The notes beneath the pieces were generated by a model. The model saw nothing but the letters and a program-made list of their open reading frames with translations. It was not told the origin of the DNA and did no database searches. Both the position numbers and the translations under genes were made by a program. From Aureispira anguillae (lineage in GTDB: Bacteria > Bacteroidota > Bacteroidia > Chitinophagales > Saprospiraceae): DNA of 64,000 nt. Positions 1 to 64,000 of the stretch are shown here, piece after piece. Position 1 is the first letter of the stretch, and every line of letters starts with the position of its first letter. The stretch covers positions 4,948,001-5,012,000 of the forward strand of contig NZ_AP026867.1 of NCBI RefSeq assembly GCF_026000115.1. Reading direction: 5' to 3'.

Positions 1-267
1 ATTATTCCAACCGTTAATAAAGGGCTGACTAAAGGGGGATTTCCAATACACAAATAGGATCGCTGTGATCCAGAAAATTTTCGCTTTAAATTTGGGGAAT
101 AATGCTCCCCAAAACAAGACAAAAACAAACAGCCCTGCAACATCCGAAAGTTTGCCTGTTATCCAGTTGTTGTACTGTTCTTTTAAGATAAAATCATTTA
201 ATAAAAGTACTCCTAAAGCTCCAACGAACCAATTGGAAATTAATATTTCATAGCTTTTTTGTCTCAT
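1..267 (-). CDS. Hypothetical membrane protein, partial (C-terminus off the window)
   Basis: An open frame reads from an ATG at 267 on the minus strand to the window edge, giving 89 codons with no stop. It begins MRQKSYEILISNW and contains two hydrophobic stretches (around residues 10-25 and 43-75), with a GKLSDVAGLF motif between them, followed by YWKSPFSQPFI. The pattern suggests a small multi-pass inner-membrane protein; I do not recognise a characterised family. It lies 35 bases downstream of the NHL-repeat gene on the same strand and could be co-transcribed with it. The real C-terminus is outside the window, so length and full topology are unknown. Confidence 0.6.
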   Translation of the reverse strand, partial: MRQKSYEILISNWFVGALGVLLLNDFILKEQYNNWITGKLSDVAGLFVFVLFWGALFPKFKAKIFWITAILFVYWKSPFSQPFINGWNN

Positions 268-302
268 TTTTATATGTTAGTTTATCCCTAATATAGGAAT
301 AA

Positions 303-1409
303 CTAGCCCTGCTTTATGATCTGCACAGCTTCTGTTTTCCCATCCATTGTGATCAAAATAAAATAAATGCCATTGTCTAAGGTAGATAAATCAAACGTAT
401 AAGCTGTTTCAACAACCGTTAATTGAGATAAAATAGTTTGCCCTGCTATATTTACCAATTTTAAGTTAATACTGTTAAAAGGTTGATCAATAACAACAGT
501 CGCTTTATCTTTGGTAGGATTAGGATAAGTCAAATGCAAGGTTTGAGATTCTGGGATCAAATAACGATCCAATGTAATGCCACTAATCATTCTAACTTCT
601 CCTGTTCCAAAATCTGATATATAAATGGTGTCTCCTGATGGACTAGCAACAATCCCATTGGGCTGACTAAAGGTAGCTTGATTAATCGCCCCATTCGTTG
701 AACCTTGCCCCAAGCCTGTGTACCAAACCACACTGTCAATAAAAGAAGGGTTTACTTTATATATTTTGTGCTGATTGAAGGTAGTTCCCCACAAAGCGCC
801 TTGTGCATAGGTAATAAATCCCAAATAAGATCCTCCAGGAATGGTTGCTACATAAGCCAACGAATCTTCATACACTTTAAATATTTTTCGATCTCCAAAA
901 TTGCCTACATAAAGTTGCCCGTTATCATCATAAGTCAAACCAACTGGACCATTTAAAGGCGCTCCTGCATGAAAAGGGCTTATGCTCCCATCAGGGGCTA
1001 ATTTCATCAATTGATGCCCAGTATAGGTTGTAAAAATCATGGTGTCGCTATCTAGCTCTTTTATAATCCCAGAAGGATTAGTAACAAAGAAGGTATCTAA
1101 ATACGTCCCTGTAGAGTCTAACTTATAAATTCGATTTCCAACATTGTCACAAACCAATAAGTTACCTTGAGTATCAAAAGCCAAACCATTGGGCGTGTTT
1201 AGACCAACTGCAACAGGGCTAATTTGCCCAGAGGCTGTTACCTTATATACATTAGCACCTTGATAGTGCGATCCATAAACATTTCCTTGCTGATCTGCAA
1301 AAAGGGCATCATCAATGCGTTGAGCAGGAGAACTAAAAAAAGTTGAAACCGTTTGTCCCCAAAGACAATGGCTTGCAAATAAAAGAATTGGTAGTAAATA
1401 ATTTTTCAT
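303..1409 (-). CDS. Secreted NHL/SMP-30-like beta-propeller protein with T9SS type A sorting domain
   Basis: 368 residues. A signal peptide ends near the WGQ of residues 17-19. Residues about 25-280 contain recurring propeller blades of the form 'G-x-x-Y-V-x-(D/N)-x-G-x-x-I-Y-K-V' (for example LLVCDNVGNRIYKL and LYVGNFGDRKIFKV), typical of NHL or gluconolactonase-like propellers. The last roughly 75 residues (from YPNPTKDKATVVI to IIKQG) match the T9SS type A C-terminal sorting domain, with its YPNP start, GQTI turn and LDNGIYFI segment. It is therefore expected to be exported by Sec, moved across the outer membrane by the type IX system and anchored or released at the surface. No catalytic role can be assigned; ligand binding is possible. 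Single gene, with a short gap to the downstream membrane protein. Confidence 0.85.
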   Translation of the reverse strand: MKNYLLPILLFASHCLWGQTVSTFFSSPAQRIDDALFADQQGNVYGSHYQGANVYKVTASGQISPVAVGLNTPNGLAFDTQGNLLVCDNVGNRIYKLDSTGTYLDTFFVTNPSGIIKELDSDTMIFTTYTGHQLMKLAPDGSISPFHAGAPLNGPVGLTYDDNGQLYVGNFGDRKIFKVYEDSLAYVATIPGGSYLGFITYAQGALWGTTFNQHKIYKVNPSFIDSVVWYTGLGQGSTNGAINQATFSQPNGIVASPSGDTIYISDFGTGEVRMISGITLDRYLIPESQTLHLTYPNPTKDKATVVIDQPFNSINLKLVNIAGQTILSQLTVVETAYTFDLSTLDNGIYFILITMDGKTEAVQIIKQG

Positions 1410-1605
1410 AATCTAGCTTTTTGGTACTTAAGTAAATTGCATATAAACCTACTTATTGCCTAATAGATATACAAATACAAAAAACTAAATTCCTCAAAAA
1501 AAACAGCCCTTTCTCACAGTCTACCAATTATTTACCCAAATACTTCATGGCAATTAAGCTCATGGTTTTAAGATACCAATACCGATCTTCTTTCCTCAAA
1601 AAAGT

Positions 1606-1638
1606 AAAGTCCATTCTAAAAAATTCAGAATGGACTTT
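1606..1638 (-). terminator. Terminator of the NtrC-like regulator gene
   Basis: A perfect 12-bp inverted repeat (1606-1617 with 1627-1638, 9-base loop) lies about 50 bases after the regulator stop codon. On the minus strand it is followed by a short A plus T-rich run (ACTTTTTT), fitting intrinsic termination. Confidence 0.7.
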
Positions 1639-1686
1639 ATTTTAAATCTATGTTGTTCGATTAGAAATATTAGTGTTCTAACTAAG

Positions 1687-2970
1687 TTACACATTTGTTT
1701 TATTGGCACTGTATTTTTGGTATTCACCAGCTACAAACGCTTGTAATGCTTCCACATTTTCAAACTTATCAAATAGTGCTTTAAGTTGATTATGGCGCTT
1801 CATCGTAGGCAAAACAAAACTCTCTACATCAGCATAAGTAATTTGTTGTTCACTTAAAATAATCAAACGCTCTATCACATTTCGCAATTCACGAATGTTC
1901 CCCGTCCAATCTACTTCTTGCAATAGTTTGATCGCAGCATCTTCAATTTCTTTTTTCGGGCGACCATATTCATTACAAACCGATTCTATAAAATGATCCA
2001 CCAATAAAGGAATATCTGCTTTTCTATCATTAAGAGAAGGCACCTGAATGATAATCACGGCTAAACGATGGTATAAATCTTCTCGGAAACGCTTTGCTTC
2101 AATTTCCTTTCTCAAATCTTTGTTTGTAGCCGCAATAACCCGTACATCTACTTTAATGTCCTTATCTCCCCCTACACGAGTAATACGTCCCTCTTGCAAA
2201 GCACGCAATACCTTTGCTTGTGCCGAAAGGCTCATATCCCCAATTTCATCTAAAAATAAAGTTCCACCATGCGCTTGCTCAAATTTACCAATGCGTTGTT
2301 TATGGGCAGAAGTAAACGAACCTTTTTCATGGCCAAACAATTCACTTTCTATCAATTCCGCTGGTATTGCAGCACAGTTTACCTCTACAATTTGATTTTG
2401 AGCACGTTCACTTTTCTCATGAATCCATCGAGCAACTAATTCTTTCCCTGTACCATTAGGTCCCGTTACCAAAACCCGTGCATCAGTAGGAGCCACTCGG
2501 TCAATCGTTGCTTTGATTTTATCAATTCCCTCAGATTCACCAATAATCGTTTGGATTCCTCCCCCCTTCTTTATTTTTTTCTTTAGCACCTTAGTTTCTT
2601 GCACCAAAGAAGATTTATCTAGGGCATTTCGAATCGTAATCAATAAACGATTCAAATCTGGTGGTTTAGAAATGTAGTCAAAAGCTCCTTTTTTTACAGC
2701 TTCTACTGCTGTTTCGATATTGCCATGCCCCGAAATCATAATAACAGGAGTATCAGGACTCAATATATTCACTCGTTCCAACAATTCCATGCCATCCATT
2801 TTTGGCATTTTAATATCGCAGATTGCAGCATCAAATTTGGTTTTCTTTACCTTAGATAAAGCATCAATACCATCTTTAGCTTCTTCAACTTCGTAGTTTT
2901 CCATTTCCAAAATATCTCTCAGGACACTGCGGATACTTGGTTCATCATCTATAATTAGGATCTTTGCCAT
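1687..2970 (-). CDS. Sigma-54-type (NtrC family) response regulator without a DNA-binding domain
   Basis: 427 residues. Residues 1-120 are a receiver domain with acidic pocket D8-D9, phospho-acceptor D52 in CDIKMP and a conserved K in ISKPP. A linker is followed by an AAA+ sigma-54 interaction domain (about 140-380): Walker A GPNGTGKE, Walker B GTLFLDEIGD, and arginine-finger and sensor regions near REDLYHRL and GNIRELRN. The sigma-54 contact loop, normally GAFTGA, reads GSFTSA (residues 217-222); the key F and T are kept. The C-terminus stops after a short helical tail (FDKFENVEALQAFVAGEYQKY) just where the Fis-type helix-turn-helix usually starts. No continuation was found in the bases after the stop, so this is not an obvious frameshift. 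The protein may act without specific enhancer binding, or from solution. The cognate kinase is not adjacent. Confidence 0.9.
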   Translation of the reverse strand: MAKILIIDDEPSIRSVLRDILEMENYEVEEAKDGIDALSKVKKTKFDAAICDIKMPKMDGMELLERVNILSPDTPVIMISGHGNIETAVEAVKKGAFDYISKPPDLNRLLITIRNALDKSSLVQETKVLKKKIKKGGGIQTIIGESEGIDKIKATIDRVAPTDARVLVTGPNGTGKELVARWIHEKSERAQNQIVEVNCAAIPAELIESELFGHEKGSFTSAHKQRIGKFEQAHGGTLFLDEIGDMSLSAQAKVLRALQEGRITRVGGDKDIKVDVRVIAATNKDLRKEIEAKRFREDLYHRLAVIIIQVPSLNDRKADIPLLVDHFIESVCNEYGRPKKEIEDAAIKLLQEVDWTGNIRELRNVIERLIILSEQQITYADVESFVLPTMKRHNQLKALFDKFENVEALQAFVAGEYQKYSANKTNV

Positions 2971-3285
2971 AATATTTATTTACTATAAAGTTATAGTAGT
3001 CTGCCGTTTCTATTTTTATAAAAAAGCGGACTATTGAAGTTATAATACTCCGTGGCTTTTTTGCTTTTTTCACAAAAAAGCATCTTGTATTCAATCGATT
3101 ATTACATGAACTAACAAAGCTAGGTTATCAATACAATTACCATTTTAAACAGTATACTTATATTAGCCTAATAATCAACTAAATACAACTTTACACGTAG
3201 CAATGAAGTTAAGTAGAAGAACTTAACTTGCTATTTTTTGAATCATTTTAGTTCTCAAAATAGTGTTTTTTTTGAACTTTTAGTC
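2971..3285. other. Intergenic region with two hairpins
   Basis: No gene is visible. It holds a TGC-T6/A6-GCA hairpin at 3062-3082, the likely terminator of the CoA-binding protein gene on the minus strand, and a 9-bp inverted repeat (AAGTTAAGT/ACTTAACTT) at about 3207-3228 followed by a T-run in the plus direction. The promoter of the NtrC-like gene should lie next to 2971, but no convincing consensus was seen. Confidence 0.4.
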
Positions 3286-3696
3286 CTAGTCTTGCTTAAT
3301 ATTTTCAGGACGATTAAGTACGGTCTTATAGCTACCAACCGATAATAGCACCAAGGTGCAAGCTATTTCTATAATGGTTTCGGGCAGTTCTTTTTTTAAA
3401 AGCCCATAAAGTTCGGGATTTTCTGTTCCTGGATTAAAAATCACCCGTTTAGGTTTTAGGCTAAGAATATAATCATAGTATTCTTGCTGAACTTGGGCGT
3501 TTAGGTATAAAGTAATGGTATGTACAGCAGCGATTGTAGGGCGGTCGTTCCGAATGGGAATTCCCGCAGTACTCCCCTTTCTGATGCCAACAGGAATTGT
3601 TTCAATTCCATGTTCTTGTAATTGTTCTACTGCTCGATACGCATAACGCTGAGGATTCGTAGTTGCCCCTAAGACAACAGTTTTATAGTCATTCAT
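3286..3696 (-). CDS. CoA-binding domain protein (YccU-like)
   Basis: 136 residues matching the small single-domain CoA_binding_2 family: an N-terminal Rossmann beta-strand with VLGATTNPQRYAYRAV (phosphate-binding turn), the G(I/V)xxIPV strand, and a conserved VIFNPGTENPEL segment near residues 86-97. Family members bind coenzyme A or similar nucleotides; the biological role is not settled. The gene starts 53 bases downstream of the choline transporter gene on the same strand, so it may be co-transcribed with it, although no functional link is evident. Full length for the family, with no unusual residues. Confidence 0.85.
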   Translation of the reverse strand: MNDYKTVVLGATTNPQRYAYRAVEQLQEHGIETIPVGIRKGSTAGIPIRNDRPTIAAVHTITLYLNAQVQQEYYDYILSLKPKRVIFNPGTENPELYGLLKKELPETIIEIACTLVLLSVGSYKTVLNRPENIKQD

Positions 3697-3749
3697 TGGT
3701 TATAATTTATGGGCATACGTTGCCCTTTTTACTCAATTATCTAGGCTTC

Positions 3750-5387
3750 TTATCCATTTTCGCCTTTCAAACCAACCTCTACCAACTGTAATTCTTGGGG
3801 AGGAGCTTGTTTTTGAGTCATTCTAGAAACAATAATAATACTTATTAAACCAGAAATCATCGCTAAAGTTCGAAAAGGAAATAAAACAGCGACTCGAACA
3901 CCATCAAGCATTTCTGCACCTGCATCAATAATTGGATAATTAATAAAAGTAGGAATTCCCAAAGTAGCATCTCCTCCTCCAAAACGCAATACAGCAGCAA
4001 TAAGCAGTCCTGCTATTGCACCATATTTATTAGCTTTGGGATCAAATAAAGCACAAACCAAGGCAGGAAACAACAAACAATAGACAAAATCACTGCACAA
4101 AAACCACAAGGCATAAATACTTTTAACTTGTAATGCAATCAATGTTGCTGCAATTCCTACAATCCAAATACAAGATTTAATTACTTTTGCCAGCTTTTCA
4201 GAACTCACCTGAGGATCTAGAATAGGTCGATAGACATTCCAACTTGCCATTGAAGAAGAAGACAAAATGGAAGAATCTGCCGAAGACATCACCGCTGCTG
4301 CCACAGCCCCCAAACCTATTGTTGCCACAATAGAAGGGGTCATAGATTTCATCACCATTGGCAAAATCTCAAGACTATTTGCAGGCGTTCCGCCCAAGGT
4401 GCTCCAATCTGCTACATTTCCAACTACTCCAATCATAATGGGCGGAATGGCTGCGATCAAACAAACAACACCCGCCAAAATGGATAAATTACGGGCTGTT
4501 TTTTCATCTTTGGCAGATAATACCCTTTGAAAATAAACCTGCCACGGTATTCCACCAAAAATCAATAATAAAGCATAATCCCACCAGTTCCAATAATAAC
4601 TGCCTAAAGCCTCTGTAGAGGGTAGTAAAGATGCTGCTGCTCCAAATTTAACTTGGTAGGCAGCCCATGCGGTATCCCACCCCCCTACAAAATCAAGCGC
4701 ATAAGGAATGGTTATAAATAATCCCAATAACAATAAAACCATCTGGATTACATCGGTTAAGGCGACCGCCCAAAGCCCTCCCAATGCGGTATACGCAATC
4801 GCTATCAATGCAGATAACACAATAGAACTCTGAAAATCAAGTCCCAGCACAACCCCAAAAGTAGATCCCAATGCCGATAAAATTGCTGCCGTCCAAAAAA
4901 TTTCCCCTGTCAAAGCAGGCAAAAAGAAAAAAGCTGCTACCTTTTCTCCAAATCGTTGTGCCAAAGGGTCTAACATGGTTTTAAATTGGTAACGACGCAT
5001 TTTTTGGGCAAAGAACAGACCACCAACAATTAAACTCAACGCATAGCCCCAAGGAGCCTGTACCCAAACTAAACCAGAGCTATAAGTTGCTTCTGCTGCT
5101 CCATTGATATAGCCCCCTCCTACCCAAGTAGCACTCATGGTAAAAATGGCAATCCACAACGGAATAGAACGTCCTGCCAACATCACTTCTTCTTCACTGC
5201 TGTTATCTCCCTTCTGAGCAGCAATGTAACTCCCCATAAAAAAGACCACCCCATAAAAAAAGAGCATGGAGATAAAACCTCCCCAAAAAACCTCATTATT
5301 CGTAAAAAAATATAGATACCCCCCCACAGCAGCTAAAAAGCTCATCATAATTGCTGTTGGAACAAATGCTTTAATTGGAATTTTCAT
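3750..5387 (-). CDS. Na+-dependent choline symporter, CHT1 (SLC5A7)-like, SSS family
   Basis: 545 residues with about 13 hydrophobic membrane segments. It is a sodium:solute symporter that resembles animal high-affinity choline transporters much more than typical bacterial proline or glucose symporters. Shared segments include TMSATWVGGGYINGAAEA, GGLFFAQKMR, TMLDP, GEIFWTAAILSALG, GGIPWQVYFQRVLS and GAVAAAVMSSADSSILS. Expected role: Na+-driven uptake of choline across the inner membrane. It is divergent from the phosphatidylcholine synthase gene at 5529, with 141 bases between the start codons, which independently supports choline as substrate. The C-terminal cytosolic tail of the animal proteins is absent. 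Betaine or another quaternary amine cannot be ruled out from sequence alone. Confidence 0.85.
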   Translation of the reverse strand: MKIPIKAFVPTAIMMSFLAAVGGYLYFFTNNEVFWGGFISMLFFYGVVFFMGSYIAAQKGDNSSEEEVMLAGRSIPLWIAIFTMSATWVGGGYINGAAEATYSSGLVWVQAPWGYALSLIVGGLFFAQKMRRYQFKTMLDPLAQRFGEKVAAFFFLPALTGEIFWTAAILSALGSTFGVVLGLDFQSSIVLSALIAIAYTALGGLWAVALTDVIQMVLLLLGLFITIPYALDFVGGWDTAWAAYQVKFGAAASLLPSTEALGSYYWNWWDYALLLIFGGIPWQVYFQRVLSAKDEKTARNLSILAGVVCLIAAIPPIMIGVVGNVADWSTLGGTPANSLEILPMVMKSMTPSIVATIGLGAVAAAVMSSADSSILSSSSMASWNVYRPILDPQVSSEKLAKVIKSCIWIVGIAATLIALQVKSIYALWFLCSDFVYCLLFPALVCALFDPKANKYGAIAGLLIAAVLRFGGGDATLGIPTFINYPIIDAGAEMLDGVRVAVLFPFRTLAMISGLISIIIVSRMTQKQAPPQELQLVEVGLKGENG

Positions 5388-5480
5388 TGCGTTAGTAATT
5401 AGGCAAATAGATTGGATTAGATTCTAGGCTTATTTAACATTTTATAAAAGTAATAAAAAAATGTAATTCTACTTTTCTAA

Positions 5481-5510
5481 TTTGCAATTACCCAAATATT
5501 TGTATTTTGC
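5481..5510 (+). promoter_or_regulatory. Possible promoter of the phosphatidylcholine synthase gene
   Basis: A TTTG (5481-5484) is followed after 18 bases by TATTTTG (5503-5509), close to the Bacteroidota primary-sigma pattern TTTG-N19-TAnnTTTG but one base short in the -7 box. It lies about 20 bases upstream of the start codon, within the 141-base divergent spacer. Confidence 0.3.
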
Positions 5511-5528
5511 TTTTTTAAATAAAGAAAG

Positions 5529-6275
5529 ATGGAAAAACAAACAGAATATACCTTTGGGCAAAAAGCAGCAGCTTGGGGCGTTCATGCTTTTACTGCATCG
5601 GGAATTGTTGCAGGTTTTTGGGGCATTGTATCGGTTGCTAATGGCGATTTTTTTATGGCTTTTGCCATGCTGTTTTTAACGGTAATTATTGATGGTGTAG
5701 ATGGGACGTTTGCACGAATTTTTAAGGTGACAGAAGTCTTACCTAATGTATCAGGAAAAACCATGGACTATGTCATAGACTTTGCTACCTATGCCATTAT
5801 TCCTGCTTTTATCGTCTACGAGGCAGGCTTGATTCCAGAAGATTTGAGGATATGGGCGGCGGCTATTATTCTATTAGTGTCAACCTTATATTATGGCAAA
5901 GAAGGTATGGTATCCAGAGATTTATATTTTGTTGGTTTTCCTGTTATGTGGAACTTGGTCGCCTTCTATTTATATTATGTAACCGCTCTGCCTCCTATGG
6001 GAAATTTTATTTTGGTAATTGTCTTTGCCATCTTACATTTTGTTCCCATTAAGTACTTGTACCCTAGTCGTACCAAAAAATTTATGAAACTGAATATCTT
6101 GGCAACTATTTCGCTGATTGTTAGCAATTTTGTGCTCTTGGTTTTGGTGGAATGGAACTATCAACTGCCAACAGCAATAGGAATCACTAGGATTGTATCG
6201 GTTCTGTCTCTATTATATTTTGGGGCTTTGAGCGTTTATCATACTTGGTTTGATCCTGACACCAAGGATATATAA
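5529..6275 (+). CDS. pcs: Phosphatidylcholine synthase (CDP-diacylglycerol-choline O-phosphatidyltransferase)
   Basis: 248 residues, multi-pass membrane protein of the CDP-alcohol phosphatidyltransferase family. The catalytic motif reads D58-G-x2-A62-R63-x12-G76-x3-D80-x3-D84, within IIDGVDGTFARIF and VSGKTMDYVIDF. The 12-residue gap after AR, and the flanking VLPNVSG and ATYAIIPAF segments, are features of bacterial Pcs enzymes rather than of phosphatidylglycerol-phosphate or phosphatidylserine synthases. The reaction condenses choline directly with CDP-diacylglycerol to give phosphatidylcholine and CMP in the inner membrane. The divergent neighbour is a CHT1-like choline transporter, so substrate supply and use are encoded side by side. 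Length is typical for Pcs. The ATG at 5529 is the natural start, as no extended N-terminus is conserved upstream. Confidence 0.88.
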   Translation: MEKQTEYTFGQKAAAWGVHAFTASGIVAGFWGIVSVANGDFFMAFAMLFLTVIIDGVDGTFARIFKVTEVLPNVSGKTMDYVIDFATYAIIPAFIVYEAGLIPEDLRIWAAAIILLVSTLYYGKEGMVSRDLYFVGFPVMWNLVAFYLYYVTALPPMGNFILVIVFAILHFVPIKYLYPSRTKKFMKLNILATISLIVSNFVLLVLVEWNYQLPTAIGITRIVSVLSLLYFGALSVYHTWFDPDTKDI

Positions 6276-6278
6276 AAA

Positions 6279-6301
6279 GCTCTTGGCTGAATGCCAAGAG
6301 C
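6279..6301 (+). terminator. Hairpin just after the pcs stop codon
   Basis: A 9-bp perfect stem (6279-6287 with 6293-6301, 5-base loop) begins 3 bases after the stop. It has only a weak T-tract downstream, so termination efficiency is uncertain. Confidence 0.55.
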
Positions 6302-6741
6302 CGATCAATGTTTAATCAGGGTGGTTTATACCTTTGCCAAAGTTGTTAACACGAATATTCCACAGAGTAAGGCAACTTCAACATAAATTATAAAAACTAA
6401 AAGAAGAGTAAGATTTCTCCACTCTACTTTTAGTCCTAAAAACGCTAATTCTTATCAAGTCATATAACTAAAGTTTAACTCATAAACTCAAACGCATCAC
6501 TTGATCTAAAACCTGACTCTAAAATAAGGCACAAAATATATTTCTTCTTGTCTTTTTCTAGCCATTTCTACACATTCAAAGCTCCAACAAATTCATAAAA
6601 AGCTAATAATCAAGACAAACAAACAAAACAAGCTAATATTTCAAGCTTAAACAATTAACTTGGTTCTGCATTTTTAATTTGTATTCTGCTTGCTCACCAT
6701 TAAATTTTGTATCGAAACCACAGGCATTGATAGATATATCC
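6302..6741. other. AT-rich intergenic region
   Basis: About 440 bases with no credible coding frame on either strand, no repeats and no RNA-like structure that I can support. Confidence 0.4.
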
Positions 6742-6749
6742 TATATTTG
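6742..6749 (+). promoter_or_regulatory. -7 box upstream of the methionine aminopeptidase gene
   Basis: TATATTTG is a perfect match to the Bacteroidota -7 consensus TAnnTTTG, 47 bases before the start codon. A well-spaced -33 TTTG is not seen, so this is a partial match. Confidence 0.4.
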
Positions 6750-6796
6750 TTGTTCTTGTCTGCAAGCAAACCATTCAGAAAAATTAAAGAAAAGAA

Positions 6797-7561
6797 ATGT
6801 CTATCACTAATGAAAAAGAATTAGAAGGAATAAAGCTAATTAGTTCTGTTGTCGGAATTACGCTAAAAAAAATGAGGGATTATGCTAAAGTTGGCATGTC
6901 TACTAAAGAGTTAGACCTTTATGGAAAAAGCATCTTAGAAAGTTATGGCGCTAAATCTGCTCCTAAACTTACTTATCAATTCCCAGGTTGGACTTGCATT
7001 AGTGTCAATGAAGAAGTTGCACATGGTATTCCATCCAGTAAAAAGATATTAAATAATGGAGACTTGGTAAACATTGATGTTTCGGCTGAATTAAATGGTT
7101 TTTGGGCTGACAATGGGGGCTCCTTTGTTTTGGGAAATGATTTAAATCAATTCTCTCCTTTGGTAAAAGCTTCTAAAGAAATTCTAAAAAAAGCAATCCT
7201 ACATATCAAACATGGAACAAAAATCTCTGATATTGGTTTTTTGATTGAAACGGAGTCTAAAAAAAGAGGTTTCAAAGTAATTAAAAATTTAGCAGGACAT
7301 GGAGTTGGTAGAAGCCTACATGAAGCCCCCGAAAACATACTAAATTGTAGAGATCCTTTTAATAAAAAAAGGTTTAAAAAAAACTCTGTGGTAGCAATTG
7401 AAACGTTTATCTCTACCGATTCTTCATACGCTGTTGAGTTAAAAGATGGATGGACACTAGTTGGCAATAAAGGTGGATATGTTACTCAACATGAACACAC
7501 CATCCTTATTACTAAAGATGAGCCCATAATTCTTACTGCATCCAATGAAATTTGGAACTAA
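6797..7561 (+). CDS. map: Methionine aminopeptidase, type I
   Basis: 254 residues of the pita-bread M24A fold. The metal ligands are visible in order: D in VNIDVSA, D in FWADNGGSF, H in AGHGVGRSLHE, E in VAIETF and E in QHEHTI. The substrate-pocket histidine of VNEEVAHGIP is also present. The enzyme removes the N-terminal methionine from nascent proteins in the cytosol. There is no N-terminal zinc-finger or SH3-binding extension, as expected for type Ia. The gene stands alone rather than beside secY/infA, where map often sits, so it may be a second copy; that cannot be decided from this window. Confidence 0.93.
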   Translation: MSITNEKELEGIKLISSVVGITLKKMRDYAKVGMSTKELDLYGKSILESYGAKSAPKLTYQFPGWTCISVNEEVAHGIPSSKKILNNGDLVNIDVSAELNGFWADNGGSFVLGNDLNQFSPLVKASKEILKKAILHIKHGTKISDIGFLIETESKKRGFKVIKNLAGHGVGRSLHEAPENILNCRDPFNKKRFKKNSVVAIETFISTDSSYAVELKDGWTLVGNKGGYVTQHEHTILITKDEPIILTASNEIWN

Positions 7562-7707
7562 GAAGGCCAACCTATATATTTGAAAAACTTAACGCAAAAC
7601 CGTAGTTTTGACTATTGGCGGGTATCAATCGCTGCTTTTAGACTCACATTACATACGCCATTGTTATTCCAAAGCGCTTTTTGCAAGCAATCATTTACAA
7701 ATAGATT

Positions 7708-9570
7708 ATGAATTACTTAACGGTCGAAGGGGTTTCCAAATCTTTTGGAGAACGAGTTTTATTTGAAGACATTACTTTTTATATCAATCAAGGGGATCGA
7801 GTAGCATTTATTGCTAAAAACGGAACGGGAAAAACTTCTTTGATGGATATTATCATGAAAAAAGAAGAAGCAGATGGAGGAAAGGTCTGGCTGCATCATA
7901 AAATTTCGATTGGGTATTTAAGCCAAGATCCGAATCTGGATTTGGAATCTACAGTTTTTGAAGCAGTATACAACTCTGAGAATCCTGTTATGCAAGCTAT
8001 TTTGGCTTATGAAAAAAGTCTGTCTAATCCTGACGATGTAGAAAGCATGCAAGAAGCGATGTCTGCTATGGACAGGATGCAGGCTTGGGATTATGAATTC
8101 AAAATCAAACAAATCTTATCTAAATTAAAGGTAGACTACATGGATCGTAAGGTAAAAATGCTTTCTGGTGGTCAAAAAAAGCGGGTAGCACTGGCAAAAG
8201 TGTTGATTGATGCACCTCAATTTTTGATTTTGGATGAGCCGACCAACCACTTGGACTTGGACATGATTGAGTGGCTAGAAGACTATCTCAAACAAGGAAA
8301 ACATACGATTTTTATGGTCACGCATGATCGCTATTTTTTAGATAGCGTTTGTACTCAAATACTAGAGTTAGACCAACAACAAATATTCAAATATTCGGGT
8401 GATTATGGGTATTATTTAGAAAAAAAGGCCGATCGTGAAAATAATTTTGCAGCTACCACCGAAAAAGCTCAAAATCTTTATCGTAAAGAATTAGATTGGA
8501 TGCGCAGGCAACCTAAAGCTCGTGGAACCAAAGCAAAAGCAAGAATTGATAAATTTTTTGAGGTAGAGAAAAAAGCAAAACGCAAACTAGACAATGATGA
8601 GGTCATGTTAGACATTAAGATGACTCGTCTAGGAAGCAAGATTATTGAACTGCACAACATTCATAAAAGCTATGGTGAACATGTCATCCTAAAAGGGTTT
8701 GACTATAAATTCAAAAAGGGAGATCGGGTAGGTATTGTCGGTAAAAATGGCGCTGGCAAAAGTACTTTACTGAATATGATGGTTGGCAAAGAAACGGTTG
8801 ATGCAGGAAAGATTGTCATTGGCGATACCATTGTAATTGGTTATTATACTCAGAGTGGCATGAAACTAAAGGAGGACAAGCGTGTTATTGATGTTGTTCG
8901 AGATATTGCCGAGTTCATCCCCATGCACAAAGGACAAAAGCTGACTGCGGTACAACTTTGTGAGCGTTTTCTCTTCGATTCCAAAAAACAACAAACTTAC
9001 GTTTCTAAACTAAGTGGTGGAGAGCGTCGTCGCTTGTATCTATTGACGATTTTGATGAAAAACCCTAATTTCTTAATTCTGGATGAGCCGACCAATGATT
9101 TGGATATTATGACCTTGCAAGTCTTGGAGGAATTTCTCTTAACTTTTCCAGGTTGTATTGTTATTGTTTCTCATGATCGCCATTTTATGGATAAAATTGT
9201 AGAACATACCTTTGTTTTGGAAGGAGATGGATTCGTTCGTGATTTTCCAGGCAACTATTCTGCTTACCGAGCAGTTTCCAAGCAAGAAGCGATAGAAACC
9301 AAAGCCGAAGAGAAAGAACTGGCTGCTGCAAAACCTGTTGTTAAAACAGCTAGTAAAATTTCTCAGGAAGAACGAAAAGAAGTCAAGCGTTTAGAACGCC
9401 AAATCAGCAAGTTAGAAGATCAAAAAACAGCAATTACAGCGCAATTTAACGATACAAATTTAAGCCCTGAAAAAATCGCAGAACTATCTAAAGAACTTAA
9501 TCAACTCAATGAAAATTTGGAAGAAAAAGAAATGAGATGGATGGAGTTGGTGGATGAGTTGGGTTTATAA
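7708..9570 (+). CDS. ABC-F family ATPase, Uup-like
   Basis: 620 residues with two ABC cassettes and no membrane segments. Cassette 1 (about 1-250): Walker A AKNGTGKTS, signature LSGGQKKRVALAK, Walker B FLILDEPTNHLD. Cassette 2 (about 315-535): Walker A GKNGAGKST, signature LSGGERRRLYLL, Walker B FLILDEPTNDLD. A basic linker (RKELDWMRRQPKARGTKAKAR) joins them, and a charged coiled coil fills residues about 555-620, as in Uup. ABC-F proteins act on ribosomes or on DNA structures rather than as transporters. The linker and C-terminal coiled coil favour Uup over EttA or an antibiotic-resistance type. Walker A of cassette 1 starts with A rather than G, which I believe is common in this phylum. Confidence 0.9.
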   Translation: MNYLTVEGVSKSFGERVLFEDITFYINQGDRVAFIAKNGTGKTSLMDIIMKKEEADGGKVWLHHKISIGYLSQDPNLDLESTVFEAVYNSENPVMQAILAYEKSLSNPDDVESMQEAMSAMDRMQAWDYEFKIKQILSKLKVDYMDRKVKMLSGGQKKRVALAKVLIDAPQFLILDEPTNHLDLDMIEWLEDYLKQGKHTIFMVTHDRYFLDSVCTQILELDQQQIFKYSGDYGYYLEKKADRENNFAATTEKAQNLYRKELDWMRRQPKARGTKAKARIDKFFEVEKKAKRKLDNDEVMLDIKMTRLGSKIIELHNIHKSYGEHVILKGFDYKFKKGDRVGIVGKNGAGKSTLLNMMVGKETVDAGKIVIGDTIVIGYYTQSGMKLKEDKRVIDVVRDIAEFIPMHKGQKLTAVQLCERFLFDSKKQQTYVSKLSGGERRRLYLLTILMKNPNFLILDEPTNDLDIMTLQVLEEFLLTFPGCIVIVSHDRHFMDKIVEHTFVLEGDGFVRDFPGNYSAYRAVSKQEAIETKAEEKELAAAKPVVKTASKISQEERKEVKRLERQISKLEDQKTAITAQFNDTNLSPEKIAELSKELNQLNENLEEKEMRWMELVDELGL

Positions 9571-9596
9571 TACTCCTATCATGCAGTATTTGAAAA

Positions 9597-9646
9597 TTTG
9601 AAAATTTGAAAATGTGACAATTGTTGCACATTTTCAAATTTTCAAA
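9597..9646. terminator. Bidirectional terminator, 20-bp perfect stem
   Basis: 9597-9616 and 9627-9646 form a perfect 20-bp AT-rich stem with a 10-base loop. It sits between the convergent ABC-F gene (ends 9570) and lipoprotein gene (ends 9669). The left arm is itself built of repeated TTTGAAAA units. Confidence 0.8.
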
Positions 9647-9668
9647 CAAAACATCCTCTAAGTCGCAC

Positions 9669-10184
9669 TTATTTTTGAGCTTTTACCGCTTCATAAATAC
9701 GCTCTACCTGTTCTTGCGTAAATGGTTTTCGGCGCCCCGTTGTAGTGCTAAAACTAAACGATTTGTTGCCCTGCACTCGATAATAAGAAAAATTGTAGCA
9801 CTTGGTCGTATCTCCTGCTGCCTGTACTTCGTAAATAAATCCACAATCCTCTTCTTTTATCATCCGCTGAAAAGTAGTATTCGCTCCTGTTTCAATTTCT
9901 CTTTGAGCCTCTGTCGCCAAATCACTACAACTAAGTGCGGTAGCATTTTGGCTATAGATTTGGACATAATAATCGGTTCCTTCCACAATAACATCCTGCA
10001 TAAAATTATCTGAACGATTGGTTACCTTGGCATCTTCTGGTGTTTGGATCGCAATAGGAATGCCATGCTGTAATAGATTTAATTGCTTGGGAAACAAATC
10101 TTCAATAGTAGGCTCTGGAGGTTGACAGGCTACAATTCCCAATAAAATGAAAGTGCCTATAATCAATAAATTGCTCATCTTCAT
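9669..10184 (-). CDS. Hypothetical lipoprotein
   Basis: 171 residues. The N-terminus is a lipoprotein signal with lipobox LGIVAC, so Cys20 is the predicted lipidated residue. The mature part is small and soluble, with four further cysteines (in LSCSDL, EDCGF and TKCYNF) that could form disulfides in the periplasm. It ends in a helical QEQVERIYEAVKAQK. I do not recognise the family. It is convergent with the ABC-F gene and divergent from valS, so it is transcribed alone. Confidence 0.75.
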   Translation of the reverse strand: MKMSNLLIIGTFILLGIVACQPPEPTIEDLFPKQLNLLQHGIPIAIQTPEDAKVTNRSDNFMQDVIVEGTDYYVQIYSQNATALSCSDLATEAQREIETGANTTFQRMIKEEDCGFIYEVQAAGDTTKCYNFSYYRVQGNKSFSFSTTTGRRKPFTQEQVERIYEAVKAQK

Positions 10185-10550
10185 ATCTCTCTATTTTTAA
10201 GGTTATAATTTATATTTTGTTATTATGAATTGACCGCAAAAACACAAAAAAGGTGCCGTAGACCGTCAACTATTTTTTAGAATCGATCAAGGATATTTCC
10301 TCAACAAACTATTGATAGCATAAAATCCTATAATATTATTGAAATGGAATTTCACAAAGGTAAAAAACTTATTAAATTTGTGCTTCATTCTCACAATTAG
10401 GGTTTTCTTAAAAAATTGGGAACTTTCTTCCTTGATAAAGAATTATCTACTAATCTAATCTTTCATTTAAGGAACTGAATTGTTATTGCAGTAGTATAAA
10501 CCAAAGCGAGAATAGAGCACATTCATTAAATTTCTATAAAAAATTCAATC
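10185..10550. other. Divergent intergenic region upstream of valS
   Basis: About 366 AT-rich bases without a credible gene. No T-box-like element or clear promoter consensus could be supported. Confidence 0.4.
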
Positions 10551-13283
10551 ATGACCTTACCAAAGCACTACAATGCAGCAGAAGCGGAGTCTAAATGGTA
10601 TCAGTATTGGATGGACAAAGGTTATTTTCACTCTACACCAGACGATAGAGAACCTTATACCATCGTAATCCCTCCACCAAATGTAACAGGGGTCTTACAC
10701 ATGGGGCACATGCTCAACAATACCATTCAAGATGTCTTAATCCGCAAGGCCCGTTTAGAGGGCAAGAACGCCTGCTGGGTTCCTGGAACCGATCACGCAT
10801 CTATCGCAACGGAGGCTAAAGTCGTGAAATTATTACGTGAACAGGGCATCAAAAAAAGTGATATTTCCCGTGAAGAGTTTTTAAAACATGCCTTTGACTG
10901 GAAAGACAAATACGGAGGGATGATCCTCGAACAATTAAAAATGTTGGGCGCTTCTTGCGATTGGAAACGCACTCGTTTTACAATGGAGGACAAACTATCC
11001 AAAGCAGTTATCAAAGTTTTTGTGGATTTGCACAAAAAGGGCTTGCTCTATAGAGGTCTACGCATGACCAACTGGGATCCCGCAGCTCAAACTGTTTTGT
11101 CCAATGAGGAAGTCATTCACAATCAAGAAAATTCCAAGTTGTACCACGTTCGTTACCAAGTAGAAGGCACAACAGACGAATGGGTAACCATTGCAACAAC
11201 TCGTCCTGAGACAATATTAGCAGATGCAGCAGTAGCAATCCATCCTGATGACGAACGCTATACGCACCTTAGAGGCAAAAAGGTAATTATACCAATGGTT
11301 AATCGTGTTGTTCCCATTATTTTTGACAAGTATGTTAAAATGGATTTTGGAACGGGTGCCTTAAAAGTTACTCCTGCTCACGATATGAACGATTATGAAA
11401 TTGGACAGCGTCATAACCTAGAAGTTATTGATATGCTGCACGATAATGGTCGTCTAAAAGGTCCGTTTTATGTAGGAATGGATCGAGAAGATGCTCGCAA
11501 GCAAATTGCGAAAGATTTAAAAGCACAAGGTTATTTGGTTAAAACAGAAAACTACACCAATAGTGTTGGGCGTTCTGAGCGTACGAACTCTGTGGTGGAG
11601 CCTAAGTTGACCAAACAATGGTTCTTAAAAATGGATCCGTTTTCTGCTACTGCCCTAAAAGCAGTTGAAGATGGAACCATCAACTTTTTGCCCGAACATA
11701 TGCTTAATATGTATCGCAATTGGTTGAAAGAAGAGAATGTTAGAGACTGGTGTATTTCTCGCCAATTGTGGTGGGGACAACAAATTCCTGCTTGGTACCT
11801 AAAAGAGGATAAGGAGCAGTTCTTTGTTGCTGAATCGGCAGAAGAGGCACTGCAACAAGCTCAAGAAAAACTAAATAATCCCAACCTAAGTCTAGAGGAT
11901 TTGGAGCGAGAAGAGGATGTAGTAGATACTTGGTTTTCGTCTTGGTTGTGGCCAATGTCTGTTTTTGATGCCTTTGAAAATCCAGAAGAAATGAAATATT
12001 ACTACCCTACCAATGTTTTGGTTACGGGGTGGGACATTATGTTCTTTTGGGTAGCTCGTATGGTTATGGCGGGCTATGAATGGGCTCCTGAGTTATTGGG
12101 TGAAGAAATTGCTCAAGAAAAGGGCATTCATCCGTTTAAGCATGTGTACTTTACTGGGATGGTTCGAGATCGTTTGGGGCGCAAAATGAGTAAATCATTG
12201 GGCAACTCTCCTGATTCTATCGAATTGATTAAGAAATATGGTGCAGATGGTGTTCGTTTTGGAATTCTTTCTGCTGCTGCTGCTGGTGGGGATGTCATTT
12301 TTGATGCTCCATTTACAGACAAAACCAATACCAGTATTCAAAATGAATCTGACCTTTGTAATACAGGTAGCAAATTCTGCAACAAACTATGGAATGCTTT
12401 AAAATTGCTTAAAGAGTTGCCTGTTACCGATAAACCTGCCAATGATAAAATTGCTAAGATCAATGCTTTTGCCATAAAATGGTTAGAGCAAGAGTATAAT
12501 AAGACCTTAAATGCTATCGAAAAAGGGTTTGAAAGTTACCGATTATCAGAAGTGGCTAAAACGCTGAAAAATTTCATTTGGGGAGATTTTTGTTCTTGGT
12601 ATTTAGAAATTATCAAGCCAGATTATCAACAGCCTATTGATCGAGCGACCTTGGATACAACCATTGATTTCTTTGAGAAATTTATGACCTTGTTGCATCC
12701 TTTTATGCCTTTTGTTACCGAAGAAATTTGGGCACATTTAAGAGATAATCGTGCCGAGGGGGATGATTGTACGCTTAGCACTTGGCCTACGGCTGGTGCC
12801 TTTGATGAAACATTCTTATACAATACGAGTATTATGAAAGACCTAGTGTCTGCTATTCGTGATGCCCGAAATAAGAATCAATTGTCGGCTAAAGCACCTT
12901 TGGACTTGCTGATTAAGGATACGCCTGCTGCTCATTCGTTTTTGGCAGAGGATGGAATCAAAGCAACCATAGAAAGAATTGCGTTCCTCAAAAGTTTGAA
13001 TTATACCTCAGAAGAACAACATGAAGGGGCTGCTTTTATTGCAGGTACAGAGCAGTATTATCTATTGTTTGAGAAAAAGGTTGATGTAGCTGCTGAACGC
13101 AAAAAATTAGAAGCAGAGCTAAAGCAAAAACAAGGTTTTGTTATGGGAATCGAAAAGAAACTCAGCAACGAACGTTTTGTTAATGGCGCACCTGCTGCTG
13201 TGATTGAAAGAGAACGCAAAAAACTAGCAGATGGAAAAGCTAAAATTCAGCTTTTGGAAGAAAGTTTAGCGAAGTTAAATTAG
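10551..13283 (+). CDS. valS: Valyl-tRNA synthetase
   Basis: 910 residues, a class Ia aminoacyl-tRNA synthetase. The HIGH-type motif is HMGH at residues 50-53 within PPPNVTGVLHMGH, and KMSKS is at 545-549. The editing (CP1) domain lies between them, with the TTRPET motif near residue 220 and GTDHASIAT at about 79-87. An anticodon-binding helical domain and a C-terminal coiled-coil arm (about 845-910, rich in K and E) complete the ValRS layout. It charges tRNA-Val and clears mischarged Thr. Length is as expected for bacterial ValRS. It is followed by a strong terminator, so it is monocistronic. Confidence 0.97.
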   Translation: MTLPKHYNAAEAESKWYQYWMDKGYFHSTPDDREPYTIVIPPPNVTGVLHMGHMLNNTIQDVLIRKARLEGKNACWVPGTDHASIATEAKVVKLLREQGIKKSDISREEFLKHAFDWKDKYGGMILEQLKMLGASCDWKRTRFTMEDKLSKAVIKVFVDLHKKGLLYRGLRMTNWDPAAQTVLSNEEVIHNQENSKLYHVRYQVEGTTDEWVTIATTRPETILADAAVAIHPDDERYTHLRGKKVIIPMVNRVVPIIFDKYVKMDFGTGALKVTPAHDMNDYEIGQRHNLEVIDMLHDNGRLKGPFYVGMDREDARKQIAKDLKAQGYLVKTENYTNSVGRSERTNSVVEPKLTKQWFLKMDPFSATALKAVEDGTINFLPEHMLNMYRNWLKEENVRDWCISRQLWWGQQIPAWYLKEDKEQFFVAESAEEALQQAQEKLNNPNLSLEDLEREEDVVDTWFSSWLWPMSVFDAFENPEEMKYYYPTNVLVTGWDIMFFWVARMVMAGYEWAPELLGEEIAQEKGIHPFKHVYFTGMVRDRLGRKMSKSLGNSPDSIELIKKYGADGVRFGILSAAAAGGDVIFDAPFTDKTNTSIQNESDLCNTGSKFCNKLWNALKLLKELPVTDKPANDKIAKINAFAIKWLEQEYNKTLNAIEKGFESYRLSEVAKTLKNFIWGDFCSWYLEIIKPDYQQPIDRATLDTTIDFFEKFMTLLHPFMPFVTEEIWAHLRDNRAEGDDCTLSTWPTAGAFDETFLYNTSIMKDLVSAIRDARNKNQLSAKAPLDLLIKDTPAAHSFLAEDGIKATIERIAFLKSLNYTSEEQHEGAAFIAGTEQYYLLFEKKVDVAAERKKLEAELKQKQGFVMGIEKKLSNERFVNGAPAAVIERERKKLADGKAKIQLLEESLAKLN

Positions 13284-13314
13284 GTTTTTATCAACCATAC
13301 CTAAATGTATATCA

Positions 13315-13352
13315 CAGGGCAATCTCAAAATTTGGGATTGCCCTGTTTTTTT
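13315..13352 (+). terminator. Intrinsic terminator of valS
   Basis: A GC-rich 10-bp stem (13315-13324 with 13336-13345) followed directly by seven T residues, 31 bases after the valS stop. Confidence 0.9.
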
Positions 13353-13496
13353 ATGTAAAATAGTTTAGCACAAATTAAAACAACTTACATACTCTAATAC
13401 AAACACTTACAAAACAATTACTTTCTTATTTTTACTACATTGTTTTCTCTATTTTGATTACCATCTTGATTAATAGTATATCAATTAGAACAGCAA

Positions 13497-14447
13497 ATGA
13501 GCTTTGAACAGACCTACAGAGAAAATAATAAAGAATCAATAAATACAAAACAGCAAGAGGTAGTAGATCAAACAATAGAACAAGAGTTCAGCGACCAAAG
13601 TCCTGAAGCTATACAGATGAGGCAATTACAAGATCATATTGATAATAGTCTTCATACCTTGCAACTAAAACAGTGGATAACAGCTATAACTGTCCATGAA
13701 CTCGCTGCATTATTTGGTGATTCCCCTCAAAAGGAGCCTAAAACAGATCAAATAACTAAAAATGATTCTATCCTATTTCCTGTAGACGATGATGGGCAAT
13801 CTGAGGCGTATTTTAATCGAATATATCAATCTGCGAATCCAACAACCAGAGCTAAATTAGATTTACTCAAAGCTAGTTCGATCAACTATGAAATTAATAC
13901 CAATGTTTGGGTAGGCGATATGTTAGATCCAAACGCTGAAGCTCACTCTGTTTATGATTTTAGTATTAGTGCCTTTGTTATTAGCATCAAAAGGGGGTTA
14001 TCTGAATCTGAAATCATTCAATCTTTAGGAGATGAATTAGAACATGCCTATCAGTTTGAAATTGGTAGAATTGGCTATGAAAAATTACAAGATGGTAGCA
14101 GTCAAGTCTTCTCTTATGACATGCAAGATGAGATAGATTCTAAAAAAGCTGCTATACTAGCTTTAGCAAGGGTTAATGCAACAGAAAACAAAAAAATGCA
14201 AAGAAGTGCTATGCATCAGAGTTTTATAACCGCATTAAAAGAAGGAAACAGTGGTATTCAAGCATACTTTGAAAAATATATTGGATATACCTTTGATGGT
14301 TTCAACATCCCTCAAAAACAAATGCTTGCTCTAGATCAAGAACAAGATCTAAAAACTAGATTTGAAAAAGGAAAAAGTAATGGTTATATTTTTAGACAAA
14401 AAGAAGCATCAGATAATTATGCAACTACAAAAATTGAGAGCGATTAG
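13497..14447 (+). CDS. Unknown protein with eCIS-cargo-like N-terminus and degenerate zincin-like motif
   Basis: 316 residues, no signal peptide or membrane segment. The N-terminal 70 residues are hydrophilic and contain SPEAIQMRQLQDHIDNS. I associate this pattern (xSPxAxQxxQLQxxxDNS) with extracellular contractile injection system (eCIS) and polymorphic-toxin proteins of Bacteroidota. Near residue 180 is SLGDELEHAYQFE, which looks like a zinc-peptidase or toxin helix (HExxH with HAYQ), except that the first histidine is replaced by Asp (DELEH). It may therefore be catalytically inactive, or the motif may be coincidental. The downstream gene overlaps its 3' end. Function unknown; a secreted effector or structural relic is inference only. 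Confidence 0.65.
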   Translation: MSFEQTYRENNKESINTKQQEVVDQTIEQEFSDQSPEAIQMRQLQDHIDNSLHTLQLKQWITAITVHELAALFGDSPQKEPKTDQITKNDSILFPVDDDGQSEAYFNRIYQSANPTTRAKLDLLKASSINYEINTNVWVGDMLDPNAEAHSVYDFSISAFVISIKRGLSESEIIQSLGDELEHAYQFEIGRIGYEKLQDGSSQVFSYDMQDEIDSKKAAILALARVNATENKKMQRSAMHQSFITALKEGNSGIQAYFEKYIGYTFDGFNIPQKQMLALDQEQDLKTRFEKGKSNGYIFRQKEASDNYATTKIESD

Positions 14448-15309
14448 CTATTTATTCATATTACTCTTAATCGTTTGGAGAACCATAGATTTACAAGGGC
14501 AACATATTATAAAAACAAAAAAAAAGAAGTCAAAGCGAATCATTTTAGGTTTTGATAAACATGGAAAATGTACCAGCGATACCTCATTTTTATTCAAATT
14601 TACGAAACAAGAACTAAGACATACCAATAAAGGTGAACTCTATCATTTATGGAAGAATGAGATGGCTTTAGGAACTATTTACTATTTGCAGAAACGTACC
14701 CTTGATTCCTCTTGCAATTTTCAATTAAGCAAGCCTCATTGGTGCAATCAATTCTTTTTTAACAAAGCACTTAAACAAGGAAAATATATAAGACTAAGGA
14801 AAAAAGGCATCGTCCTTTTATTTAAGGATGGAAGTAGGTTAAAAATTAGCTACCAACAGCTAGACCAACAACTTTTGCAAGATATATTAGAACAAAAACG
14901 TCTTGGTATAAAAGCAGAAAAAATAAAAGACACCTGTTTCATTAAAGGTGTTTGTAAAGACAAACAGACCATTTGTGACACTTTATATTTAGATAATTTT
15001 AGCGATTACAAAGTCCAAGAACTGTATAATCATGAACTATATTATCTATGGAAGGATAAGCGATCTCCTTCTGAGACATATTACTTGCAGAAGTGTATCC
15101 TTGATTCTAACTGTCAATTTCAATATGGCAAAATCCATTATTGCCAACAAATGTTTTTTGATAAAAAACTCAAAAAAGGAAACTATATGATTTTTAGAAA
15201 TAGAGGTATTCTAATTTTATTTGAAGATGGAAGCAGACATAGCATTTCGTTTCAGCAACTAGATCAAACACTCCTACAAGATATACTAACAATAGAATCT
15301 ATTGATTAA
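14419..15309 (+). CDS. Unknown exported protein with an internal duplication
   Basis: The ATG at 14419 is preferred because it gives a standard signal peptide (MQLQKLRAISYLFILLLIVW, cleavage near LQGQ); frames open further upstream would bury that segment. About 296 residues. Two copies of a roughly 105-residue unit follow each other: each has a LYHLWK or LYYLWK segment, TxYYLQKxxLDSxCxFQ, an H-W/Y-C motif, a KxGxYxxxRxxGIxxLFxDGSR strand pair and a closing SxQQLDQxLLQDIL. The start overlaps the upstream gene by 29 bases, implying translational coupling. Four conserved cysteines per pair of repeats suggest disulfides outside the cytoplasm. No known family is recognised; a partner or immunity protein of the upstream gene is possible. 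Confidence 0.65.
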   Translation: MQLQKLRAISYLFILLLIVWRTIDLQGQHIIKTKKKKSKRIILGFDKHGKCTSDTSFLFKFTKQELRHTNKGELYHLWKNEMALGTIYYLQKRTLDSSCNFQLSKPHWCNQFFFNKALKQGKYIRLRKKGIVLLFKDGSRLKISYQQLDQQLLQDILEQKRLGIKAEKIKDTCFIKGVCKDKQTICDTLYLDNFSDYKVQELYNHELYYLWKDKRSPSETYYLQKCILDSNCQFQYGKIHYCQQMFFDKKLKKGNYMIFRNRGILILFEDGSRHSISFQQLDQTLLQDILTIESID

Positions 15310-15366
15310 TAAACTAAACCAAGCAACAATGCAGGTCAAATAACAACGTCCTACCTAACTATTTAT

Positions 15367-18153
15367 TTATCTAAAGTATTCGGAAGGTTTTTTACCAAAA
15401 CGAGTACTATAGTTTTTAGAGAAATGACGAGTAGACATAAAGCCAATGGAATAAGAAACTTCTTTGACGGTACTACACGCTCCATCTTCCAACAAGCGCC
15501 TTGCTTCTTGCAGACGAATTTCATTAATAAATTTGAGTGGTGTTAAGCCCGTATAAGATTGCATAAATCGATACAACTGTCGTTTACTAACCGCTAATGC
15601 CTTCGCCAAGTCATCAACAGCAAACTCTGTTTCATCAATATTCTCTAGCACCACTTCACGAGCACGCTCAATTTTTTCTCGGTGCAAGATAGATTCTTTA
15701 GCAGCCCTAGTTGACGTTGAAGCAGTAACATCATCCGTTGCATGATTACTTATGCTTTCGGAAGCCTCCGCCTCCTCTTTATTTTTCCAAGTCTTACGTG
15801 TTTTAGAATTTTCAATTAAATTTTTGACATGGATGGTCAATTCATCAACAGAAAAAGGCTTGGTTAAGTATTCATCTACCCCAATGGTTAATGCCTTTAG
15901 TTTACTAGCTTCACTAGATTTAGCCGTCAAGACAATAACAGGCAAGTCCCCTCCCCAGCTCTTAGCTTTTATGTGTTTTAACAGTTCGTAACCATCCATT
16001 TCTGGCATCATCAAATCTGTTATCACTAAGTCAAAGCGAGCTGGATCTTTTTCTAATATTTTAAGCCCAACGGCTCCATTTTCGGCTAATTCAACCGCAT
16101 AACTAGTTCCCAATACCAACTTAACAAAAGCAGCCATATCTCTGTTATCTTCCACAATTAGTATGGTCGGTTTTCCAGTATCAACAGCAGCACTGACGAT
16201 TTCTTTTTGCCCCTCAACCAGCTGTTCTTCTTGCGCTCCAACAAGCGGTTTTGTTAACATTTCTTCCTCTTGAATAGCAACGACAGCATCAATGTTGTCT
16301 ACTTGAATTCTAGGCATAGAGAACGTAAAAGCAGTTCCTTCTGAAAGTATGCTGGTTACCCCAATTTTAAACCCTTGCAACACGGCCAATTCTTGCGCCA
16401 ATGCCAAACCAACACCAGAACCTGAAGCATTTGATTTTTTAGCACCTTTTGTTTGATAAAAACGTTCAAAAACATGTGGTAAATCCTCTTCTCTTATGCC
16501 AATTCCCGTATCTCTAACCTCTATATTTATGTTATCTCCTGCATCAACAACAGATAAAATGATTTGGCCACCATCTAAGGTATATTTAAAAGCATTGGAC
16601 AATAAATTGTTGATGATTTTTTCCATCTTGGAAGTATCAAACTCTAAGATCAAATTTTGGTCAACATTATAAACCAATTTATAGTCAATATTTCGATAAG
16701 TAGTTTGTACTTTGAAGGTATCATAAATGCCATGAATGAAGGAATACAAGTGATTTACTTGTGGCCAAACCTCTAGTTTATTAGAATTTAGTTTTGCCAG
16801 ATCCATAATATCATCCACATACTGCAAGACCTTTTCGCTATTTCTCAATACCATATTCAAAGAATTTCGCGTGTCTTTTTCGACCCATGCCCCAGAAGGT
16901 TGTTTTAATATAGCAGATACAGGCCCCACAATTAAGGATAAAGGAGTACGAAATTCATGAGAAATATTTGTAAACAAACGATTTTTGGCAAATACTGCTT
17001 GTTCAGCAGTTTCTTTAGCCTTTTTGAGTTCTTCCTCATACTTTTTTTGCCTTCTTTTTAGGCGAATATTTTTGATGATAGAACCATAAGTTGATAAGAA
17101 AGGAGCAAGCATTTGCACTAAATCATCTTGATATCCTACCTCATTGGCTACCCCTACCATTCCTACAATTGCATTATCATATACAATAGGAAACCCTAGA
17201 AAAGCGGTCAATTTGGACTGGTTATTAGGAACTTGATCTGAAAGAATGTAGGTTTTTTCTTTTAAAATGGTATTTAATAAGGGTTGAAACTTAGATTCTC
17301 CTCCTTCTTTCCAATTGTCATCTTCCAATAGATTACTATTCTTAAGCATTCCACCGCTGTCCATTGCTGCAAATGTCTCTAGCGAGAAGGTACCATCATC
17401 AGAAGACACAACTTCTCCAATAAAACCATATTGACTTTCTGTAATTGAGAGCAATTGTTTTAGCAAGGTATCAAACGAATTTTCGAGTTTTTGTTCTAAT
17501 AAAAAACTAGATTGCAACTCTTTGAGCGTTGCCAATAAATCTCTATGTTTTTCGATGCTTTGTTTTGCCAAAGCCAATTCTTTCGTTTTTCGGCTAGATA
17601 TTTTTCGTTCTTCTTCATAAACCCTTCTCATCGATCGTGTTGCCAAGACAATCAGTGTAACTAAACCTATAAGCACACTACATTTATCTATTACCTGAAC
17701 AATATTGTCAGAGGGATAAGCAACCACCCAAGAAGGGTTCATTTGCTCCAATAAGATTGTAAAAAAGGTACTTAGTATAATTGTAATCCCTATTTGCCAA
17801 TATTGCTCCCTAACATCTAAAGCTATATAAATAACTAAGAGCGTTAAGTTAAAAGAAATTACAGGTCCTCCAACGCCACCTGTGCCAAACCACAATAGGA
17901 CAAAACTAATTTGAGTTAGAAAAATTCCTGGCCAAAAAAAAACGGTCAGATCTTCTTTGTCCTTAGCAGCAAAATAAAGCCCCACAATCGTACACCCCAT
18001 CAAAATATCGGCAATAACAGGCAACCAAGAAGTAGCAATGAATAGATTCGTAATTAGCCGAATCAGAACAATACAAAAACTGTAAAAACAAATAGAACGA
18101 AATAACTTTTTATTCGCCTGATGATAAAGAGTGTCTGTAGTAGTTTGTATCAT
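15367..18153 (-). CDS. Hybrid sensor histidine kinase with GAF, receiver and AraC-type output domains
   Basis: 928 residues. Six or so N-terminal hydrophobic segments (about 18-175) are followed by a coiled linker and a GAF-like domain (about 215-370). The HisKA domain has NISHEFRTPLSL with phospho-acceptor H399, and the HATPase domain has N (LLSNAFKY), G1 (DTGIGI) and G2 (GSGVGLAL) boxes. A receiver domain follows (acceptor D713 in LVITDLMMPEMDG) with the K of TKPFS, and finally an AraC helix-turn-helix (about 830-928, ending in GKKPSEYFR). It is a one-protein phosphorelay that senses a membrane or cytosolic signal and acts directly on DNA. Unlike SusR-type regulators it has no periplasmic propeller. 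It is a close paralogue of the neighbouring kinase at 18442. Confidence 0.92.
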   Translation of the reverse strand: MIQTTTDTLYHQANKKLFRSICFYSFCIVLIRLITNLFIATSWLPVIADILMGCTIVGLYFAAKDKEDLTVFFWPGIFLTQISFVLLWFGTGGVGGPVISFNLTLLVIYIALDVREQYWQIGITIILSTFFTILLEQMNPSWVVAYPSDNIVQVIDKCSVLIGLVTLIVLATRSMRRVYEEERKISSRKTKELALAKQSIEKHRDLLATLKELQSSFLLEQKLENSFDTLLKQLLSITESQYGFIGEVVSSDDGTFSLETFAAMDSGGMLKNSNLLEDDNWKEGGESKFQPLLNTILKEKTYILSDQVPNNQSKLTAFLGFPIVYDNAIVGMVGVANEVGYQDDLVQMLAPFLSTYGSIIKNIRLKRRQKKYEEELKKAKETAEQAVFAKNRLFTNISHEFRTPLSLIVGPVSAILKQPSGAWVEKDTRNSLNMVLRNSEKVLQYVDDIMDLAKLNSNKLEVWPQVNHLYSFIHGIYDTFKVQTTYRNIDYKLVYNVDQNLILEFDTSKMEKIINNLLSNAFKYTLDGGQIILSVVDAGDNINIEVRDTGIGIREEDLPHVFERFYQTKGAKKSNASGSGVGLALAQELAVLQGFKIGVTSILSEGTAFTFSMPRIQVDNIDAVVAIQEEEMLTKPLVGAQEEQLVEGQKEIVSAAVDTGKPTILIVEDNRDMAAFVKLVLGTSYAVELAENGAVGLKILEKDPARFDLVITDLMMPEMDGYELLKHIKAKSWGGDLPVIVLTAKSSEASKLKALTIGVDEYLTKPFSVDELTIHVKNLIENSKTRKTWKNKEEAEASESISNHATDDVTASTSTRAAKESILHREKIERAREVVLENIDETEFAVDDLAKALAVSKRQLYRFMQSYTGLTPLKFINEIRLQEARRLLEDGACSTVKEVSYSIGFMSTRHFSKNYSTRFGKKPSEYFR

Positions 18154-18358
18154 AATTAACGCGCTTAGTGAGTACGGGTTATTAAAATGGGGATACTAAT
18201 CAAATAAACAAGCCTCCAATATAATTGGTTTTTGTGACATTTTCAAACCCCTTTTTGTACTAAAAAAAAGAAATAACTTAATAGAAGATAGTCATTTAAG
18301 TTTAGTTATAGAAAAACTCCTTGATATAAAATCTTAGACTAAATAAAATGTACTAAAA

Positions 18359-18390
18359 AAAAGTCTATTAGAGTTTTCTAATAGACTTTT
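18359..18390 (-). terminator. Intrinsic terminator of the upstream hybrid kinase gene
   Basis: A perfect 13-bp stem (18359-18371 with 18378-18390, 6-base loop). On the minus strand it is followed by a run of T residues, 52 bases beyond the stop of the kinase gene that ends at 18442. Confidence 0.85.
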
Positions 18391-18441
18391 AAAAAGTATG
18401 CCAAAATAAGATTTTGTGAAAAAAATGTTAAAATTAAAATG

Positions 18442-20814
18442 CTAAGATTTCCAGCCCTGTCTTACTTTGTGGTTCTTAATTAAGTTTTTAATACTAGCCA
18501 TCAATTCATCTACAGAAAATGGCTTTGTCAGATATTCGTCTACCCCTATTCTCAGTGCGTTAAGGCGGCTATCTCTTTGATTCTGAGCCGTCAAAACAAT
18601 TACTGGCAGATTATAGCCCCAAGAAGAAGATTTTATATGCTCCAATAACTCCATCCCATCCATTTCTGGCATCATCAAATCTGTTATCACTAAGCTAATA
18701 TCAGAAGCATTCTGTTTTAAAACACTCAAGCCCTCCCTTCCATTCTCTGCTAAAATAATTTCATACTCCTTATTGAGGATATTATTGAGGAACAAACGCA
18801 TATCATAATTATCTTCCACTACTAATATAGCGTTTTTGCTCTTGTCTAAAATAGAGACTTTAGTCTGTTTAGAAGACAACGAACTTGTTGTTATAGCAGG
18901 TTCTTGTTGTTTATCAAAATGATTGGTTATATCCTGTTGTGGGAGTATAAAAGAAAAACAAGACCCTTTGGACAGATCACTAACCACCTTGACTTCTAAA
19001 CCTTGTATATCGGCTAGCTCCTTAACCAAAGCCAAGCCAACACCCGTCCCTGAAAAAATGGTTTCATTTTCTTTTTTTACTTGATAAAAACGATTGAAGA
19101 TATAAGGCAAATGTTCTGAAGGAATGCCTATTCCTGAATCACAAACTTGTATTTCAATGCCTTGGTCTACACCTTTTACCAGCAGTTTTACCATTCCGTT
19201 ATCTTTAGTATATTTAAAAGCATTGGATAGTAAATTGCTCAAAATCTTTTCTATTTTTTGAGCATCCAAATTCAACAAGATTCCTTTATTGACCTCATAT
19301 TCCAAGGTATAACTAATATTTCTATGTGCAATCTCTGTTTTGAATAAGGTATAGATATTTTCAATAAATGGAAATAATTCCACTTTTTGTTTAGTCACGA
19401 CCAATTTGTTGGAGTTTAGTTTTGCCAAGTCCATAATGTCTTTTATGTACTCCAACATTTTATTGCCATTCTTCTGCATTATACTCAAATAACTGTGAAG
19501 TTCCTCTCTTGTCAATTCGCCTTTGGATCGTTTCAACATCATATCAATCGGTCCCATTATTAGAGACAAAGGCGTACGGAGTTCATGCGATATATTGGTT
19601 AAAAACTGAGATTTGAGTCGATTGGAATACTCTGCCAATTCCTTGGCCTCTTTCAGTTCATTTTCATATTCTTCTTGCCTTCTTTTAAGTCGAATATTTT
19701 GAATAATAGAACCATACGTAGACAAAAATGGAGATAAAATATGCACTAAGGCTTCATTATATCCTCCCTCTCTATTGGCAATTCCAATAACACCAATAGT
19801 TTTGTAATTATAAGTAACAGGAATTCCCAAGAAATTATTTAGATTAAATTGCTCCAGAGAAACCCCACGTCGTTCCAACATTGATGGCTGATTGGCAATA
19901 ACGTAATTATCATACTCTATTATGTAATCAAATAGTAATTCTAGGTTGGCGTTTTTTGTAGCTTGATTAACTTGATTTTGGTACAATACTGTTGTTTCTT
20001 GGTTGTGTATTAAATCTAAAAATGCATGCGTCTTTAAATAAGGTTGCCCTTTCTCTTCCATTACCTCCCCCACAAAACCAAACTTACTATTTGTGATTTT
20101 GAGCAATTGAGCCAACAAGTTGTTAAAAGCATCTTTTAAATCCTCCTCCAAGAAAAAATCAGACTGTAAATCTTTTAGCATGGCCAAAAGATCTCTTCTT
20201 TGTTCAGCTTCTTTTCTAGCAAGATCCAACTGATTGGCCTTTTCTTCTGATTTCTTCCACTCTTCTTCCAATCGTTGATTAACAAAGTCAAGTACCATTG
20301 TTGTTACCCCAATAATGCAAATGGTAATCATGGTATAATCAATCCAACGCCCAGTTGATTCAAAATTATCCCACCACACAGGATTTAATTGAATCAGTAA
20401 GACCAACACAACAGCCAACAAAACACTTCCTAATGCTATTTTAGGATAAGAGTTTTGCCTAGAATAAAGTGCATAAAACAGCACAATTAGCAAATAGATG
20501 GGAGCAATAATACTTTCCATAGAGTTGTAACTCAGCCACAAAACAAGCACCATTATTTGAGTAGTAATGATAAAGGGCCAAGTTAAAGCTGGATATAACT
20601 TCCTATAACTAGAAAAATAATAAAAACAAAATAAGACTACCATCAAACAGCCATCCACCAAAATCGAAGTTAAACTGTTTCCCGAAAAGGAATGTGTGAT
20701 CAATCTTACTCCTACTGCAAGACCAGTTGCTAGGTAATTTAAATGAAATAATTGTTCTATGGAGTTTGTTATCTTTGTTTTTTTCTGTGTGGTATCTTTT
20801 TTATTTTGACTCAT
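18442..20814 (-). CDS. Hybrid sensor histidine kinase with GAF and receiver domains (no HTH)
   Basis: 790 residues from the ATG at 20814; the frame extends to a TTG at 20844, but the ATG matches the paralogue's N-terminal length better. Domain order: several membrane segments (about 25-185), coiled linker, GAF-like domain, HisKA with NISHELRTPLSL and H410, HATPase with LLSNAFKY, DSGIGI and GTGVGLAL boxes, then a receiver with D712 in LVITDLMMPEMDG and TKPFS. It ends at IKNHKVRQGWKS, exactly where the neighbouring paralogue at 15367 continues into its AraC domain. Output must therefore go through another protein, possibly that paralogue or an unlinked one. It has its own terminator. The pair clearly arose by duplication. 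Confidence 0.9.
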   Translation of the reverse strand: MSQNKKDTTQKKTKITNSIEQLFHLNYLATGLAVGVRLITHSFSGNSLTSILVDGCLMVVLFCFYYFSSYRKLYPALTWPFIITTQIMVLVLWLSYNSMESIIAPIYLLIVLFYALYSRQNSYPKIALGSVLLAVVLVLLIQLNPVWWDNFESTGRWIDYTMITICIIGVTTMVLDFVNQRLEEEWKKSEEKANQLDLARKEAEQRRDLLAMLKDLQSDFFLEEDLKDAFNNLLAQLLKITNSKFGFVGEVMEEKGQPYLKTHAFLDLIHNQETTVLYQNQVNQATKNANLELLFDYIIEYDNYVIANQPSMLERRGVSLEQFNLNNFLGIPVTYNYKTIGVIGIANREGGYNEALVHILSPFLSTYGSIIQNIRLKRRQEEYENELKEAKELAEYSNRLKSQFLTNISHELRTPLSLIMGPIDMMLKRSKGELTREELHSYLSIMQKNGNKMLEYIKDIMDLAKLNSNKLVVTKQKVELFPFIENIYTLFKTEIAHRNISYTLEYEVNKGILLNLDAQKIEKILSNLLSNAFKYTKDNGMVKLLVKGVDQGIEIQVCDSGIGIPSEHLPYIFNRFYQVKKENETIFSGTGVGLALVKELADIQGLEVKVVSDLSKGSCFSFILPQQDITNHFDKQQEPAITTSSLSSKQTKVSILDKSKNAILVVEDNYDMRLFLNNILNKEYEIILAENGREGLSVLKQNASDISLVITDLMMPEMDGMELLEHIKSSSWGYNLPVIVLTAQNQRDSRLNALRIGVDEYLTKPFSVDELMASIKNLIKNHKVRQGWKS

Positions 20815-21237
20815 AAAGTTAATTGATATATTATCTTTTATCAAGATACATTGATTTTAGGGAAAAAACTTTCATAGATTATTAAACTTTCATTATAGTC
20901 ATAATTTGGCAAGAATCTCCCCCCCTTTGGCAAAAATGAGACCTAAGCAATTCAAAAAAAACTTCATATGCACAAAAGTGCCATCTTTATTAATAATAAA
21001 AATTGGCAAGAATGAACTATACTATTAAATATAATTATAAGAACTTAGACATACTCCACAAATATTGACACCCAACCACATACCAAGCAAATCCCTTTAC
21101 TTGATTTCTTTAATCATTTCATATTACTAAAAAAAGAGTGATGAATAAAAAACAAGTAACAAAACCATTTTTTTTTAGAGATTGCAGTCTAAGACAACTC
21201 TAAACAATACACCATTGATATAAGAACATTTTCCATT
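20815..21237. other. Intergenic region with TTGGCAA direct repeats
   Basis: Between the divergent kinase and small exported-protein genes. It contains three near-identical 11-mers: TTGGCAAGAAT at 20906-20916 and 21003-21013, and TTGGCAAAAAT at 20927-20937. The first two are 21 bases apart, two helical turns. They could be an operator for the kinase gene. No coding frame was seen. Confidence 0.4.
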
Positions 21238-21636
21238 ATGAAATACATCTTATTCCTATTTTTAGTAATGCCTTTTTTTGTTTGTTCGCAGGTCTCCAAA
21301 TCCATTAATCAAACCTTCAGCATTAATAATGCCGAATCTGTAATCATCAACTTAAATTCTTCTAATATCAGTATAAAATACATTGAAGGAACCCGAATAT
21401 TAGTAGAAACTCAAGTCAAAATGCACCTTAATAACGCTCGCTTATCAGATTTTTTAATACAACAAGGGCGTTATGATTTAACAAAAGAAATCAATCCCAA
21501 TACCCGTTGTTTGACACTGAAACACCAAAAAGAAAGAGATCTTATTATTATAAAAGGAGAAATGCTAAACGAGGAGATTTCTTATACAATTTATATTCCA
21601 AATAAAATTGCTGTTGTAAATTTAGCAAAAAAATAG
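21238..21636 (+). CDS. Small exported protein, divergent member of the local three-gene family
   Basis: 132 residues with a signal peptide ending near VCSQ (residues 15-18). The mature part follows the same plan as the two minus-strand neighbours: 'VSKSINQTFSINNAESVIINL', an RILVETQVKMHL strand, a QQGRYDL turn, an LTLKH strand and a final YTIYIPNKIAVV. It lacks the EVTEW tryptophan segment and the KGVELIE strand is replaced by an IKGEML segment, so it has diverged. The fold is probably an all-beta, DUF4097-like surface or periplasmic domain. Convergent with the next gene. Function unknown. Confidence 0.65.
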   Translation: MKYILFLFLVMPFFVCSQVSKSINQTFSINNAESVIINLNSSNISIKYIEGTRILVETQVKMHLNNARLSDFLIQQGRYDLTKEINPNTRCLTLKHQKERDLIIIKGEMLNEEISYTIYIPNKIAVVNLAKK

Positions 21637-21657
21637 TTTTATATCCATATAATCAAA

Positions 21658-21687
21658 GAAGCCATCAGAATTACTTCTGACAGCTTC
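21658..21687. terminator. Hairpin between convergent small exported-protein genes
   Basis: GAAGC and TCAGAA pair with TTCTGA and GCTTC around a TTAC loop, with a 2x2 internal loop. It lies 21 bases after the plus-strand stop and may serve both genes. Confidence 0.6.
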
Positions 21688-21760
21688 AATGCTTTTATAG
21701 TGCCTTTTTAAACTCGGATCCTTTTCCTTGTTGTTCTCTTTTTCTTTTCAGAGAACTCTT

Positions 21761-22186
21761 TTACATCGTTGTCTTCTCTAAAGCGACCGTTTCTTTTACA
21801 ACGATTTCATAGCCCTTAGGTATACTCACCTTAACGTTAAAAACCTCTATCAATTCTACCCCTTTTACAGTAACACGATTCTCAATATTAGGCATTGTGA
21901 TGGTTAACGTATTGGTTGATTTATCCAATTGAGTAGACAAACTATAACGACCAACAATTACTAATTGTTTCGCTATGTTTTCGTTCATGTTCTCAATTTC
22001 CAAATTTGTTGTTACTCGAACAAAATCATTGTCCCACTCTGTTACCTCTACCTCTCCTGGCAACATAACAACTGCTGTAGTTGATCCTTCTAATGCAACA
22101 GACTTTACTAAGGTCTTTTCTACTTGCGCATTTGTTGTACTAATAAAGCCTAAAGCCAAGATTAGAAATGCTATTAAATTTTTCAT
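21761..22186 (-). CDS. Small exported beta-rich protein (DUF4097-like)
   Basis: 141 residues with a signal peptide (MKNLIAFLILALGFISTTNA, then Q). The mature part has alternating strands: VEKTLVKSVAL, AVVMLPGEVEVTEWDNDFVRVTTNLEI, a conserved IVGRYSL turn, LTITMPN, and TVKGVELIEVFNVKVSIPKGYEIVV. It is clearly homologous to the gene at 22513 (shared LPGxVxVTEW, RVTTxLxxENM, IVKGV(E/D)LIE and PKGY motifs). Probably periplasmic or surface exposed. Its promoter region holds a 16-base direct repeat at 50-base spacing. Its role is unknown; tandem duplication suggests dosage or antigenic variation rather than an enzyme. Confidence 0.7.
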   Translation of the reverse strand: MKNLIAFLILALGFISTTNAQVEKTLVKSVALEGSTTAVVMLPGEVEVTEWDNDFVRVTTNLEIENMNENIAKQLVIVGRYSLSTQLDKSTNTLTITMPNIENRVTVKGVELIEVFNVKVSIPKGYEIVVKETVALEKTTM

Positions 22187-22436
22187 TATTTTATATTCTA
22201 TTATTTTTTATATGTCTTTCTCTATTGATGCCACAAAGGTAAGTTGGTTTTTTCAATAAAGCAAGCTTTGAAACAAAATAAAATTTTGAAAAACAAAGAA
22301 TTAAAAACACAAAACAAAATAAAAAATTACAATATTAATTTTAACAAAAATTAAAAACACAAAATGAAGTAAAAACGACACAATATTTTTTTGTTTTTTT
22401 TAAGATCAAAATTAAAAAAATTGCCTAAAAAAAAAA
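22187..22436. other. Very A-rich spacer with a 16-base direct repeat
   Basis: AATTAAAAACACAAAA occurs at 22299-22314 and again at 22349-22364, exactly 50 bases apart, upstream of the minus-strand gene that starts at 22186. The rest is poly-A-like sequence without a coding frame; a run of ten A residues near 22427-22436 provides the T-tract of the next terminator. Confidence 0.45.
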
Positions 22437-22482
22437 GAACACTATAAAGTTTAACTGACTGTTGTCAAACCATATAGTGCTC
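22437..22482 (-). terminator. Terminator of the small exported-protein gene at 22513
   Basis: CACTATA and TATAGTG arms with a partly paired interior, followed on the minus strand by about ten T residues. It lies 31 bases after the stop codon. Confidence 0.6.
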
Positions 22483-22512
22483 CTGTATAACGTTAAAAAA
22501 GAAAGAAAGAAT

Positions 22513-22959
22513 TTAAAGTTCACCTAATTTAGCCTTAGCATAACTCATATTAGAATTTGAACCTTCTTTAACTAGAATATTATACCCTTTAGGGACATTT
22601 ACCTCAAAACTATACCGCTCTATCAAATCAACCCCTTTTATGGTAACAAAATTAGTAGTGTTGGGCATTGTAAGCACCATCATTTTTCCATATTTATCTT
22701 TTTTTGCTTCTAAATTATATCTACCAATTATCATTAGACGCTTAACAATGCTTTCTCCCATGTTCTCAACATCCAGTGTAGTTGTTACACGAAGGTATTT
22801 TTCCTCCCATTCAGTTACAGTTACATTGCCAGGCAACATAATATAAGCAGTATGCGTTTCTTCTAAATCAACGCTTTTTGATAATGTTTTTGTCAGTTGC
22901 GCATTAGTAAGCACAACCAAACTAAAAACAAAAATTAATGATGTAAATATTTTTTTCAT
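22513..22959 (-). CDS. Small exported beta-rich protein (DUF4097-like)
   Basis: The ATG at 22959 gives a 148-residue protein with a clean signal peptide (MKKIFTSLIFVFSLVVLTNA, then Q); the longer frame adds a hydrophilic segment before it and is less likely. The mature domain parallels its neighbour: LTKTLSKSVDLEE, AYIMLPGNVTVTEWEEKYLRVTTTLDVENM, IIGRYNL, VLTMPN, TIKGVDLIERYSFEVNVPKGYNILVKEG. It extends about 15 residues beyond the neighbour (NSNMSYAKAKLGEL). Transcribed toward the paralogue at 21761 but separated by a terminator, so the genes are independently expressed. Function unknown. Confidence 0.7.
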   Translation of the reverse strand: MKKIFTSLIFVFSLVVLTNAQLTKTLSKSVDLEETHTAYIMLPGNVTVTEWEEKYLRVTTTLDVENMGESIVKRLMIIGRYNLEAKKDKYGKMMVLTMPNTTNFVTIKGVDLIERYSFEVNVPKGYNILVKEGSNSNMSYAKAKLGEL

Positions 22960-23218
22960 AATTTTTATATTTTGATGTACTAATCTAAAATCCCAAAGCA
23001 ACACAACTTTAAACTTCAGCCTTCATTATCAATAAGATACAGTTAATATTTAAAACGAGAAATAATGCTATTTGTTCCGTTTTTTAATCTTTTTATCAAA
23101 ATCGCATAAAAATCCCCCCTATAACATCCAAATAGGCGTTCTGTGGCAATAGATTCCCTTGGAAAGGAATAACGATTTTCCAATCCATGAATACTAATCC
23201 ATTCGATAATAACGTGTA

Positions 23219-24235
23219 TTAAGCTTCTAAAATAATATTTTTAAGTGCTTTTACCCAAGCAGGATGAGCATTTAAGCTTCTTACTAATTGTACGCACTCT
23301 CCGCCCATTTTTTCAAATTCTTCTTGATACTCCACGCCGATCTCAATCACCGTTTCTAAACAGTCTGCTACAAAAGCAGGACAGAAGCAAATGAGTTTTT
23401 TATCTCCTAACTCAGCTCGTTTTTCTAAAATATCTGAGGTGTAGGGCTCCACCCAAGGATCTTTTCCCAGTCTAGATTGAAAGCAAGTTGTGTATTTCTC
23501 CTTTTCAATTCCTAATGCTGCTGCCAATGCTTTTGTGGTTGCATAACATTGGGCACTATAGCAAAACTGGTTTTCATCTGTGAGTTGCGCACAACAATTT
23601 TCTTTTTTCTGGCAATGGTTATTTGACCTATCGGCCTTTTCTAATTGCCTAACAGGCAATCCGTGGTAAGAAAACAAAACATGATCGTACGAATTGAGGT
23701 CATGTTCCTTTGCGCATTCAACAAAAGCATTGATAAAATCAGGATGATCTTGAAATGAATTGATAAACTTCAAAGGAGGAATGGCTTGTTCTTTAGATAG
23801 GACTCGCATGACTTCTTCATAAATAGATCCTGTACATGCTGATGAATATTGGGGAAATAAAGGAACAATAACTAGCTCCCGAATATTTTGTTGCAATAGG
23901 TTCTGAATGGCAACTTGTATAGAAGGGCTCTGATAACGCATGGCTAGCTCAACCAGATACTCATCGCCCATTTCAACTTGCAATAAATCTTTTAATTGAT
24001 AGCCATAAACCTTAAGGGGCGAACCTTCTTCTGTCCAGAGCTCTTGATAGAGTTCAGAGGCTGGCTTAGAACGAAATGGAGCAATGATCCCACGCACCAA
24101 CAAATTACGCTGAACAGCAGGAACATCAATCACTCTAGGGTCCAATAGAAATTCTTTAAGATAACGGTAAACAGCACCTCTGCTTGGTTCATCTGGTGTT
24201 CCTAGATTGACTAATAAAATCCCCTTCTTTCCCAT
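23219..24235 (-). CDS. hemH: Ferrochelatase
   Basis: 338 residues. The start KKGILLVNLGTPDEPS, central LFPQYSSACTGSI and SYHGLP (catalytic His, residue about 191) are family signatures, as is the E in the C-terminal CPAFVADCLETVIEIG segment. It inserts Fe2+ into protoporphyrin IX, the last step of haem synthesis, at the inner membrane face. A cysteine-rich insertion after the SYHGLP block (CQKKENCCAQL and FCYSAQC) resembles the segment seen in several Bacteroidota enzymes. Together with CFCPAFVADC it could hold an iron-sulfur cluster, but this is inference. No other haem genes are adjacent. Confidence 0.95.
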   Translation of the reverse strand: MGKKGILLVNLGTPDEPSRGAVYRYLKEFLLDPRVIDVPAVQRNLLVRGIIAPFRSKPASELYQELWTEEGSPLKVYGYQLKDLLQVEMGDEYLVELAMRYQSPSIQVAIQNLLQQNIRELVIVPLFPQYSSACTGSIYEEVMRVLSKEQAIPPLKFINSFQDHPDFINAFVECAKEHDLNSYDHVLFSYHGLPVRQLEKADRSNNHCQKKENCCAQLTDENQFCYSAQCYATTKALAAALGIEKEKYTTCFQSRLGKDPWVEPYTSDILEKRAELGDKKLICFCPAFVADCLETVIEIGVEYQEEFEKMGGECVQLVRSLNAHPAWVKALKNIILEA

Positions 24236-24392
24236 TTTAATATGTTTCTTGTTGTTTAATTTTTTAAATTATCCGTAAAAAGCTTGGTGCTTTAATAACA
24301 CAAAGAACGTTAAATTTTAACAAAGAAAGCCCAAATATGTTTGTAGATTATTTAACATAAATGCCCCTAAGGCAAAGAACGAGTTTTTTTTG

Positions 24393-24573
24393 CTAAGAAT
24401 CCCCCCCTTCCCCTACTATGCTTTTTCTATTTGTCGATCCCAATGCACAATAAAATAATATGGCTGCAATACGTAATGCCGATACAGCAACTAACAACAA
24501 TATTTCGATCAACAAATGAAAATACATAAGCCAACATCAAAATAAAGACTGCCAACCAACCTTGTTTTTCCAT
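24393..24573 (-). pseudogene. Possible small membrane protein or decayed transporter fragment
   Basis: Two overlapping minus-strand frames look protein-like. Frame A starts with ATG at 24573 (48 codons, stop 24427-24429): MEKQGWLAVFILMLAYVFSF then VDRN, which resembles the first helix of major facilitator transporters, then loses that character. Frame B starts at ATG 24527 (44 codons, stop 24393-24395): MYFHLLIEILLLVAVSALRI then AAILFYCALGSTNRK, a plausible single helix with a basic tail. A frameshift joining A to B would give a two-helix protein of about 60 residues. It could also be chance. It sits between hemH and the C1 peptidase gene. Confidence 0.3.
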
Positions 24574-24624
24574 TCCCAAGTCTTTTTACGCTAAAAATGA
24601 ATTGCTCTTATCGTCCCAACAAAA

Positions 24625-24656
24625 AAGTCGCACTCCATTTTGATGAGGTGCGACTT
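24625..24656 (-). terminator. Terminator of the C1 peptidase gene
   Basis: A 9-bp stem (24625-24633 with 24648-24656, AAGTCGCAC with GTGCGACTT), followed on the minus strand by a TTTTTTG run, 22 bases beyond the stop codon. Confidence 0.75.
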
Positions 24657-24677
24657 CTTATCTTTTTTTAGGCAAAT

Positions 24678-25883
24678 TTATTTAATGCCCAATTTTTTAG
24701 CAATTTTCTTTGGTAAAGCACTTTTGTGTACCATCATATTCATCGTTTTATAACGGAAGTAAGCCTCTGAAGCATAAAAATAACCATCGCAATGATTACC
24801 TGTTCCCCAAGAGTTCTTAATCACAAAATATTTTGTACCATTTTGGTCTTTTACAATCCCTGTTGCATGCATTCCGTGGTCATCAGTCGTTTGATAATTA
24901 TCATAAGCTGCTTGACGCATTTCTTGAGTAATTTTTTTCTCAGGAACAGGTTGATTAAAGGCATCGCTAATTTTTTCTGCTCCAGCATCACTAAAATGCT
25001 TGTTGTCTCTTCCTCTTTTGCGAATCGTAGACTCATCTTCAGGTACGATAGCCAATCCATCTCTAAATGAAAAACCTTTTTCAGAAACGTCGGCCGCCCA
25101 AGCCCAAGTATAACCTTTCATCAAAGCAGACTCTGCCACTTCCATCAATTCGTCAATTGGCAAGTTATATACTTGACCAAACGCCCAGTTATCTGGCACT
25201 GCCAATACAAATTGCTCATAAAATGGGTGATGCGTAAAAGAGCCCAACACTACATAATCATCCATGTCTAGCCCCAATTCTTTTGCATAGCTTTTGCCAT
25301 TGTATTTTTTGCCATCTACTTCAAACTCTTCTGGCTTTTTACCCAAATATGCATCCAATACACCATCTACAGCATCAGTCCATACAGGGGTTAACACTCT
25401 ATTTTGAGGGCTTTTTACCACAACATCTACCATTGCTTTTAACATAGCATCCATTTCAGAATGGTTGTGTATTTTGCTTCCATAATTTAGCCCTTCATAA
25501 GCTTCCAATGGAACAATACCATACTTCTTAATTACATGAGGAATATCATGAAATGCACCACCAGCACTAAAGTTAAAACTACCATGCATACGTACATAGT
25601 TAATAGCTTTGTCGTGATAAGCATTACGAGCAATCCACATTTCAGAAAGCTCATGTTTACCTTTGCCCATGCGCAACAACTCTGATTCTAAAAAAGACAG
25701 AGCTGAAAAAGTCCAGCAAGTTCCTGTTCTCCCTTGAGACTGTACGGGAGTAGCCTCCATATCTTTGAGTATAGTAAACTGATATTGACTTCCTTCCTTA
25801 TTGGTAATCTTTTCTGTATCCTGTGCTTTTCCGCTAAAAGATGCAACAGCCATTATCAAAGTAAGTGCAATTGACTTATACAT
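24678..25883 (-). CDS. Secreted C1-family (bleomycin hydrolase/aminopeptidase C-like) cysteine peptidase
   Basis: 401 residues with a signal peptide (to about residue 20, FSGKAQ). Papain-fold catalytic residues are in place: oxyanion Q50 and nucleophile C56 in QGRTGTCWTFS, His near 337 in DDHGMHATGIV and Asn near 354 in IKNSWG. Overall length and the SEMWIARNAY and RDGLAIVPEDEST segments match the C1B aminopeptidase C branch, which is usually cytosolic and hexameric; here a signal peptide directs it to the periplasm. It would trim peptides there. It is followed by a terminator and is monocistronic. A TACTTTTG -7-like box precedes it. Confidence 0.88.
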   Translation of the reverse strand: MYKSIALTLIMAVASFSGKAQDTEKITNKEGSQYQFTILKDMEATPVQSQGRTGTCWTFSALSFLESELLRMGKGKHELSEMWIARNAYHDKAINYVRMHGSFNFSAGGAFHDIPHVIKKYGIVPLEAYEGLNYGSKIHNHSEMDAMLKAMVDVVVKSPQNRVLTPVWTDAVDGVLDAYLGKKPEEFEVDGKKYNGKSYAKELGLDMDDYVVLGSFTHHPFYEQFVLAVPDNWAFGQVYNLPIDELMEVAESALMKGYTWAWAADVSEKGFSFRDGLAIVPEDESTIRKRGRDNKHFSDAGAEKISDAFNQPVPEKKITQEMRQAAYDNYQTTDDHGMHATGIVKDQNGTKYFVIKNSWGTGNHCDGYFYASEAYFRYKTMNMMVHKSALPKKIAKKLGIK

Positions 25884-25922
25884 ATCTGTTATATTTTATT
25901 ATAGTAAACCGTTTTGACAGCA

Positions 25923-25930
25923 CAAAAGTA
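25923..25930 (-). promoter_or_regulatory. -7 box upstream of the C1 peptidase gene
   Basis: On the minus strand TACTTTTG matches TAnnTTTG, 40 bases before the start codon. A good -33 partner was not seen. Confidence 0.35.
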
Positions 25931-26568
25931 CAAAAAAATGAAGAAAAGTTATTTGGTGAAAACTTTTTTCGACAAAATAGTTTGATCTATCTATGAATAA
26001 CTCAATGCCTTAATAGTATGTTCTTCACCTTTATTCCCTTTTTATATTTGCATCAGTCTTTTTGTAATATGACAGAATGAAAAACAAACCGTTATCGCTA
26101 ATTAATACATAAAATCGAATCAATGCCCTAACTCCTACGGTATTTATTCGCCAACGAATTAAGGCTTGATTTTCTTCCCCTTAGCAGTCTTCTATTAAAG
26201 CATAATAATTTATTAATATAGCTAAAACATATTTATAAACACCAAATGATTATTTTACCAAATATTATTGTAATTTAGCAAGCTAAATCCAAATTAGATA
26301 CTAACTATTAAGTTAATTAATTTACTGAGCTTGAAGCACTAACAATCAAAACTAAAAAATAAATAGCGATTGTTGTCGCTTAAATAAATTCAATATGTTT
26401 TTATTCTTATGGTGTATACTTACTTGCACTCTCTCCCCTCTCTTTTTAGCTCTTTAATAAATTAATTGCTACTCGTACAAACTAAAAACCATGACGAATT
26501 CACTCTCCATAAATGATCCCCTCTATTTTATCACACTACTGTAATTTACACAAACAAAACTACACTAC
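25931..26568. other. Long AT-rich region between divergent genes
   Basis: About 640 bases with no credible coding frame, repeats or structured RNA that I can support. It must contain the promoter of the large surface-protein gene. Confidence 0.4.
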
Positions 26569-29500
26569 ATGAAAAATTTATTTTCCGTTTTATTGTTGTT
26601 CTGTTGTACTCAAGCAATGTGGGCAACTAGTTTCTCTGTTACCAACCTAAATGATGCTGGTGCAGGATCGCTTCGCCAAGCTATCATTGATGCCAATGCA
26701 GATGGTTCAGCTACAGCTGGTAGTCCTCATATCATTGATATTTCATTGACGGGAATCATCAATACGAACTCGGCAATGCCTAGTATCGTCAATCACATTA
26801 CGATAACAGGTCATGCTTCTGGTAATACTATTTTTAGGGCGGCAGCCAATCCTAATTATCGACTATTTCATATCAACGGAGCGGTAACGGTCGTTTTTAA
26901 TAATTTAATCTTACAAGGTGGAGATCCTGGAGGGAGCAACCCTGGCGGAGGCATCCTAAATGCAGGAGGCATCTTTACGCTAAACAATTGTGTTATTGAC
27001 GGGAACAAAACAGGTGCTGCTGCAGGTGGGCATGGTGGTGGCATTAGTCAATCCTCAGGAAGCTTATCTATTAATAATTCTACCCTAAAAAATAATGATG
27101 GTGGTACTTTTGGTAGAGGTGGAGCCATCAATATCGACATGGGAACCGCCACGCTTAGCAATTGTACGGTACACGACAATTTGTGCGGTTTTAATGGTGG
27201 TGGAATCTTTGCCGCTAACAGTTCTATATTGACACTTATCAATTGTACGGTTGTTGACAATAGTACAACCTATAACAATGCTGGATTTGCGGCTGGTGGT
27301 GTTTATTACCATTTTGGAGTACTTCATATGACCAATACCATCCTCGCTAACAACAGTTCCACTGCAATTCCTAATGCAGATTTAAATTCCTTGGCAGCAA
27401 CCTATACAGGCACCAACAATCAAAATATTGTAGAATCTTGCAATGGTTTTAATGCAGGTTTTTGTGGATCGGCAGCCTTCTTCTCTACCTCTACAGACCC
27501 TAATTTGGCAGCAGTCAGTCAATGTGGCTTGCAAGACATCTACCGCCCTAACACAGGCTCGATTGCCATTAACAACGGAACAACCACTGGGGCTCCAACT
27601 ACTGATATTTGCGGAAATGCTTGGGTTGCCAATCCTGACATTGGTAGTGTAGAATCTGTGAATCCTGCTTCTGCCTTAGATTTTGATGGAAACAATGATT
27701 TTGTAGCCATTGCTAGTCCATTTACAGGCTTTAGTAATGAAATTACCGTAGAAGCTTGGATTAATGTACAAAACGTTACAACAGGGGCTGGTTTGGGACA
27801 AGCAACGGCTAATATAGACAATATCACTACCAACGTATGGTCGCTTGAATTAAATGGAGACAATACCATATCCTTTCACATTAATGATGCAGGTACCATT
27901 AGAATAGCTAAGTCTACTTCTTTGTTTAATGGCACAGGATGGCATCATGTAGTAGGGGTTGCAGGACCAACAGAAACGGCTATTTATGTGGATGGCACCA
28001 AAGAAGCAACGACTACTGGAATTTCAAGTAATATTCAAAACAATGCTAGTGCTAGTTTGCATTTAGGCAAAGATGTCCGTTATGCGAGTGGTCGCTTTTT
28101 GGATGGTCAAATGGATGAAGTACGCATTTGGACCGAAGCCCTTTGTGCTAATAAAATCATCGCTCGCAAAGATTGTCAACTAGTTGGCAATGAAAGCAAT
28201 TTGGTGCATTATTATAATTTTAATCAAGGATCTGCTGCGGGTACCAATACAACAGAAACTAGTCTACTAGATCGCCAAACCAACCAAAGCGCCCAAAACG
28301 GTGCGTTAACCAATTTTGCGCTAACAACAGCGACCTCCAATTGGATTAGTGGTGCTTCAAATGGTATAACAGGAAGCTGTTCTTCTGCTTTTCCTGAAAT
28401 CGACCTGCAAGGAAATGGGCTTTCGATTATTAATAATGACAATACCCCTAGCTTATCAGACCATACGGATTGTGGTACCATAGATCCTGCATCGGGTGCG
28501 GTGGTTCGAACATTTACGATTGACAATACTGCGGGTATGAATTCGTTAACGGTTAGCAGTATTTTTAATACCAATACCACTGATTTTACCGTAGGAGGAA
28601 TCAGTTTTCCTGCTGTAATTCCCCAAGGTACCGCTACTACCTTTACCGTAACATTTGACCCAACCTCTTTGGGGCTCAAAACGGCAACACTTGTCATTGT
28701 TAATGATGATTGTGATGAAAACAACTATCTATTTGCGCTACAAGGCATGGGAGCAGTCCTAGAAAAAATTGCTATTACAGAGTGGTTGACCAGCCCATCA
28801 GGTAGCAATAGCCAAGAACAATGGGTAGAAATTTATAATTATGGTAGTAGTTCTATTGATCTTCAAAATTGGAGAATAAAAGACGAAGATACAGACGATG
28901 ATCTTATCACAGCCTCCTCTTATTCTATCCCTGCTGGTGGCTATGTAATCCTTGCTAATGATAAAGCAAATTTTGAAGCACTTTGGTTTAATGGTTGTGC
29001 CCAAACAGAAGTTATTGAAGTAAGCGGTTTGACCTTAGATGTAGTAGATGAAATTCACCTAGAAAATAGCCTAGGAGTTACCATCTGGTCTATTGCTTAT
29101 AATAACGATGAAACCTCAGGTCGAGCTACCCATTATACGGAAAGTCCTTCCTTTGCAACAACAACTTGGGGAAATAAAACTACTCCAGGAATTGTTAGAG
29201 CAGGAAATGATGTTACAGCCAGTTTAGGTTATGAAAAAAATAACAGCACAGTAGATCCTAATGCAACAACGGCAACCAATGGAGATGTTGGAAGTCCTTT
29301 AAATAGCTCCTTTGCGCTCCCTGAGTTAACTCGTGGTGACGCATTAACCTTTGATGATACGGATGATTATATCAACATTCCTGATCATAATCTATTTGAT
29401 GTATCAGCAGTAACCATTGAAGGTTGGGTATATTGGACCAATTCAGGTAATACAGTTGACTTTCTGACAGCCAAAGGAAACGAAGAGTTAGAAATCCATA

Positions 29501-32127
29501 CTGGAGGCGGAGCTGGCAACAATTCATTGCGCTTTATCCCAACTAACTCGGTTTATATTGATGCTCCTGCTGAGAGTTTTCAGCCCAACCAATGGAATCA
29601 CATCGCTTGTGTTTACAATCCCAGTACTTCATTTGGAGAAATTTATGTCAATGGAATACCAACAGGAGCAACCAATACAGGCAGTAACCCATTAAACACT
29701 CCTATTACAACTAGTGCTACTGATTTTAGAATTGGTGCAAGATCTGACAATACTTTTTTTGTAGGAGGGCAAATGGATGAGATTCGAGTTTGGAATATTG
29801 CGAGAACAGAAGAAGAAATTCGAGAGCATATGCATCTAACCTTAGTTGGTTGTGAAACAAATTTGATTGCTTATTATCAAATGAATGATGGAACAAGCTC
29901 TAGTACGGTAAGTGATAAATCGGGAAAGGGAAATACAGGCACATTGACCAATATGAATCCCTCAACAGATTGGGTGCCCAGTACTGTAAATATAGGTCAT
30001 GATGTTTCAGATGCGTCAAACAGTCAAACAATTGCCAACATCACTACGGGTTCTGTTCCTTTCACCAATGCCAATATGACTATGTTTTTTCATAATCATA
30101 GCAATAGTGAAGATTTTACGGTAGTTTACCAAGCTTTTGCCCCCAATACAACCAGTGGAATTGATGCGGTTACCATTTATCAAAATACCATGTGGACGAT
30201 TAATAAATCCACCAGCACTAAAACTTTTCGAGCAGACTATGAATTCACCTATCCTGCTGGTACATTTACAGCTTTGGAAGCGTCCAAATATGCCTTATAC
30301 TGGCGTCCAATGAATGCCACAGGCAATTGGTCTAAATTAGGCACGGCACAACATGTTACTACTAATACCATTAAATTCAGAAACATTAGTTTAACAGGGC
30401 AATTTATGGTTGCAATGGAATCCGAATCAACAATCTCTGATCTACGAGGAAACATGTATGTCTTTGATGGTGTTGACGATTATATTGATGCCACTACGGC
30501 CACAGGACTGCCACAGGGAAATGCATCTCGTACCATAGAAGCATGGGTAAAAACAGGGCTTCCAACAACTGCTAATTATAACAATATACTGAGCTGGGGA
30601 CGTAGAGCTGCTAATTTGAGAAATAGTATTGGAATCCGAAACGGAAATCTTTCCTTTGTAGGGGAAAGCAATGACTTAGATGGCTCTGTCTTGATTAACG
30701 ATGATGAATGGCATCATATTGCTTGCGTTTTTGATGGGACAACGTTATCACTCTATGTAGATGGTGTCTTGGATATTGCTGCTGCAAAAACATTAAATAC
30801 AACAGATCAAAATCTAGTACTCGGCACCATCGCCTTGCCTGCCAGTGGTGAATTTTGGGCAGGAAACCTAGAAGAAGTCCGTATATGGAATACAGCACGA
30901 AGCTTAGCTGAACTTAGGGAAAACATGCACTTAACCCTTAAAGGCAATGAAACAGGTTTGGTTTCTTATTATCAATTTAACACTGATGATCCTGTAGGTA
31001 CTGCTAATGGGGTAAAAGATGCCATTGGTAACAATCATGGTACAACAGTAAATATGGCTCCTGTTGCTTATATCCCATCAGAAGTAGCTGTTGCGGGAGG
31101 AGTATCAGACCGTATAAATATTGGTAGTGGGGGCATTTATAATTTTCCCAACACCAATGTAACAATTGAATTTGGCAGTACAACTCCTAATGGTGAAGTT
31201 GTTATTTCTCGAATAGAAACCGAAAAACCGCATGGCTGGAATAGCTTAACGGGTGATGTTGACAATGAATATTTCATTATTAACAACTATGGCAGCAATC
31301 AGACCTTTACAGCTTTAGTTGACATGACCTTTAATCGCATGAACTATATTTCGCCTACTGATATAGGGATGGCTCAAGCCGTTTCTCCTTTGCACATCTA
31401 CAAACGCAAATCAAATGATTTTGGTGCTACTTGGGGAAGTACCTTAGGTGGCGCAGATGCTGCTAGTGCGGGCTCCAATGGTTCTATCAGTTACAATACT
31501 AGCAATGGAATTACTAGCTTTTCTCAAATTGTTATACTAAATGTAGGTGCCAATTCTGACCTTCCTGTAGAATTTGTTCGTTTTGATGCACAGCGCATCA
31601 ACCAAGAACAGGTTGAACTCAATTGGATAACAGGATCCGAAACCAACAACCAAGGTTTTCAAATAGAACGTATGTTGGAGCATGAAACTAGCTTTGCGCC
31701 AGTAGGCTGGATTGATGGGCAAGGCAATACGCCTAACACGACCTATTATCAATTTATTGACGACAACAATTATCAAGGAGCAAGTTATTATCGCCTCAAA
31801 CAAATAGACTTTGACGGTTCTATAGAATATTCAGAAATTCGAGTTATCAAAGGTGCTCAACAAGGTAAGATGTTGGTTGAGACCTATCCAAACCCTGTTA
31901 ATGCTAATTTATCCATTCGTTTTAAAGTAATCCCCAAAGGAGTCAAAACAGCGAATGTACGCATATTAGATGCTCGTGGTCAATTGGTGTATCAACTTCA
32001 GCATAAGATCCACTCCTATCAAGAACTCCATTTAAACAGCCTTAAAGATTGGCCTCCTGCCATTTATATGCTGTCTATTGAATTGGACAATGGGGAGCAG
32101 ATGACACAAAAGTTCATCAAAGAATAA
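26569..32127 (+). CDS. Giant mosaic surface protein: beta-helix, LamG domains, lamin-tail domain, T9SS sorting domain
   Basis: 1852 residues. Signal peptide to about residue 19. Residues about 20-365: right-handed beta-helix with the GSLRQAIIDAN start and repeated NN-x-(A/S)-x-L-x-x-x-N turns. About 370-600, 924-1137 and 1295-1500: three LamG/concanavalin-like domains, each starting (F/L)DGxDDYI or similar and containing W-H-H and GQMDEVRIW. About 608-727: Ig-like choice-of-anchor D domain. About 733-900: lamin-tail domain (EWVEIYNYG-type segment). From about 1664 an ELNWITGSETNNQGFQIERM fibronectin-like linker leads to the YPNP sorting domain (1770-1852). It is predicted to be secreted by T9SS and anchored on the surface, with roles in adhesion or polysaccharide binding. 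No catalytic residues were recognised. Confidence 0.9.
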   Translation: MKNLFSVLLLFCCTQAMWATSFSVTNLNDAGAGSLRQAIIDANADGSATAGSPHIIDISLTGIINTNSAMPSIVNHITITGHASGNTIFRAAANPNYRLFHINGAVTVVFNNLILQGGDPGGSNPGGGILNAGGIFTLNNCVIDGNKTGAAAGGHGGGISQSSGSLSINNSTLKNNDGGTFGRGGAINIDMGTATLSNCTVHDNLCGFNGGGIFAANSSILTLINCTVVDNSTTYNNAGFAAGGVYYHFGVLHMTNTILANNSSTAIPNADLNSLAATYTGTNNQNIVESCNGFNAGFCGSAAFFSTSTDPNLAAVSQCGLQDIYRPNTGSIAINNGTTTGAPTTDICGNAWVANPDIGSVESVNPASALDFDGNNDFVAIASPFTGFSNEITVEAWINVQNVTTGAGLGQATANIDNITTNVWSLELNGDNTISFHINDAGTIRIAKSTSLFNGTGWHHVVGVAGPTETAIYVDGTKEATTTGISSNIQNNASASLHLGKDVRYASGRFLDGQMDEVRIWTEALCANKIIARKDCQLVGNESNLVHYYNFNQGSAAGTNTTETSLLDRQTNQSAQNGALTNFALTTATSNWISGASNGITGSCSSAFPEIDLQGNGLSIINNDNTPSLSDHTDCGTIDPASGAVVRTFTIDNTAGMNSLTVSSIFNTNTTDFTVGGISFPAVIPQGTATTFTVTFDPTSLGLKTATLVIVNDDCDENNYLFALQGMGAVLEKIAITEWLTSPSGSNSQEQWVEIYNYGSSSIDLQNWRIKDEDTDDDLITASSYSIPAGGYVILANDKANFEALWFNGCAQTEVIEVSGLTLDVVDEIHLENSLGVTIWSIAYNNDETSGRATHYTESPSFATTTWGNKTTPGIVRAGNDVTASLGYEKNNSTVDPNATTATNGDVGSPLNSSFALPELTRGDALTFDDTDDYINIPDHNLFDVSAVTIEGWVYWTNSGNTVDFLTAKGNEELEIHTGGGAGNNSLRFIPTNSVYIDAPAESFQPNQWNHIACVYNPSTSFGEIYVNGIPTGATNTGSNPLNTPITTSATDFRIGARSDNTFFVGGQMDEIRVWNIARTEEEIREHMHLTLVGCETNLIAYYQMNDGTSSSTVSDKSGKGNTGTLTNMNPSTDWVPSTVNIGHDVSDASNSQTIANITTGSVPFTNANMTMFFHNHSNSEDFTVVYQAFAPNTTSGIDAVTIYQNTMWTINKSTSTKTFRADYEFTYPAGTFTALEASKYALYWRPMNATGNWSKLGTAQHVTTNTIKFRNISLTGQFMVAMESESTISDLRGNMYVFDGVDDYIDATTATGLPQGNASRTIEAWVKTGLPTTANYNNILSWGRRAANLRNSIGIRNGNLSFVGESNDLDGSVLINDDEWHHIACVFDGTTLSLYVDGVLDIAAAKTLNTTDQNLVLGTIALPASGEFWAGNLEEVRIWNTARSLAELRENMHLTLKGNETGLVSYYQFNTDDPVGTANGVKDAIGNNHGTTVNMAPVAYIPSEVAVAGGVSDRINIGSGGIYNFPNTNVTIEFGSTTPNGEVVISRIETEKPHGWNSLTGDVDNEYFIINNYGSNQTFTALVDMTFNRMNYISPTDIGMAQAVSPLHIYKRKSNDFGATWGSTLGGADAASAGSNGSISYNTSNGITSFSQIVILNVGANSDLPVEFVRFDAQRINQEQVELNWITGSETNNQGFQIERMLEHETSFAPVGWIDGQGNTPNTTYYQFIDDNNYQGASYYRLKQIDFDGSIEYSEIRVIKGAQQGKMLVETYPNPVNANLSIRFKVIPKGVKTANVRILDARGQLVYQLQHKIHSYQELHLNSLKDWPPAIYMLSIELDNGEQMTQKFIKE

Positions 32128-32152
32128 GCAAAGCTGTTTAAACTTTACTAAA

Positions 32153-32188
32153 AAAGCCTACAGAGTACATACTGTAGGCTTTTTTTTT
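32153..32188 (+). terminator. Intrinsic terminator of the mosaic surface-protein gene
   Basis: An 11-bp perfect stem (32153-32163 with 32172-32182) continuing into a long T-run, 26 bases after the stop. Confidence 0.88.
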
Positions 32189-32211
32189 GAACAGGGTCTC
32201 AGTCAAAACCA

Positions 32212-33855
32212 CTAGAACGTCAATAGCGTTCTGACATCTTCCTCGGAATCAATCCTTCCTGCTGGTTTCATTTGGAATACAAACTCATTGTTTGGTCTTT
32301 CCTCATCTTCAACATTTGCCACTAATAATTCATTCTCTGCGGTTAAGGCCCAGATTTTATTTTCTGCGGTGGCATCGTATTTTAAGCTTGTTTCATTATC
32401 CTGAGTGGTCGTTGAAGCAAAATAATACAATTGTTGGTCATTGTTCGTAATAAACAATTGATTGATATCTATATCATTACCATTTTCATCTACAAAACTG
32501 GCTTTTATTTCCAATGTTTCCTTTAATATAACTTCTTTCCCACAATTCCATAAGCCAAAGCGATGGATGCTAAACCGATTAACAACCTCATTCCACATTC
32601 TCTCGTTATTTGCGATTGTTTGAGGATTGGCAACCTGCTCAGCTTCAGCAATAACATCTTGTTCCCACTGCTCCAACTTTAAATGATAGTCATCCATTTC
32701 AGCCTCATAACGTTTTTGAGCCTCTTGGGTAGCCACTACAACGGGATAAACCTCAAATTTTCGAACAATATTCCCCTCAAAGCCTTCGTACACCAATTCC
32801 ATTTGATATTTATTGTTCCCCAAACCAACCATTTTCATTGAGTTCCATACGGTATCAAAAGTAGCATTGGTAAGTGCTGATTTTTTCACCATTAAAGTGA
32901 CATCTTGATTATAAGCTGCTAGCTCAGGAAAATCTTCAATATTAATATCTAAATCAAAACTTTGCATATCATTAGGTTGTCCTGGGCGAATCGGTTTGCG
33001 AGGCTTGCTGCTAGCTAAAGTCACTTTTGCTTGCGCCAAAGCTTCTTCTTTTGTTGGCAAATCAGGCTCAGGTGTTGATTGAGGAATACTCACTTGCGTA
33101 ATTACCTCTACATCATCTTTTCCAGTATAATCCCAAAGATCGTCTTGCTTACTATAAACATAAACCTTTAAATCTGTTGTTGAAATTTCTTGCGCTAATT
33201 TGCCTTTTAGTTCAACATCCAAGGTTTTATCCATGCTTAAATAAACTGGTTTTCCATCTTTAAACCCTTTGATTTCCATCATTCCAGCAGATTGTAAATT
33301 TTGGTGTTTATCCTGTTCTTTGGGTACTCCAGCCAAAAACATATCAACATGGTCGTTGAATTCTCGATATTGTATGTCTACTTTTCCCTTGACAGGCAGC
33401 CCTTTTTCGTCTACAAAAGCCGAAGCAGGCACAATAATTTTGGAACCAGAATGATAGTTTAAGGTTTCTCCTTCCTCTGCCGAATTGACCACTAAATGGC
33501 TAAATGGCTTTGAGAAATCCGAAAACGGAGCTTGCAGTGCCAACTGTTCATTGATTTGTGACGTAGGAATAGTAGCATCCAACGACATCATTGACTGACG
33601 AATCATAAAAACCAATAAAATAGATGCCGCAACCGCCATAACAGCTCCTGTGCCATATTTAATCATCAAAGGAGATATTTTACTTCCCTTTGTTGTTTGA
33701 GTTGTTGTTTCACTGGCGGGAACAATAGCCATTTCCTCATTAGGAGGCACTTTGGCTTGAAACTGTGCAAATAAAGCGTCAAAATCTTGATGCTTTTCAA
33801 TTTGCTCAGAACTGAGTTCTGGAGGATTAACTTTAATATTGTAGTTATCTTTCAT
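32212..33855 (-). CDS. Single-pass membrane protein, probable anti-sigma partner of the adjacent ECF factor
   Basis: 547 residues: an N-terminal cytosolic part of about 65 residues, one membrane helix (about 66-88, YGTGAVMAVAASILLVFMI), then a long extracytoplasmic part rich in beta structure. One block (about 130-245) reads GSKIIVPASAFVDEKGLPVKG and EIKGFKDGKPVYLS, reminiscent of domains seen in many Bacteroidota envelope proteins. A charged helix (about 375-410) follows. It begins 54 bases downstream of an ECF sigma gene on the same strand, and the topology (short cytosolic N-terminus, single helix) is that of an anti-sigma factor. The cytosolic segment shows no clear zinc anti-sigma HxxxCxxC motif, so the assignment rests on context. 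Confidence 0.6.
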   Translation of the reverse strand: MKDNYNIKVNPPELSSEQIEKHQDFDALFAQFQAKVPPNEEMAIVPASETTTQTTKGSKISPLMIKYGTGAVMAVAASILLVFMIRQSMMSLDATIPTSQINEQLALQAPFSDFSKPFSHLVVNSAEEGETLNYHSGSKIIVPASAFVDEKGLPVKGKVDIQYREFNDHVDMFLAGVPKEQDKHQNLQSAGMMEIKGFKDGKPVYLSMDKTLDVELKGKLAQEISTTDLKVYVYSKQDDLWDYTGKDDVEVITQVSIPQSTPEPDLPTKEEALAQAKVTLASSKPRKPIRPGQPNDMQSFDLDINIEDFPELAAYNQDVTLMVKKSALTNATFDTVWNSMKMVGLGNNKYQMELVYEGFEGNIVRKFEVYPVVVATQEAQKRYEAEMDDYHLKLEQWEQDVIAEAEQVANPQTIANNERMWNEVVNRFSIHRFGLWNCGKEVILKETLEIKASFVDENGNDIDINQLFITNNDQQLYYFASTTTQDNETSLKYDATAENKIWALTAENELLVANVEDEERPNNEFVFQMKPAGRIDSEEDVRTLLTF

Positions 33856-33908
33856 TTCTTTTTACTTTAAAAACGATTAGAATTAGAGCAACAATTAACT
33901 AGGCTAGA

Positions 33909-34490
33909 TTAATCTGATCGTTTTTGTTTCACAAATCGTTTTCTCATTTTCTGCAACAATCTGTAAATCTTCACTTTTGCATTATTTTCTGTAATGTCTA
34001 ATATATCGGCGACCTCTTTAAAAGGTCTTTTTTCAAAAAATCGAAGTTCTAACAACTCCACTTCCTCAGGTTTTAAATCCTGAATAACATCTTTTAGTAT
34101 TGTAATATTAATATCTAGCTCCTCTTTATCTTCATACTCATCTTCTAAATCCTGCATTGTTCGTTCTTCTAGAGCGACTACCCTATTTTTATTATGTTTC
34201 CGAAAATGCTGTGCGATTTCATTACTAGCAATTCTAAATAACCAAGCAGAAAAAGGAACCCCTTTAAAAACATACTTGTCTATTTTTTGCATTGCTTTTA
34301 GAAATACTTGCGATGTCAAATCTGCCGCTAATACTTCATCAACGGTTCGTTTATAAATAAAACGAAAAATTGGTTCGTAATAACGGTTGTACAAAACCCT
34401 AAATTTTGCAGGGTTCTTTTGTGCTGCCTGCACTTCAAGCCATTCTTCTTCCATAGCTTGTTGTGTGACGGTATACTTGGATGCTGACAT
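33909..34490 (-). CDS. ECF-family RNA polymerase sigma factor
   Basis: 193 residues with region 2 (FRVLYNRYYEPIFRFIYKRT through LTSQVFLKAM and FSAWLFRIASNEIAQHFRK) and region 4 (LKPEEVELLELRFFEKRPFKEVADILDITENNAKVKIYRLLQKMRK). The two are joined by an acidic linker (EDEYEDKEELD). The size and helix-turn-helix of region 4 place it in the RpoE-like ECF group. It directs RNA polymerase to an envelope-stress or signal-specific regulon. The downstream 547-residue membrane protein is its probable negative partner. No autoregulated promoter motif was recognised upstream. Confidence 0.93.
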   Translation of the reverse strand: MSASKYTVTQQAMEEEWLEVQAAQKNPAKFRVLYNRYYEPIFRFIYKRTVDEVLAADLTSQVFLKAMQKIDKYVFKGVPFSAWLFRIASNEIAQHFRKHNKNRVVALEERTMQDLEDEYEDKEELDINITILKDVIQDLKPEEVELLELRFFEKRPFKEVADILDITENNAKVKIYRLLQKMRKRFVKQKRSD

Positions 34491-34817
34491 ATAGTGTATT
34501 AGTTAATCATTTGGGATAGAGAAAAAGTCTATGGCTTATTTTATTCTAATTTAATAATCTTTGCTTATCACTCCATTTAAAATCATACTAAATTGATTAT
34601 AAGCATAATATGCACTTAAAATCTAAAATATCAAAAAAACTTATAATAAATATAGCATAAGATACTTTTTTATGTTTTTCAATTCCTAAATTAAAAACAT
34701 AAATGGAGCATTATTTGCCCTAAGGTAACAATTATTTGATGCTTAAGAATATAGTCTTTTAATGATTTTTGTTTTTTGATACAAAACAAAAGACCATTCC
34801 TAATAAAAGATCGCTTA
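34491..34817. other. AT-rich intergenic region
   Basis: No gene seen. A weak all-A/T hairpin (TTTTGTTTT at 34767-34775 with AAAACAAAA at 34783-34791) may end the gene at 34818 but is not convincing. The sigma-factor promoter must lie here. Confidence 0.35.
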
Positions 34818-35864
34818 TTATTCCTCAAAATAAGTATACTCAAAAACGGTTTGGATTCCATCCTCTTCTATAATATGCGTTTCCAATAGTCCCTCTTCAG
34901 TATATGCAAAATACTCTAGTTTATAAATTTCTGGTTTTGGAGGACTTACGGGCAAATTCACCTTAACCTCTTGCACTTTAGTTTTTTTCTTTTTTTTCTT
35001 TTTCTTTGTTGAAAACTCTTTTTCTTCAGGAGGTTCAGCACGTTCTGTTTCTCGCATTACCCAATGCAACTTTTTAGCTAATCGACCGCCTTCATACTTA
35101 TAGTCAATTGTAAATAAAATCTTACCCGAAGAATTTCTAACCTTGGTAATTACAGCATTCCCCTCCTCATCTAAAAACGTCTTTTTATCGTTTATTAAAG
35201 CATATAAATTTTGATAAACCTGATAAGATTCGGCATTGGGAGTATATTCCGTTATCGCCAAGCGTTTTTCTTTATCTTTTAGCCCTACTAAGCTATCCAT
35301 TTGGGGCGAATTGCCTACAGCTGTCGTTTTTTGTCGAATGACACGAGTCAAACTATCAAACTCAAATTCATCCAACAGACGCACGCTCTTATTAGGATGC
35401 CCATACATCTTGACACGTTGAAAAGGAATCCCATTGTGCTGATAAAAATAAGCATAGGTAAAATCCAATTTAGAGTTTTGCAAAGAATCATAAACTAGTT
35501 TTTCTATAGCCGATAATAAATCCTGTTTATAAAAAAACTCCATCGTCCATTGTTTATCTCCAATGGGTACATAAGTAGAAATCATCGTCATTTTTCCATC
35601 GGGAAATACATAACGTTGATATTGATGAGATGCTTCAATAGGAATACTCCAAATAGAGCCCGACTCATCCCCTGTGTCCATTTTATAGATTCCTTTCCAT
35701 ACCGTACATTTATTATTTCCAAATTCAGTAACCTTAGCCAAATCAAAAGGTAAAGGTGGATAGATTTCAGGATACATTCCAAGTTGAGCATGAACTAGAT
35801 TAACCGTCCAAATCATCCCATTAATCAATAGCATTTTAATAATCATTGGTATAGTCTTCTTCAT
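34818..35864 (-). CDS. Hypothetical exported protein with a polylysine segment
   Basis: 348 residues with a signal peptide ending near VHAQ (residues 24-27). The mature protein is rich in aromatic strands; a long central region carries DEFEFDSLTRVIRQKTT and an LDEEGNAVITKVRNSSGKILFTIDYKYEGGRL segment like YD-repeat or MORN-type beta strands. A run of about eight lysines (residues about 287-297) precedes the C-terminal beta strands (YKLEYFAYTEEGLLETHIIEEDG). No known family is recognised. Its first codons overlap the end of the TonB-like gene upstream by 29 bases, so the two are probably co-translated and work in the same envelope process. Confidence 0.7.
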   Translation of the reverse strand: MKKTIPMIIKMLLINGMIWTVNLVHAQLGMYPEIYPPLPFDLAKVTEFGNNKCTVWKGIYKMDTGDESGSIWSIPIEASHQYQRYVFPDGKMTMISTYVPIGDKQWTMEFFYKQDLLSAIEKLVYDSLQNSKLDFTYAYFYQHNGIPFQRVKMYGHPNKSVRLLDEFEFDSLTRVIRQKTTAVGNSPQMDSLVGLKDKEKRLAITEYTPNAESYQVYQNLYALINDKKTFLDEEGNAVITKVRNSSGKILFTIDYKYEGGRLAKKLHWVMRETERAEPPEEKEFSTKKKKKKKKTKVQEVKVNLPVSPPKPEIYKLEYFAYTEEGLLETHIIEEDGIQTVFEYTYFEE

Positions 35865-36381
35865 AAATTCTATCTTTTACAATTACTACTTGTGTATACA
35901 TTTTATACGCTATGGGTTTTCCAGCCTTACTGATAGCAGGATTCCACCTAGCTTTTTTTAATTTTCGAAGCACATAAGCTTTTAGCTTCCAATCATTCGT
36001 CTCCAAGACATTAATCTTAGTCGTCCAACCTTCTAAACTAACCGTATATTCTAAGACGACAAACTTCCAATTTTTCAAATCCATGTCTTTGCGATAAACT
36101 TGGATGTCCATTAATCCAAATTCACCTCCTGCCAGTGTTGGCAATCGTAATGGTTGTTCTTGGCTACTCAATGATTGTTGCCGATCTATGGTTGTAGGAA
36201 CCTTCTTAATTGGCTGTGCTTTTTCATGAAGTTTTGTTTCTTCTTGAGGCGGTCTATCTTTCTTTTTTTTGCGGATAATAAATGTTTTTTTGGCAGGGCA
36301 AATGGTTGTAGAGATGCTATCTTGGGCAATTAGCATAAAAGGAAGGAAGCAATTAAAAATTAGAACTGCAAATAGTTTCAT
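35836..36381 (-). CDS. Exported protein with TonB C-terminal-like domain
   Basis: 181 residues with a signal peptide (to about LIAQ, residues 17-20). A basic, proline-containing linker follows (KKKKDRPPQEE, KAQPIKKVP). Residues about 95-175 resemble the TonB C-terminal fold: FVVLEYTVSLEGWTTKINVLET, LKAYVLRKLKKARWNPAISKAGKPIAYKMYTQVVIV (the A-x-W-x-P-A-x-x-x-G-K-P signature). Unlike a true TonB it has a cleavable signal peptide rather than a membrane anchor, so it is probably periplasmic. It is the first gene of a pair with the overlapping 348-residue protein. Substrate unknown. Confidence 0.7.
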   Translation of the reverse strand: MKLFAVLIFNCFLPFMLIAQDSISTTICPAKKTFIIRKKKKDRPPQEETKLHEKAQPIKKVPTTIDRQQSLSSQEQPLRLPTLAGGEFGLMDIQVYRKDMDLKNWKFVVLEYTVSLEGWTTKINVLETNDWKLKAYVLRKLKKARWNPAISKAGKPIAYKMYTQVVIVKDRIYEEDYTNDY

Positions 36382-36713
36382 ATCGATAGCGTTTTATTCA
36401 TCTGATCTAGCCTGTCTACAAGATAATAAGGTTCTTGGAGAAGAAAAAAGCTCATTACAATATACCTCACTAATTATACCATAATTAAGCCTTTAGATAG
36501 AATAAAAACGCAACTTATATGAACAATCTTATGAAACGATTTTTTTTTTTAACTATATTGGGTTTTTAATACACTCAAATGACAAAGAACTTTTTCTAAT
36601 TCATTCTCATAATGTAAGTCCTAGAAAAAGATACAGTTTTTAATATTTTTTTTATAAACAACAATAAATAAGTCCGAAGTTCCGTTGTCGAATTTCGATA
36701 AACCGTTCAATAG
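36382..36713. other. Divergent intergenic region
   Basis: About 330 AT-rich bases with homopolymer T and A runs and no credible gene or repeat. Promoters for the symporter and the TonB-like gene must lie here but were not identified. Confidence 0.35.
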
Positions 36714-38042
36714 ATGTCTAAAAATAAAAAAAGCTTAGCATTACACTGGCAAATTCTAATTGGAATGGCAGCAGGTGTTCTTATTGGTTTTATCCTAAAA
36801 AGCGTTGATGGAAGCGAATTATGGGTAAAAAATTGGATTTATCCTATTGGCAAAATATTCGTCAACCTCCTAAAGTTGATTGCTGTTCCGCTGATCATCG
36901 CCTCTTTAACCAAAGGGATTGCAGACCTACAAGACATCTCTAAATTATCAAAAATTGGAGGAAGAACAATTGCTACCTATCTAGTCACTACTGTATTGGC
37001 AGTCACTTTAGGTTTATTGGTTGTCAATATTGTGCAGCCTGGCACGGGTTTATCCCAAGCGACAATGGATGCAATTAGTTCCAAAAATATGGATAGTAGC
37101 GCAAGCAAAATTGCTGCTGGAGCAGCGCAATCCAAAGCAGGTCCTTTACAATTTGTTATTGATATGGTTCCCGACAATATTTTTGCAGCAGCAAGTAGCA
37201 ACGGAAACATGCTTCAAGTAATTGTGTTTGTAATTTTCTTTGGCGTCTGTTTGTTATTAATTCCTAAGGAAAAAGCCAAACCTATGCACGACTTTTTTGA
37301 CAGTCTGAACGAGGTAATTCTCAAAATGGTGGATGTCATTATGCTCATCTCTCCTTATGCTGTATTTGCCTTGTTGTGTAATTTGACTGTTAGCACAGAT
37401 TCTGAAATTTTTGGCGTTCTATTTTTGTATGCGCTGTGTGTAGTCCTTGGTTTGGCACTAATGGTTGGCGTTTATATGCTCGCCATCAAATTCTATACTG
37501 GTCGCTCTCCTTTAAGTTTTCTAAAAGCCATTAGCCCAGCTCAATTGCTAGCCTTTTCAACAAGTTCTAGTGCTGCAACACTTCCTGTTACTATGGAGCG
37601 AGTAGAAGAGCATGTTGGTGTCGAAAAAGAAGTGACGAGTTTTGTTTGTCCGATAGGGGCAACCATCAATATGGATGGCACAAGTTTGTATCAAGCCGTT
37701 GCTGCTGTATTTATTTGTCAAGTAATTGGCTTTGATTTGAGTTTAGCAGATCAATTGACAATTGTTATTACTGCTACGATGGCTTCTATTGGATCAGCAG
37801 CGGTACCAGGTGCAGGAATGGTCATGTTGGTTATTGTTTTGGATACGCTAGGAATCCCTTCTGATAAATTAGCCTTTGGTATTGCGCTTATTTTTGCAGT
37901 GGACAGACCTTTAGATATGTGTCGAACCGTAATCAATGTAACAGGAGATGCTACTGTGGCGACCTTAGTTGGTAAATCTGTAGGAAAGTTGCATGCCCCA
38001 AAAATAAAGAATTGGGACGACCATTATCAGAAAGAAGGTTAA
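36714..38042 (+). CDS. Dicarboxylate/amino acid:cation symporter (DAACS, GltP/DctA-like)
   Basis: 442 residues with eight or so membrane helices and two re-entrant loops. The re-entrant hairpin carries the serine-rich STSSSAATLP motif (residues about 281-290), the substrate and Na+ region NMDGTSLYQ lies at about 321-329, and AVPGAGMVML and AVDRPLDMCRTVINVTGD near the C-terminus are hallmark segments. The R in DMCRT at the position that recognises acidic amino acid side chains suggests aspartate/glutamate rather than neutral substrates, by analogy with characterised archaeal homologues. Single gene flanked by terminators. Confidence 0.93.
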   Translation: MSKNKKSLALHWQILIGMAAGVLIGFILKSVDGSELWVKNWIYPIGKIFVNLLKLIAVPLIIASLTKGIADLQDISKLSKIGGRTIATYLVTTVLAVTLGLLVVNIVQPGTGLSQATMDAISSKNMDSSASKIAAGAAQSKAGPLQFVIDMVPDNIFAAASSNGNMLQVIVFVIFFGVCLLLIPKEKAKPMHDFFDSLNEVILKMVDVIMLISPYAVFALLCNLTVSTDSEIFGVLFLYALCVVLGLALMVGVYMLAIKFYTGRSPLSFLKAISPAQLLAFSTSSSAATLPVTMERVEEHVGVEKEVTSFVCPIGATINMDGTSLYQAVAAVFICQVIGFDLSLADQLTIVITATMASIGSAAVPGAGMVMLVIVLDTLGIPSDKLAFGIALIFAVDRPLDMCRTVINVTGDATVATLVGKSVGKLHAPKIKNWDDHYQKEG

Positions 38043-38084
38043 AAAAATTGCCGCAACTTAATTGAAGTGCGTGGAAAATTCTAT

Positions 38085-38147
38085 AAACTAACAATTTGAA
38101 AATAAAAGTTTAATAAGACTATATTTTCAAATTGTTAGTTTTTTTTT
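38085..38147. terminator. Bidirectional terminator, 20-bp perfect stem
   Basis: 38085-38104 pairs perfectly with 38122-38141, followed by a T-run on the plus strand. It separates the symporter gene from the convergent 59-residue gene. Confidence 0.85.
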
Positions 38148-38152
38148 CAGCT

Positions 38153-38332
38153 CTACGAATCTCCCTTTTCTTCTCGTTCTTTAAGTTTCTTATCTTCTAC
38201 ATTTTCGTTCAAAAAACCATTGAGTTTTTCAACAGAATAAGAAGAAACAATTTCTCCAAACTCATTAATTTTAATGTCAAATCCCTTCAACTCATCATGT
38301 GTTTTAGGATCTTTTTTATTTTTTTCAGCCAT
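38153..38332 (-). CDS. Small conserved-looking protein, 59 residues
   Basis: A complete frame from ATG at 38332 to TAG at 38153-38155. It is hydrophilic, without signal peptide: MAEKNKKDPKTHDELKGFDI, then an INEFGEIVSSYSVEKLNGFL segment and NVEDKKLKEREEKGD. The GFDIKINEFGEI strand pair followed by KLNGFLNENVEDKKL looks like a folded helix-strand unit; I have the impression of similar small proteins in other Bacteroidota but cannot confirm it. Convergent with the symporter gene, with a shared terminator. Function unknown. Confidence 0.7.
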   Translation of the reverse strand: MAEKNKKDPKTHDELKGFDIKINEFGEIVSSYSVEKLNGFLNENVEDKKLKEREEKGDS

Positions 38333-38516
38333 TACCTAATCTATTTTTATCCATTAATATAGAATTACTACTCATTATCAACAAAACTGCGAAGCACTCA
38401 CAAAGTAATTCCATTTTTAAACAACTTCATAATATGATAAAGAACAGTCCAATAGGTTGATGAGTTCCCTATTTGATAGTTTTCTAAAAAAAACACCTAC
38501 AGGAGCAAAAAAAAGA

Positions 38517-38536
38517 CATCTCAATTGCTTGAGATG
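38517..38536 (-). terminator. Terminator of the TerB-like gene
   Basis: CATCTCAA (38517-38524) pairs with TTGAGATG (38529-38536), followed on the minus strand by TCTTTTTTTT, 35 bases after the stop. Confidence 0.75.
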
Positions 38537-38570
38537 CCCTTTATTATTAGAAAGCTTCTTCAACTTTATC

Positions 38571-39476
38571 TTAATTTAGACGCTTCTCTAAGCGAATTTG
38601 TGTACGCTCAGCTTCTCCTCTATCCATGCCAATTTTGTCAGCAAAGGCATAAATCTCATCTCTAGACATTTCGCCATTAGCTCTGATATAAGACTCAATG
38701 GTATAATCTTGAGCATAGCGCAACAATTCTTCTTGCTTGGTTTCTGAGAACTCAAACATTTGAGAATATTCATCTAATTTTAATTGTTCTTCATCTGCAA
38801 ATTCATTATCTGTTAAGGCAACCGCAGCAACAATCATAAATACATTTTCTCTAGACTCTGGGCTTACCTCTTCGCATTCCACAACAGAAATAGAAGGTGC
38901 ACGCATTAATTCACCCAAAGACCCAGTTTCTTCATTTAAGAAGTCATCAAAAAAGGCTTTTTCCTCTGCTTCTATCTTGCCATCAGCACGTGCCATTTCG
39001 ACCAACATACGAGCCAAGATTTTTTTATCGTAAGATTTCTTAAAAGGATTGCGTTTGATAAGTTTTTCAAATTCAGAAAACTCGGTTGCCAAACGCCATT
39101 TGCCCGATTCGAAAGCCAATTCTATTGCTATTTTTTCAAAAGCAGCAATTACAGCCTTTTCTTTATCTTTTTTAGAATGCTTAAAACCATCTGTTCCTTG
39201 GCGCATCACTTCATTTCCAGCCATAGACACAGCAGTACCTGCAAAACCACCACCAACAGCTTTTCGCAACACTCTAAGCACAGTTGAGCGCAAACGCCCC
39301 AGTGCTGTATTGGTAACCATTCTAGTTACCCGTGCCTTTCCATCGTTGTTGGCCATTTTGATATACCCTGCCGATTCAAAAACTTGATTATCTATCTGAA
39401 ATTTGCACAGTACCTTACTTCCTTCTACTTTTTCTTCTAAAATGTAAGGTCTTATTGATTCGTATGTAATTTCCAT
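38571..39476 (-). CDS. TerB-like domain protein
   Basis: 301 residues without signal peptide. The first 60 residues are beta-rich (SKVLCKFQIDNQVFESAGYIKM); a glycine-rich hydrophobic stretch follows (AVGGGFAGTAVSMAG). The C-terminal part (about 150-250) is helical with KKILARMLVEMARADGKIEAEEKAFFDDFL and VAAVALTDNEFADEEQLKLDEYSQMF, the paired acidic helices of TerB/DjlA-type domains, which bind metal or act in envelope-associated complexes. The specific process is not known. Transcribed alone, with its own terminator. Confidence 0.75.
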   Translation of the reverse strand: MEITYESIRPYILEEKVEGSKVLCKFQIDNQVFESAGYIKMANNDGKARVTRMVTNTALGRLRSTVLRVLRKAVGGGFAGTAVSMAGNEVMRQGTDGFKHSKKDKEKAVIAAFEKIAIELAFESGKWRLATEFSEFEKLIKRNPFKKSYDKKILARMLVEMARADGKIEAEEKAFFDDFLNEETGSLGELMRAPSISVVECEEVSPESRENVFMIVAAVALTDNEFADEEQLKLDEYSQMFEFSETKQEELLRYAQDYTIESYIRANGEMSRDEIYAFADKIGMDRGEAERTQIRLEKRLN

Positions 39477-39536
39477 TATATAAACTCTTATTTTAAGATA
39501 ATTCTAATTAGGTTCTTTTTCTAATTTATACTCATT

Positions 39537-41012
39537 TTAGGGTTGAAAGGTTCCATCTAAATTTAATTTTACCAAACCAATCATCTTATTGGTTGTTGCC
39601 AGCCCAAAGGTTCCTGTAAAAACATAACCTGCCAATTTGGTTTGAGAAGTCCCACTTACTGATTCTGATATAGGAAGAACCGTTCCCCCAATATCCTGTG
39701 TAACTAAGAATCCTGCTGCGTCTTCATGCCCAAAACTAAATGGCCAGCCCCCAGTCACAACATCTAGATTGGCATCAAACTTAGCAATGCAAATCGTAGA
39801 TTCTAACTGTGTCTTCTTGTAGGTTGACGAAACAATAAAACCTTCATTATCGGGCAAAAAGGCAATAGACTCTGCAATATAAGGAGTTGTTTCTGAAGCA
39901 CTATTTTCATTCGATAAATTATAATAACGACAACTAAAATCTACCCCATTAGGTGTTATAGCGTTCAAGGATTCATCCAATTGTAACAAAACTAAGTAGC
40001 CTTTATTAGTATTGCTTCCTCCTTTTACTCCAGCAGCAATGGTTATTTTTCCATTCTCAGCATCATAAGTAGAGTGTCCTCCTTCAAAGTTATAATTTTC
40101 ATCTCCAAAATACTCAGGGTTGGTAGGAACTCCATTATCCTTTCTCATCTTAACAGCAACTAATCTAGAGTAAAATCTACTTGGCGAACTATTGGCTTCT
40201 CGTTCTTCTATTGTTCCACAAACAAGGTAAGCATTTGGAAGCATTTGAACAGAAGTACCATAATCCTCCCCATTAAAACCATAAGCAGTTGTACCAGTAG
40301 CCCACACTTCTGAGAAATCAGCCTCCAATAAAATAGTCAGAATATCTGTTTTATCATAAGCGCCATGATCTATATCTGCAGGCTTATTCGTTGAAAGATT
40401 GGTTGTATAGCCTGTTAACACATATTTATAGCTCCCTCCAGTACTATCTAGCTTCATATCTGATACCTTATCCGTATGAGTTGAGCCAATGCCTGTTCTT
40501 AGTTCTGTACCTTCAGAAGAAGTAGGTGCCCCTGTAGCAGGATCTAAGCTATACATAGCAATCCTTGTTTGCCCCCTTACCCCTAATAAACTAGAGCCGT
40601 CAGGGTAGGCTACATAGGTTCTATTGGCAACAACAATATAAGCAGAAGCATCTGGTAATTCAATAATTCGAATTCCTTCTTCGTCATATCTCATATAACT
40701 CGTTCCTACCTCTCCATCTATTTTTCCAAAAGAAGAACTCCACATTTCATTCCCCAAGGAATCCGTTTTAACCACAAAAACATCAGATTCAGCAGCATCA
40801 ATGTAAGAATTGGTAGCCCCTACCAGAAGGTAGCCCCCATCTTGCGTTTGGATGACATCAGAAGCAGCTTGGTCTGCAATATGCCCATAGTATTTTACAA
40901 AAGCAGTACTTTGATTAGCAGGAGCAATTTGATCCTTTTGGCAACTTGTTCCCAAATAGGCCACAAGTCCTAACAAAATAAACAACTTATATTTTTTTGA
41001 TAAAAACCACAT
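39537..41012 (-). CDS. Surface or periplasmic lipoprotein with repeated beta strands
   Basis: 491 residues. Lipobox LGTSC gives a lipidated Cys near residue 24. The mature protein has recurrent strands such as DVIQTQDGGYLLVGATN, DVFVVKTDSLGNEMW, YLVLLQLDESLNAI and GFIVSSTY, each ending in a DG/DS turn, as in propeller-like 'T9SS-associated' or delta-60-type repeat proteins of this phylum. No sorting domain is present; it ends GLVKLNLDGTFQP. The start codon is 3 bases after the outer-membrane barrel gene's stop, so the two are co-transcribed and probably assemble together. Confidence 0.8.
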   Translation of the reverse strand: MWFLSKKYKLFILLGLVAYLGTSCQKDQIAPANQSTAFVKYYGHIADQAASDVIQTQDGGYLLVGATNSYIDAAESDVFVVKTDSLGNEMWSSSFGKIDGEVGTSYMRYDEEGIRIIELPDASAYIVVANRTYVAYPDGSSLLGVRGQTRIAMYSLDPATGAPTSSEGTELRTGIGSTHTDKVSDMKLDSTGGSYKYVLTGYTTNLSTNKPADIDHGAYDKTDILTILLEADFSEVWATGTTAYGFNGEDYGTSVQMLPNAYLVCGTIEEREANSSPSRFYSRLVAVKMRKDNGVPTNPEYFGDENYNFEGGHSTYDAENGKITIAAGVKGGSNTNKGYLVLLQLDESLNAITPNGVDFSCRYYNLSNENSASETTPYIAESIAFLPDNEGFIVSSTYKKTQLESTICIAKFDANLDVVTGGWPFSFGHEDAAGFLVTQDIGGTVLPISESVSGTSQTKLAGYVFTGTFGLATTNKMIGLVKLNLDGTFQP

Positions 41013-41015
41013 AGT

Positions 41016-42476
41016 TTATTCGTATTTTACGTCAACTTTTACTCGTTTATTTTTAATATCTTCAATTTCCTTCTTTTTAGACTCTATCATTTTAGTCCCT
41101 TTAGTGCGCCCCTTCTGAATATCTTCAATCAAGCTTGGTTTTTCACGTTCCATCTCTTTAATGGTGCTGTTCAATTCACGCTTTAAGTCTTCATCGGTTT
41201 CTTTTTTGATATAGTTACGCTCTTTTTCCAACCATTTATTGTATTTATTGCTAATGATAAATGGATTGTGTTCTCGCTTTTTGCGTGGCACATAAAATGC
41301 TTTAATAAAGCCAACTGTTAACGCAAAGTTATCCGTTCTAAAATCATTATCTACATGACCATATTGATACAATAAAATGGGGTTAGCATAACGATTGTTA
41401 ATATCAACATTATTCAAAAACATTCGATTATATCTAAAATCCACATAAAGAAAGTTACGCCCTAGTCTAAATTTCATTCCTGCTCCAGCCACAAAAGATA
41501 CATTAACAGTATTTCTCATAGAAGCCAAAGACCCATTTTTAGTAATTGTTATTGTCCTAGCAGCCGCTTCACTACCTCCCTTACCACTAGTTTCAGACTC
41601 TGCATTTCGTTCTATTCCAGCCAATTCTGCGTGCAACAAAAAATTAGCGGCTACACCAGCATAAACATAAGGCATAAGCCCCTTAAATTTAGTGATATTA
41701 TAACGCAACATCAATGGGATATCTAGCCACAATTGATTTTCTTTAAAATTTAAGGTAGAATACAATAAAGGGCTCCCCCCTCTATCTTTTAAATCATTAT
41801 TATTAATTTGTCCTGTTGGGTTCACTGTATTGGCAGAAAGATAAAGCGAGTCACCAAAGGCATAAGTGCGGTAACTAAAGGTTAAATCTAAGGTCAAGTC
41901 AAAGTTATACAACAAAGGCAAATCAAAGCCAATAGTAGCATTTCCACCAAAAACAATTTTATTCAAATAACCCTCATGATCCGCTGCTCCAGAAGTATTG
42001 TCTACCCCGTAATTTTGCAATTGTTCGATCAAAGAGAAATTTAATCCTCCTCCAAAATACATAGAGAAGATAGGCTGTCTAGTATAGGTTCTAGATAAAT
42101 AAATCAAATCATAAGATTGATAAGAATCGCCTATTGTATCAGGTTGGTACAATGGATCAACACGCAACAAGCTTTTAAAAGACTTATCTGCTGCGCCAAT
42201 TTTATCTCTGTATAAATAGCTTTCCGTAATCAACTCCAAAGCCTCTAAGCGCTTTTCTCTAGACATTGATTTAGGGTCTTGAGCACATTCTTCTATGGTC
42301 TCTATTTTTTCTAATGCTCCCTCTTCATACCATTTTTTAGCTTCATCTAATTGACAATTATCAGACGATGTACCTCTCCTGCTTTTTTGGGCAGATACGC
42401 TGTTTGCAATGAATACAGTTAACATACAACAGCATATAACATAGCGAATGATGGGAGCCCCCAATCTTATCTTCAT
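41016..42476 (-). CDS. Outer-membrane beta-barrel protein with N-terminal helical segment
   Basis: 486 residues with a signal peptide (cleavage near SVSAQ, residues about 26-30). Residues about 35-110 hold TPR-like helices (AKKWYEEGALEKIETIEECA, EKRLEALELITESYLYRDKIGAADKSFKSLLRVDP), a layout seen in Bacteroidota envelope-complex proteins. Residues about 135-400 alternate as barrel strands (MYFGGGLNFSL, FDLTLDLTFSYRTYAFG, WLDIPLMLRYNI, NVSFVAGAGMKF, FALTVGFIKAFYVP). A charged helical tail closes the protein. It lies between a STAND/WD40 sensor gene and a lipoprotein gene, all minus strand, suggesting a membrane-spanning complex. Confidence 0.8.
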   Translation of the reverse strand: MKIRLGAPIIRYVICCCMLTVFIANSVSAQKSRRGTSSDNCQLDEAKKWYEEGALEKIETIEECAQDPKSMSREKRLEALELITESYLYRDKIGAADKSFKSLLRVDPLYQPDTIGDSYQSYDLIYLSRTYTRQPIFSMYFGGGLNFSLIEQLQNYGVDNTSGAADHEGYLNKIVFGGNATIGFDLPLLYNFDLTLDLTFSYRTYAFGDSLYLSANTVNPTGQINNNDLKDRGGSPLLYSTLNFKENQLWLDIPLMLRYNITKFKGLMPYVYAGVAANFLLHAELAGIERNAESETSGKGGSEAAARTITITKNGSLASMRNTVNVSFVAGAGMKFRLGRNFLYVDFRYNRMFLNNVDINNRYANPILLYQYGHVDNDFRTDNFALTVGFIKAFYVPRKKREHNPFIISNKYNKWLEKERNYIKKETDEDLKRELNSTIKEMEREKPSLIEDIQKGRTKGTKMIESKKKEIEDIKNKRVKVDVKYE

Positions 42477-42714
42477 TATTTTGGCATTTTATAAATTAAT
42501 AGTTGTGTATTGGAAGGAATAACTTGCTGGACAAATGATTCCAAGAATAGCCCCTTAAAGTGCCTAATTCTCTATCCACAAATTAATGTATTGTAATATA
42601 TACAACTAATCTAATTAATTGTACAACTAAGTCAATAATTTTATAAAGGAGAGAATGATAAATAGTTTTTTTAACAGTAGCAAGGATAAAATAGTATGTT
42701 TTTTTTTTCAAAAA

Positions 42715-42750
42715 ATAGAGTCAAGGAGTTAAAAAATTCCTTGACTCTAT
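42715..42750 (-). terminator. Terminator of the STAND/WD40 gene
   Basis: A 13-bp perfect stem (42715-42727 with 42738-42750, 10-base loop), followed by T residues on the minus strand. It sits 22 bases after the stop and separates this gene from the outer-membrane barrel gene. Confidence 0.82.
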
Positions 42751-42771
42751 TTTTAATCATCAATTCATAAA

Positions 42772-45700
42772 CTATTGCTCCTTCATTTGTGGAACCATTT
42801 CACCACAAGTAGAGAATGGAATTCGACGTCCTTTGTCCGCTGTTTTAATATAAAGCGTTTTGCCAGAAGGATCATCTGTTCCAATGTATCTTTTCCAACT
42901 CTTATCACTTAGGTTTTGACGAACAATGTCACAGATTTGATCTGCATATAACGTCATGTCAACTTCCCATAGTTTCAGTTGTCCGTTTGCTGTTCCAGTA
43001 ATTACTTTAGTTCCGTCATTACTAAAGGCAACAGAAGTAACCCAGTCATCGTGGTTGGTCAATTTGATCGGATGGTATTTAGCACTTAAATAAGGAAATT
43101 CTTTTTCATTTCCATATCCTCGGTACTCTTCATTACGTATAGTCCAAAGCGTTGCGGTTTTATCCAAGCTACCAACAATTAACATTGTTCCATCCTTGCT
43201 AAATTCTAAGTCTGAAATTTTGGAGCCATGATGTAGAAAGCGCTCTGGTAAATAACTAGGATCATTTTGAACTCTATTCAAGTCCCAAATCATCATCGTA
43301 CCATCTTGGTATCCAACTGCCACAAAACGACCTTGAGAGTTAAAGGCGACCGCTGTTGCATGTTTGTTATTTTGTTCATCATTTAACAAAAACTCACGGC
43401 TTTGGTTTTGAAGATTCCAAATCCATACTTCAGAAGATTTTCCAATACCTGCAACATATTTACCATTACTAGAAACATCCAAAGAAGTTAATCGATAAGG
43501 CGTTTTTCCAATAATAGGAGAAGAAGTTCCCCCTGTACTTGTATAATTAATAGCCGTTCCACCTGAGCCATCATCTCCAGCCGTAACAATACCATCTCCA
43601 CTAGGAAGATAACTTAGTGCCCAGATTCGCTTTCCTTTGTGTGCATCCAATTCGTTCGTAATTTGTCCCGTTTTAGCATCACAGATAAGAACTCTATCAG
43701 CGTCGCCAGCTCTAGCTAAGCTTTTGCCATCAGGGCTAATGCCTAAGGTTCTAGAAACTGAAACATTGCTAGATAAAATTTCAGGTTTATTCGCCTTGTC
43801 CTTACGAGCAGATCTGCTACCATAAATATCAAACTTCCATTTCAATAACAAACCATCAGATCCAACCGTATAAATATGACCATCACCAGCCGCAACTTGA
43901 ATATTACGAATTCGCCCAACTCTGCTACGCCCTTCAGGTGCTTGGTCTAAAGCATTAAAATTAGGGTTATTTTTATTCACCTCTTCTAATCGGTTAAGAG
44001 CTTGGTACACCCCTTCGTAAATAAGTGCATCTTGAGGATCTCCGCTATTGGCAGAGTTCATATCATAAGCTTCCTTAGCCAATAGACCTTGGATGTCTTC
44101 ATTTTCTTCTTTGGTAGAACGAACAGCAATCGTTTGTGCCATAGAAAGCCCTTTTAGGATAACGGCAATTTCTTCTTGTTCTTCTGCTTTAATTTTAGCT
44201 TCCTCTGCAATAGCAGTTTGGGCAATTGCCTCTTCTTTACTACGCAAAGCATCCTCTTCAGCAATTCGTGCATTTCTAGCTTCTATTTTAGCATTTCGCT
44301 CTGCATCCTTAGCTTGTCTAGCTCTAGCTTCAGCAATACGAGCAGCTTCCATTGCCGTTAAGTTGGCCGCCTCTGCTCTATTCTTTTCTTGCATGGCTTT
44401 TTTAGCACTCAAATCAGCATAAAATTTTTGACGGCTAGCTTCTTCCTTGCTCAACTCTGCCAAATAAGTTTGGCGTAAAGATTCTTTTTCATTTTTGCTA
44501 GCTAAACGTTGACTTCTATGCGCCTCCGCAGCAGAGTACAAAGCCCAAAATGTTAAACCCAAACAGAACAAGATGGTAAAAAGACCGATAAAGCCTAAGC
44601 GTCTGCGTCTATTATCCTTTCGGTCAACATTTTCTTTATCCCTTTTGTCAGCAGCTAAAGCATTTTCCTCACTAACGACCAAAAACTCTATTGCTTTATC
44701 ATAACTTATAGCAGCATTCTCGTATCGTTTAGACCAGCCCTTATTGGGAGGAAGACGCCAAGAAAAATCTTCATCGTATTTTTCTGGATTGAACCACTTA
44801 AGCCCCATAATGAGTTCTGGATTTTTCCACAAACTCCCTTTACCCTCATGGTACAATCCTGCCGCCGCACAAAGACGACCATACATTTCTGCAGCTTCTG
44901 TTTCTTCATTTGCCCAGCCCTTTAAACGAGTCCAACGCTTAATCAAGCTATCGTGCGCAATACTAACAACACTATCTTCGTCAATTTCGGCTACAGGAGG
45001 AGCATTTAAAAATCTACGCCCTGATTGACTAAAGGTGTAAATTACTAAACGAACTTCACGCATAGAACGCTCTGTAATTGCCATCATTTCTTTGACCGTC
45101 ACTGAGCGACCAGAAGCACTGCCATCAGAAGTCTTTTCTACCATAGCTCTAAAGATGCGTTCGCAGATAATGCGTTTTTCCTCTGTATCCAAATCAGAGT
45201 AAGCCTCTTCAGCATGCCTAGCCATTGCTCCCTTAACCGTTCCAACGCCCTTATAATGCGACATAGCAATCGGGACATCAGTATCTTGCTCCTTATCCAG
45301 CCAATAATTCCACATCCTCAACATGGTATGTTGAAGCGTTGCCAATTCATCTGTATTTTTACCTAAGTCATTAATAATAGCTTTGACTACAGGTTCTTCT
45401 ATTTCCGCCTTAATTCCTGTAATTCTAACCGATCGCTCGTGTTGAATAGGATTAAGAATAATTCTTTTAAGATCTTCGGGTTTAACACGAGGGATTAAAA
45501 ATTGACCATCATTGATCGCTTCTGCCAAGCCTCTAAATTCTGCACAATCGCCAATATGATTGGAGCGCATGGTCAATACAATATAAATAGGAGCCTCTTT
45601 TTGGCGACTTGCATTAAGGAGTAAATTAACAAACGTAGCGGCATCTTCCTCGTTGCGTTTATTCTTTTTACTAAAATTAAAGATTTCCTCAAATTGGTCA

Positions 45701-46149
45701 ACAACAATCATCAAGTTCTCTCCCCTGCCTACTGCCGATTTTTTAAATGCTTCTACAATTCCCAAGCTTCCGTTGCGAAGCATTCCCTCTATTTTGGCTG
45801 GATAACTAGGATCCATCATTTCATCTCCATGCAACACATTACGCTGTGCCAGTTGGCGGCTTAAGTTTTCTAATGGATTATTGCCTGGGGTACAAGTTGC
45901 AATTCTCCAAATTGCGCCTGCTTGTCCATTAAAACCTTCTTTTAAGCGGGGTAACAACATTGCTTTAATAAAAGAAGATTTTCCATTCCCACTACTACCT
46001 ACAACCGCTAAGAATCGGTTAGATCGAAGTTTGCGCAGTAATTCATCTAACTGACGTTCACGACCAAAAAAGAATGATTTGTCTGATGATTCAAACGAGC
46101 GGAGCCCAGTATAGGGGGCCTGTATATTGAGGGTTTCTACTCCTTGCAT
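42772..46149 (-). CDS. STAND-type NTPase fused to membrane helix, coiled coil and WD40 propeller
   Basis: 1125 residues. N-terminal nSTAND ATPase: YTGLRSFESSDKSFFFGRERQ, Walker A GSSGNGKSS (51-59), Walker B MIVVDQFEEIF (about 147-157), and an R in VLTMRSNHIGD. A winged-helix-like region follows to about 500. One membrane helix lies at about 516-540, after RRRR. Residues about 545-670 form a long A/E/K/R-rich coiled coil. From about 750 come seven or so WD40 blades (HKGKRIWALSYLPSG, ATAVAFNSQGRFVAVGYQDGTMMIWDL, ISDLEFSKDGTMLIVGSLDKTATLW, VTSVAFSNDGTKVITGTANGQLKLWEV). These are signal-integrating ATPases; here membrane anchored. Its ligand is unknown. The next genes in the same direction encode an outer-membrane barrel and a lipoprotein. 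Confidence 0.88.
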   Translation of the reverse strand: MQGVETLNIQAPYTGLRSFESSDKSFFFGRERQLDELLRKLRSNRFLAVVGSSGNGKSSFIKAMLLPRLKEGFNGQAGAIWRIATCTPGNNPLENLSRQLAQRNVLHGDEMMDPSYPAKIEGMLRNGSLGIVEAFKKSAVGRGENLMIVVDQFEEIFNFSKKNKRNEEDAATFVNLLLNASRQKEAPIYIVLTMRSNHIGDCAEFRGLAEAINDGQFLIPRVKPEDLKRIILNPIQHERSVRITGIKAEIEEPVVKAIINDLGKNTDELATLQHTMLRMWNYWLDKEQDTDVPIAMSHYKGVGTVKGAMARHAEEAYSDLDTEEKRIICERIFRAMVEKTSDGSASGRSVTVKEMMAITERSMREVRLVIYTFSQSGRRFLNAPPVAEIDEDSVVSIAHDSLIKRWTRLKGWANEETEAAEMYGRLCAAAGLYHEGKGSLWKNPELIMGLKWFNPEKYDEDFSWRLPPNKGWSKRYENAAISYDKAIEFLVVSEENALAADKRDKENVDRKDNRRRRLGFIGLFTILFCLGLTFWALYSAAEAHRSQRLASKNEKESLRQTYLAELSKEEASRQKFYADLSAKKAMQEKNRAEAANLTAMEAARIAEARARQAKDAERNAKIEARNARIAEEDALRSKEEAIAQTAIAEEAKIKAEEQEEIAVILKGLSMAQTIAVRSTKEENEDIQGLLAKEAYDMNSANSGDPQDALIYEGVYQALNRLEEVNKNNPNFNALDQAPEGRSRVGRIRNIQVAAGDGHIYTVGSDGLLLKWKFDIYGSRSARKDKANKPEILSSNVSVSRTLGISPDGKSLARAGDADRVLICDAKTGQITNELDAHKGKRIWALSYLPSGDGIVTAGDDGSGGTAINYTSTGGTSSPIIGKTPYRLTSLDVSSNGKYVAGIGKSSEVWIWNLQNQSREFLLNDEQNNKHATAVAFNSQGRFVAVGYQDGTMMIWDLNRVQNDPSYLPERFLHHGSKISDLEFSKDGTMLIVGSLDKTATLWTIRNEEYRGYGNEKEFPYLSAKYHPIKLTNHDDWVTSVAFSNDGTKVITGTANGQLKLWEVDMTLYADQICDIVRQNLSDKSWKRYIGTDDPSGKTLYIKTADKGRRIPFSTCGEMVPQMKEQ

Positions 46150-46466
46150 AGTTGTCTGAGATTAATTGAAAGCCTTGGGATTATAAAATACATCTATAAA
46201 GAGATAACATTGTAAGATAAATAATTATTTAACAATAAAGAACTACTTTTCTTACATTTTCAAAAAAACTGCCTGTCTTTGCTAATTTTTTAGACATAAA
46301 AACACTTTTTATCCCTTTTAGCAGAACTGGGTTAAGTCTTAGCTCAATAAAATTACATAAATAATTTTAAATAACATATATTTTAGACTAAATAACAGCT
46401 TTGATGAACGCTTTCAAAAATACAAATAAATAATATTAACATGCTGTTACTCGAATTAAGTTTGGG
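46150..46466. other. AT-rich intergenic region upstream of the STAND/WD40 gene
   Basis: About 317 bases without credible gene, repeat or hairpin. Nothing else could be supported. Confidence 0.35.
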
Positions 46467-47789
46467 TTAAACATCCACCCTAGTAATTTTAGCCCCCAAA
46501 GCATTTAAGCGCTCGTCTATGCGTTCATATCCACGATCAATTTGATTAATTTGTAATATTTTACTTGTTCCTTTAGCGGACATTGCTGCTATCAATAAGG
46601 AAACCCCTGCACGAATATCGGGAGAGGTCATGGTAATTCCTCTCAATGGGTATTGTCTGCCCAACCCAATTATATTAGCTCTATGAGGATCGCATAGAAT
46701 AACCTGTGCGCCCATATCAATGAGTTTATCAACAAAAAACAGACGGCTTTCAAACATTTTTTGATGAATCAAAACACTTCCTCTTGCTTGGGTAGCAATC
46801 ACCAATAAAATACTCATCAAATCAGGAGGAAAGCCAGGCCAAGGAGCATCGTAAACCGTCATTATAGAACCGTCAATAAACGTTTGAATTTCATATAGAT
46901 CTTGCGCAGGTACATGAATATCGTCATCAATTACCTCAAATTGAATTCCCATACGACGATAAACGGGCAAAATATTTCCTAAAGCATCCGCTCGAACATT
47001 TTTGATGGTAATCGCAGATTGTGTCATAGCTGCCAGTCCCAAAAAGCTACCGATCTCTATCATATCAGGCAACAGTCGATGCGCTGTCCCAAACATTTGT
47101 GTCACTCCTTCTATCACCAATTTATTAGAGCCAACTCCAGTAATTCTCGCCCCCATTCCATTCAACATTTTGCAAAGTTGTTGTAAATAAGGTTCGCAAG
47201 CTGCATTGTAAATGGTTGTAACGCCTTTTGCCATAGCCGCTGCCATAAGTGTATTAGCAGTTCCCGTTACAGATATTTCATCCATCAGAATATATCCTCC
47301 CATGAGCTTTTTTGCCTCAATAAAATACATATTCTTTTCTATATCGTAATTAAATACTGCTCCTAGCTTTTCTAAACCTAGCAAATGCGTATCCAAACGA
47401 CGACGACCAATTTTATCTCCACCTGGTTTTGGCAAAACAGCATGCCCATAACGTGCCAACAAAGGGCCTAACAGCATTACAGAGCCTCTAATTTTGCTTG
47501 CCTTTTTGATATATTCCGAACTATGTAAATAGTCTAAATCGACCTCTTTGGCTTCAAATGTATAGCTATTACTATCAATTTTTGTAACAATAACTCCCAG
47601 CCCTTTTAAGAGCTCAATTAACATCACTACATCCTTAATATTAGGCAAATTTGTTAGGGTAACTCGCTCTTGGGTTAACAAGGTTGCACAAATAACCTGT
47701 AATGCTTCATTTTTAGCTCCTTGAGGGGTTATTTCTCCACTTAATTTATGACCCCCCTCTACAATAAACGCTTGATTCTTAGTTGACAT
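46467..47789 (-). CDS. murA: UDP-N-acetylglucosamine 1-carboxyvinyltransferase
   Basis: 440 residues, EPSP-synthase fold, first committed step of peptidoglycan synthesis (transfer of enolpyruvate from PEP to UDP-GlcNAc) in the cytosol. Signatures: SGEITPQGAKNEAL (Lys near 26), RGSVMLLGPLLARYGHAVLPKPGGD, SGTANTLMAA-like VTGTANTLMAAA, and PGFPPDLMS. The residue that is Cys115 in Escherichia coli is Asp here (D125, in PGGDKIGRRR). Enzymes with Asp at this position remain active but are not alkylated by fosfomycin, so intrinsic resistance of this target is predicted. Family length is normal. Confidence 0.95.
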   Translation of the reverse strand: MSTKNQAFIVEGGHKLSGEITPQGAKNEALQVICATLLTQERVTLTNLPNIKDVVMLIELLKGLGVIVTKIDSNSYTFEAKEVDLDYLHSSEYIKKASKIRGSVMLLGPLLARYGHAVLPKPGGDKIGRRRLDTHLLGLEKLGAVFNYDIEKNMYFIEAKKLMGGYILMDEISVTGTANTLMAAAMAKGVTTIYNAACEPYLQQLCKMLNGMGARITGVGSNKLVIEGVTQMFGTAHRLLPDMIEIGSFLGLAAMTQSAITIKNVRADALGNILPVYRRMGIQFEVIDDDIHVPAQDLYEIQTFIDGSIMTVYDAPWPGFPPDLMSILLVIATQARGSVLIHQKMFESRLFFVDKLIDMGAQVILCDPHRANIIGLGRQYPLRGITMTSPDIRAGVSLLIAAMSAKGTSKILQINQIDRGYERIDERLNALGAKITRVDV

Positions 47790-48294
47790 AGTATTTTTTA
47801 AATTTCTTATTTTTGTGATAATAAACTGTTGTCCCTCTTCTAGAGGTTCTACAGAAGTAGGCCAGTAAACATTCCTCCTAAAAGTAGTCTTATGCTAAAA
47901 TCCAAGTAATGATTTTGTGTACTTGCCTAAAGTTAAAAGATTGATTCTTATATTGATGCTTTTAATTTCCATTTTGGTTCTTAATAGGGGCAACAATTTA
48001 TAAATTATATTGTAGTATTCTCATCTTATACCTATAATATTTTGACTCCCTTTTATTTTTTGTTTTTTCCGATTATGTCAAAAAAAACAAATATAGCTCA
48101 ACCAGCTAATGATCAAGAAATTAAACTACCCATACCCCAAAATAGTACTAAAACTTATTTCATCATTAACAATAGTCATTCTAAAGAACATTCAATCCAA
48201 TCCCTTAAAATGAGTACCAATCCCCTTGTACCCCTATTTTTGTAAACTTCATGGATTAGATCGATAATTTTTGGCTTTTAATTTTTTACACTCT
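47790..48294. other. AT-rich intergenic region
   Basis: About 500 bases between divergent genes. A 56-residue frame from ATG 48075 (stop near 48243) lacks any recognisable fold or conserved motif and was not called. No hairpin or repeat of note. Confidence 0.35.
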
Positions 48295-49251
48295 ATGAAA
48301 ATAAAACCTTGGAAATGGATAAAATGGTGTTTCTATTTATTCATTTTATTGTTTATTGGTTCCAATTTTATCATTTATAATCATGCCTATTATTTTACCC
48401 ATTTTGTCGATAAAGATCTCCCCAAACTTACTAGTGAGGAAATTGATAAAAAAACGTTTTGGGAAAAAATAAAGATAGGTGTTTATGGGGTTGAAATAGC
48501 AAAGCCTCGTAATAAAATTCAACCAGATAGTAGTTTCAAAACAATAAGTCTTGGCAAAAGTCCACGATTAGATGCTTGGTGGATTCCTACTTCCCTTCCT
48601 CCCAAAGGAGTGGTTATCCTCTTTCATGGTTATAGTGCTAATAAATCTTCTCAGTTGGAACAAGCACGAGTACTCCGAAAATTAGGATACCATACCTTTT
48701 TGGTTGATTTTAGGGGGCATGGAGATTCTGAAGGGTTCCAAACATCTATTGGTTATCACGAGGCGCTCGATGTTCAACGTGCTTATCAATACATTAGAAC
48801 TTATCATGATTTACCAATTAGTCTTCTAGGGACATCAATGGGTGCTGTGAGCATACTCAAAGCAATGCAGGATTATCAACTCGATGTAGAAAAGCTAATT
48901 TTAGAATGTCCTTTTGGCTCACTTAAGGATGCCGTTTATAGCCGATTTGAGAATCTAAACATCCCTCAGGTACTTTTACCTGAATTATTATTGTTTTGGG
49001 GAGGCATTCAAAATAATATGAATAGTTGGGAACACAATGCCGTTAATTATGCCCGATCTATCAAGGTTCCAACGCTAATTATCTATGGAGAACAAGACCC
49101 CAAAGTTCGAAAACATGAAATAGATGCTGTGTTTAACGCCTTAAGCAACCAACGAAGATTAAGCATTTTTAAAAATGCGGGGCACGATCATATTATGCAA
49201 GATGCTCCTCAAGCTTGGACAAAAGCTGTTTGGTCCTTTTTAGAACTTTGA
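48295..49251 (+). CDS. Alpha/beta hydrolase with N-terminal membrane anchor
   Basis: The ATG at 48295 gives 318 residues; the frame continues upstream only to a TTG start. A membrane helix (about 7-25, KWCFYLFILLFIGSNFIIY) anchors the protein. The hydrolase core has the oxyanion HGYSANKS, nucleophile elbow GTSMG (Ser in LLGTSMGAVS), an Asp in YGEQDPKV and catalytic His in GHDHI near the end. It resembles the BAAT/serine aminopeptidase S33-type esterase/lipase branch; substrate unknown. The anchor faces the active site toward the periplasm or the cytosol, which sequence alone does not settle. Followed by a strong terminator. Confidence 0.88.
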   Translation: MKIKPWKWIKWCFYLFILLFIGSNFIIYNHAYYFTHFVDKDLPKLTSEEIDKKTFWEKIKIGVYGVEIAKPRNKIQPDSSFKTISLGKSPRLDAWWIPTSLPPKGVVILFHGYSANKSSQLEQARVLRKLGYHTFLVDFRGHGDSEGFQTSIGYHEALDVQRAYQYIRTYHDLPISLLGTSMGAVSILKAMQDYQLDVEKLILECPFGSLKDAVYSRFENLNIPQVLLPELLLFWGGIQNNMNSWEHNAVNYARSIKVPTLIIYGEQDPKVRKHEIDAVFNALSNQRRLSIFKNAGHDHIMQDAPQAWTKAVWSFLEL

Positions 49252-49263
49252 GTCCCTAACAAA

Positions 49264-49298
49264 GAAGATCTACCAATTATAAAAATTGGTAGATCTTC
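49264..49298. terminator. Bidirectional terminator, 15-bp perfect stem
   Basis: 49264-49278 pairs with 49284-49298 around a 5-base loop, between the convergent hydrolase and MORN-like lipoprotein genes. Confidence 0.8.
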
Positions 49299-49322
49299 AA
49301 CAATATATTTATATATATTACC

Positions 49323-50135
49323 TTAACGGTTGTAGTATTTCAGCATAAATGCAGGGTCTATTTTCATAATATCCCAGTCATCTGGTTCTCCAACATCGTA
49401 TAAACCATCTTTTTCGGAGCCAATGTAATAAACAGGAACATTTGTTGTTTCATCGATTCCAGCCTGTGCCAATAATTCCGTTGCAAGACGTACAGAATCC
49501 TTACGATATTCTGCTAACAAATAATCTTTTCTACGATCTAACTCGGCATACGATTCATTGTAAATTTTAATTCCAATAACCTTGCCCTCTCTATAATAAT
49601 AGGTTTCTGTTATTTTATTAGCTTCTGTATCATCAAAATAATCAACGGCTCCATTTAATACGCCATCTTCATACGCAATCAAATCCGTTTTACGTTGCCC
49701 ATTTTGATGAAATTGAACCTCAAAGTTAATATTTCCATCCTTGCTAGATGAATAGAAGAATTTATGTTTGGGCTTTCCATTGGGCCAATAATAAATCGTA
49801 GAATCTACACGAACTCCATTTTCAAAATGAGCAATCAATAAGGTATCGCCATCTGCATCGTACTTATACCGTATTCCATGCATGCGACTATTCCGATAAG
49901 GAGCATCTTCCATTTTGTAGATAATTCTTCCTGTTAACTTATCCGTCCAATAGGTAGTAACAAGATATGTACTATCGGTATCATTAACTTTGACCTCACA
50001 TACTTGGGGCAATAAAGAATTAATGGTAACAGTAGTATCTGGATAAACAATGTCTACTGTTGTATCAAATGGATTGGGTATTTGACAAGAACTAGCCACC
50101 CATATCAAAGCGATAAAAAAAACAAAATACTTCAT
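49323..50135 (-). CDS. MORN-repeat (YwqK-like) lipoprotein
   Basis: The ATG at 50135 gives 270 residues with lipoprotein signal (lipobox VASSC, Cys near residue 17). Residues about 70-190 contain MORN-like beta hairpins: GRIIYKM, GIRYKYDADGDTLLIAHFENGVRVDSTIYYWPNGKPKHKFFY, FEVQFHQNGQRKTDLIAYEDGVLNGAVDYFDD. Such repeats (antitoxin-YwqK annotation) are frequent in Bacteroidota exported proteins of unknown role. The C-terminus ends DIMKIDPAFMLKYYNR. Anchored in the outer or inner membrane by the lipid. Transcribed alone. Confidence 0.78.
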   Translation of the reverse strand: MKYFVFFIALIWVASSCQIPNPFDTTVDIVYPDTTVTINSLLPQVCEVKVNDTDSTYLVTTYWTDKLTGRIIYKMEDAPYRNSRMHGIRYKYDADGDTLLIAHFENGVRVDSTIYYWPNGKPKHKFFYSSSKDGNINFEVQFHQNGQRKTDLIAYEDGVLNGAVDYFDDTEANKITETYYYREGKVIGIKIYNESYAELDRRKDYLLAEYRKDSVRLATELLAQAGIDETTNVPVYYIGSEKDGLYDVGEPDDWDIMKIDPAFMLKYYNR

Positions 50136-50485
50136 AAAAAAAAGCTTTAGCAATACATTTGAGAGGAAGTCTATTAAGGATAATCTATAAGAATACCTAT
50201 TTGAGGCTAAAATCAGCTGTTACTCTTTCTTTACAGATCTACTGCTTAAAAGTAACACCTATAAATGTAATGTTTTAAATTGATTTTATAAAAATCTTTT
50301 CTTCTTTCCCTCTAAAATATTTTGGATAAAATCATAGCAGTTATTCATTAACGTAATATTTTACTGTATTCTATTAATTTTATTGGCGTAATTTTATCGA
50401 TATAAAGAATCGCATCAAAAGTAGTCCCAACACCAACTATTCCTGTTGTCTTCCCTCATTCTTGCGCCCCTTTTCCATACAAAAA
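50136..50485. other. AT-rich intergenic region
   Basis: About 350 bases without a credible gene. It ends with the terminator of the exbD operon. Confidence 0.35.
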
Positions 50486-50514
50486 AAGTCTTTTTCCCAA
50501 TGGGAAAAAGACTT
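50486..50514 (-). terminator. Terminator of the exbB-exbD operon
   Basis: A near-perfect palindrome (AAGTCTTTTTCCCA with TGGGAAAAAGACTT), followed on the minus strand by a run of T residues, 35 bases after the last exbD gene. Confidence 0.8.
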
Positions 50515-50549
50515 CTATAGATTAAATAGCCCATTGCTGGGATATGTTT

Positions 50550-51017
50550 TTATTCTCCTAAATCTGTTGCTAAATAACTTACTTTACGAAAATCAATTTT
50601 ACGCAACTCTGTCTTTACATCTGTAACAATACCCATTTTAACACTTTTGTCAATACGCATAGCACAGGTCATTTTACTTCTCAATTTAGCAGGAACTACT
50701 TTTTGCTTTTCATTCGCAATAAAAAGAGGAATAGCAGAAGCATCTGCAAACTGGTCATTTAGTTGAATACGAGGCGCATTACCTAACGATGCATATTGTT
50801 TTGTTGGAGAACCAATATAAATATGCGTAACCAGTGATTTTTTTTCTAATTTTTGTAATTCGGTAGCACTAGGTACCTGAATTTTCACCATAATTTCGCT
50901 ATCTCTCATTTTGGTTACTACCATAAAGAAAAACAACAACATAAAAACGATATCTGGCAAAGAAGCAGTGGTTATACCTGGAGCATCCTTTTTACCTTTT
51001 TTCTTAAACTTAGACAT
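50550..51017 (-). CDS. exbD: ExbD/TolR-family transport energiser, third copy
   Basis: 155 residues. One N-terminal membrane helix (about 20-40) preceded by KKKGKKDAPGITTASLPDIVFMLLFFFMVV carries the conserved Asp of the proton channel (D in LPDIVFMLL). The periplasmic domain (about 45-155) is beta-alpha with MRIDKSVKMGIVTDVKTELRKI. It would pair with ExbB to drive outer-membrane processes with the proton gradient. It differs more from the other two copies: it lacks the TTTIQTDTGLNV and related segments. The start ATG at 51017 lies 48 bases after the preceding copy's stop. Last gene of the operon. Confidence 0.85.
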   Translation of the reverse strand: MSKFKKKGKKDAPGITTASLPDIVFMLLFFFMVVTKMRDSEIMVKIQVPSATELQKLEKKSLVTHIYIGSPTKQYASLGNAPRIQLNDQFADASAIPLFIANEKQKVVPAKLRSKMTCAMRIDKSVKMGIVTDVKTELRKIDFRKVSYLATDLGE

Positions 51018-51065
51018 AACTTAATATTATAATCAATAAGGTTAATTTTCAAATTAAATTCTACA

Positions 51066-51584
51066 CTACTGCCTCATAGCAACCGTTGATGGTTCTGTTT
51101 CAGAAATAACCAAAGGGTAATCCCTCCGAATTTCTCCTTGTAATTGAGCCATCAAGTCATCATAATGTTGACCAAATTTACGAACGGCTGCATCATCCCA
51201 GATTTTATGATAAGCTGCTTTGATCTCATTATAAACCAATAGATACTTATTATAAGAAGTACCCGTATGATTTTGCAAAGAGACAATTGCCTTTCTGGGC
51301 GATTCTGCTTCTTTCAGAACCAATTGCTCCGTTCTTGATTTCAAATTACTCAACTCTTCTTTATTGCCTTCCACCATCAATTCATTATCAGCATTGATTA
51401 AAATCGATAGTACATTTTGATCTTCCCAAATTATAGGATTATTATTTTCTGACCAAACGGGCAATACAACATTAAGTCCAGTATCCGTTTGAATCGTTGT
51501 TGTTACCAAGAAAAAGATCAACAATAAGAAAGCAACATCAGCCATTGAGCCAGCCCCTAAGGACGGTAATTTTCGTTTTTTCAT
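51066..51584 (-). CDS. exbD: ExbD/TolR-family transport energiser, second copy
   Basis: The ATG at 51584 is preferred; a TTG at 51602 would add six residues. 172 residues. Membrane helix with the conserved Asp (GAGSMADVAFLLLIFFLVTTTI, residue D about 16). The periplasmic part contains QTDTGLNVVLPVW, an LSILINADNELMVEG strand and VSLQNHTGTSYNKYLLVYNEIKAAYHKIWDDAA. It is the closer paralogue of the copy at 51714 (same VISEAEP-type C-terminus). Both copies in one operon could form hetero-oligomers with a shared ExbB. Confidence 0.88.
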   Translation of the reverse strand: MKKRKLPSLGAGSMADVAFLLLIFFLVTTTIQTDTGLNVVLPVWSENNNPIIWEDQNVLSILINADNELMVEGNKEELSNLKSRTEQLVLKEAESPRKAIVSLQNHTGTSYNKYLLVYNEIKAAYHKIWDDAAVRKFGQHYDDLMAQLQGEIRRDYPLVISETEPSTVAMRQ

Positions 51585-51713
51585 AAGAACTTCTTTTATC
51601 AATGAATTATGAATTCTAAAGATTGCTAGATAGAAGTTCGTTCAACAAGCATTAAAGATGAGTAATGCCCTAATGCTTGTCGAATGATCAAACAAATTAT
51701 TCTAAAAGTTTAT

Positions 51714-52256
51714 CTAAGACGACAAACTAGTTGGTTCAGCTTCAGAAATAACCAATGGTATTTCTTTACGTACAGATTTGCGTTCTTTATTGTCCAAATC
51801 GCCATAGCTTCGACCATATTTTCGTTGAGCAGACTCTTCCCAAAGTTCATTATAAGCTGCTTTAAGTTGGTTATACACCCCAACATAAGCCTCATAAGAA
51901 GTACCGTTGTCATTTAACAAACTCACAACAGCTTTGGTAGGAGAATCCGAAGAGTTTGGATCTTTACCATGGTTCATGATAAAAGTCTTCAACTGTTCTT
52001 TGATATCACCCAATTCCGATAAATCAAGCGGACGACCACGAACTAATAATTGGTTGTTCCCATTAATTTGAACGGCAAACACATTACGTTTATTTTTTTC
52101 CTGTGGTGGTGGCGGTTCTTCTACATAAGGAGGTAGCAAGACATTAAGCCCCGAATCCGTCTGTATCGTTGTTGTCACCAAGAAGAAGATCAATAACAAG
52201 AAGGCAATATCTGCCATCGAACCTGCATTGATTTCTGGAATATCTCTTCTAGCCAT
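51714..52256 (-). CDS. exbD: ExbD/TolR-family transport energiser, first copy
   Basis: 180 residues. Helix with proton-channel Asp (INAGSMADIAFLLLIFFLVTTTI). Periplasmic domain: QTDSGLNVLLPPYVEEPPPPQEKN, NVFAVQINGNNQLLVRGRPLD and VSLLNDNGTSYEAYVGVYNQLKAAYNELW. It begins 11 bases after the 182-residue membrane protein gene, in the same direction. The proline stretch (EEPPPPQ) between helix and domain is an insertion relative to the second copy. ExbD energises TonB-dependent or gliding/secretion systems; the partner is not in the window. Confidence 0.9.
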   Translation of the reverse strand: MARRDIPEINAGSMADIAFLLLIFFLVTTTIQTDSGLNVLLPPYVEEPPPPQEKNKRNVFAVQINGNNQLLVRGRPLDLSELGDIKEQLKTFIMNHGKDPNSSDSPTKAVVSLLNDNGTSYEAYVGVYNQLKAAYNELWEESAQRKYGRSYGDLDNKERKSVRKEIPLVISEAEPTSLSS

Positions 52257-52266
52257 TTTTTTTAGC

Positions 52267-52815
52267 TTAAGATTGTTTTACTAAATCGCGAACTGCTGCA
52301 AATGTCATAGCAACCATTGCTAACAACATCATAATATAACCAAACTTAATTAGTCCATCTGCCATTTGTAATCCAGAAGATTGAGTAACCCCTTCTTCAA
52401 ATATTACAGGTACAGAAACAGTTCTGTCTCCTATCATTTTGCTTTCTACTGGTAATAACAAGGGATCACTTTTAGCCAATTCAGCAGTCAAAGCACCATC
52501 TCCCATTGAGTAAGTGATAAAAAACAAAACGACAATTACGCCAAATCCAATCAATCCTTTAACAGAATCCTTAGGATTTTTGGCAACATAAATTAGTGAA
52601 AATACTGCTACCAAAAGGCAAGCAACAATAATTAGGGCATAAGTGGTATACAAACCAAAATCGAAACTGCCCATTTCATACAGCTCTTCTCTTCCAGGGT
52701 TAATCTCTGGATATCCTGCCAATATAATGACATAGGTTAGAATAGCAAGTACAGTACCTGTACCAAAGCCCACTGCTACCCCATACTTTTTGAGAAACTG
52801 ATATGCTCCAGTCAT
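52267..52815 (-). CDS. Membrane protein of the exbB-exbD operon
   Basis: 182 residues with four membrane helices (about 12-33, 50-72, 84-105 and 155-178) and short loops (YPEINPGREELYEMGSFD; ELAKSDPLLLPVESK in the periplasm). I do not recognise a family with a known function, but a protein of this type between exbB and exbD is common in Bacteroidota. It probably stabilises or regulates the complex. It begins 34 bases after the end of the exbB gene. Confidence 0.75.
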   Translation of the reverse strand: MTGAYQFLKKYGVAVGFGTGTVLAILTYVIILAGYPEINPGREELYEMGSFDFGLYTTYALIIVACLLVAVFSLIYVAKNPKDSVKGLIGFGVIVVLFFITYSMGDGALTAELAKSDPLLLPVESKMIGDRTVSVPVIFEEGVTQSSGLQMADGLIKFGYIMMLLAMVAMTFAAVRDLVKQS

Positions 52816-52849
52816 AATAGTTCTAGATTTATTAGTTAATCAAAAATAA

Positions 52850-53692
52850 TTATTCTCCTACTTTGTTAGTAGGTAATTGTCTGTTGTCAATCAAAATATC
52901 AACAAGACTGATTGTTGCATCTTCCATAGAATTTACCAAGCTATCTACTTTTGCAGTAATATAGTTGTAGAAAATTTGAAGAATAATCGCAGTAATCAAA
53001 CCAAATACCGTTGTCAAAAGTGCTACCTTAATACCACCTGCAACCATAGAAGGCTGAATATCTCCTGCTTTCTCAATAGCAGAGAAGGCATCAATCATAC
53101 CCAATACCGTTCCCATAAATCCTAACATCGGAGCCAATGCGATAAACAAGGCCAACCAAACAAGCCCTTTTTCTAATAATCCCATTTGTACACTACCGTT
53201 AGATACAATAGCTTTTTCAACAGCATCAATACCATCATCAACACGCTTAAGCCCTTCGCCCAATACCTCAGCAGTAGGACCAGGAGTAGCTTTACAGATG
53301 TTTTGAGCTTCAGCAATATTTCCATTAGAAATAGCACCTTCTAACTCAGCGACTAGTTTCTTAGTGTTAACAGTTGCCAAACTAAGTGTAATGATACGCT
53401 CAATAGCAATTGCCAAACCTAAAATAAGACAAATTAATACAATTGCCATAAATTGCCAACCACCGTCAATAAAGTTCTTTTTTACAACTTGGTGTAGTGA
53501 TTTCTCGATAACAGGCTCAGAAGTCACTTCTTGTTCTGGTGTTTCATTAACAACAGGTTCTGGCTCATCAGCTGGCTCATCAACTACTTGAGTAGTGTCA
53601 TCTACAGCTGGCTCATCTTGAGCTAAAAGAGTATTATTGTACGTGCATACACTTAGGAAAAGTGCGAAAAATAAAACGAAAACCTTTTTCAT
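52850..53692 (-). CDS. exbB: ExbB/TolQ/MotA-family proton channel protein
   Basis: The ATG at 53692 gives 280 residues and a clean signal-like helix; a TTG at 53725 would add eleven. After a signal peptide (about 1-24) is a P/E/T-rich periplasmic extension (residues about 25-65, DEPAVDDTTQVVDEPADEPEPV), an unusual addition relative to short ExbB proteins. The channel core has three helices (about 76-100, 175-200, 220-245) with GLVWLALFIALAPMLGFMGTVLGMIDAF and KVALLTTVFGLITAIILQIF. It pairs with ExbD. First gene of the operon, which is read exbB, 182-residue protein, exbD x3. Confidence 0.88.
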   Translation of the reverse strand: MKKVFVLFFALFLSVCTYNNTLLAQDEPAVDDTTQVVDEPADEPEPVVNETPEQEVTSEPVIEKSLHQVVKKNFIDGGWQFMAIVLICLILGLAIAIERIITLSLATVNTKKLVAELEGAISNGNIAEAQNICKATPGPTAEVLGEGLKRVDDGIDAVEKAIVSNGSVQMGLLEKGLVWLALFIALAPMLGFMGTVLGMIDAFSAIEKAGDIQPSMVAGGIKVALLTTVFGLITAIILQIFYNYITAKVDSLVNSMEDATISLVDILIDNRQLPTNKVGE

Positions 53693-53859
53693 AACGTAAA
53701 GATGGTTTGCGAAAGTTTTTAACAAAAATTAGATTAGTTTCTACTCTTAATTATATCCCTATAAAGTATTTAGAATATAACCTTTAATTTAAAGATCTTA
53801 TGGAACCATTGTACCCCAAAGAACGTTATCTTTAGTATACAGGTTGGTTATTTTAATAC

Positions 53860-53949
53860 TGGCGGAGAGAGCGGGATTCGAACCCGCGGTACCCGTCAAG
53901 GCACACACGCTTTCCAGGCGTGCCCGTTCAACCACTCTGGCACCTCTCC
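53860..53949 (-). tRNA. tRNA-Ser(GGA)
   Basis: The minus-strand sequence folds into a cloverleaf with a long variable arm: acceptor GGAGAGG/TCTCTCC, D-arm GCCAGAGTGGTTGAACGGG, anticodon stem-loop CACGC-CTGGAAA-GCGTG with anticodon GGA, T-arm GCGGGTTCGAATCCCGC. The 3' CCA is encoded (53860-53862). It reads UCC/UCU serine codons. The gene lies alone between the exbB operon and the SDR gene. Confidence 0.96.
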
Positions 53950-54344
53950 AAAAAACATATTCCTTCATTAAAGCTCTTTATCGAGTTTTGACATGAAGCA
54001 CAAAAATTGTAAATAAATAGGACAATACAAAATTTTCTTATGCTAATATCCTATAATTTTCAAAGTTCATTGGTATTTCCAATCAAACATATTATTTTAT
54101 ACCTTAATATGAAATAAGATATGGTATTCAAGGTATAAAAAATACAGAAACTTTCTACTATTATTGATAGAAAAAGAAATGGTAATTTTTGTTGGTATGG
54201 AATCTGTAGAGCTGAACAAACAAAAAATGTCCCATCTATATTCTTATAGCGTTCACTTTGTTGGGGAAAGTTGAACCAATGAATATAGTAATCGCTCTAT
54301 TTTAGGTTGGTTATTTAAGAAGATGCTTGCTTTTTTAATTTTGG
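53950..54344. other. AT-rich intergenic region
   Basis: About 395 bases with no credible gene; only short frames. The tRNA-Ser promoter must lie here; no consensus was identified. Confidence 0.35.
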
Positions 54345-54387
54345 TGTAAGGAAAAAAAGAAACGTTACTTTTATTTTTTTCCTTACA
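54345..54387 (-). terminator. Terminator of the SDR gene
   Basis: 54345-54358 (TGTAAGG-A7) pairs with 54374-54387 (T7-CCTTACA), 54 bases after the SDR stop on the minus strand. Confidence 0.65.
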
Positions 54388-54440
54388 TCAAAAACCCAGT
54401 CGTTTACAACTAATTATCAGCAAATTAAGACAAAATAAAA

Positions 54441-55262
54441 TTAAATAAAAAAATCAGGCATCAATTCTTTTTCCAAATTTACTGCATATTGATCTAAGTT
54501 AGAAATGCCCTCGGCTGCCAACACCTCATCATCTATAAAGAAATTTCCAGTACACTCTTTGCTATTTCTATTTAAAATATAAGCTGCTGAGTCAGCAATA
54601 ATTGCTGGCGTACGAGATTGTTCGGCAAGCTCTGCTCCACCCAACAAATTGCGTACAGCAGCAGTATCAATTGTCGTTCTTGGCCACAACGCATTCACGC
54701 CAATACCATAATCCTTAAATTCTTCTGCATGTCCCAAGACACACATACTCATTCCGTATTTTGCCATTGTATAAGCAACGTGATTCCCAAACCACTTAGG
54801 GTCCATATTTAAGGGGGGTGATAAATTGAGAATATGCGGATTATTGCCTTTTTTAAGGTGTGGTAAACATAACTTAGTAGTCATAAAGGTCCCTCTAGCA
54901 TTAACCGCATGCATCAAATCGTAACGTTTCATACTAACATGCTCTGTTGGAGATAAGTTAATAGCACTTGCATTGTTAATTAAAATATCAATCCCTCCAA
55001 AGGTATCCACTGCTTTGTCAATGGCTGCTTGCAAAATTTCTTCATGGCGAATATCAACGACCAATGGCAACGCTTTGCCACCAACTTCTTCTATTTCTTT
55101 TGCTGCCGTATAAATAGTTCCAGGCAATTTAGGGTGTGGTTCTGCTGTTTTTGCTGCAATAACAACATTTGCTCCTTCTGCGGCCAATTTAAGACCAATT
55201 GCTTTTCCGATTCCTCGACTAGCCCCTGTTATAAAAACTGTTTTTCCTGTAAATCGATTCAT
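54441..55262 (-). CDS. Short-chain dehydrogenase/reductase, HSDL2-like
   Basis: 273 residues with the SDR Rossmann fold: TGASRGIGKAIGLKLA cofactor turn, INNASAINL (NNAS), and YxxxK catalytic pair in YTMAKYGM; the usual Ser seems to be in ILNLSPPLNMD. The sequence (AAKTAEPHPKLPGTIYTAAKEIEEVGG and WPRTTIDTAAVRNLLGG) is close to the hydroxysteroid dehydrogenase-like protein 2 branch, also found in animals (peroxisomal/mitochondrial) and many bacteria. An NAD(P)H-dependent ketone/alcohol oxidoreductase is expected; the physiological substrate is unknown. No SCP2 domain follows, unlike animal HSDL2. Single gene. Confidence 0.88.
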   Translation of the reverse strand: MNRFTGKTVFITGASRGIGKAIGLKLAAEGANVVIAAKTAEPHPKLPGTIYTAAKEIEEVGGKALPLVVDIRHEEILQAAIDKAVDTFGGIDILINNASAINLSPTEHVSMKRYDLMHAVNARGTFMTTKLCLPHLKKGNNPHILNLSPPLNMDPKWFGNHVAYTMAKYGMSMCVLGHAEEFKDYGIGVNALWPRTTIDTAAVRNLLGGAELAEQSRTPAIIADSAAYILNRNSKECTGNFFIDDEVLAAEGISNLDQYAVNLEKELMPDFFI

Positions 55263-55394
55263 TGTATTAAGTCCTGTTTATTCTAAACAAAAATCATTCG
55301 CTCTTTCCTTACGCTCACCTTTAAATGTATAAATAAAATGGCACTTATTTATCGATATGATTTGACAATATTAGATCGTCTTTCTAAAAAAAAT

Positions 55395-55427
55395 AGCCTA
55401 ATTCCGCTAGAACAACAGAATTAGGCT
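55395..55427 (-). terminator. Terminator of the 967-residue surface-protein gene
   Basis: AGCCTAATTC (55395-55404) pairs with GAATTAGGCT (55418-55427), followed on the minus strand by an eight-T run. Confidence 0.82.
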
Positions 55428-55446
55428 GATTAATAGCACTTTAAAT

Positions 55447-58350
55447 TTATTGAGCTATAATTTTACCTGTGTTAATTAATTTTCCATCTCCTTCTAGTTG
55501 ATAAAAATAGACCCCTGTTTGGATGTTTCCTTTTAGCAATTCAATTTTATTGTCAAAATGTACTTGCGTGGTAGTCACTAAACGTCCAGTTACATCAAAT
55601 ACCCTTAACTTCAAGCATTCATATTCCTCCCCTTCTACTTGAATCGTCGTAACAGAAGAAAATGGATTTGGAAATACCTTAATGGCTACTGTTTCTTCAT
55701 AAATTTCACCAATTGATAAATTAATAGTGACAAAGTTTTCTCCTACGGTATGGGTAGTCGTATTGGTAAAAATAGGTGGATTAAAATCAAAATAAATCGC
55801 TGCCGTATTGTTAATAATACTTCCTATAGGGTTGTTTGTTGTTTGCTCAATTTCATAATGGAAAAATCCATGAGAAGCGGGTTCGTTGATATTACTATCT
55901 GGAAGCATTATATTATTAAAGGTAACTTCTAAGACACCCTGCCCAGACAAATTCCAAGTATAAGGATGACTACTTGCTCCCATTTGAATTGTTGCAGGAT
56001 CTAAAAAAGGAGAAATCGTATCTCTAACCACAACCACAAAAGCGGTGTCATTTCCTGTATTTTGAAAACGAATTCGATAATCTAATTTGGTGTAATCATA
56101 AATATGGTTTGCCGAACCATACCCTTCTGGCTGTGCTGCTTTATCGTTTGGATCATAAGCCGCAATCCCCATTTGACAATCTTGGGCAACAAACACACCT
56201 CCATTATCATTAGAAAACTGTGTGATAAAGCCCGTATTAAACGTGCCATTTGGCAAAGGGTTACAGCCTTCTATTGCAATGGTTGCCATGCTATCTCCCA
56301 ATAAAGGAGGAAAACCAGGTGCTTGTTTTACATCAATTCGGTAGGTTTTGCCTGGTAATGCTGGTTCTAAGATAAGCTCCGTCCCTCCATTTCCTAAAAC
56401 AGTCGTATTTCCCGTTCTAAACATTACATTGTCTTCATAAACATAATACTGGAGTGATTGAATCATGGGTGCTCCTACATTTTCCAACAAAAACTCAACG
56501 GTATCCACCAAGCAGGTTGCATCAACCTCTATAATCGGTCCATTCCAATAATTGGGAATACAAATAGAATCTGGGTAAATATGGGCTTGAGTACAAAAAG
56601 TTTGAGAAATTGGCAAAGAAATAGCAACGCTACTGTCAATAACAACTTGCATTCTAAAACTACCACAATCATTCATAGCAACGTTACCAATATTAAAGGT
56701 ATAAGTATTTCCTACTTGACTAGCGATTGGAATTGTAGTACTTAATACGTTCAGATTGGGGTCCAATTCTACCTCTACTGTCCCATTGATAGCATCTACG
56801 GTTCCATTATTACAATAAGAAATTGTGTAAGCACTTCCTCCCCCAGTTGCTCGAATAAATGGTGCGCCTATATCGACAGTCATTATTGGGCACTCAAATA
56901 ATGTTTGCAAACCAAAATTTACAACATTGGTCGTATGCAGCGCATTGGTACTTACAGTCATACTAGGGGGGCAGCTCCCCCAATAAAGAGATGGCAAAAC
57001 TGCTGAAACGGTATAGGTTCCAGAATCTACTAGCATCGAATAATTCCCTAAAGAATCCGTCATGGCAATAAAATTCAAATTTCCAATAGCCTGAACTTTA
57101 ATGCCTTTCATCCCTTCCTCTAGCCCATTTTTACTACAGTCTAAATTTAAGTCTCTATAAATATTTCCTACAATGGTATCTAGATAAATTTTTCCAAGTG
57201 TACCGTCAATGAAAATACGAATAGAATCTACCCCATTCGATTTTGCAAGGTAAACGGCCTTAGATCCTACATGCATACCACGTTGAGCAACATTGAGTCG
57301 AAGTGGGTTTAGGTAATTTCCCTGATAATCGTATACATTTTGCCCACAGACAATATTTCCATTATCTAAAACGCCTAAACGGGGAGGAAGTCCCACATGC
57401 GAAGCGATTGGTTTCATCCAAATAGGATCTCCATCCGAATCCAGTTTTAACAAAAAATTCCCTTGTGCATTCTCTCCTACCATAACAAAACCACCATCGC
57501 CTGTTTCTGCAATTCCATAAGTAATTGCATCGCCTACGATAGGAATATAGTTTTGGTATTTAAATGTTTCGATTTGTCCAAAGCTATCGACTACACAGAA
57601 CGCCATATTATAGACTGGAGTGGTTCCCCCACTTCCTAACCATCTTTCAAAGTTAACAATGGATGCTATTCTTCCATCGTTCAACAATACTTTTGAGTCT
57701 TTGAAATACCAGGATAAATAGTTTGTTGCTCTATTAAATGTATTTCCATAACTCCCACCAGTTGGATAAGTCACCGCCAAAGTATCAATAAGAGAACCGA
57801 TCATCCCCCCTGATGAAGTAGTATATTGATGGACTTTATTGCTTAATACTAAGTTTGAATTGACATCTAATTCATCATAAATATAGCTTAGATGTACTTT
57901 ATTATTTTTCTCATAATAGATAGAAGTACTTATATTTTTATAAACCCCTTGTAAAGAATCTACAATCTCATACTCTATATTTCCTAATGAGTCAAATTTT
58001 GTTAAAAAAAAGTCCCCTACTAATCCCATACTAGAGGAACTATACGCTCTTGTTTGGGCAATAAAACCACCATCATTCGTAGGTTCTGGATCTCCTATAA
58101 GATGTTTATTCACAAACATTTTACGCCAGACCAAATCTCCAATAGAATCTACTTTTAATAAAAATCCTCTTGCATTTGTTTCAAAGCCAGCTACAATAAA
58201 ACTGCCATCAGCCACTAGATTACATCCAGAAACATTGGGGGCATCCAATGCGCCTGGGATTTCGTACGTTCTGTCAATAATTTGCCCATAGGTATTTCCA
58301 TACCCCCAAATAACGAGTAATAGTATCTTAATTAATTGTATTGTTTTCAT
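55447..58350 (-). CDS. Surface protein with SdrD-like and DUF7619-like domains and T9SS sorting domain
   Basis: 967 residues with a signal peptide (to about YGNTYGQ, residue 23). Residues about 25-385 are propeller-like repeats (DGGFIAQTRAYS, GDGGFVMVGENAQGNFLLKLDSDGDPIW). About 391-470 is an SdrD B-type Ig-like domain (GNIYRDLNLDCSKNGLEEGMKGIKV), usually calcium stabilised. About 735-865 matches the DUF7619-type domain frequent before sorting domains (NDKAAQPEGYGSANHIYDYTKLDYRIRFQNTGNDTAFVVVVRDTI). The end (from KVFPNPFSSVTTIQV) is a T9SS type A sorting domain. It is exported and displayed at the surface. A good promoter lies just upstream. Confidence 0.88.
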   Translation of the reverse strand: MKTIQLIKILLLVIWGYGNTYGQIIDRTYEIPGALDAPNVSGCNLVADGSFIVAGFETNARGFLLKVDSIGDLVWRKMFVNKHLIGDPEPTNDGGFIAQTRAYSSSSMGLVGDFFLTKFDSLGNIEYEIVDSLQGVYKNISTSIYYEKNNKVHLSYIYDELDVNSNLVLSNKVHQYTTSSGGMIGSLIDTLAVTYPTGGSYGNTFNRATNYLSWYFKDSKVLLNDGRIASIVNFERWLGSGGTTPVYNMAFCVVDSFGQIETFKYQNYIPIVGDAITYGIAETGDGGFVMVGENAQGNFLLKLDSDGDPIWMKPIASHVGLPPRLGVLDNGNIVCGQNVYDYQGNYLNPLRLNVAQRGMHVGSKAVYLAKSNGVDSIRIFIDGTLGKIYLDTIVGNIYRDLNLDCSKNGLEEGMKGIKVQAIGNLNFIAMTDSLGNYSMLVDSGTYTVSAVLPSLYWGSCPPSMTVSTNALHTTNVVNFGLQTLFECPIMTVDIGAPFIRATGGGSAYTISYCNNGTVDAINGTVEVELDPNLNVLSTTIPIASQVGNTYTFNIGNVAMNDCGSFRMQVVIDSSVAISLPISQTFCTQAHIYPDSICIPNYWNGPIIEVDATCLVDTVEFLLENVGAPMIQSLQYYVYEDNVMFRTGNTTVLGNGGTELILEPALPGKTYRIDVKQAPGFPPLLGDSMATIAIEGCNPLPNGTFNTGFITQFSNDNGGVFVAQDCQMGIAAYDPNDKAAQPEGYGSANHIYDYTKLDYRIRFQNTGNDTAFVVVVRDTISPFLDPATIQMGASSHPYTWNLSGQGVLEVTFNNIMLPDSNINEPASHGFFHYEIEQTTNNPIGSIINNTAAIYFDFNPPIFTNTTTHTVGENFVTINLSIGEIYEETVAIKVFPNPFSSVTTIQVEGEEYECLKLRVFDVTGRLVTTTQVHFDNKIELLKGNIQTGVYFYQLEGDGKLINTGKIIAQ

Positions 58351-58400
58351 CTTTTATGGTTATTAGTTTTCAATAGGGCATATCCCTCAATTATTTTCCT

Positions 58401-58431
58401 CAAATGTATCACCTATAAATTGCGCCGCCAA
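58401..58431 (-). promoter_or_regulatory. Promoter of the 967-residue surface-protein gene
   Basis: On the minus strand a TTG (58429-58431) is followed after 20 bases by TACATTTG (58401-58408), a full TAnnTTTG match. The start codon lies 51 bases downstream. Confidence 0.55.
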
Positions 58432-58480
58432 CTACATTTTCTTATATTTATCGAATTTTAACCCTCAGTTTTCCCTTAAA

Positions 58481-59881
58481 ATGATCCATAGTAAATTTAT
58501 CAGATTATATCAAACCTTAAGCGCCTCCGAACATAGGTTACTCAAACAATGGGTTCTATCCCCTATTCACAATCAACGAAAATCTGTTGTTCAATTATTT
58601 GATTTTATTTACTCTAGGTCTAATTTAACAGCGATAACTTTACAAAAAGAGCGAGCCTTTTCTTATATCTTCCCTAAGGAAACCTACGACATGTATAAAA
58701 TCAATCATGTTATTTCCTATGCCTACAAAGTACTTGAAGAATTTATCGAATATTTAGAATCAGTTTCATCCAAAAAAAACCGACAAAAAAATAAGATTAG
58801 TGCTTATTCAAAGCGAAATTCAATTGCTAATGCAAAAAAAATTGTCAAAAAAAGCAAACAGGATCTCCTGCAAGACAAACATAGAGGCAGTGCCTTCTAT
58901 CTTCATGCTTACGAATTGGAAGTCCACCAATTCAACTTAGAAGGCACCCATAATCGCATTCAAGAGAACAACTTGCCGAACCTATTTAGCAACCTATCTA
59001 ATTTTTTTATTCTATCAACCTTGCGATATGCTTACATTGCAGCTTCTCATAGTAATGTTTATAAAGTTGCCTACGAAATTCCGATGTTGTCCAGTGTTTT
59101 GGAGCAAGCTCAGCAAGAAAATAGTGTTCCCGTTATCCAACTCTATTATTTTGCCTATATGGCTTTGACGCACTTAAAAGAAGAATGTTACTATTTGTCC
59201 TTAAAGAAGTGTTGGGAAAAGCATGGAGTTTTATTGCAGAGAAACGAACGCCAAGAAATTTTGCTAATTATAATTAACTATGCGATTAAGCAAGCCCATT
59301 CAGGAAACTTATCTTATATCAAAGAAGCCTTTCAATGGTACCAAGTTGGATTGAGGACAGAGTTATTAGTAAGCAATGGGCAGCTCAGCCAATTTGCTTA
59401 TAAAAATATTGTGGCTTTAGGATTAAAATTAAAAGCATTTGATTGGATAAAAACGTTTATAAAACAATACACCAGCTACCTACCTAAAGGGATACAACTC
59501 AGCTATGAAAACTATGTCTTGGCAAAATATTTTTTTGAAAAAAACAAATACGATGCTTGCTTAAGCTTATTAACGAAAGTAGAATACGATGATTTGTTTA
59601 TGAATATTGATGCAAAGATGATGTTATTAAAAATTTATTATAAAAATAAAAGCTGGGATGCATTGGAGGCACTCATACAAAGCTTTAAAGTTTTTTTGCA
59701 GCGCAAAGAAGTTATGAGTTACCACAAACACAATTATTTAAATATACTTTCTTTGGTAAAAAAGATAATTTTACGACCGTCTTTTGACCAATCAGCAAAA
59801 GAAAAGTTATATTATGAGATAGAATCAATGGAACCATTGACTGAAAAACAATGGTTATTAGATCAACTCAATGAATCTTAA
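58481..59881 (+). CDS. Hypothetical all-helical protein
   Basis: 466 residues, no signal peptide or membrane helix. It is built of amphipathic helices with repeated patterns typical of TPR/alpha-solenoid folds (EHRLLKQWVLSPIHNQRKSVVQLFDFIY; FFILSTLRYAYIAASHSN; NYVLAKYFFEKNKYDACLSLLTKVEY; LKIYYKNKSWDALEALIQSFKVFLQ). An N-terminal domain (about 1-130) with a KKNRQKNK segment may bind nucleic acid. It starts 131 bases from the divergent surface-protein gene and 29 bases ahead of the DUF4230 gene, likely an operon with it. The family appears restricted to this phylum; function unknown. Confidence 0.7.
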   Translation: MIHSKFIRLYQTLSASEHRLLKQWVLSPIHNQRKSVVQLFDFIYSRSNLTAITLQKERAFSYIFPKETYDMYKINHVISYAYKVLEEFIEYLESVSSKKNRQKNKISAYSKRNSIANAKKIVKKSKQDLLQDKHRGSAFYLHAYELEVHQFNLEGTHNRIQENNLPNLFSNLSNFFILSTLRYAYIAASHSNVYKVAYEIPMLSSVLEQAQQENSVPVIQLYYFAYMALTHLKEECYYLSLKKCWEKHGVLLQRNERQEILLIIINYAIKQAHSGNLSYIKEAFQWYQVGLRTELLVSNGQLSQFAYKNIVALGLKLKAFDWIKTFIKQYTSYLPKGIQLSYENYVLAKYFFEKNKYDACLSLLTKVEYDDLFMNIDAKMMLLKIYYKNKSWDALEALIQSFKVFLQRKEVMSYHKHNYLNILSLVKKIILRPSFDQSAKEKLYYEIESMEPLTEKQWLLDQLNES

Positions 59882-59910
59882 TCAGCAATTAACCAAAACC
59901 ATTATCTTAC

Positions 59911-60597
59911 ATGAAACTAATTGACTCTTTTGGCTTTTTCCTTTTTGGTGCTATTGTTGGTGCCATTTTATACGCTCATTATTTTGGGAAACCAGCATCG
60001 ACAAAAGACCCAATGCCAGACATCAATCAACACATCTTATTGGAACGGGTAAAAAAGGTTGCCAAATTAATTACGGTTGAGGGGGAATTTTCAAATATTC
60101 ATCAATACAATGATTCCTATTGGTCAGATATTTCCATCTTACGCAAAAAAGCCATCATCAAAGTCAATGCACGGGTATCGGTAGGTTATGACCTAAAAAA
60201 GGCTCAATTTGAGGTAGACAATGAAAATAAAATACTAAGAGTCAAAAATTTACCTGATCCAGAAATTTTATCCATCGATCACGACCTAAAATATTATGAC
60301 ATTCAAGAAGGCATGTTCAATTCTTTTACAGAAGAAGAACTCACTAGTATTGGAGCCGTTGCTAAGAAAAAACTAGAAAAAACTGCTTCGGAGGGTCCTT
60401 TGATGGAACAAGCCAAGGAAGAAGGCATAGAGAGCTTAGAAATCATCAAATTATTGGTCGAACAAGCTGGCTGGCGGTTTGAAGTACAAAACAACATTGT
60501 TGAGCCAAGCCCTAACCCTCAAACAGTCAAAAAGTTGCCTGATTCTATCCATATCGCCTTGCCTGATGATACCAACCAAGATACACTGCCCAATTAA
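59911..60597 (+). CDS. DUF4230 family protein with N-terminal anchor
   Basis: 228 residues. A hydrophobic N-terminal helix (about 5-24, SFGFFLFGAIVGAILYAHYF) is followed by the DUF4230 core: ITVEGEFSNIHQYND, ARVSVGYDLKKAQFEVDNENKILRVKNLPDPEILSID, a helical EEELTSIGAVAKKKLEKTA, and LEIIKLLVEQAGWRFEV. The family is widespread in bacteria without a defined role; it is anchored to the membrane with its core outside the cytosol. A C-terminal proline-rich tail follows. The stop codon lies within the hairpin that ends the transcript. Confidence 0.85.
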   Translation: MKLIDSFGFFLFGAIVGAILYAHYFGKPASTKDPMPDINQHILLERVKKVAKLITVEGEFSNIHQYNDSYWSDISILRKKAIIKVNARVSVGYDLKKAQFEVDNENKILRVKNLPDPEILSIDHDLKYYDIQEGMFNSFTEEELTSIGAVAKKKLEKTASEGPLMEQAKEEGIESLEIIKLLVEQAGWRFEVQNNIVEPSPNPQTVKKLPDSIHIALPDDTNQDTLPN

Positions 60598-60611
60598 TTG
60601 GGTGTTTTTTT
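60589..60611 (+). terminator. Terminator overlapping the stop of the DUF4230 gene
   Basis: CCCAATTAATTGGG (60589-60602) with flanking CA/TG pairs is followed by seven T residues. The TAA stop codon lies inside the stem, so translation finishes within the terminator. Confidence 0.75.
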
Positions 60612-60750
60612 ATCAAAAAACGATTGACTGTTCGTTCTATCATTTTAGTTTTTAGGGGAAAGCGTATGTTTTTTAATTTTATCGCCGTATTTTTGTAGCT
60701 CAACCTTATACACTATAAAAAAACACACAAAACATCAAAAAAAATCAATC

Positions 60751-61173
60751 ATGGACAAGCAACTCAAAAAGTTGGTGGATGAAGAAGGAAATTTAATTAG
60801 CCCTATCTTACCAGAAGATGTAAAAAATTATCTTATCGATATTGATGGTACGATTACAGAAGATGTTCCAAATGAAGAACCAGAACGTATGGGAACTTGT
60901 GAACCATTCCCTGATGCTTTGGAAACCTTAAACAAATGGTACGATGAAGGGCATCGTATTTGCTTTTTTACTTCTAGAACGGAAGCCCACCGTGACGTTA
61001 CAGAAATGTGGCTCAAAAAACATGGCTTCAAGTATCACAGTTTATTAATGGGCAAGCCTAGAGGTGGAAATTATCACTGGATTGATAACCACATGGTAAG
61101 AGCAACCCGTTTTAAAGGCAAGTTCACAGACTTGATACTTAAAGAAAAAACAATCGAAGTATTTAAAGATTAG
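60751..61173 (+). CDS. HAD-superfamily phosphatase-like protein
   Basis: 140 residues. Catalytic DIDGT (nucleophile Asp in YLIDIDGTITED) starts the fold, followed by the second HAD motif FFTSR and a WIDNHMVRAT segment near the C-terminus, with a K in MGKPRGGNYHW. The cap is minimal, so the substrate is probably a small phosphorylated molecule or a macromolecule. The length and motif spacing resemble the small HAD proteins sometimes labelled as phosphoheptose isomerase, which this is not. A single gene ahead of rpmH with no obvious functional link. Confidence 0.82.
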   Translation: MDKQLKKLVDEEGNLISPILPEDVKNYLIDIDGTITEDVPNEEPERMGTCEPFPDALETLNKWYDEGHRICFFTSRTEAHRDVTEMWLKKHGFKYHSLLMGKPRGGNYHWIDNHMVRATRFKGKFTDLILKEKTIEVFKD

Positions 61174-61181
61174 TAACAAAA

Positions 61182-61212
61182 TTTGTTTTGCAATTTTTTA
61201 TTTTTATCTTTG
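61182..61212 (+). promoter_or_regulatory. rpmH promoter, primary-sigma type of Bacteroidota
   Basis: TTTG (61182-61185), a 19-base spacer and TATCTTTG (61205-61212) match the TTTG-N19-TAnnTTTG consensus exactly, 46 bases before the rpmH start codon. Confidence 0.78.
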
Positions 61213-61257
61213 TACCCGCTTTTGAAACTAGACAATAATATAAAATAGAATAGAATA

Positions 61258-61416
61258 ATGAAACGTACATTTCAACCTTCCAATCGTAAGCGTAAAAATA
61301 AACACGGATTTCGTGAACGCATGAGCAGCAAAAATGGTCGTAAGACATTGGCTAACCGTCGCAAAAAAGGACGTAAGCAATTGACTGTTTCTGACGAAAA
61401 GCGTGGTCTAAAATAA
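61258..61416 (+). CDS. rpmH: 50S ribosomal protein L34
   Basis: 52 residues, ATG at 61258 and TAA at 61414-61416. The sequence begins [20 protein letters not shown], the classic L34 start, followed by [20 protein letters not shown] and a short tail ([12 protein letters not shown]). This basic protein binds 23S rRNA in the large subunit. The tail beyond the conserved RRRKGR end is a little longer than in many bacteria. A perfect primary-sigma promoter and a strong terminator make it monocistronic; rnpA is not adjacent. Confidence 0.97.
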
Positions 61417-61461
61417 TCGCATCAATACTTTATAAAATAAGTATTTGGTACAAAAAAAAAT

Positions 61462-61495
61462 TTCGTCTAACTTCTAGAAGTTAGACGAATTTTTT
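61462..61495. terminator. Terminator of rpmH (also faces the convergent lipoprotein gene)
   Basis: A 28-base perfect palindrome (TTCGTCTAACTTCT with AGAAGTTAGACGAA, 61462-61489) followed by six T residues on the plus strand and A residues on the other side. Confidence 0.85.
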
Positions 61496-61523
61496 AGGTT
61501 ATACTTAACACTAAAAAAGCTAT

Positions 61524-61934
61524 TTAGTTAGCCTCTAGCGTTTCTTTAGTCATGTGCACTAGCCATTGTTTGTCTACTTTTTTGAGTAACAAAACTTCTG
61601 TTTCCAACACGCCCAATTCGTCGCAACAAACTTGGCATTTGGCCAACTCCCCCTCTATCTCGCAAGTTGTTTTTTTGAGCAATTTCAGTCTTTCCTCCAT
61701 TCCTGCTAAAGCTATAGCACGTTCTTCTTCTGGCAATAGGTCATCTAAATTCTGCAACAAACTAAGGACTTCTTGAGTGGCTACAGTCCCCACTCGTTTG
61801 GCTTGTTCGTAGTCATGCTTCCCCAAGGCTTTATAAAACGCAAGGGTTACTTTTTTGGGATTTTTGTAATTGATTTTTTGCACCGTTCCACAGCTACTAA
61901 TCATTATAATGATACTTATAGCCACCATTTTCAT
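61524..61934 (-). CDS. Hypothetical lipoprotein
   Basis: The ATG at 61934 gives 136 residues and a standard lipoprotein signal (MKMVAISIIIMISSC; Cys15 lipidated); a GTG start at 61949 would add five. The mature part starts with a basic linker, then helix-rich NPKKVTLAFYKALGKHDYEQAKRVGTVATQEVLSLLQNL, followed by EGELAKCQVCCDELGVLETEVLLLKKVDKQWLVHMTKE. This looks like an NTF2-like/DUF4878 fold (FYKAL...DYEQAKR start and LLKKVDKQWLVH end). Three cysteines (KCQVCC) are close together. Probably outer-membrane lipoprotein; function unknown. Confidence 0.75.
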   Translation of the reverse strand: MKMVAISIIIMISSCGTVQKINYKNPKKVTLAFYKALGKHDYEQAKRVGTVATQEVLSLLQNLDDLLPEEERAIALAGMEERLKLLKKTTCEIEGELAKCQVCCDELGVLETEVLLLKKVDKQWLVHMTKETLEAN

Positions 61935-62017
61935 TAAACTCCTAGTCACTTTTTTTTATATACTTAACGACTAAAAATTAAGCGTACAAGACGAGTAATT
62001 CTTAGTAGATGATTGAA

Positions 62018-62626
62018 TTAAACGATGCGTTTCCCTTTAATATAAGCTCGTACCCAATAGTTGATCCCCATAGATGTTTCTACAATTCCTCGACTACTAG
62101 AAGCATGAATAAATCGAATAGCAGCAGGGTTACTTACATCGGTTACAATGCCTACATGGTTAATTCGACCAGGGGTTCCTGTTGCAAAAAACACCAAATC
62201 TCCAGGTTGTAAATTTGATTTATCAACAGCCTGCCCAATCATAGCCTGATCTCTAGAAACTCTAGGAAGTTGCAGCCCTATTGCTCTAAAACTAGTTTGT
62301 GTAAAACCAGAGCAATCCATCCCACTATGCGAAACGCCGCCAGTACGATAAGGCACACCATAATAAGATCGAGCTGTTTTGAGCAAGGCATCTATTTTTA
62401 GTCTTCTCGCATTAACGGCACTACCACTATTATTGCCTGATCCTCCTACAACTGCCGTGGTATCTCCCACTACAGGGTTGGTTGTTGTCCTATTGCCACT
62501 AGAACGTTTCTTTGACAACTCCTCTAAAAAGACCGCAAACTCTTTTCCGTAACGTCTAAGGTCTACAACAGCACTTGTTTTTTTTCCTTGATTATCATAA
62601 ATAAATTGTATACCTCTTAATCGCAT
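62018..62626 (-). CDS. NlpC/P60 (C40) peptidase with antitoxin-like N-terminus
   Basis: 202 residues without a recognisable signal peptide. The C-terminal domain (about 80-200) is NlpC/P60 with nucleophile C105 in GMDCSGFTQ, catalytic H about 155 in NHVGIVTD and third residue H about 171 in FIHASSS; it should hydrolyse cell-wall peptides such as gamma-D-Glu to mDAP bonds. The N-terminal 43 residues (LRGIQFIYDNQGKKTSAVVD, then LRRYGKEFAVFLEEL) resemble the first strand-helix of Phd/YefM or RelB antitoxins. A Gly/Asn/Thr-rich linker (about 44-70) joins the two. Export may use a non-classical route, or the protein may act in the cytosol; this is unresolved. Confidence 0.82.
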   Translation of the reverse strand: MRLRGIQFIYDNQGKKTSAVVDLRRYGKEFAVFLEELSKKRSSGNRTTTNPVVGDTTAVVGGSGNNSGSAVNARRLKIDALLKTARSYYGVPYRTGGVSHSGMDCSGFTQTSFRAIGLQLPRVSRDQAMIGQAVDKSNLQPGDLVFFATGTPGRINHVGIVTDVSNPAAIRFIHASSSRGIVETSMGINYWVRAYIKGKRIV

Positions 62627-63244
62627 GGTATTTATTTTTTAATTAGAAAATTTTCCTTTGATACGCATTCAAAGCTAATCAACACTTCTCTCTATTTTCT
62701 TTGTCCAATACCATCCTATCCATTTTAATTTATGGAGATGATAACAAAGAACAATTGCACCAAAATTCATTGGGGGTTGTCAAAAGAAGCCTGTTTTTTT
62801 AGCCCTAATTGTTTTTAAATGTACTTGCTTTTTAATGAAAAAAAAAATTTTCTCCCTTCCTTCATTAAGAAGTTTATTATTTTTTCCTTTTAATAGACTT
62901 ATTCTATGATTCTCTTTTCAAACGCTAGAGCGGAGAATACTTTAGATTATTATCTAACAATAAATATTAGAAAAAGTGTACCTTAGATTTCACTTCACAC
63001 TAAAAACATTGTTGGCAGTATTAGATCTATGTTTTATTCGTAAGTGATTTATTAAAGGCTACACACGCTAAAACAACTCTAAATAAGCAATTTAAACAGC
63101 GATAAATTGGAGCTAAAAAAGAAGAGTTGTTACAATTCTAAAGCGGTATCGTAGTATATGCTACAAGTTTAATAGTTGATCATTTTCTGTTATGAATAGT
63201 TTTTGGAACCATTCATAAGTCACCACTCATAATTTATAAGTATT
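62627..63244. other. Long AT-rich intergenic region upstream of yicC
   Basis: About 618 bases. No credible coding frame (longest convincing frame below 30 residues), repeat or structured RNA seen. It must hold the promoters of both flanking genes. Confidence 0.4.
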
Positions 63245-64000
63245 ATGTTGTATTCCATGACGGGTTTTGGACGTGCTGAAAAAACCACACCTTCTCAACG
63301 CATAGTTGTTGAAATAAAGAGCATTAATAGTAAAAGTTTTGATTTGCGTACAAGAATATCTAGTCAGTATCAAAGCAAAGAAATTGAACTAAGAAAGTTA
63401 ATCAATAGCAACTTGATACGGGGTAAAGTAGACCTTACGTTAACCGTTGAAAACACCCTAGAAAATGACCATGCCATCAACAAACAAGCCTTTGATAATT
63501 ATTACGAAGATCTAATGAAAATTGCCAATAAGCACAACATCAGCAATGGCGATTTGCTCTATACCGTTACTCGCCTGCCTGGTGTAATCGTTCAAAACAA
63601 CGATGCTGTTGACGAAAATGCTTGGGAAGTTATTCTAGAAGTCATTGAAGAAGCATTAGCCGCTCTTAATCATTATAGAGCAGATGAAGGCAGTGCAACC
63701 TTTGACGATATTCTGTCCCATATTAGGCAAATAGAAACCTTGTTAACCAAAGTAGATCCAGCAGAAGAAGAGCGAATTGAAAAAATTAAGACACGTCTTC
63801 TTTCTAGTTTGGAACAATTACAGGTAAAAGGTAGAGTGGATGAAAATCGCTTAGAGCAAGAGATGATTTATTATCTTGATAAATTTGATTTGAACGAAGA
63901 GAAAGTTCGCCTTCAGCAACATTGCTCCTATTTTGTAGATGAACTCGAAAAGAAAACGCCATCCAAAGGCAAAAAGCTCAATTTTATTCTACAAGAAATT
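63245..64000 (+). CDS. yicC: YicC family protein, partial (C-terminus off the window)
   Basis: 252 codons are visible from ATG at 63245 to the edge. The start MLYSMTGFGRAEKT followed by VVEIKSINSKSFDLRTRIS is the family signature; the central part (INSNLIRGKVDLTLTVEN) and the coiled region with RVDENRLEQEMIYYLDKFDLNEEKVRLQQHCSYF also match. YicC proteins are endoribonucleases or modulators of RNA turnover in the cytosol; the C-terminal conserved block (a DUF1732 region, beginning about FILQEI) runs past the edge. About 40 residues are expected to be missing. Confidence 0.92.
   Translation, partial: MLYSMTGFGRAEKTTPSQRIVVEIKSINSKSFDLRTRISSQYQSKEIELRKLINSNLIRGKVDLTLTVENTLENDHAINKQAFDNYYEDLMKIANKHNISNGDLLYTVTRLPGVIVQNNDAVDENAWEVILEVIEEALAALNHYRADEGSATFDDILSHIRQIETLLTKVDPAEEERIEKIKTRLLSSLEQLQVKGRVDENRLEQEMIYYLDKFDLNEEKVRLQQHCSYFVDELEKKTPSKGKKLNFILQEI

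What the first reader, a model, noticed from the sequence alone, without database searches (positions are those of the whole stretch)
3750..6275. Divergent choline importer and phosphatidylcholine synthase: a two-gene 'choline to membrane lipid' module
A symporter whose conserved segments read like animal high-affinity choline transporter CHT1/SLC5A7 (for example ATWVGGGYINGAAEA and GGIPWQVYFQRVLS) sits head-to-head, 141 bases apart, with a gene carrying the phosphatidylcholine-synthase motif D-G-x2-A-R-x12-G-x3-D-x3-D. Pcs needs free choline, which most bacteria must import. Phosphatidylcholine synthesis is better known from proteobacteria, so a Bacteroidota module using a eukaryote-type choline transporter would be notable, with implications for host or algal choline use.
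Basis: partly seen in the sequence, partly recalled or inferred. Interest (0 to 1): 0.72.

Follow-up and report, generated by a model that had tools for sequence, protein, structure and literature searches.

The report
Choline importer paired with lipid-making enzyme
A marine gliding bacterium carries, side by side, a sodium-driven choline importer related to the human nerve-cell one and an enzyme that probably turns choline into the membrane lipid phosphatidylcholine; the pair recurs in many relatives and may move between bacteria as a unit.

Summary
Window 3750-5387 (-) encodes a 545-aa CHT/SLC5A7-type sodium:choline symporter and 5529-6275 (+) a 248-aa phosphatidylcholine synthase (Pcs), divergent, 141 bases apart, in an Aureispira-like genome (nearest named locus). 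The importer's best solved match is a proven bacterial choline transporter, sfCHT (654 bits; human CHT1 385; other symporters at most 74); the choline and Na+ site residues are kept. Pcs matches five PC-synthase models at 130-159 bits, PssA at 43; the genome has a separate PssA. Of 80 named CHT loci, 42 carry Pcs (41 divergent) and 13 others carry choline-oxidation genes BetA and/or BetB instead. A Bacillota CHT sits beside betB, GbsB and a choline regulator. So the importer keeps its company with choline enzymes while the enzyme changes. In two genomes of another family both genes group with Phaeodactylibacter, which suggests joint transfer. 'Eukaryote-type' is off: the closest kin are bacterial. 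PC is already reported in some Bacteroidota. No transport or lipid assay exists for this pair.

The parts
3750..5387 (-). CHT/SLC5A7-type sodium:choline symporter, 545 aa
   Evidence: ORF; Pfam SSF 138 bits; sfCHT 654 bits and human CHT1 385 bits; site residues R73, A86, T87, W88, Y115, W165, A209, Q215, W282, Q287, R288, W428 identical in 82 of 82 CHT rows
5529..6275 (+). phosphatidylcholine synthase (Pcs), CDP-alcohol phosphatidyltransferase family, 248 aa
   Evidence: ORF; five NCBIfam Pcs models 130-159 bits against PssA 43 bits; 42.6% identity over 71% of the query to an annotated Sinorhizobium meliloti pcs; Pcs tree
5691..5780 (+). catalytic motif D-x2-D-G-x2-A-R-x12-G-x3-D-x3-D (residues 55-84)
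   Evidence: D55, D58, G59, A62, R63, G76, D80, D84 invariant in 25 of 25 rows; x12 spacing
5388..5528 (.). divergent intergenic region, 141 bases; a block at about 5447-5511, on the Pcs side, is alike in two other Aureispira loci (L074, L076) and may hold the pcs promoter
   Evidence: sequence; alignment of 4 loci (the fourth, L081, does not share the block); no regulator site identified
6278..6302 (.). 10-pair stem-loop just after the Pcs stop codon, terminator-like (scored on the - strand)
   Evidence: 7 such sites found in the region scanned against a shuffled mean of 3.1, so a consensus match only
3286..3696 (-). CoA-binding protein gene 53 bases downstream of the importer; probably not part of the module
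   Evidence: Pfam CoA_binding_2; a 128-aa ORF family recurs just downstream of CHT in only 5 of 80 named loci (cluster 11); its identity with this gene was not checked

Best explanation
The two genes form a choline-to-membrane-lipid module. The 3750-5387 protein, a CHT-type LeuT-fold symporter, uses the inward Na+ gradient to pull choline into the cell. The 5529-6275 protein, an integral-membrane CDP-alcohol phosphatidyltransferase, joins that choline to CDP-diacylglycerol and releases CMP, giving phosphatidylcholine in one step. Divergent placement would let both be switched from one intergenic region. CHT is best seen as a choline importer whose linked enzyme varies by lineage (Pcs in Saprospiraceae and kin, BetA/BetB in other Bacteroidota, GbsB plus betB in a Bacillota plasmid), and the cht-pcs pair can travel together. 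Shown: families, motifs, gene linkage, co-occurrence, change of partner, matching trees. Inferred: substrate, Na+ coupling, PC product and co-regulation in this organism.
For: Importer: sfCHT 654 bits, human CHT1 385, next symporter 74; of 14 sfCHT choline, Na+ and exit-site positions (PMC13220886, sections read) 12 are identical in 82 of 82 CHT rows. Enzyme: five Pcs models 130-159 bits, PssA 43; the genome's own PssA scores 99 as PssA and 20-23 as Pcs. Linkage: of 60 near genomes (own included) 20 have CHT and 19 of these have strong Pcs; 13 of the 19 have the two within 1.7 kb, all 13 divergent. Phylum sample of 395 (own included): CHT in 8, Pcs in 26, all 8 CHT genomes have Pcs (Fisher 1e-10, relatedness not corrected). 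Named loci: Pcs on 42 of 80, 41 divergent; ORF gap under 0.5 kb in 34 of 42, 1.0-3.4 kb in 8. Change of partner: 13 of 80 have BetA and/or BetB and no Pcs; BetB is over its model cut-off in 12 of 13, BetA over its cut-off in 8 of 13, and 12 of these 13 genomes have no Pcs match at E 1e-10. Priestia megaterium CHT (52.3%) lies beside betB, GbsB (730 bits, cut-off 550) and the choline regulator CudC (225, cut-off 218). Other uses of choline in the own genome: no BetA-family match at E 1e-20, no BetB over its cut-off (0 of 20 near CHT genomes for either), no BCCT importer, no choline kinase family match. Congruence: 46 linked pairs, Mantel r 0.66, 0 of 2000 permutations.
Against: No assay. The Pcs equivalog cut-offs (300-440 bits) are not reached, and the Pfam CDP-alcohol score is 20.7 against a cut-off of 22. 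Six of 19 near genomes with both genes do not have them linked (draft contigs in part). Four of 60 near genomes have strong Pcs without CHT, and 18 of 26 Pcs genomes in the phylum sample lack CHT, so CHT is not the only supply. Of 80 CHT loci, 25 show neither partner; of the 38 without Pcs, 10 have under 1.5 kb of upstream DNA. Partner choice is not exclusive: G228 has BetA (785 bits, over cut-off) next to CHT and a Pcs of the other type elsewhere, and L143 has Pcs, CHT and a BetA-like gene. The change of partner rests on only 2 independent contrasts on the tree. The 80 loci are those nearest the window's protein out of 279, so the proportions do not describe CHT at large. No shared regulator site was found. 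The own genome has three aldehyde-dehydrogenase matches to the BetB model below its cut-off, best 473 bits. Choline ABC importers, LicB and PmtA were not searched in the own genome.
Confidence: 0.87

Rival explanations
1. The importer carries choline mainly for another end (glycine betaine for salt tolerance, or carbon and nitrogen), and the neighbouring Pcs is a bystander.
For: Thirteen of 80 CHT loci are linked to BetA and/or BetB, G228 likewise, and the sfCHT paper favours osmoprotection or nutrition (PMC13220886, passages). Five of 20 near CHT genomes have a BetA-like oxidoreductase below the family cut-off.
Against: The own genome has no BetA-family match at E 1e-20 and no BetB over cut-off. 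Of the 13 Bet-linked genomes 12 have no Pcs match and 1 a weak one; of the 67 other rows (window included, L143 set aside) 62 have strong Pcs, 3 none, 2 weak. The Pcs link recurs across many genera, 41 of 42 in the divergent layout.
Confidence: 0.07
2. The symporter carries a choline-like solute (betaine, carnitine, another quaternary amine) rather than choline.
For: Close homologues in one superfamily can differ in substrate (general knowledge); no assay on this clade.
Against: The aromatic cage W88, Y115, W165, W282, W428 is kept in 82 of 82 rows, and the linked enzymes, from unrelated families, act on choline or its aldehyde.
Confidence: 0.04
3. The CDP-alcohol enzyme is not Pcs but a PssA-like or archaetidylserine-synthase-like enzyme using serine or another alcohol.
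For: Low Pfam score, equivalog cut-offs not reached, PssA match of 43 bits and archaetidylserine synthase 45 bits; the only solved relatives found by the profile are PssA at 27 bits.
Against: All five Pcs models score 130-159 bits, at least 84 more than either; own PssA present; x12 motif spacing as in S. meliloti Pcs, x8 in own PssA.
Confidence: 0.03

Closest known systems
sfCHT of Salimicrobium flavidum and human CHT1 (SLC5A7)
   Same: Sequence family, choline and Na+ site residues.
   Different: Here linked to a lipid-making enzyme; the paper says the roles of prokaryotic homologues remain unclear and suggests osmoadaptation or nutrition (PMC13220886, passages).
Pcs of Sinorhizobium meliloti, with choline supplied by the ChoXWV ABC importer
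   Same: One-step PC synthesis from imported choline (PMC3972451, passages); Pcs 42.6% identical over 71% of the query.
   Different: That importer is an ABC system. In the S. meliloti stretch shown (gene table incomplete) nothing is annotated as a choline importer, though an ABC ATP-binding protein of unstated substrate lies about 1.2 kb downstream. Here the importer is a one-protein symporter, gene-linked and divergent.
Choline-to-betaine loci (BetA/BetB, GbsB/betB) with a CHT importer
   Same: CHT gene next to choline-using enzymes, in Arenibacter, Cerina, Marinilabilia, Echinicola, Algoriphagus and others and Priestia.
   Different: Expected product is glycine betaine, not a lipid.

Membership tests
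CHT (SLC5A7-type) choline symporters | closest to CHT members among solved sodium symporters | tested here: met
   654 and 385 bits to sfCHT and human CHT1, at most 74 to others
CHT (SLC5A7-type) choline symporters | choline cage and Na+ residues | tested here: met
   W88, Y115, W165, W282, W428, A86, T87, Q215 match sfCHT and are identical in 82 of 82 rows; V89 is V in 68, I in 14
CHT (SLC5A7-type) choline symporters | Na+-dependent, hemicholinium-3-sensitive choline uptake | not testable with these tools
   needs a transport assay
Phosphatidylcholine synthase (Pcs) | higher score to Pcs models than to PssA, PgsA | tested here: met
   130-159 bits against 43 for PssA; PgsA not listed at E 0.001
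Phosphatidylcholine synthase (Pcs) | CDP-alcohol motif with x12 spacing and all catalytic residues | tested here: met
Phosphatidylcholine synthase (Pcs) | NCBIfam equivalog cut-off of a single Pcs model | tested here: not met
   best 158.9 bits against 300. By their names the five models look limited to lineages (my reading), so this bars filing under any one of those equivalogs, not under the wider Pcs family
Phosphatidylcholine synthase (Pcs) | makes PC from choline and CDP-diacylglycerol | not testable with these tools
   needs an enzyme assay
PssA (phosphatidylserine synthase) | PssA equivalog score and x8 motif | tested here: not met
   43 bits against cut-off 107; x12 spacing

The most novel reading that the evidence does not exclude
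CHT is a general bacterial choline-import module that has been wired at least three ways (to Pcs, to BetA/BetB, to GbsB/betB), and the cht-pcs pair is a transferable two-gene cassette that lets a recipient build phosphatidylcholine membranes from environmental choline; human neuronal CHT1 would belong to a family whose bacterial members often feed membrane-lipid synthesis.
Probability: 0.55. Interest if true: 0.68.

Novelty: new variant of a known kind. Interest (0 to 1): 0.58.

Why it matters
The 2026 sfCHT paper says the physiological roles of prokaryotic CHT homologues remain unclear (PMC13220886, passages). The gene neighbourhoods give a testable answer that differs by lineage: membrane PC in Saprospiraceae and kin, betaine elsewhere. 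A two-gene module is small enough to test in laboratory E. coli, which makes no PC (general knowledge), and could be a handy way to give a bacterium PC membranes. It also flags marine Saprospiraceae as likely users of free choline, a link to algae and decaying eukaryotic matter that remains inference.

Tried and rejected
Considered and rejected: PssA or PgsA identity; proline, pantothenate or sugar symporter identity; a CDP-choline route through choline kinase PF01633 (no match in the own genome); a choline-oxidation partner in the own genome (one search had used too strict a threshold, E 1e-100, and was repeated at 1e-20); a linked transporter beside the other Pcs type in group f43/g135: the neighbours scanned (both genes of L175, the longer one of L176) are BlaI/BlaR1-like regulators. 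Led nowhere: shared regulator site in the intergenic region; PDB relatives of Pcs other than PssA; polar-lipid reports for Aureispira (listings of up to 15 rows; none seen). Print: ten searches of an open-licence library, listings of 2 to 15 rows each; in these, and in passages or sections opened from eight papers, I saw no report of a CHT-Pcs gene pair; subscription journals are mostly not covered. Structure prediction was not run. PmtA, choline ABC importers and LicB were not searched in the own genome.

Rows dropped: the named scan kept the best 80 of 279 CHT relatives. In 60 near genomes one weak Pcs match (G044, 26 bits) was not counted as Pcs. In 'strong' means 80 bits or more (two of these, L079 and L120, are partial), weak matches of 46-52 bits were left out of the Fisher test, and L143 was set aside. 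The second CHT tree used 69 of 89 rows; 20 rows with no partner were left out. The Pcs tree used 20 of the 45 Pcs loci from the genome search plus 42 named loci, the window, two references (S. meliloti annotated pcs; a Halomonas stretch named by similarity only) and own PssA. Some genomes are in both collections (G008 contig 23 has the length of the L074 contig), so counts from the two must not be added.

Full report
What is there. One search gives a 545-aa ORF at 3750-5387 on - and a 248-aa ORF at 5529-6275 on +, head to head with 141 bases between. The window lies in a 7.79-Mb genome whose nearest named kin at this locus is Aureispira sp. CCB-QB1 (87% for the importer). Each gene has one match in the genome at the thresholds used (Pcs E 1e-5; importer E 1e-40).

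The importer. It is a sodium:solute symporter (Pfam SSF 138 bits). Against all solved structures the best match is 9rws/9rwt at 654 bits, then human CHT1 at 385; vSGLT and the rest are at 74 or less. 9rws/9rwt is sfCHT of Salimicrobium flavidum, shown to carry choline with Na+ and to be blocked by hemicholinium-3 (PMC13220886; abstract, passages and four sections read). Mapping its residues by hand through the alignment, the cage W99, Y126, W176, W298, W445 becomes W88, Y115, W165, W282, W428 here. One search finds 12 of 14 mapped positions identical in 82 of 82 rows (80 named loci, the window, Priestia); V89 varies V/I (68/14) and S291 S/A (56/26). So by sequence this is a CHT, and 'eukaryote-type' is the wrong frame: its closest kin are bacterial.

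The enzyme. Five NCBIfam Pcs models score 130-159 bits, PssA 43. The equivalog cut-offs of 300-440 are not reached, so I do not file it under any one of those models. The genome's own PssA (L002) scores 99 as PssA (cut-off 107) and 20-23 as Pcs. An annotated S. meliloti pcs is 42.6% identical over 71% of the query. The motif spacing is x12 in 65 of 65 Pcs rows and x8 in own PssA.

Is the pair real? In 60 near genomes (own included) CHT is in 20 and strong Pcs in 23; 19 have both, 1 CHT only (a 560-contig draft), 4 Pcs only. In 13 of the 19 the two lie within 1.7 kb, all divergent. In 395 genomes of the phylum (own included), CHT is in 8 and Pcs in 26, and all 8 CHT genomes have Pcs, 4 of 8 linked. 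In 80 named CHT loci, Pcs is on the locus in 42: 41 on the opposite strand upstream and one in line (L143); the ORF gap is under 0.5 kb in 34 and 1.0-3.4 kb in 8.

The natural control. Thirteen other loci (Arenibacter, Cerina, two Marinilabilia, two Echinicola, three Algoriphagus, Membranihabitans, a Prolixibacteraceae MAG, a Marinilabiliaceae strain and the MAG locus L126) have choline-oxidation genes beside CHT and no Pcs. Checked one by one, BetB is over its NCBIfam cut-off in 12 of 13 and BetA over its cut-off in 8 of 13; the thirteenth for BetB, L099, has a BetA fragment at a contig edge, and in L133, L137 and L147 the gene next to BetB is only BetA-like (310-352 bits). L143 holds Pcs, CHT and a BetA-like gene in a row. 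Of the 38 genomes without Pcs on the locus, 23 have a match elsewhere at E 1e-10; of the 13 Bet-linked ones 12 have none and one has only a 46-bit match. Among the 67 other rows, window included and L143 set aside, 62 have strong Pcs, 3 none, 2 weak. Conversely, of 20 near CHT genomes none has BetA or BetB over the cut-off. A Priestia megaterium plasmid has a 52%-identical CHT beside betB, a GbsB-type choline dehydrogenase (730 bits, cut-off 550) and the choline regulator CudC (225, cut-off 218). Enzymes from unrelated families that share choline or its aldehyde keep turning up beside this importer; that is the strongest indirect evidence for its substrate. The limits: the 80 loci are the nearest of 279; on the tree the change of partner rests on only 2 independent contrasts, so the Fisher values are not to be taken at face value; and it is not exclusive, since G228 has BetA beside CHT (785 bits) and a Pcs of the other type elsewhere.

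Cassette. In group f43/g143, G165 and G259 have the divergent pair, and both their CHT (96*) and their Pcs (99*) group with Phaeodactylibacter xiamenensis, while three congeners (G176, G228, G392) have another branch of CHT and another type of Pcs, on different contigs. This looks like joint transfer. Over 46 linked pairs CHT and Pcs distances correlate (r 0.66, 0 of 2000 permutations); shared ancestry explains part of that.

What else could use choline in this genome. No BetA-family match at E 1e-20, no BetB over its cut-off though three aldehyde dehydrogenases score up to 473 bits, no BCCT importer, no choline kinase. PmtA and choline ABC importers were not searched.

What is known. Pcs fed by an importer is known: ChoXWV in rhizobia, Agrobacterium and Brucella (PMC8371380, PMC3972451; passages). 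PC is reported in Rhodothermus and some Balneolaceae (PMC5167729, passages) and in Algoriphagus halophytocola (PMC11532033, passages). I saw no report of the CHT-Pcs pair in ten searches of an open-licence library (listed in Tried and rejected). So this is a new variant of a known kind: known chemistry, known families, a new wiring and a likely role for bacterial CHT.

Noticed in passing
L143 3-3913: A Chitinophagales contig has Pcs, CHT and a BetA-like gene in a row on one strand, combining both choline fates.
   Followed up: partly
L175 5210-8061, L176 3371-6221, L177 4491-7330, L178 5198-8151: A second Bacteroidota Pcs type (group f43/g135) lies next to a roughly 130-aa and a roughly 545-aa gene; those scanned (both of L175, the longer of L176) look like a BlaI/CopY-type repressor and a BlaR1-like sensor with a TonB C-terminal domain. 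Possible regulation of PC synthesis by membrane state.
   Followed up: partly
L130 6876-7760, L133 6874-7758, L137 6875-7789, L124 8323-9204: An MscS-type mechanosensitive channel gene (L137 scanned, one search set not included) lies beside Bet-linked CHT in three Algoriphagus loci, fitting an osmotic role there; L124 has a relative of it on a locus without Bet genes.
   Followed up: no
L079 156-1769: A contig filed as a Planctomycetota MAG carries an Aureispira-like CHT (83%); perhaps mis-binned.
   Followed up: no
L139, L144: Bdellovibrionota genomes carry CHT 65% identical to the window's, with no Pcs or Bet gene found on the locus and only weak Pcs-like matches (50-52 bits) elsewhere.
   Followed up: partly
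window 5447-5511: A non-coding block just upstream of pcs is alike in L074 and L076 but not in L081.
   Followed up: partly
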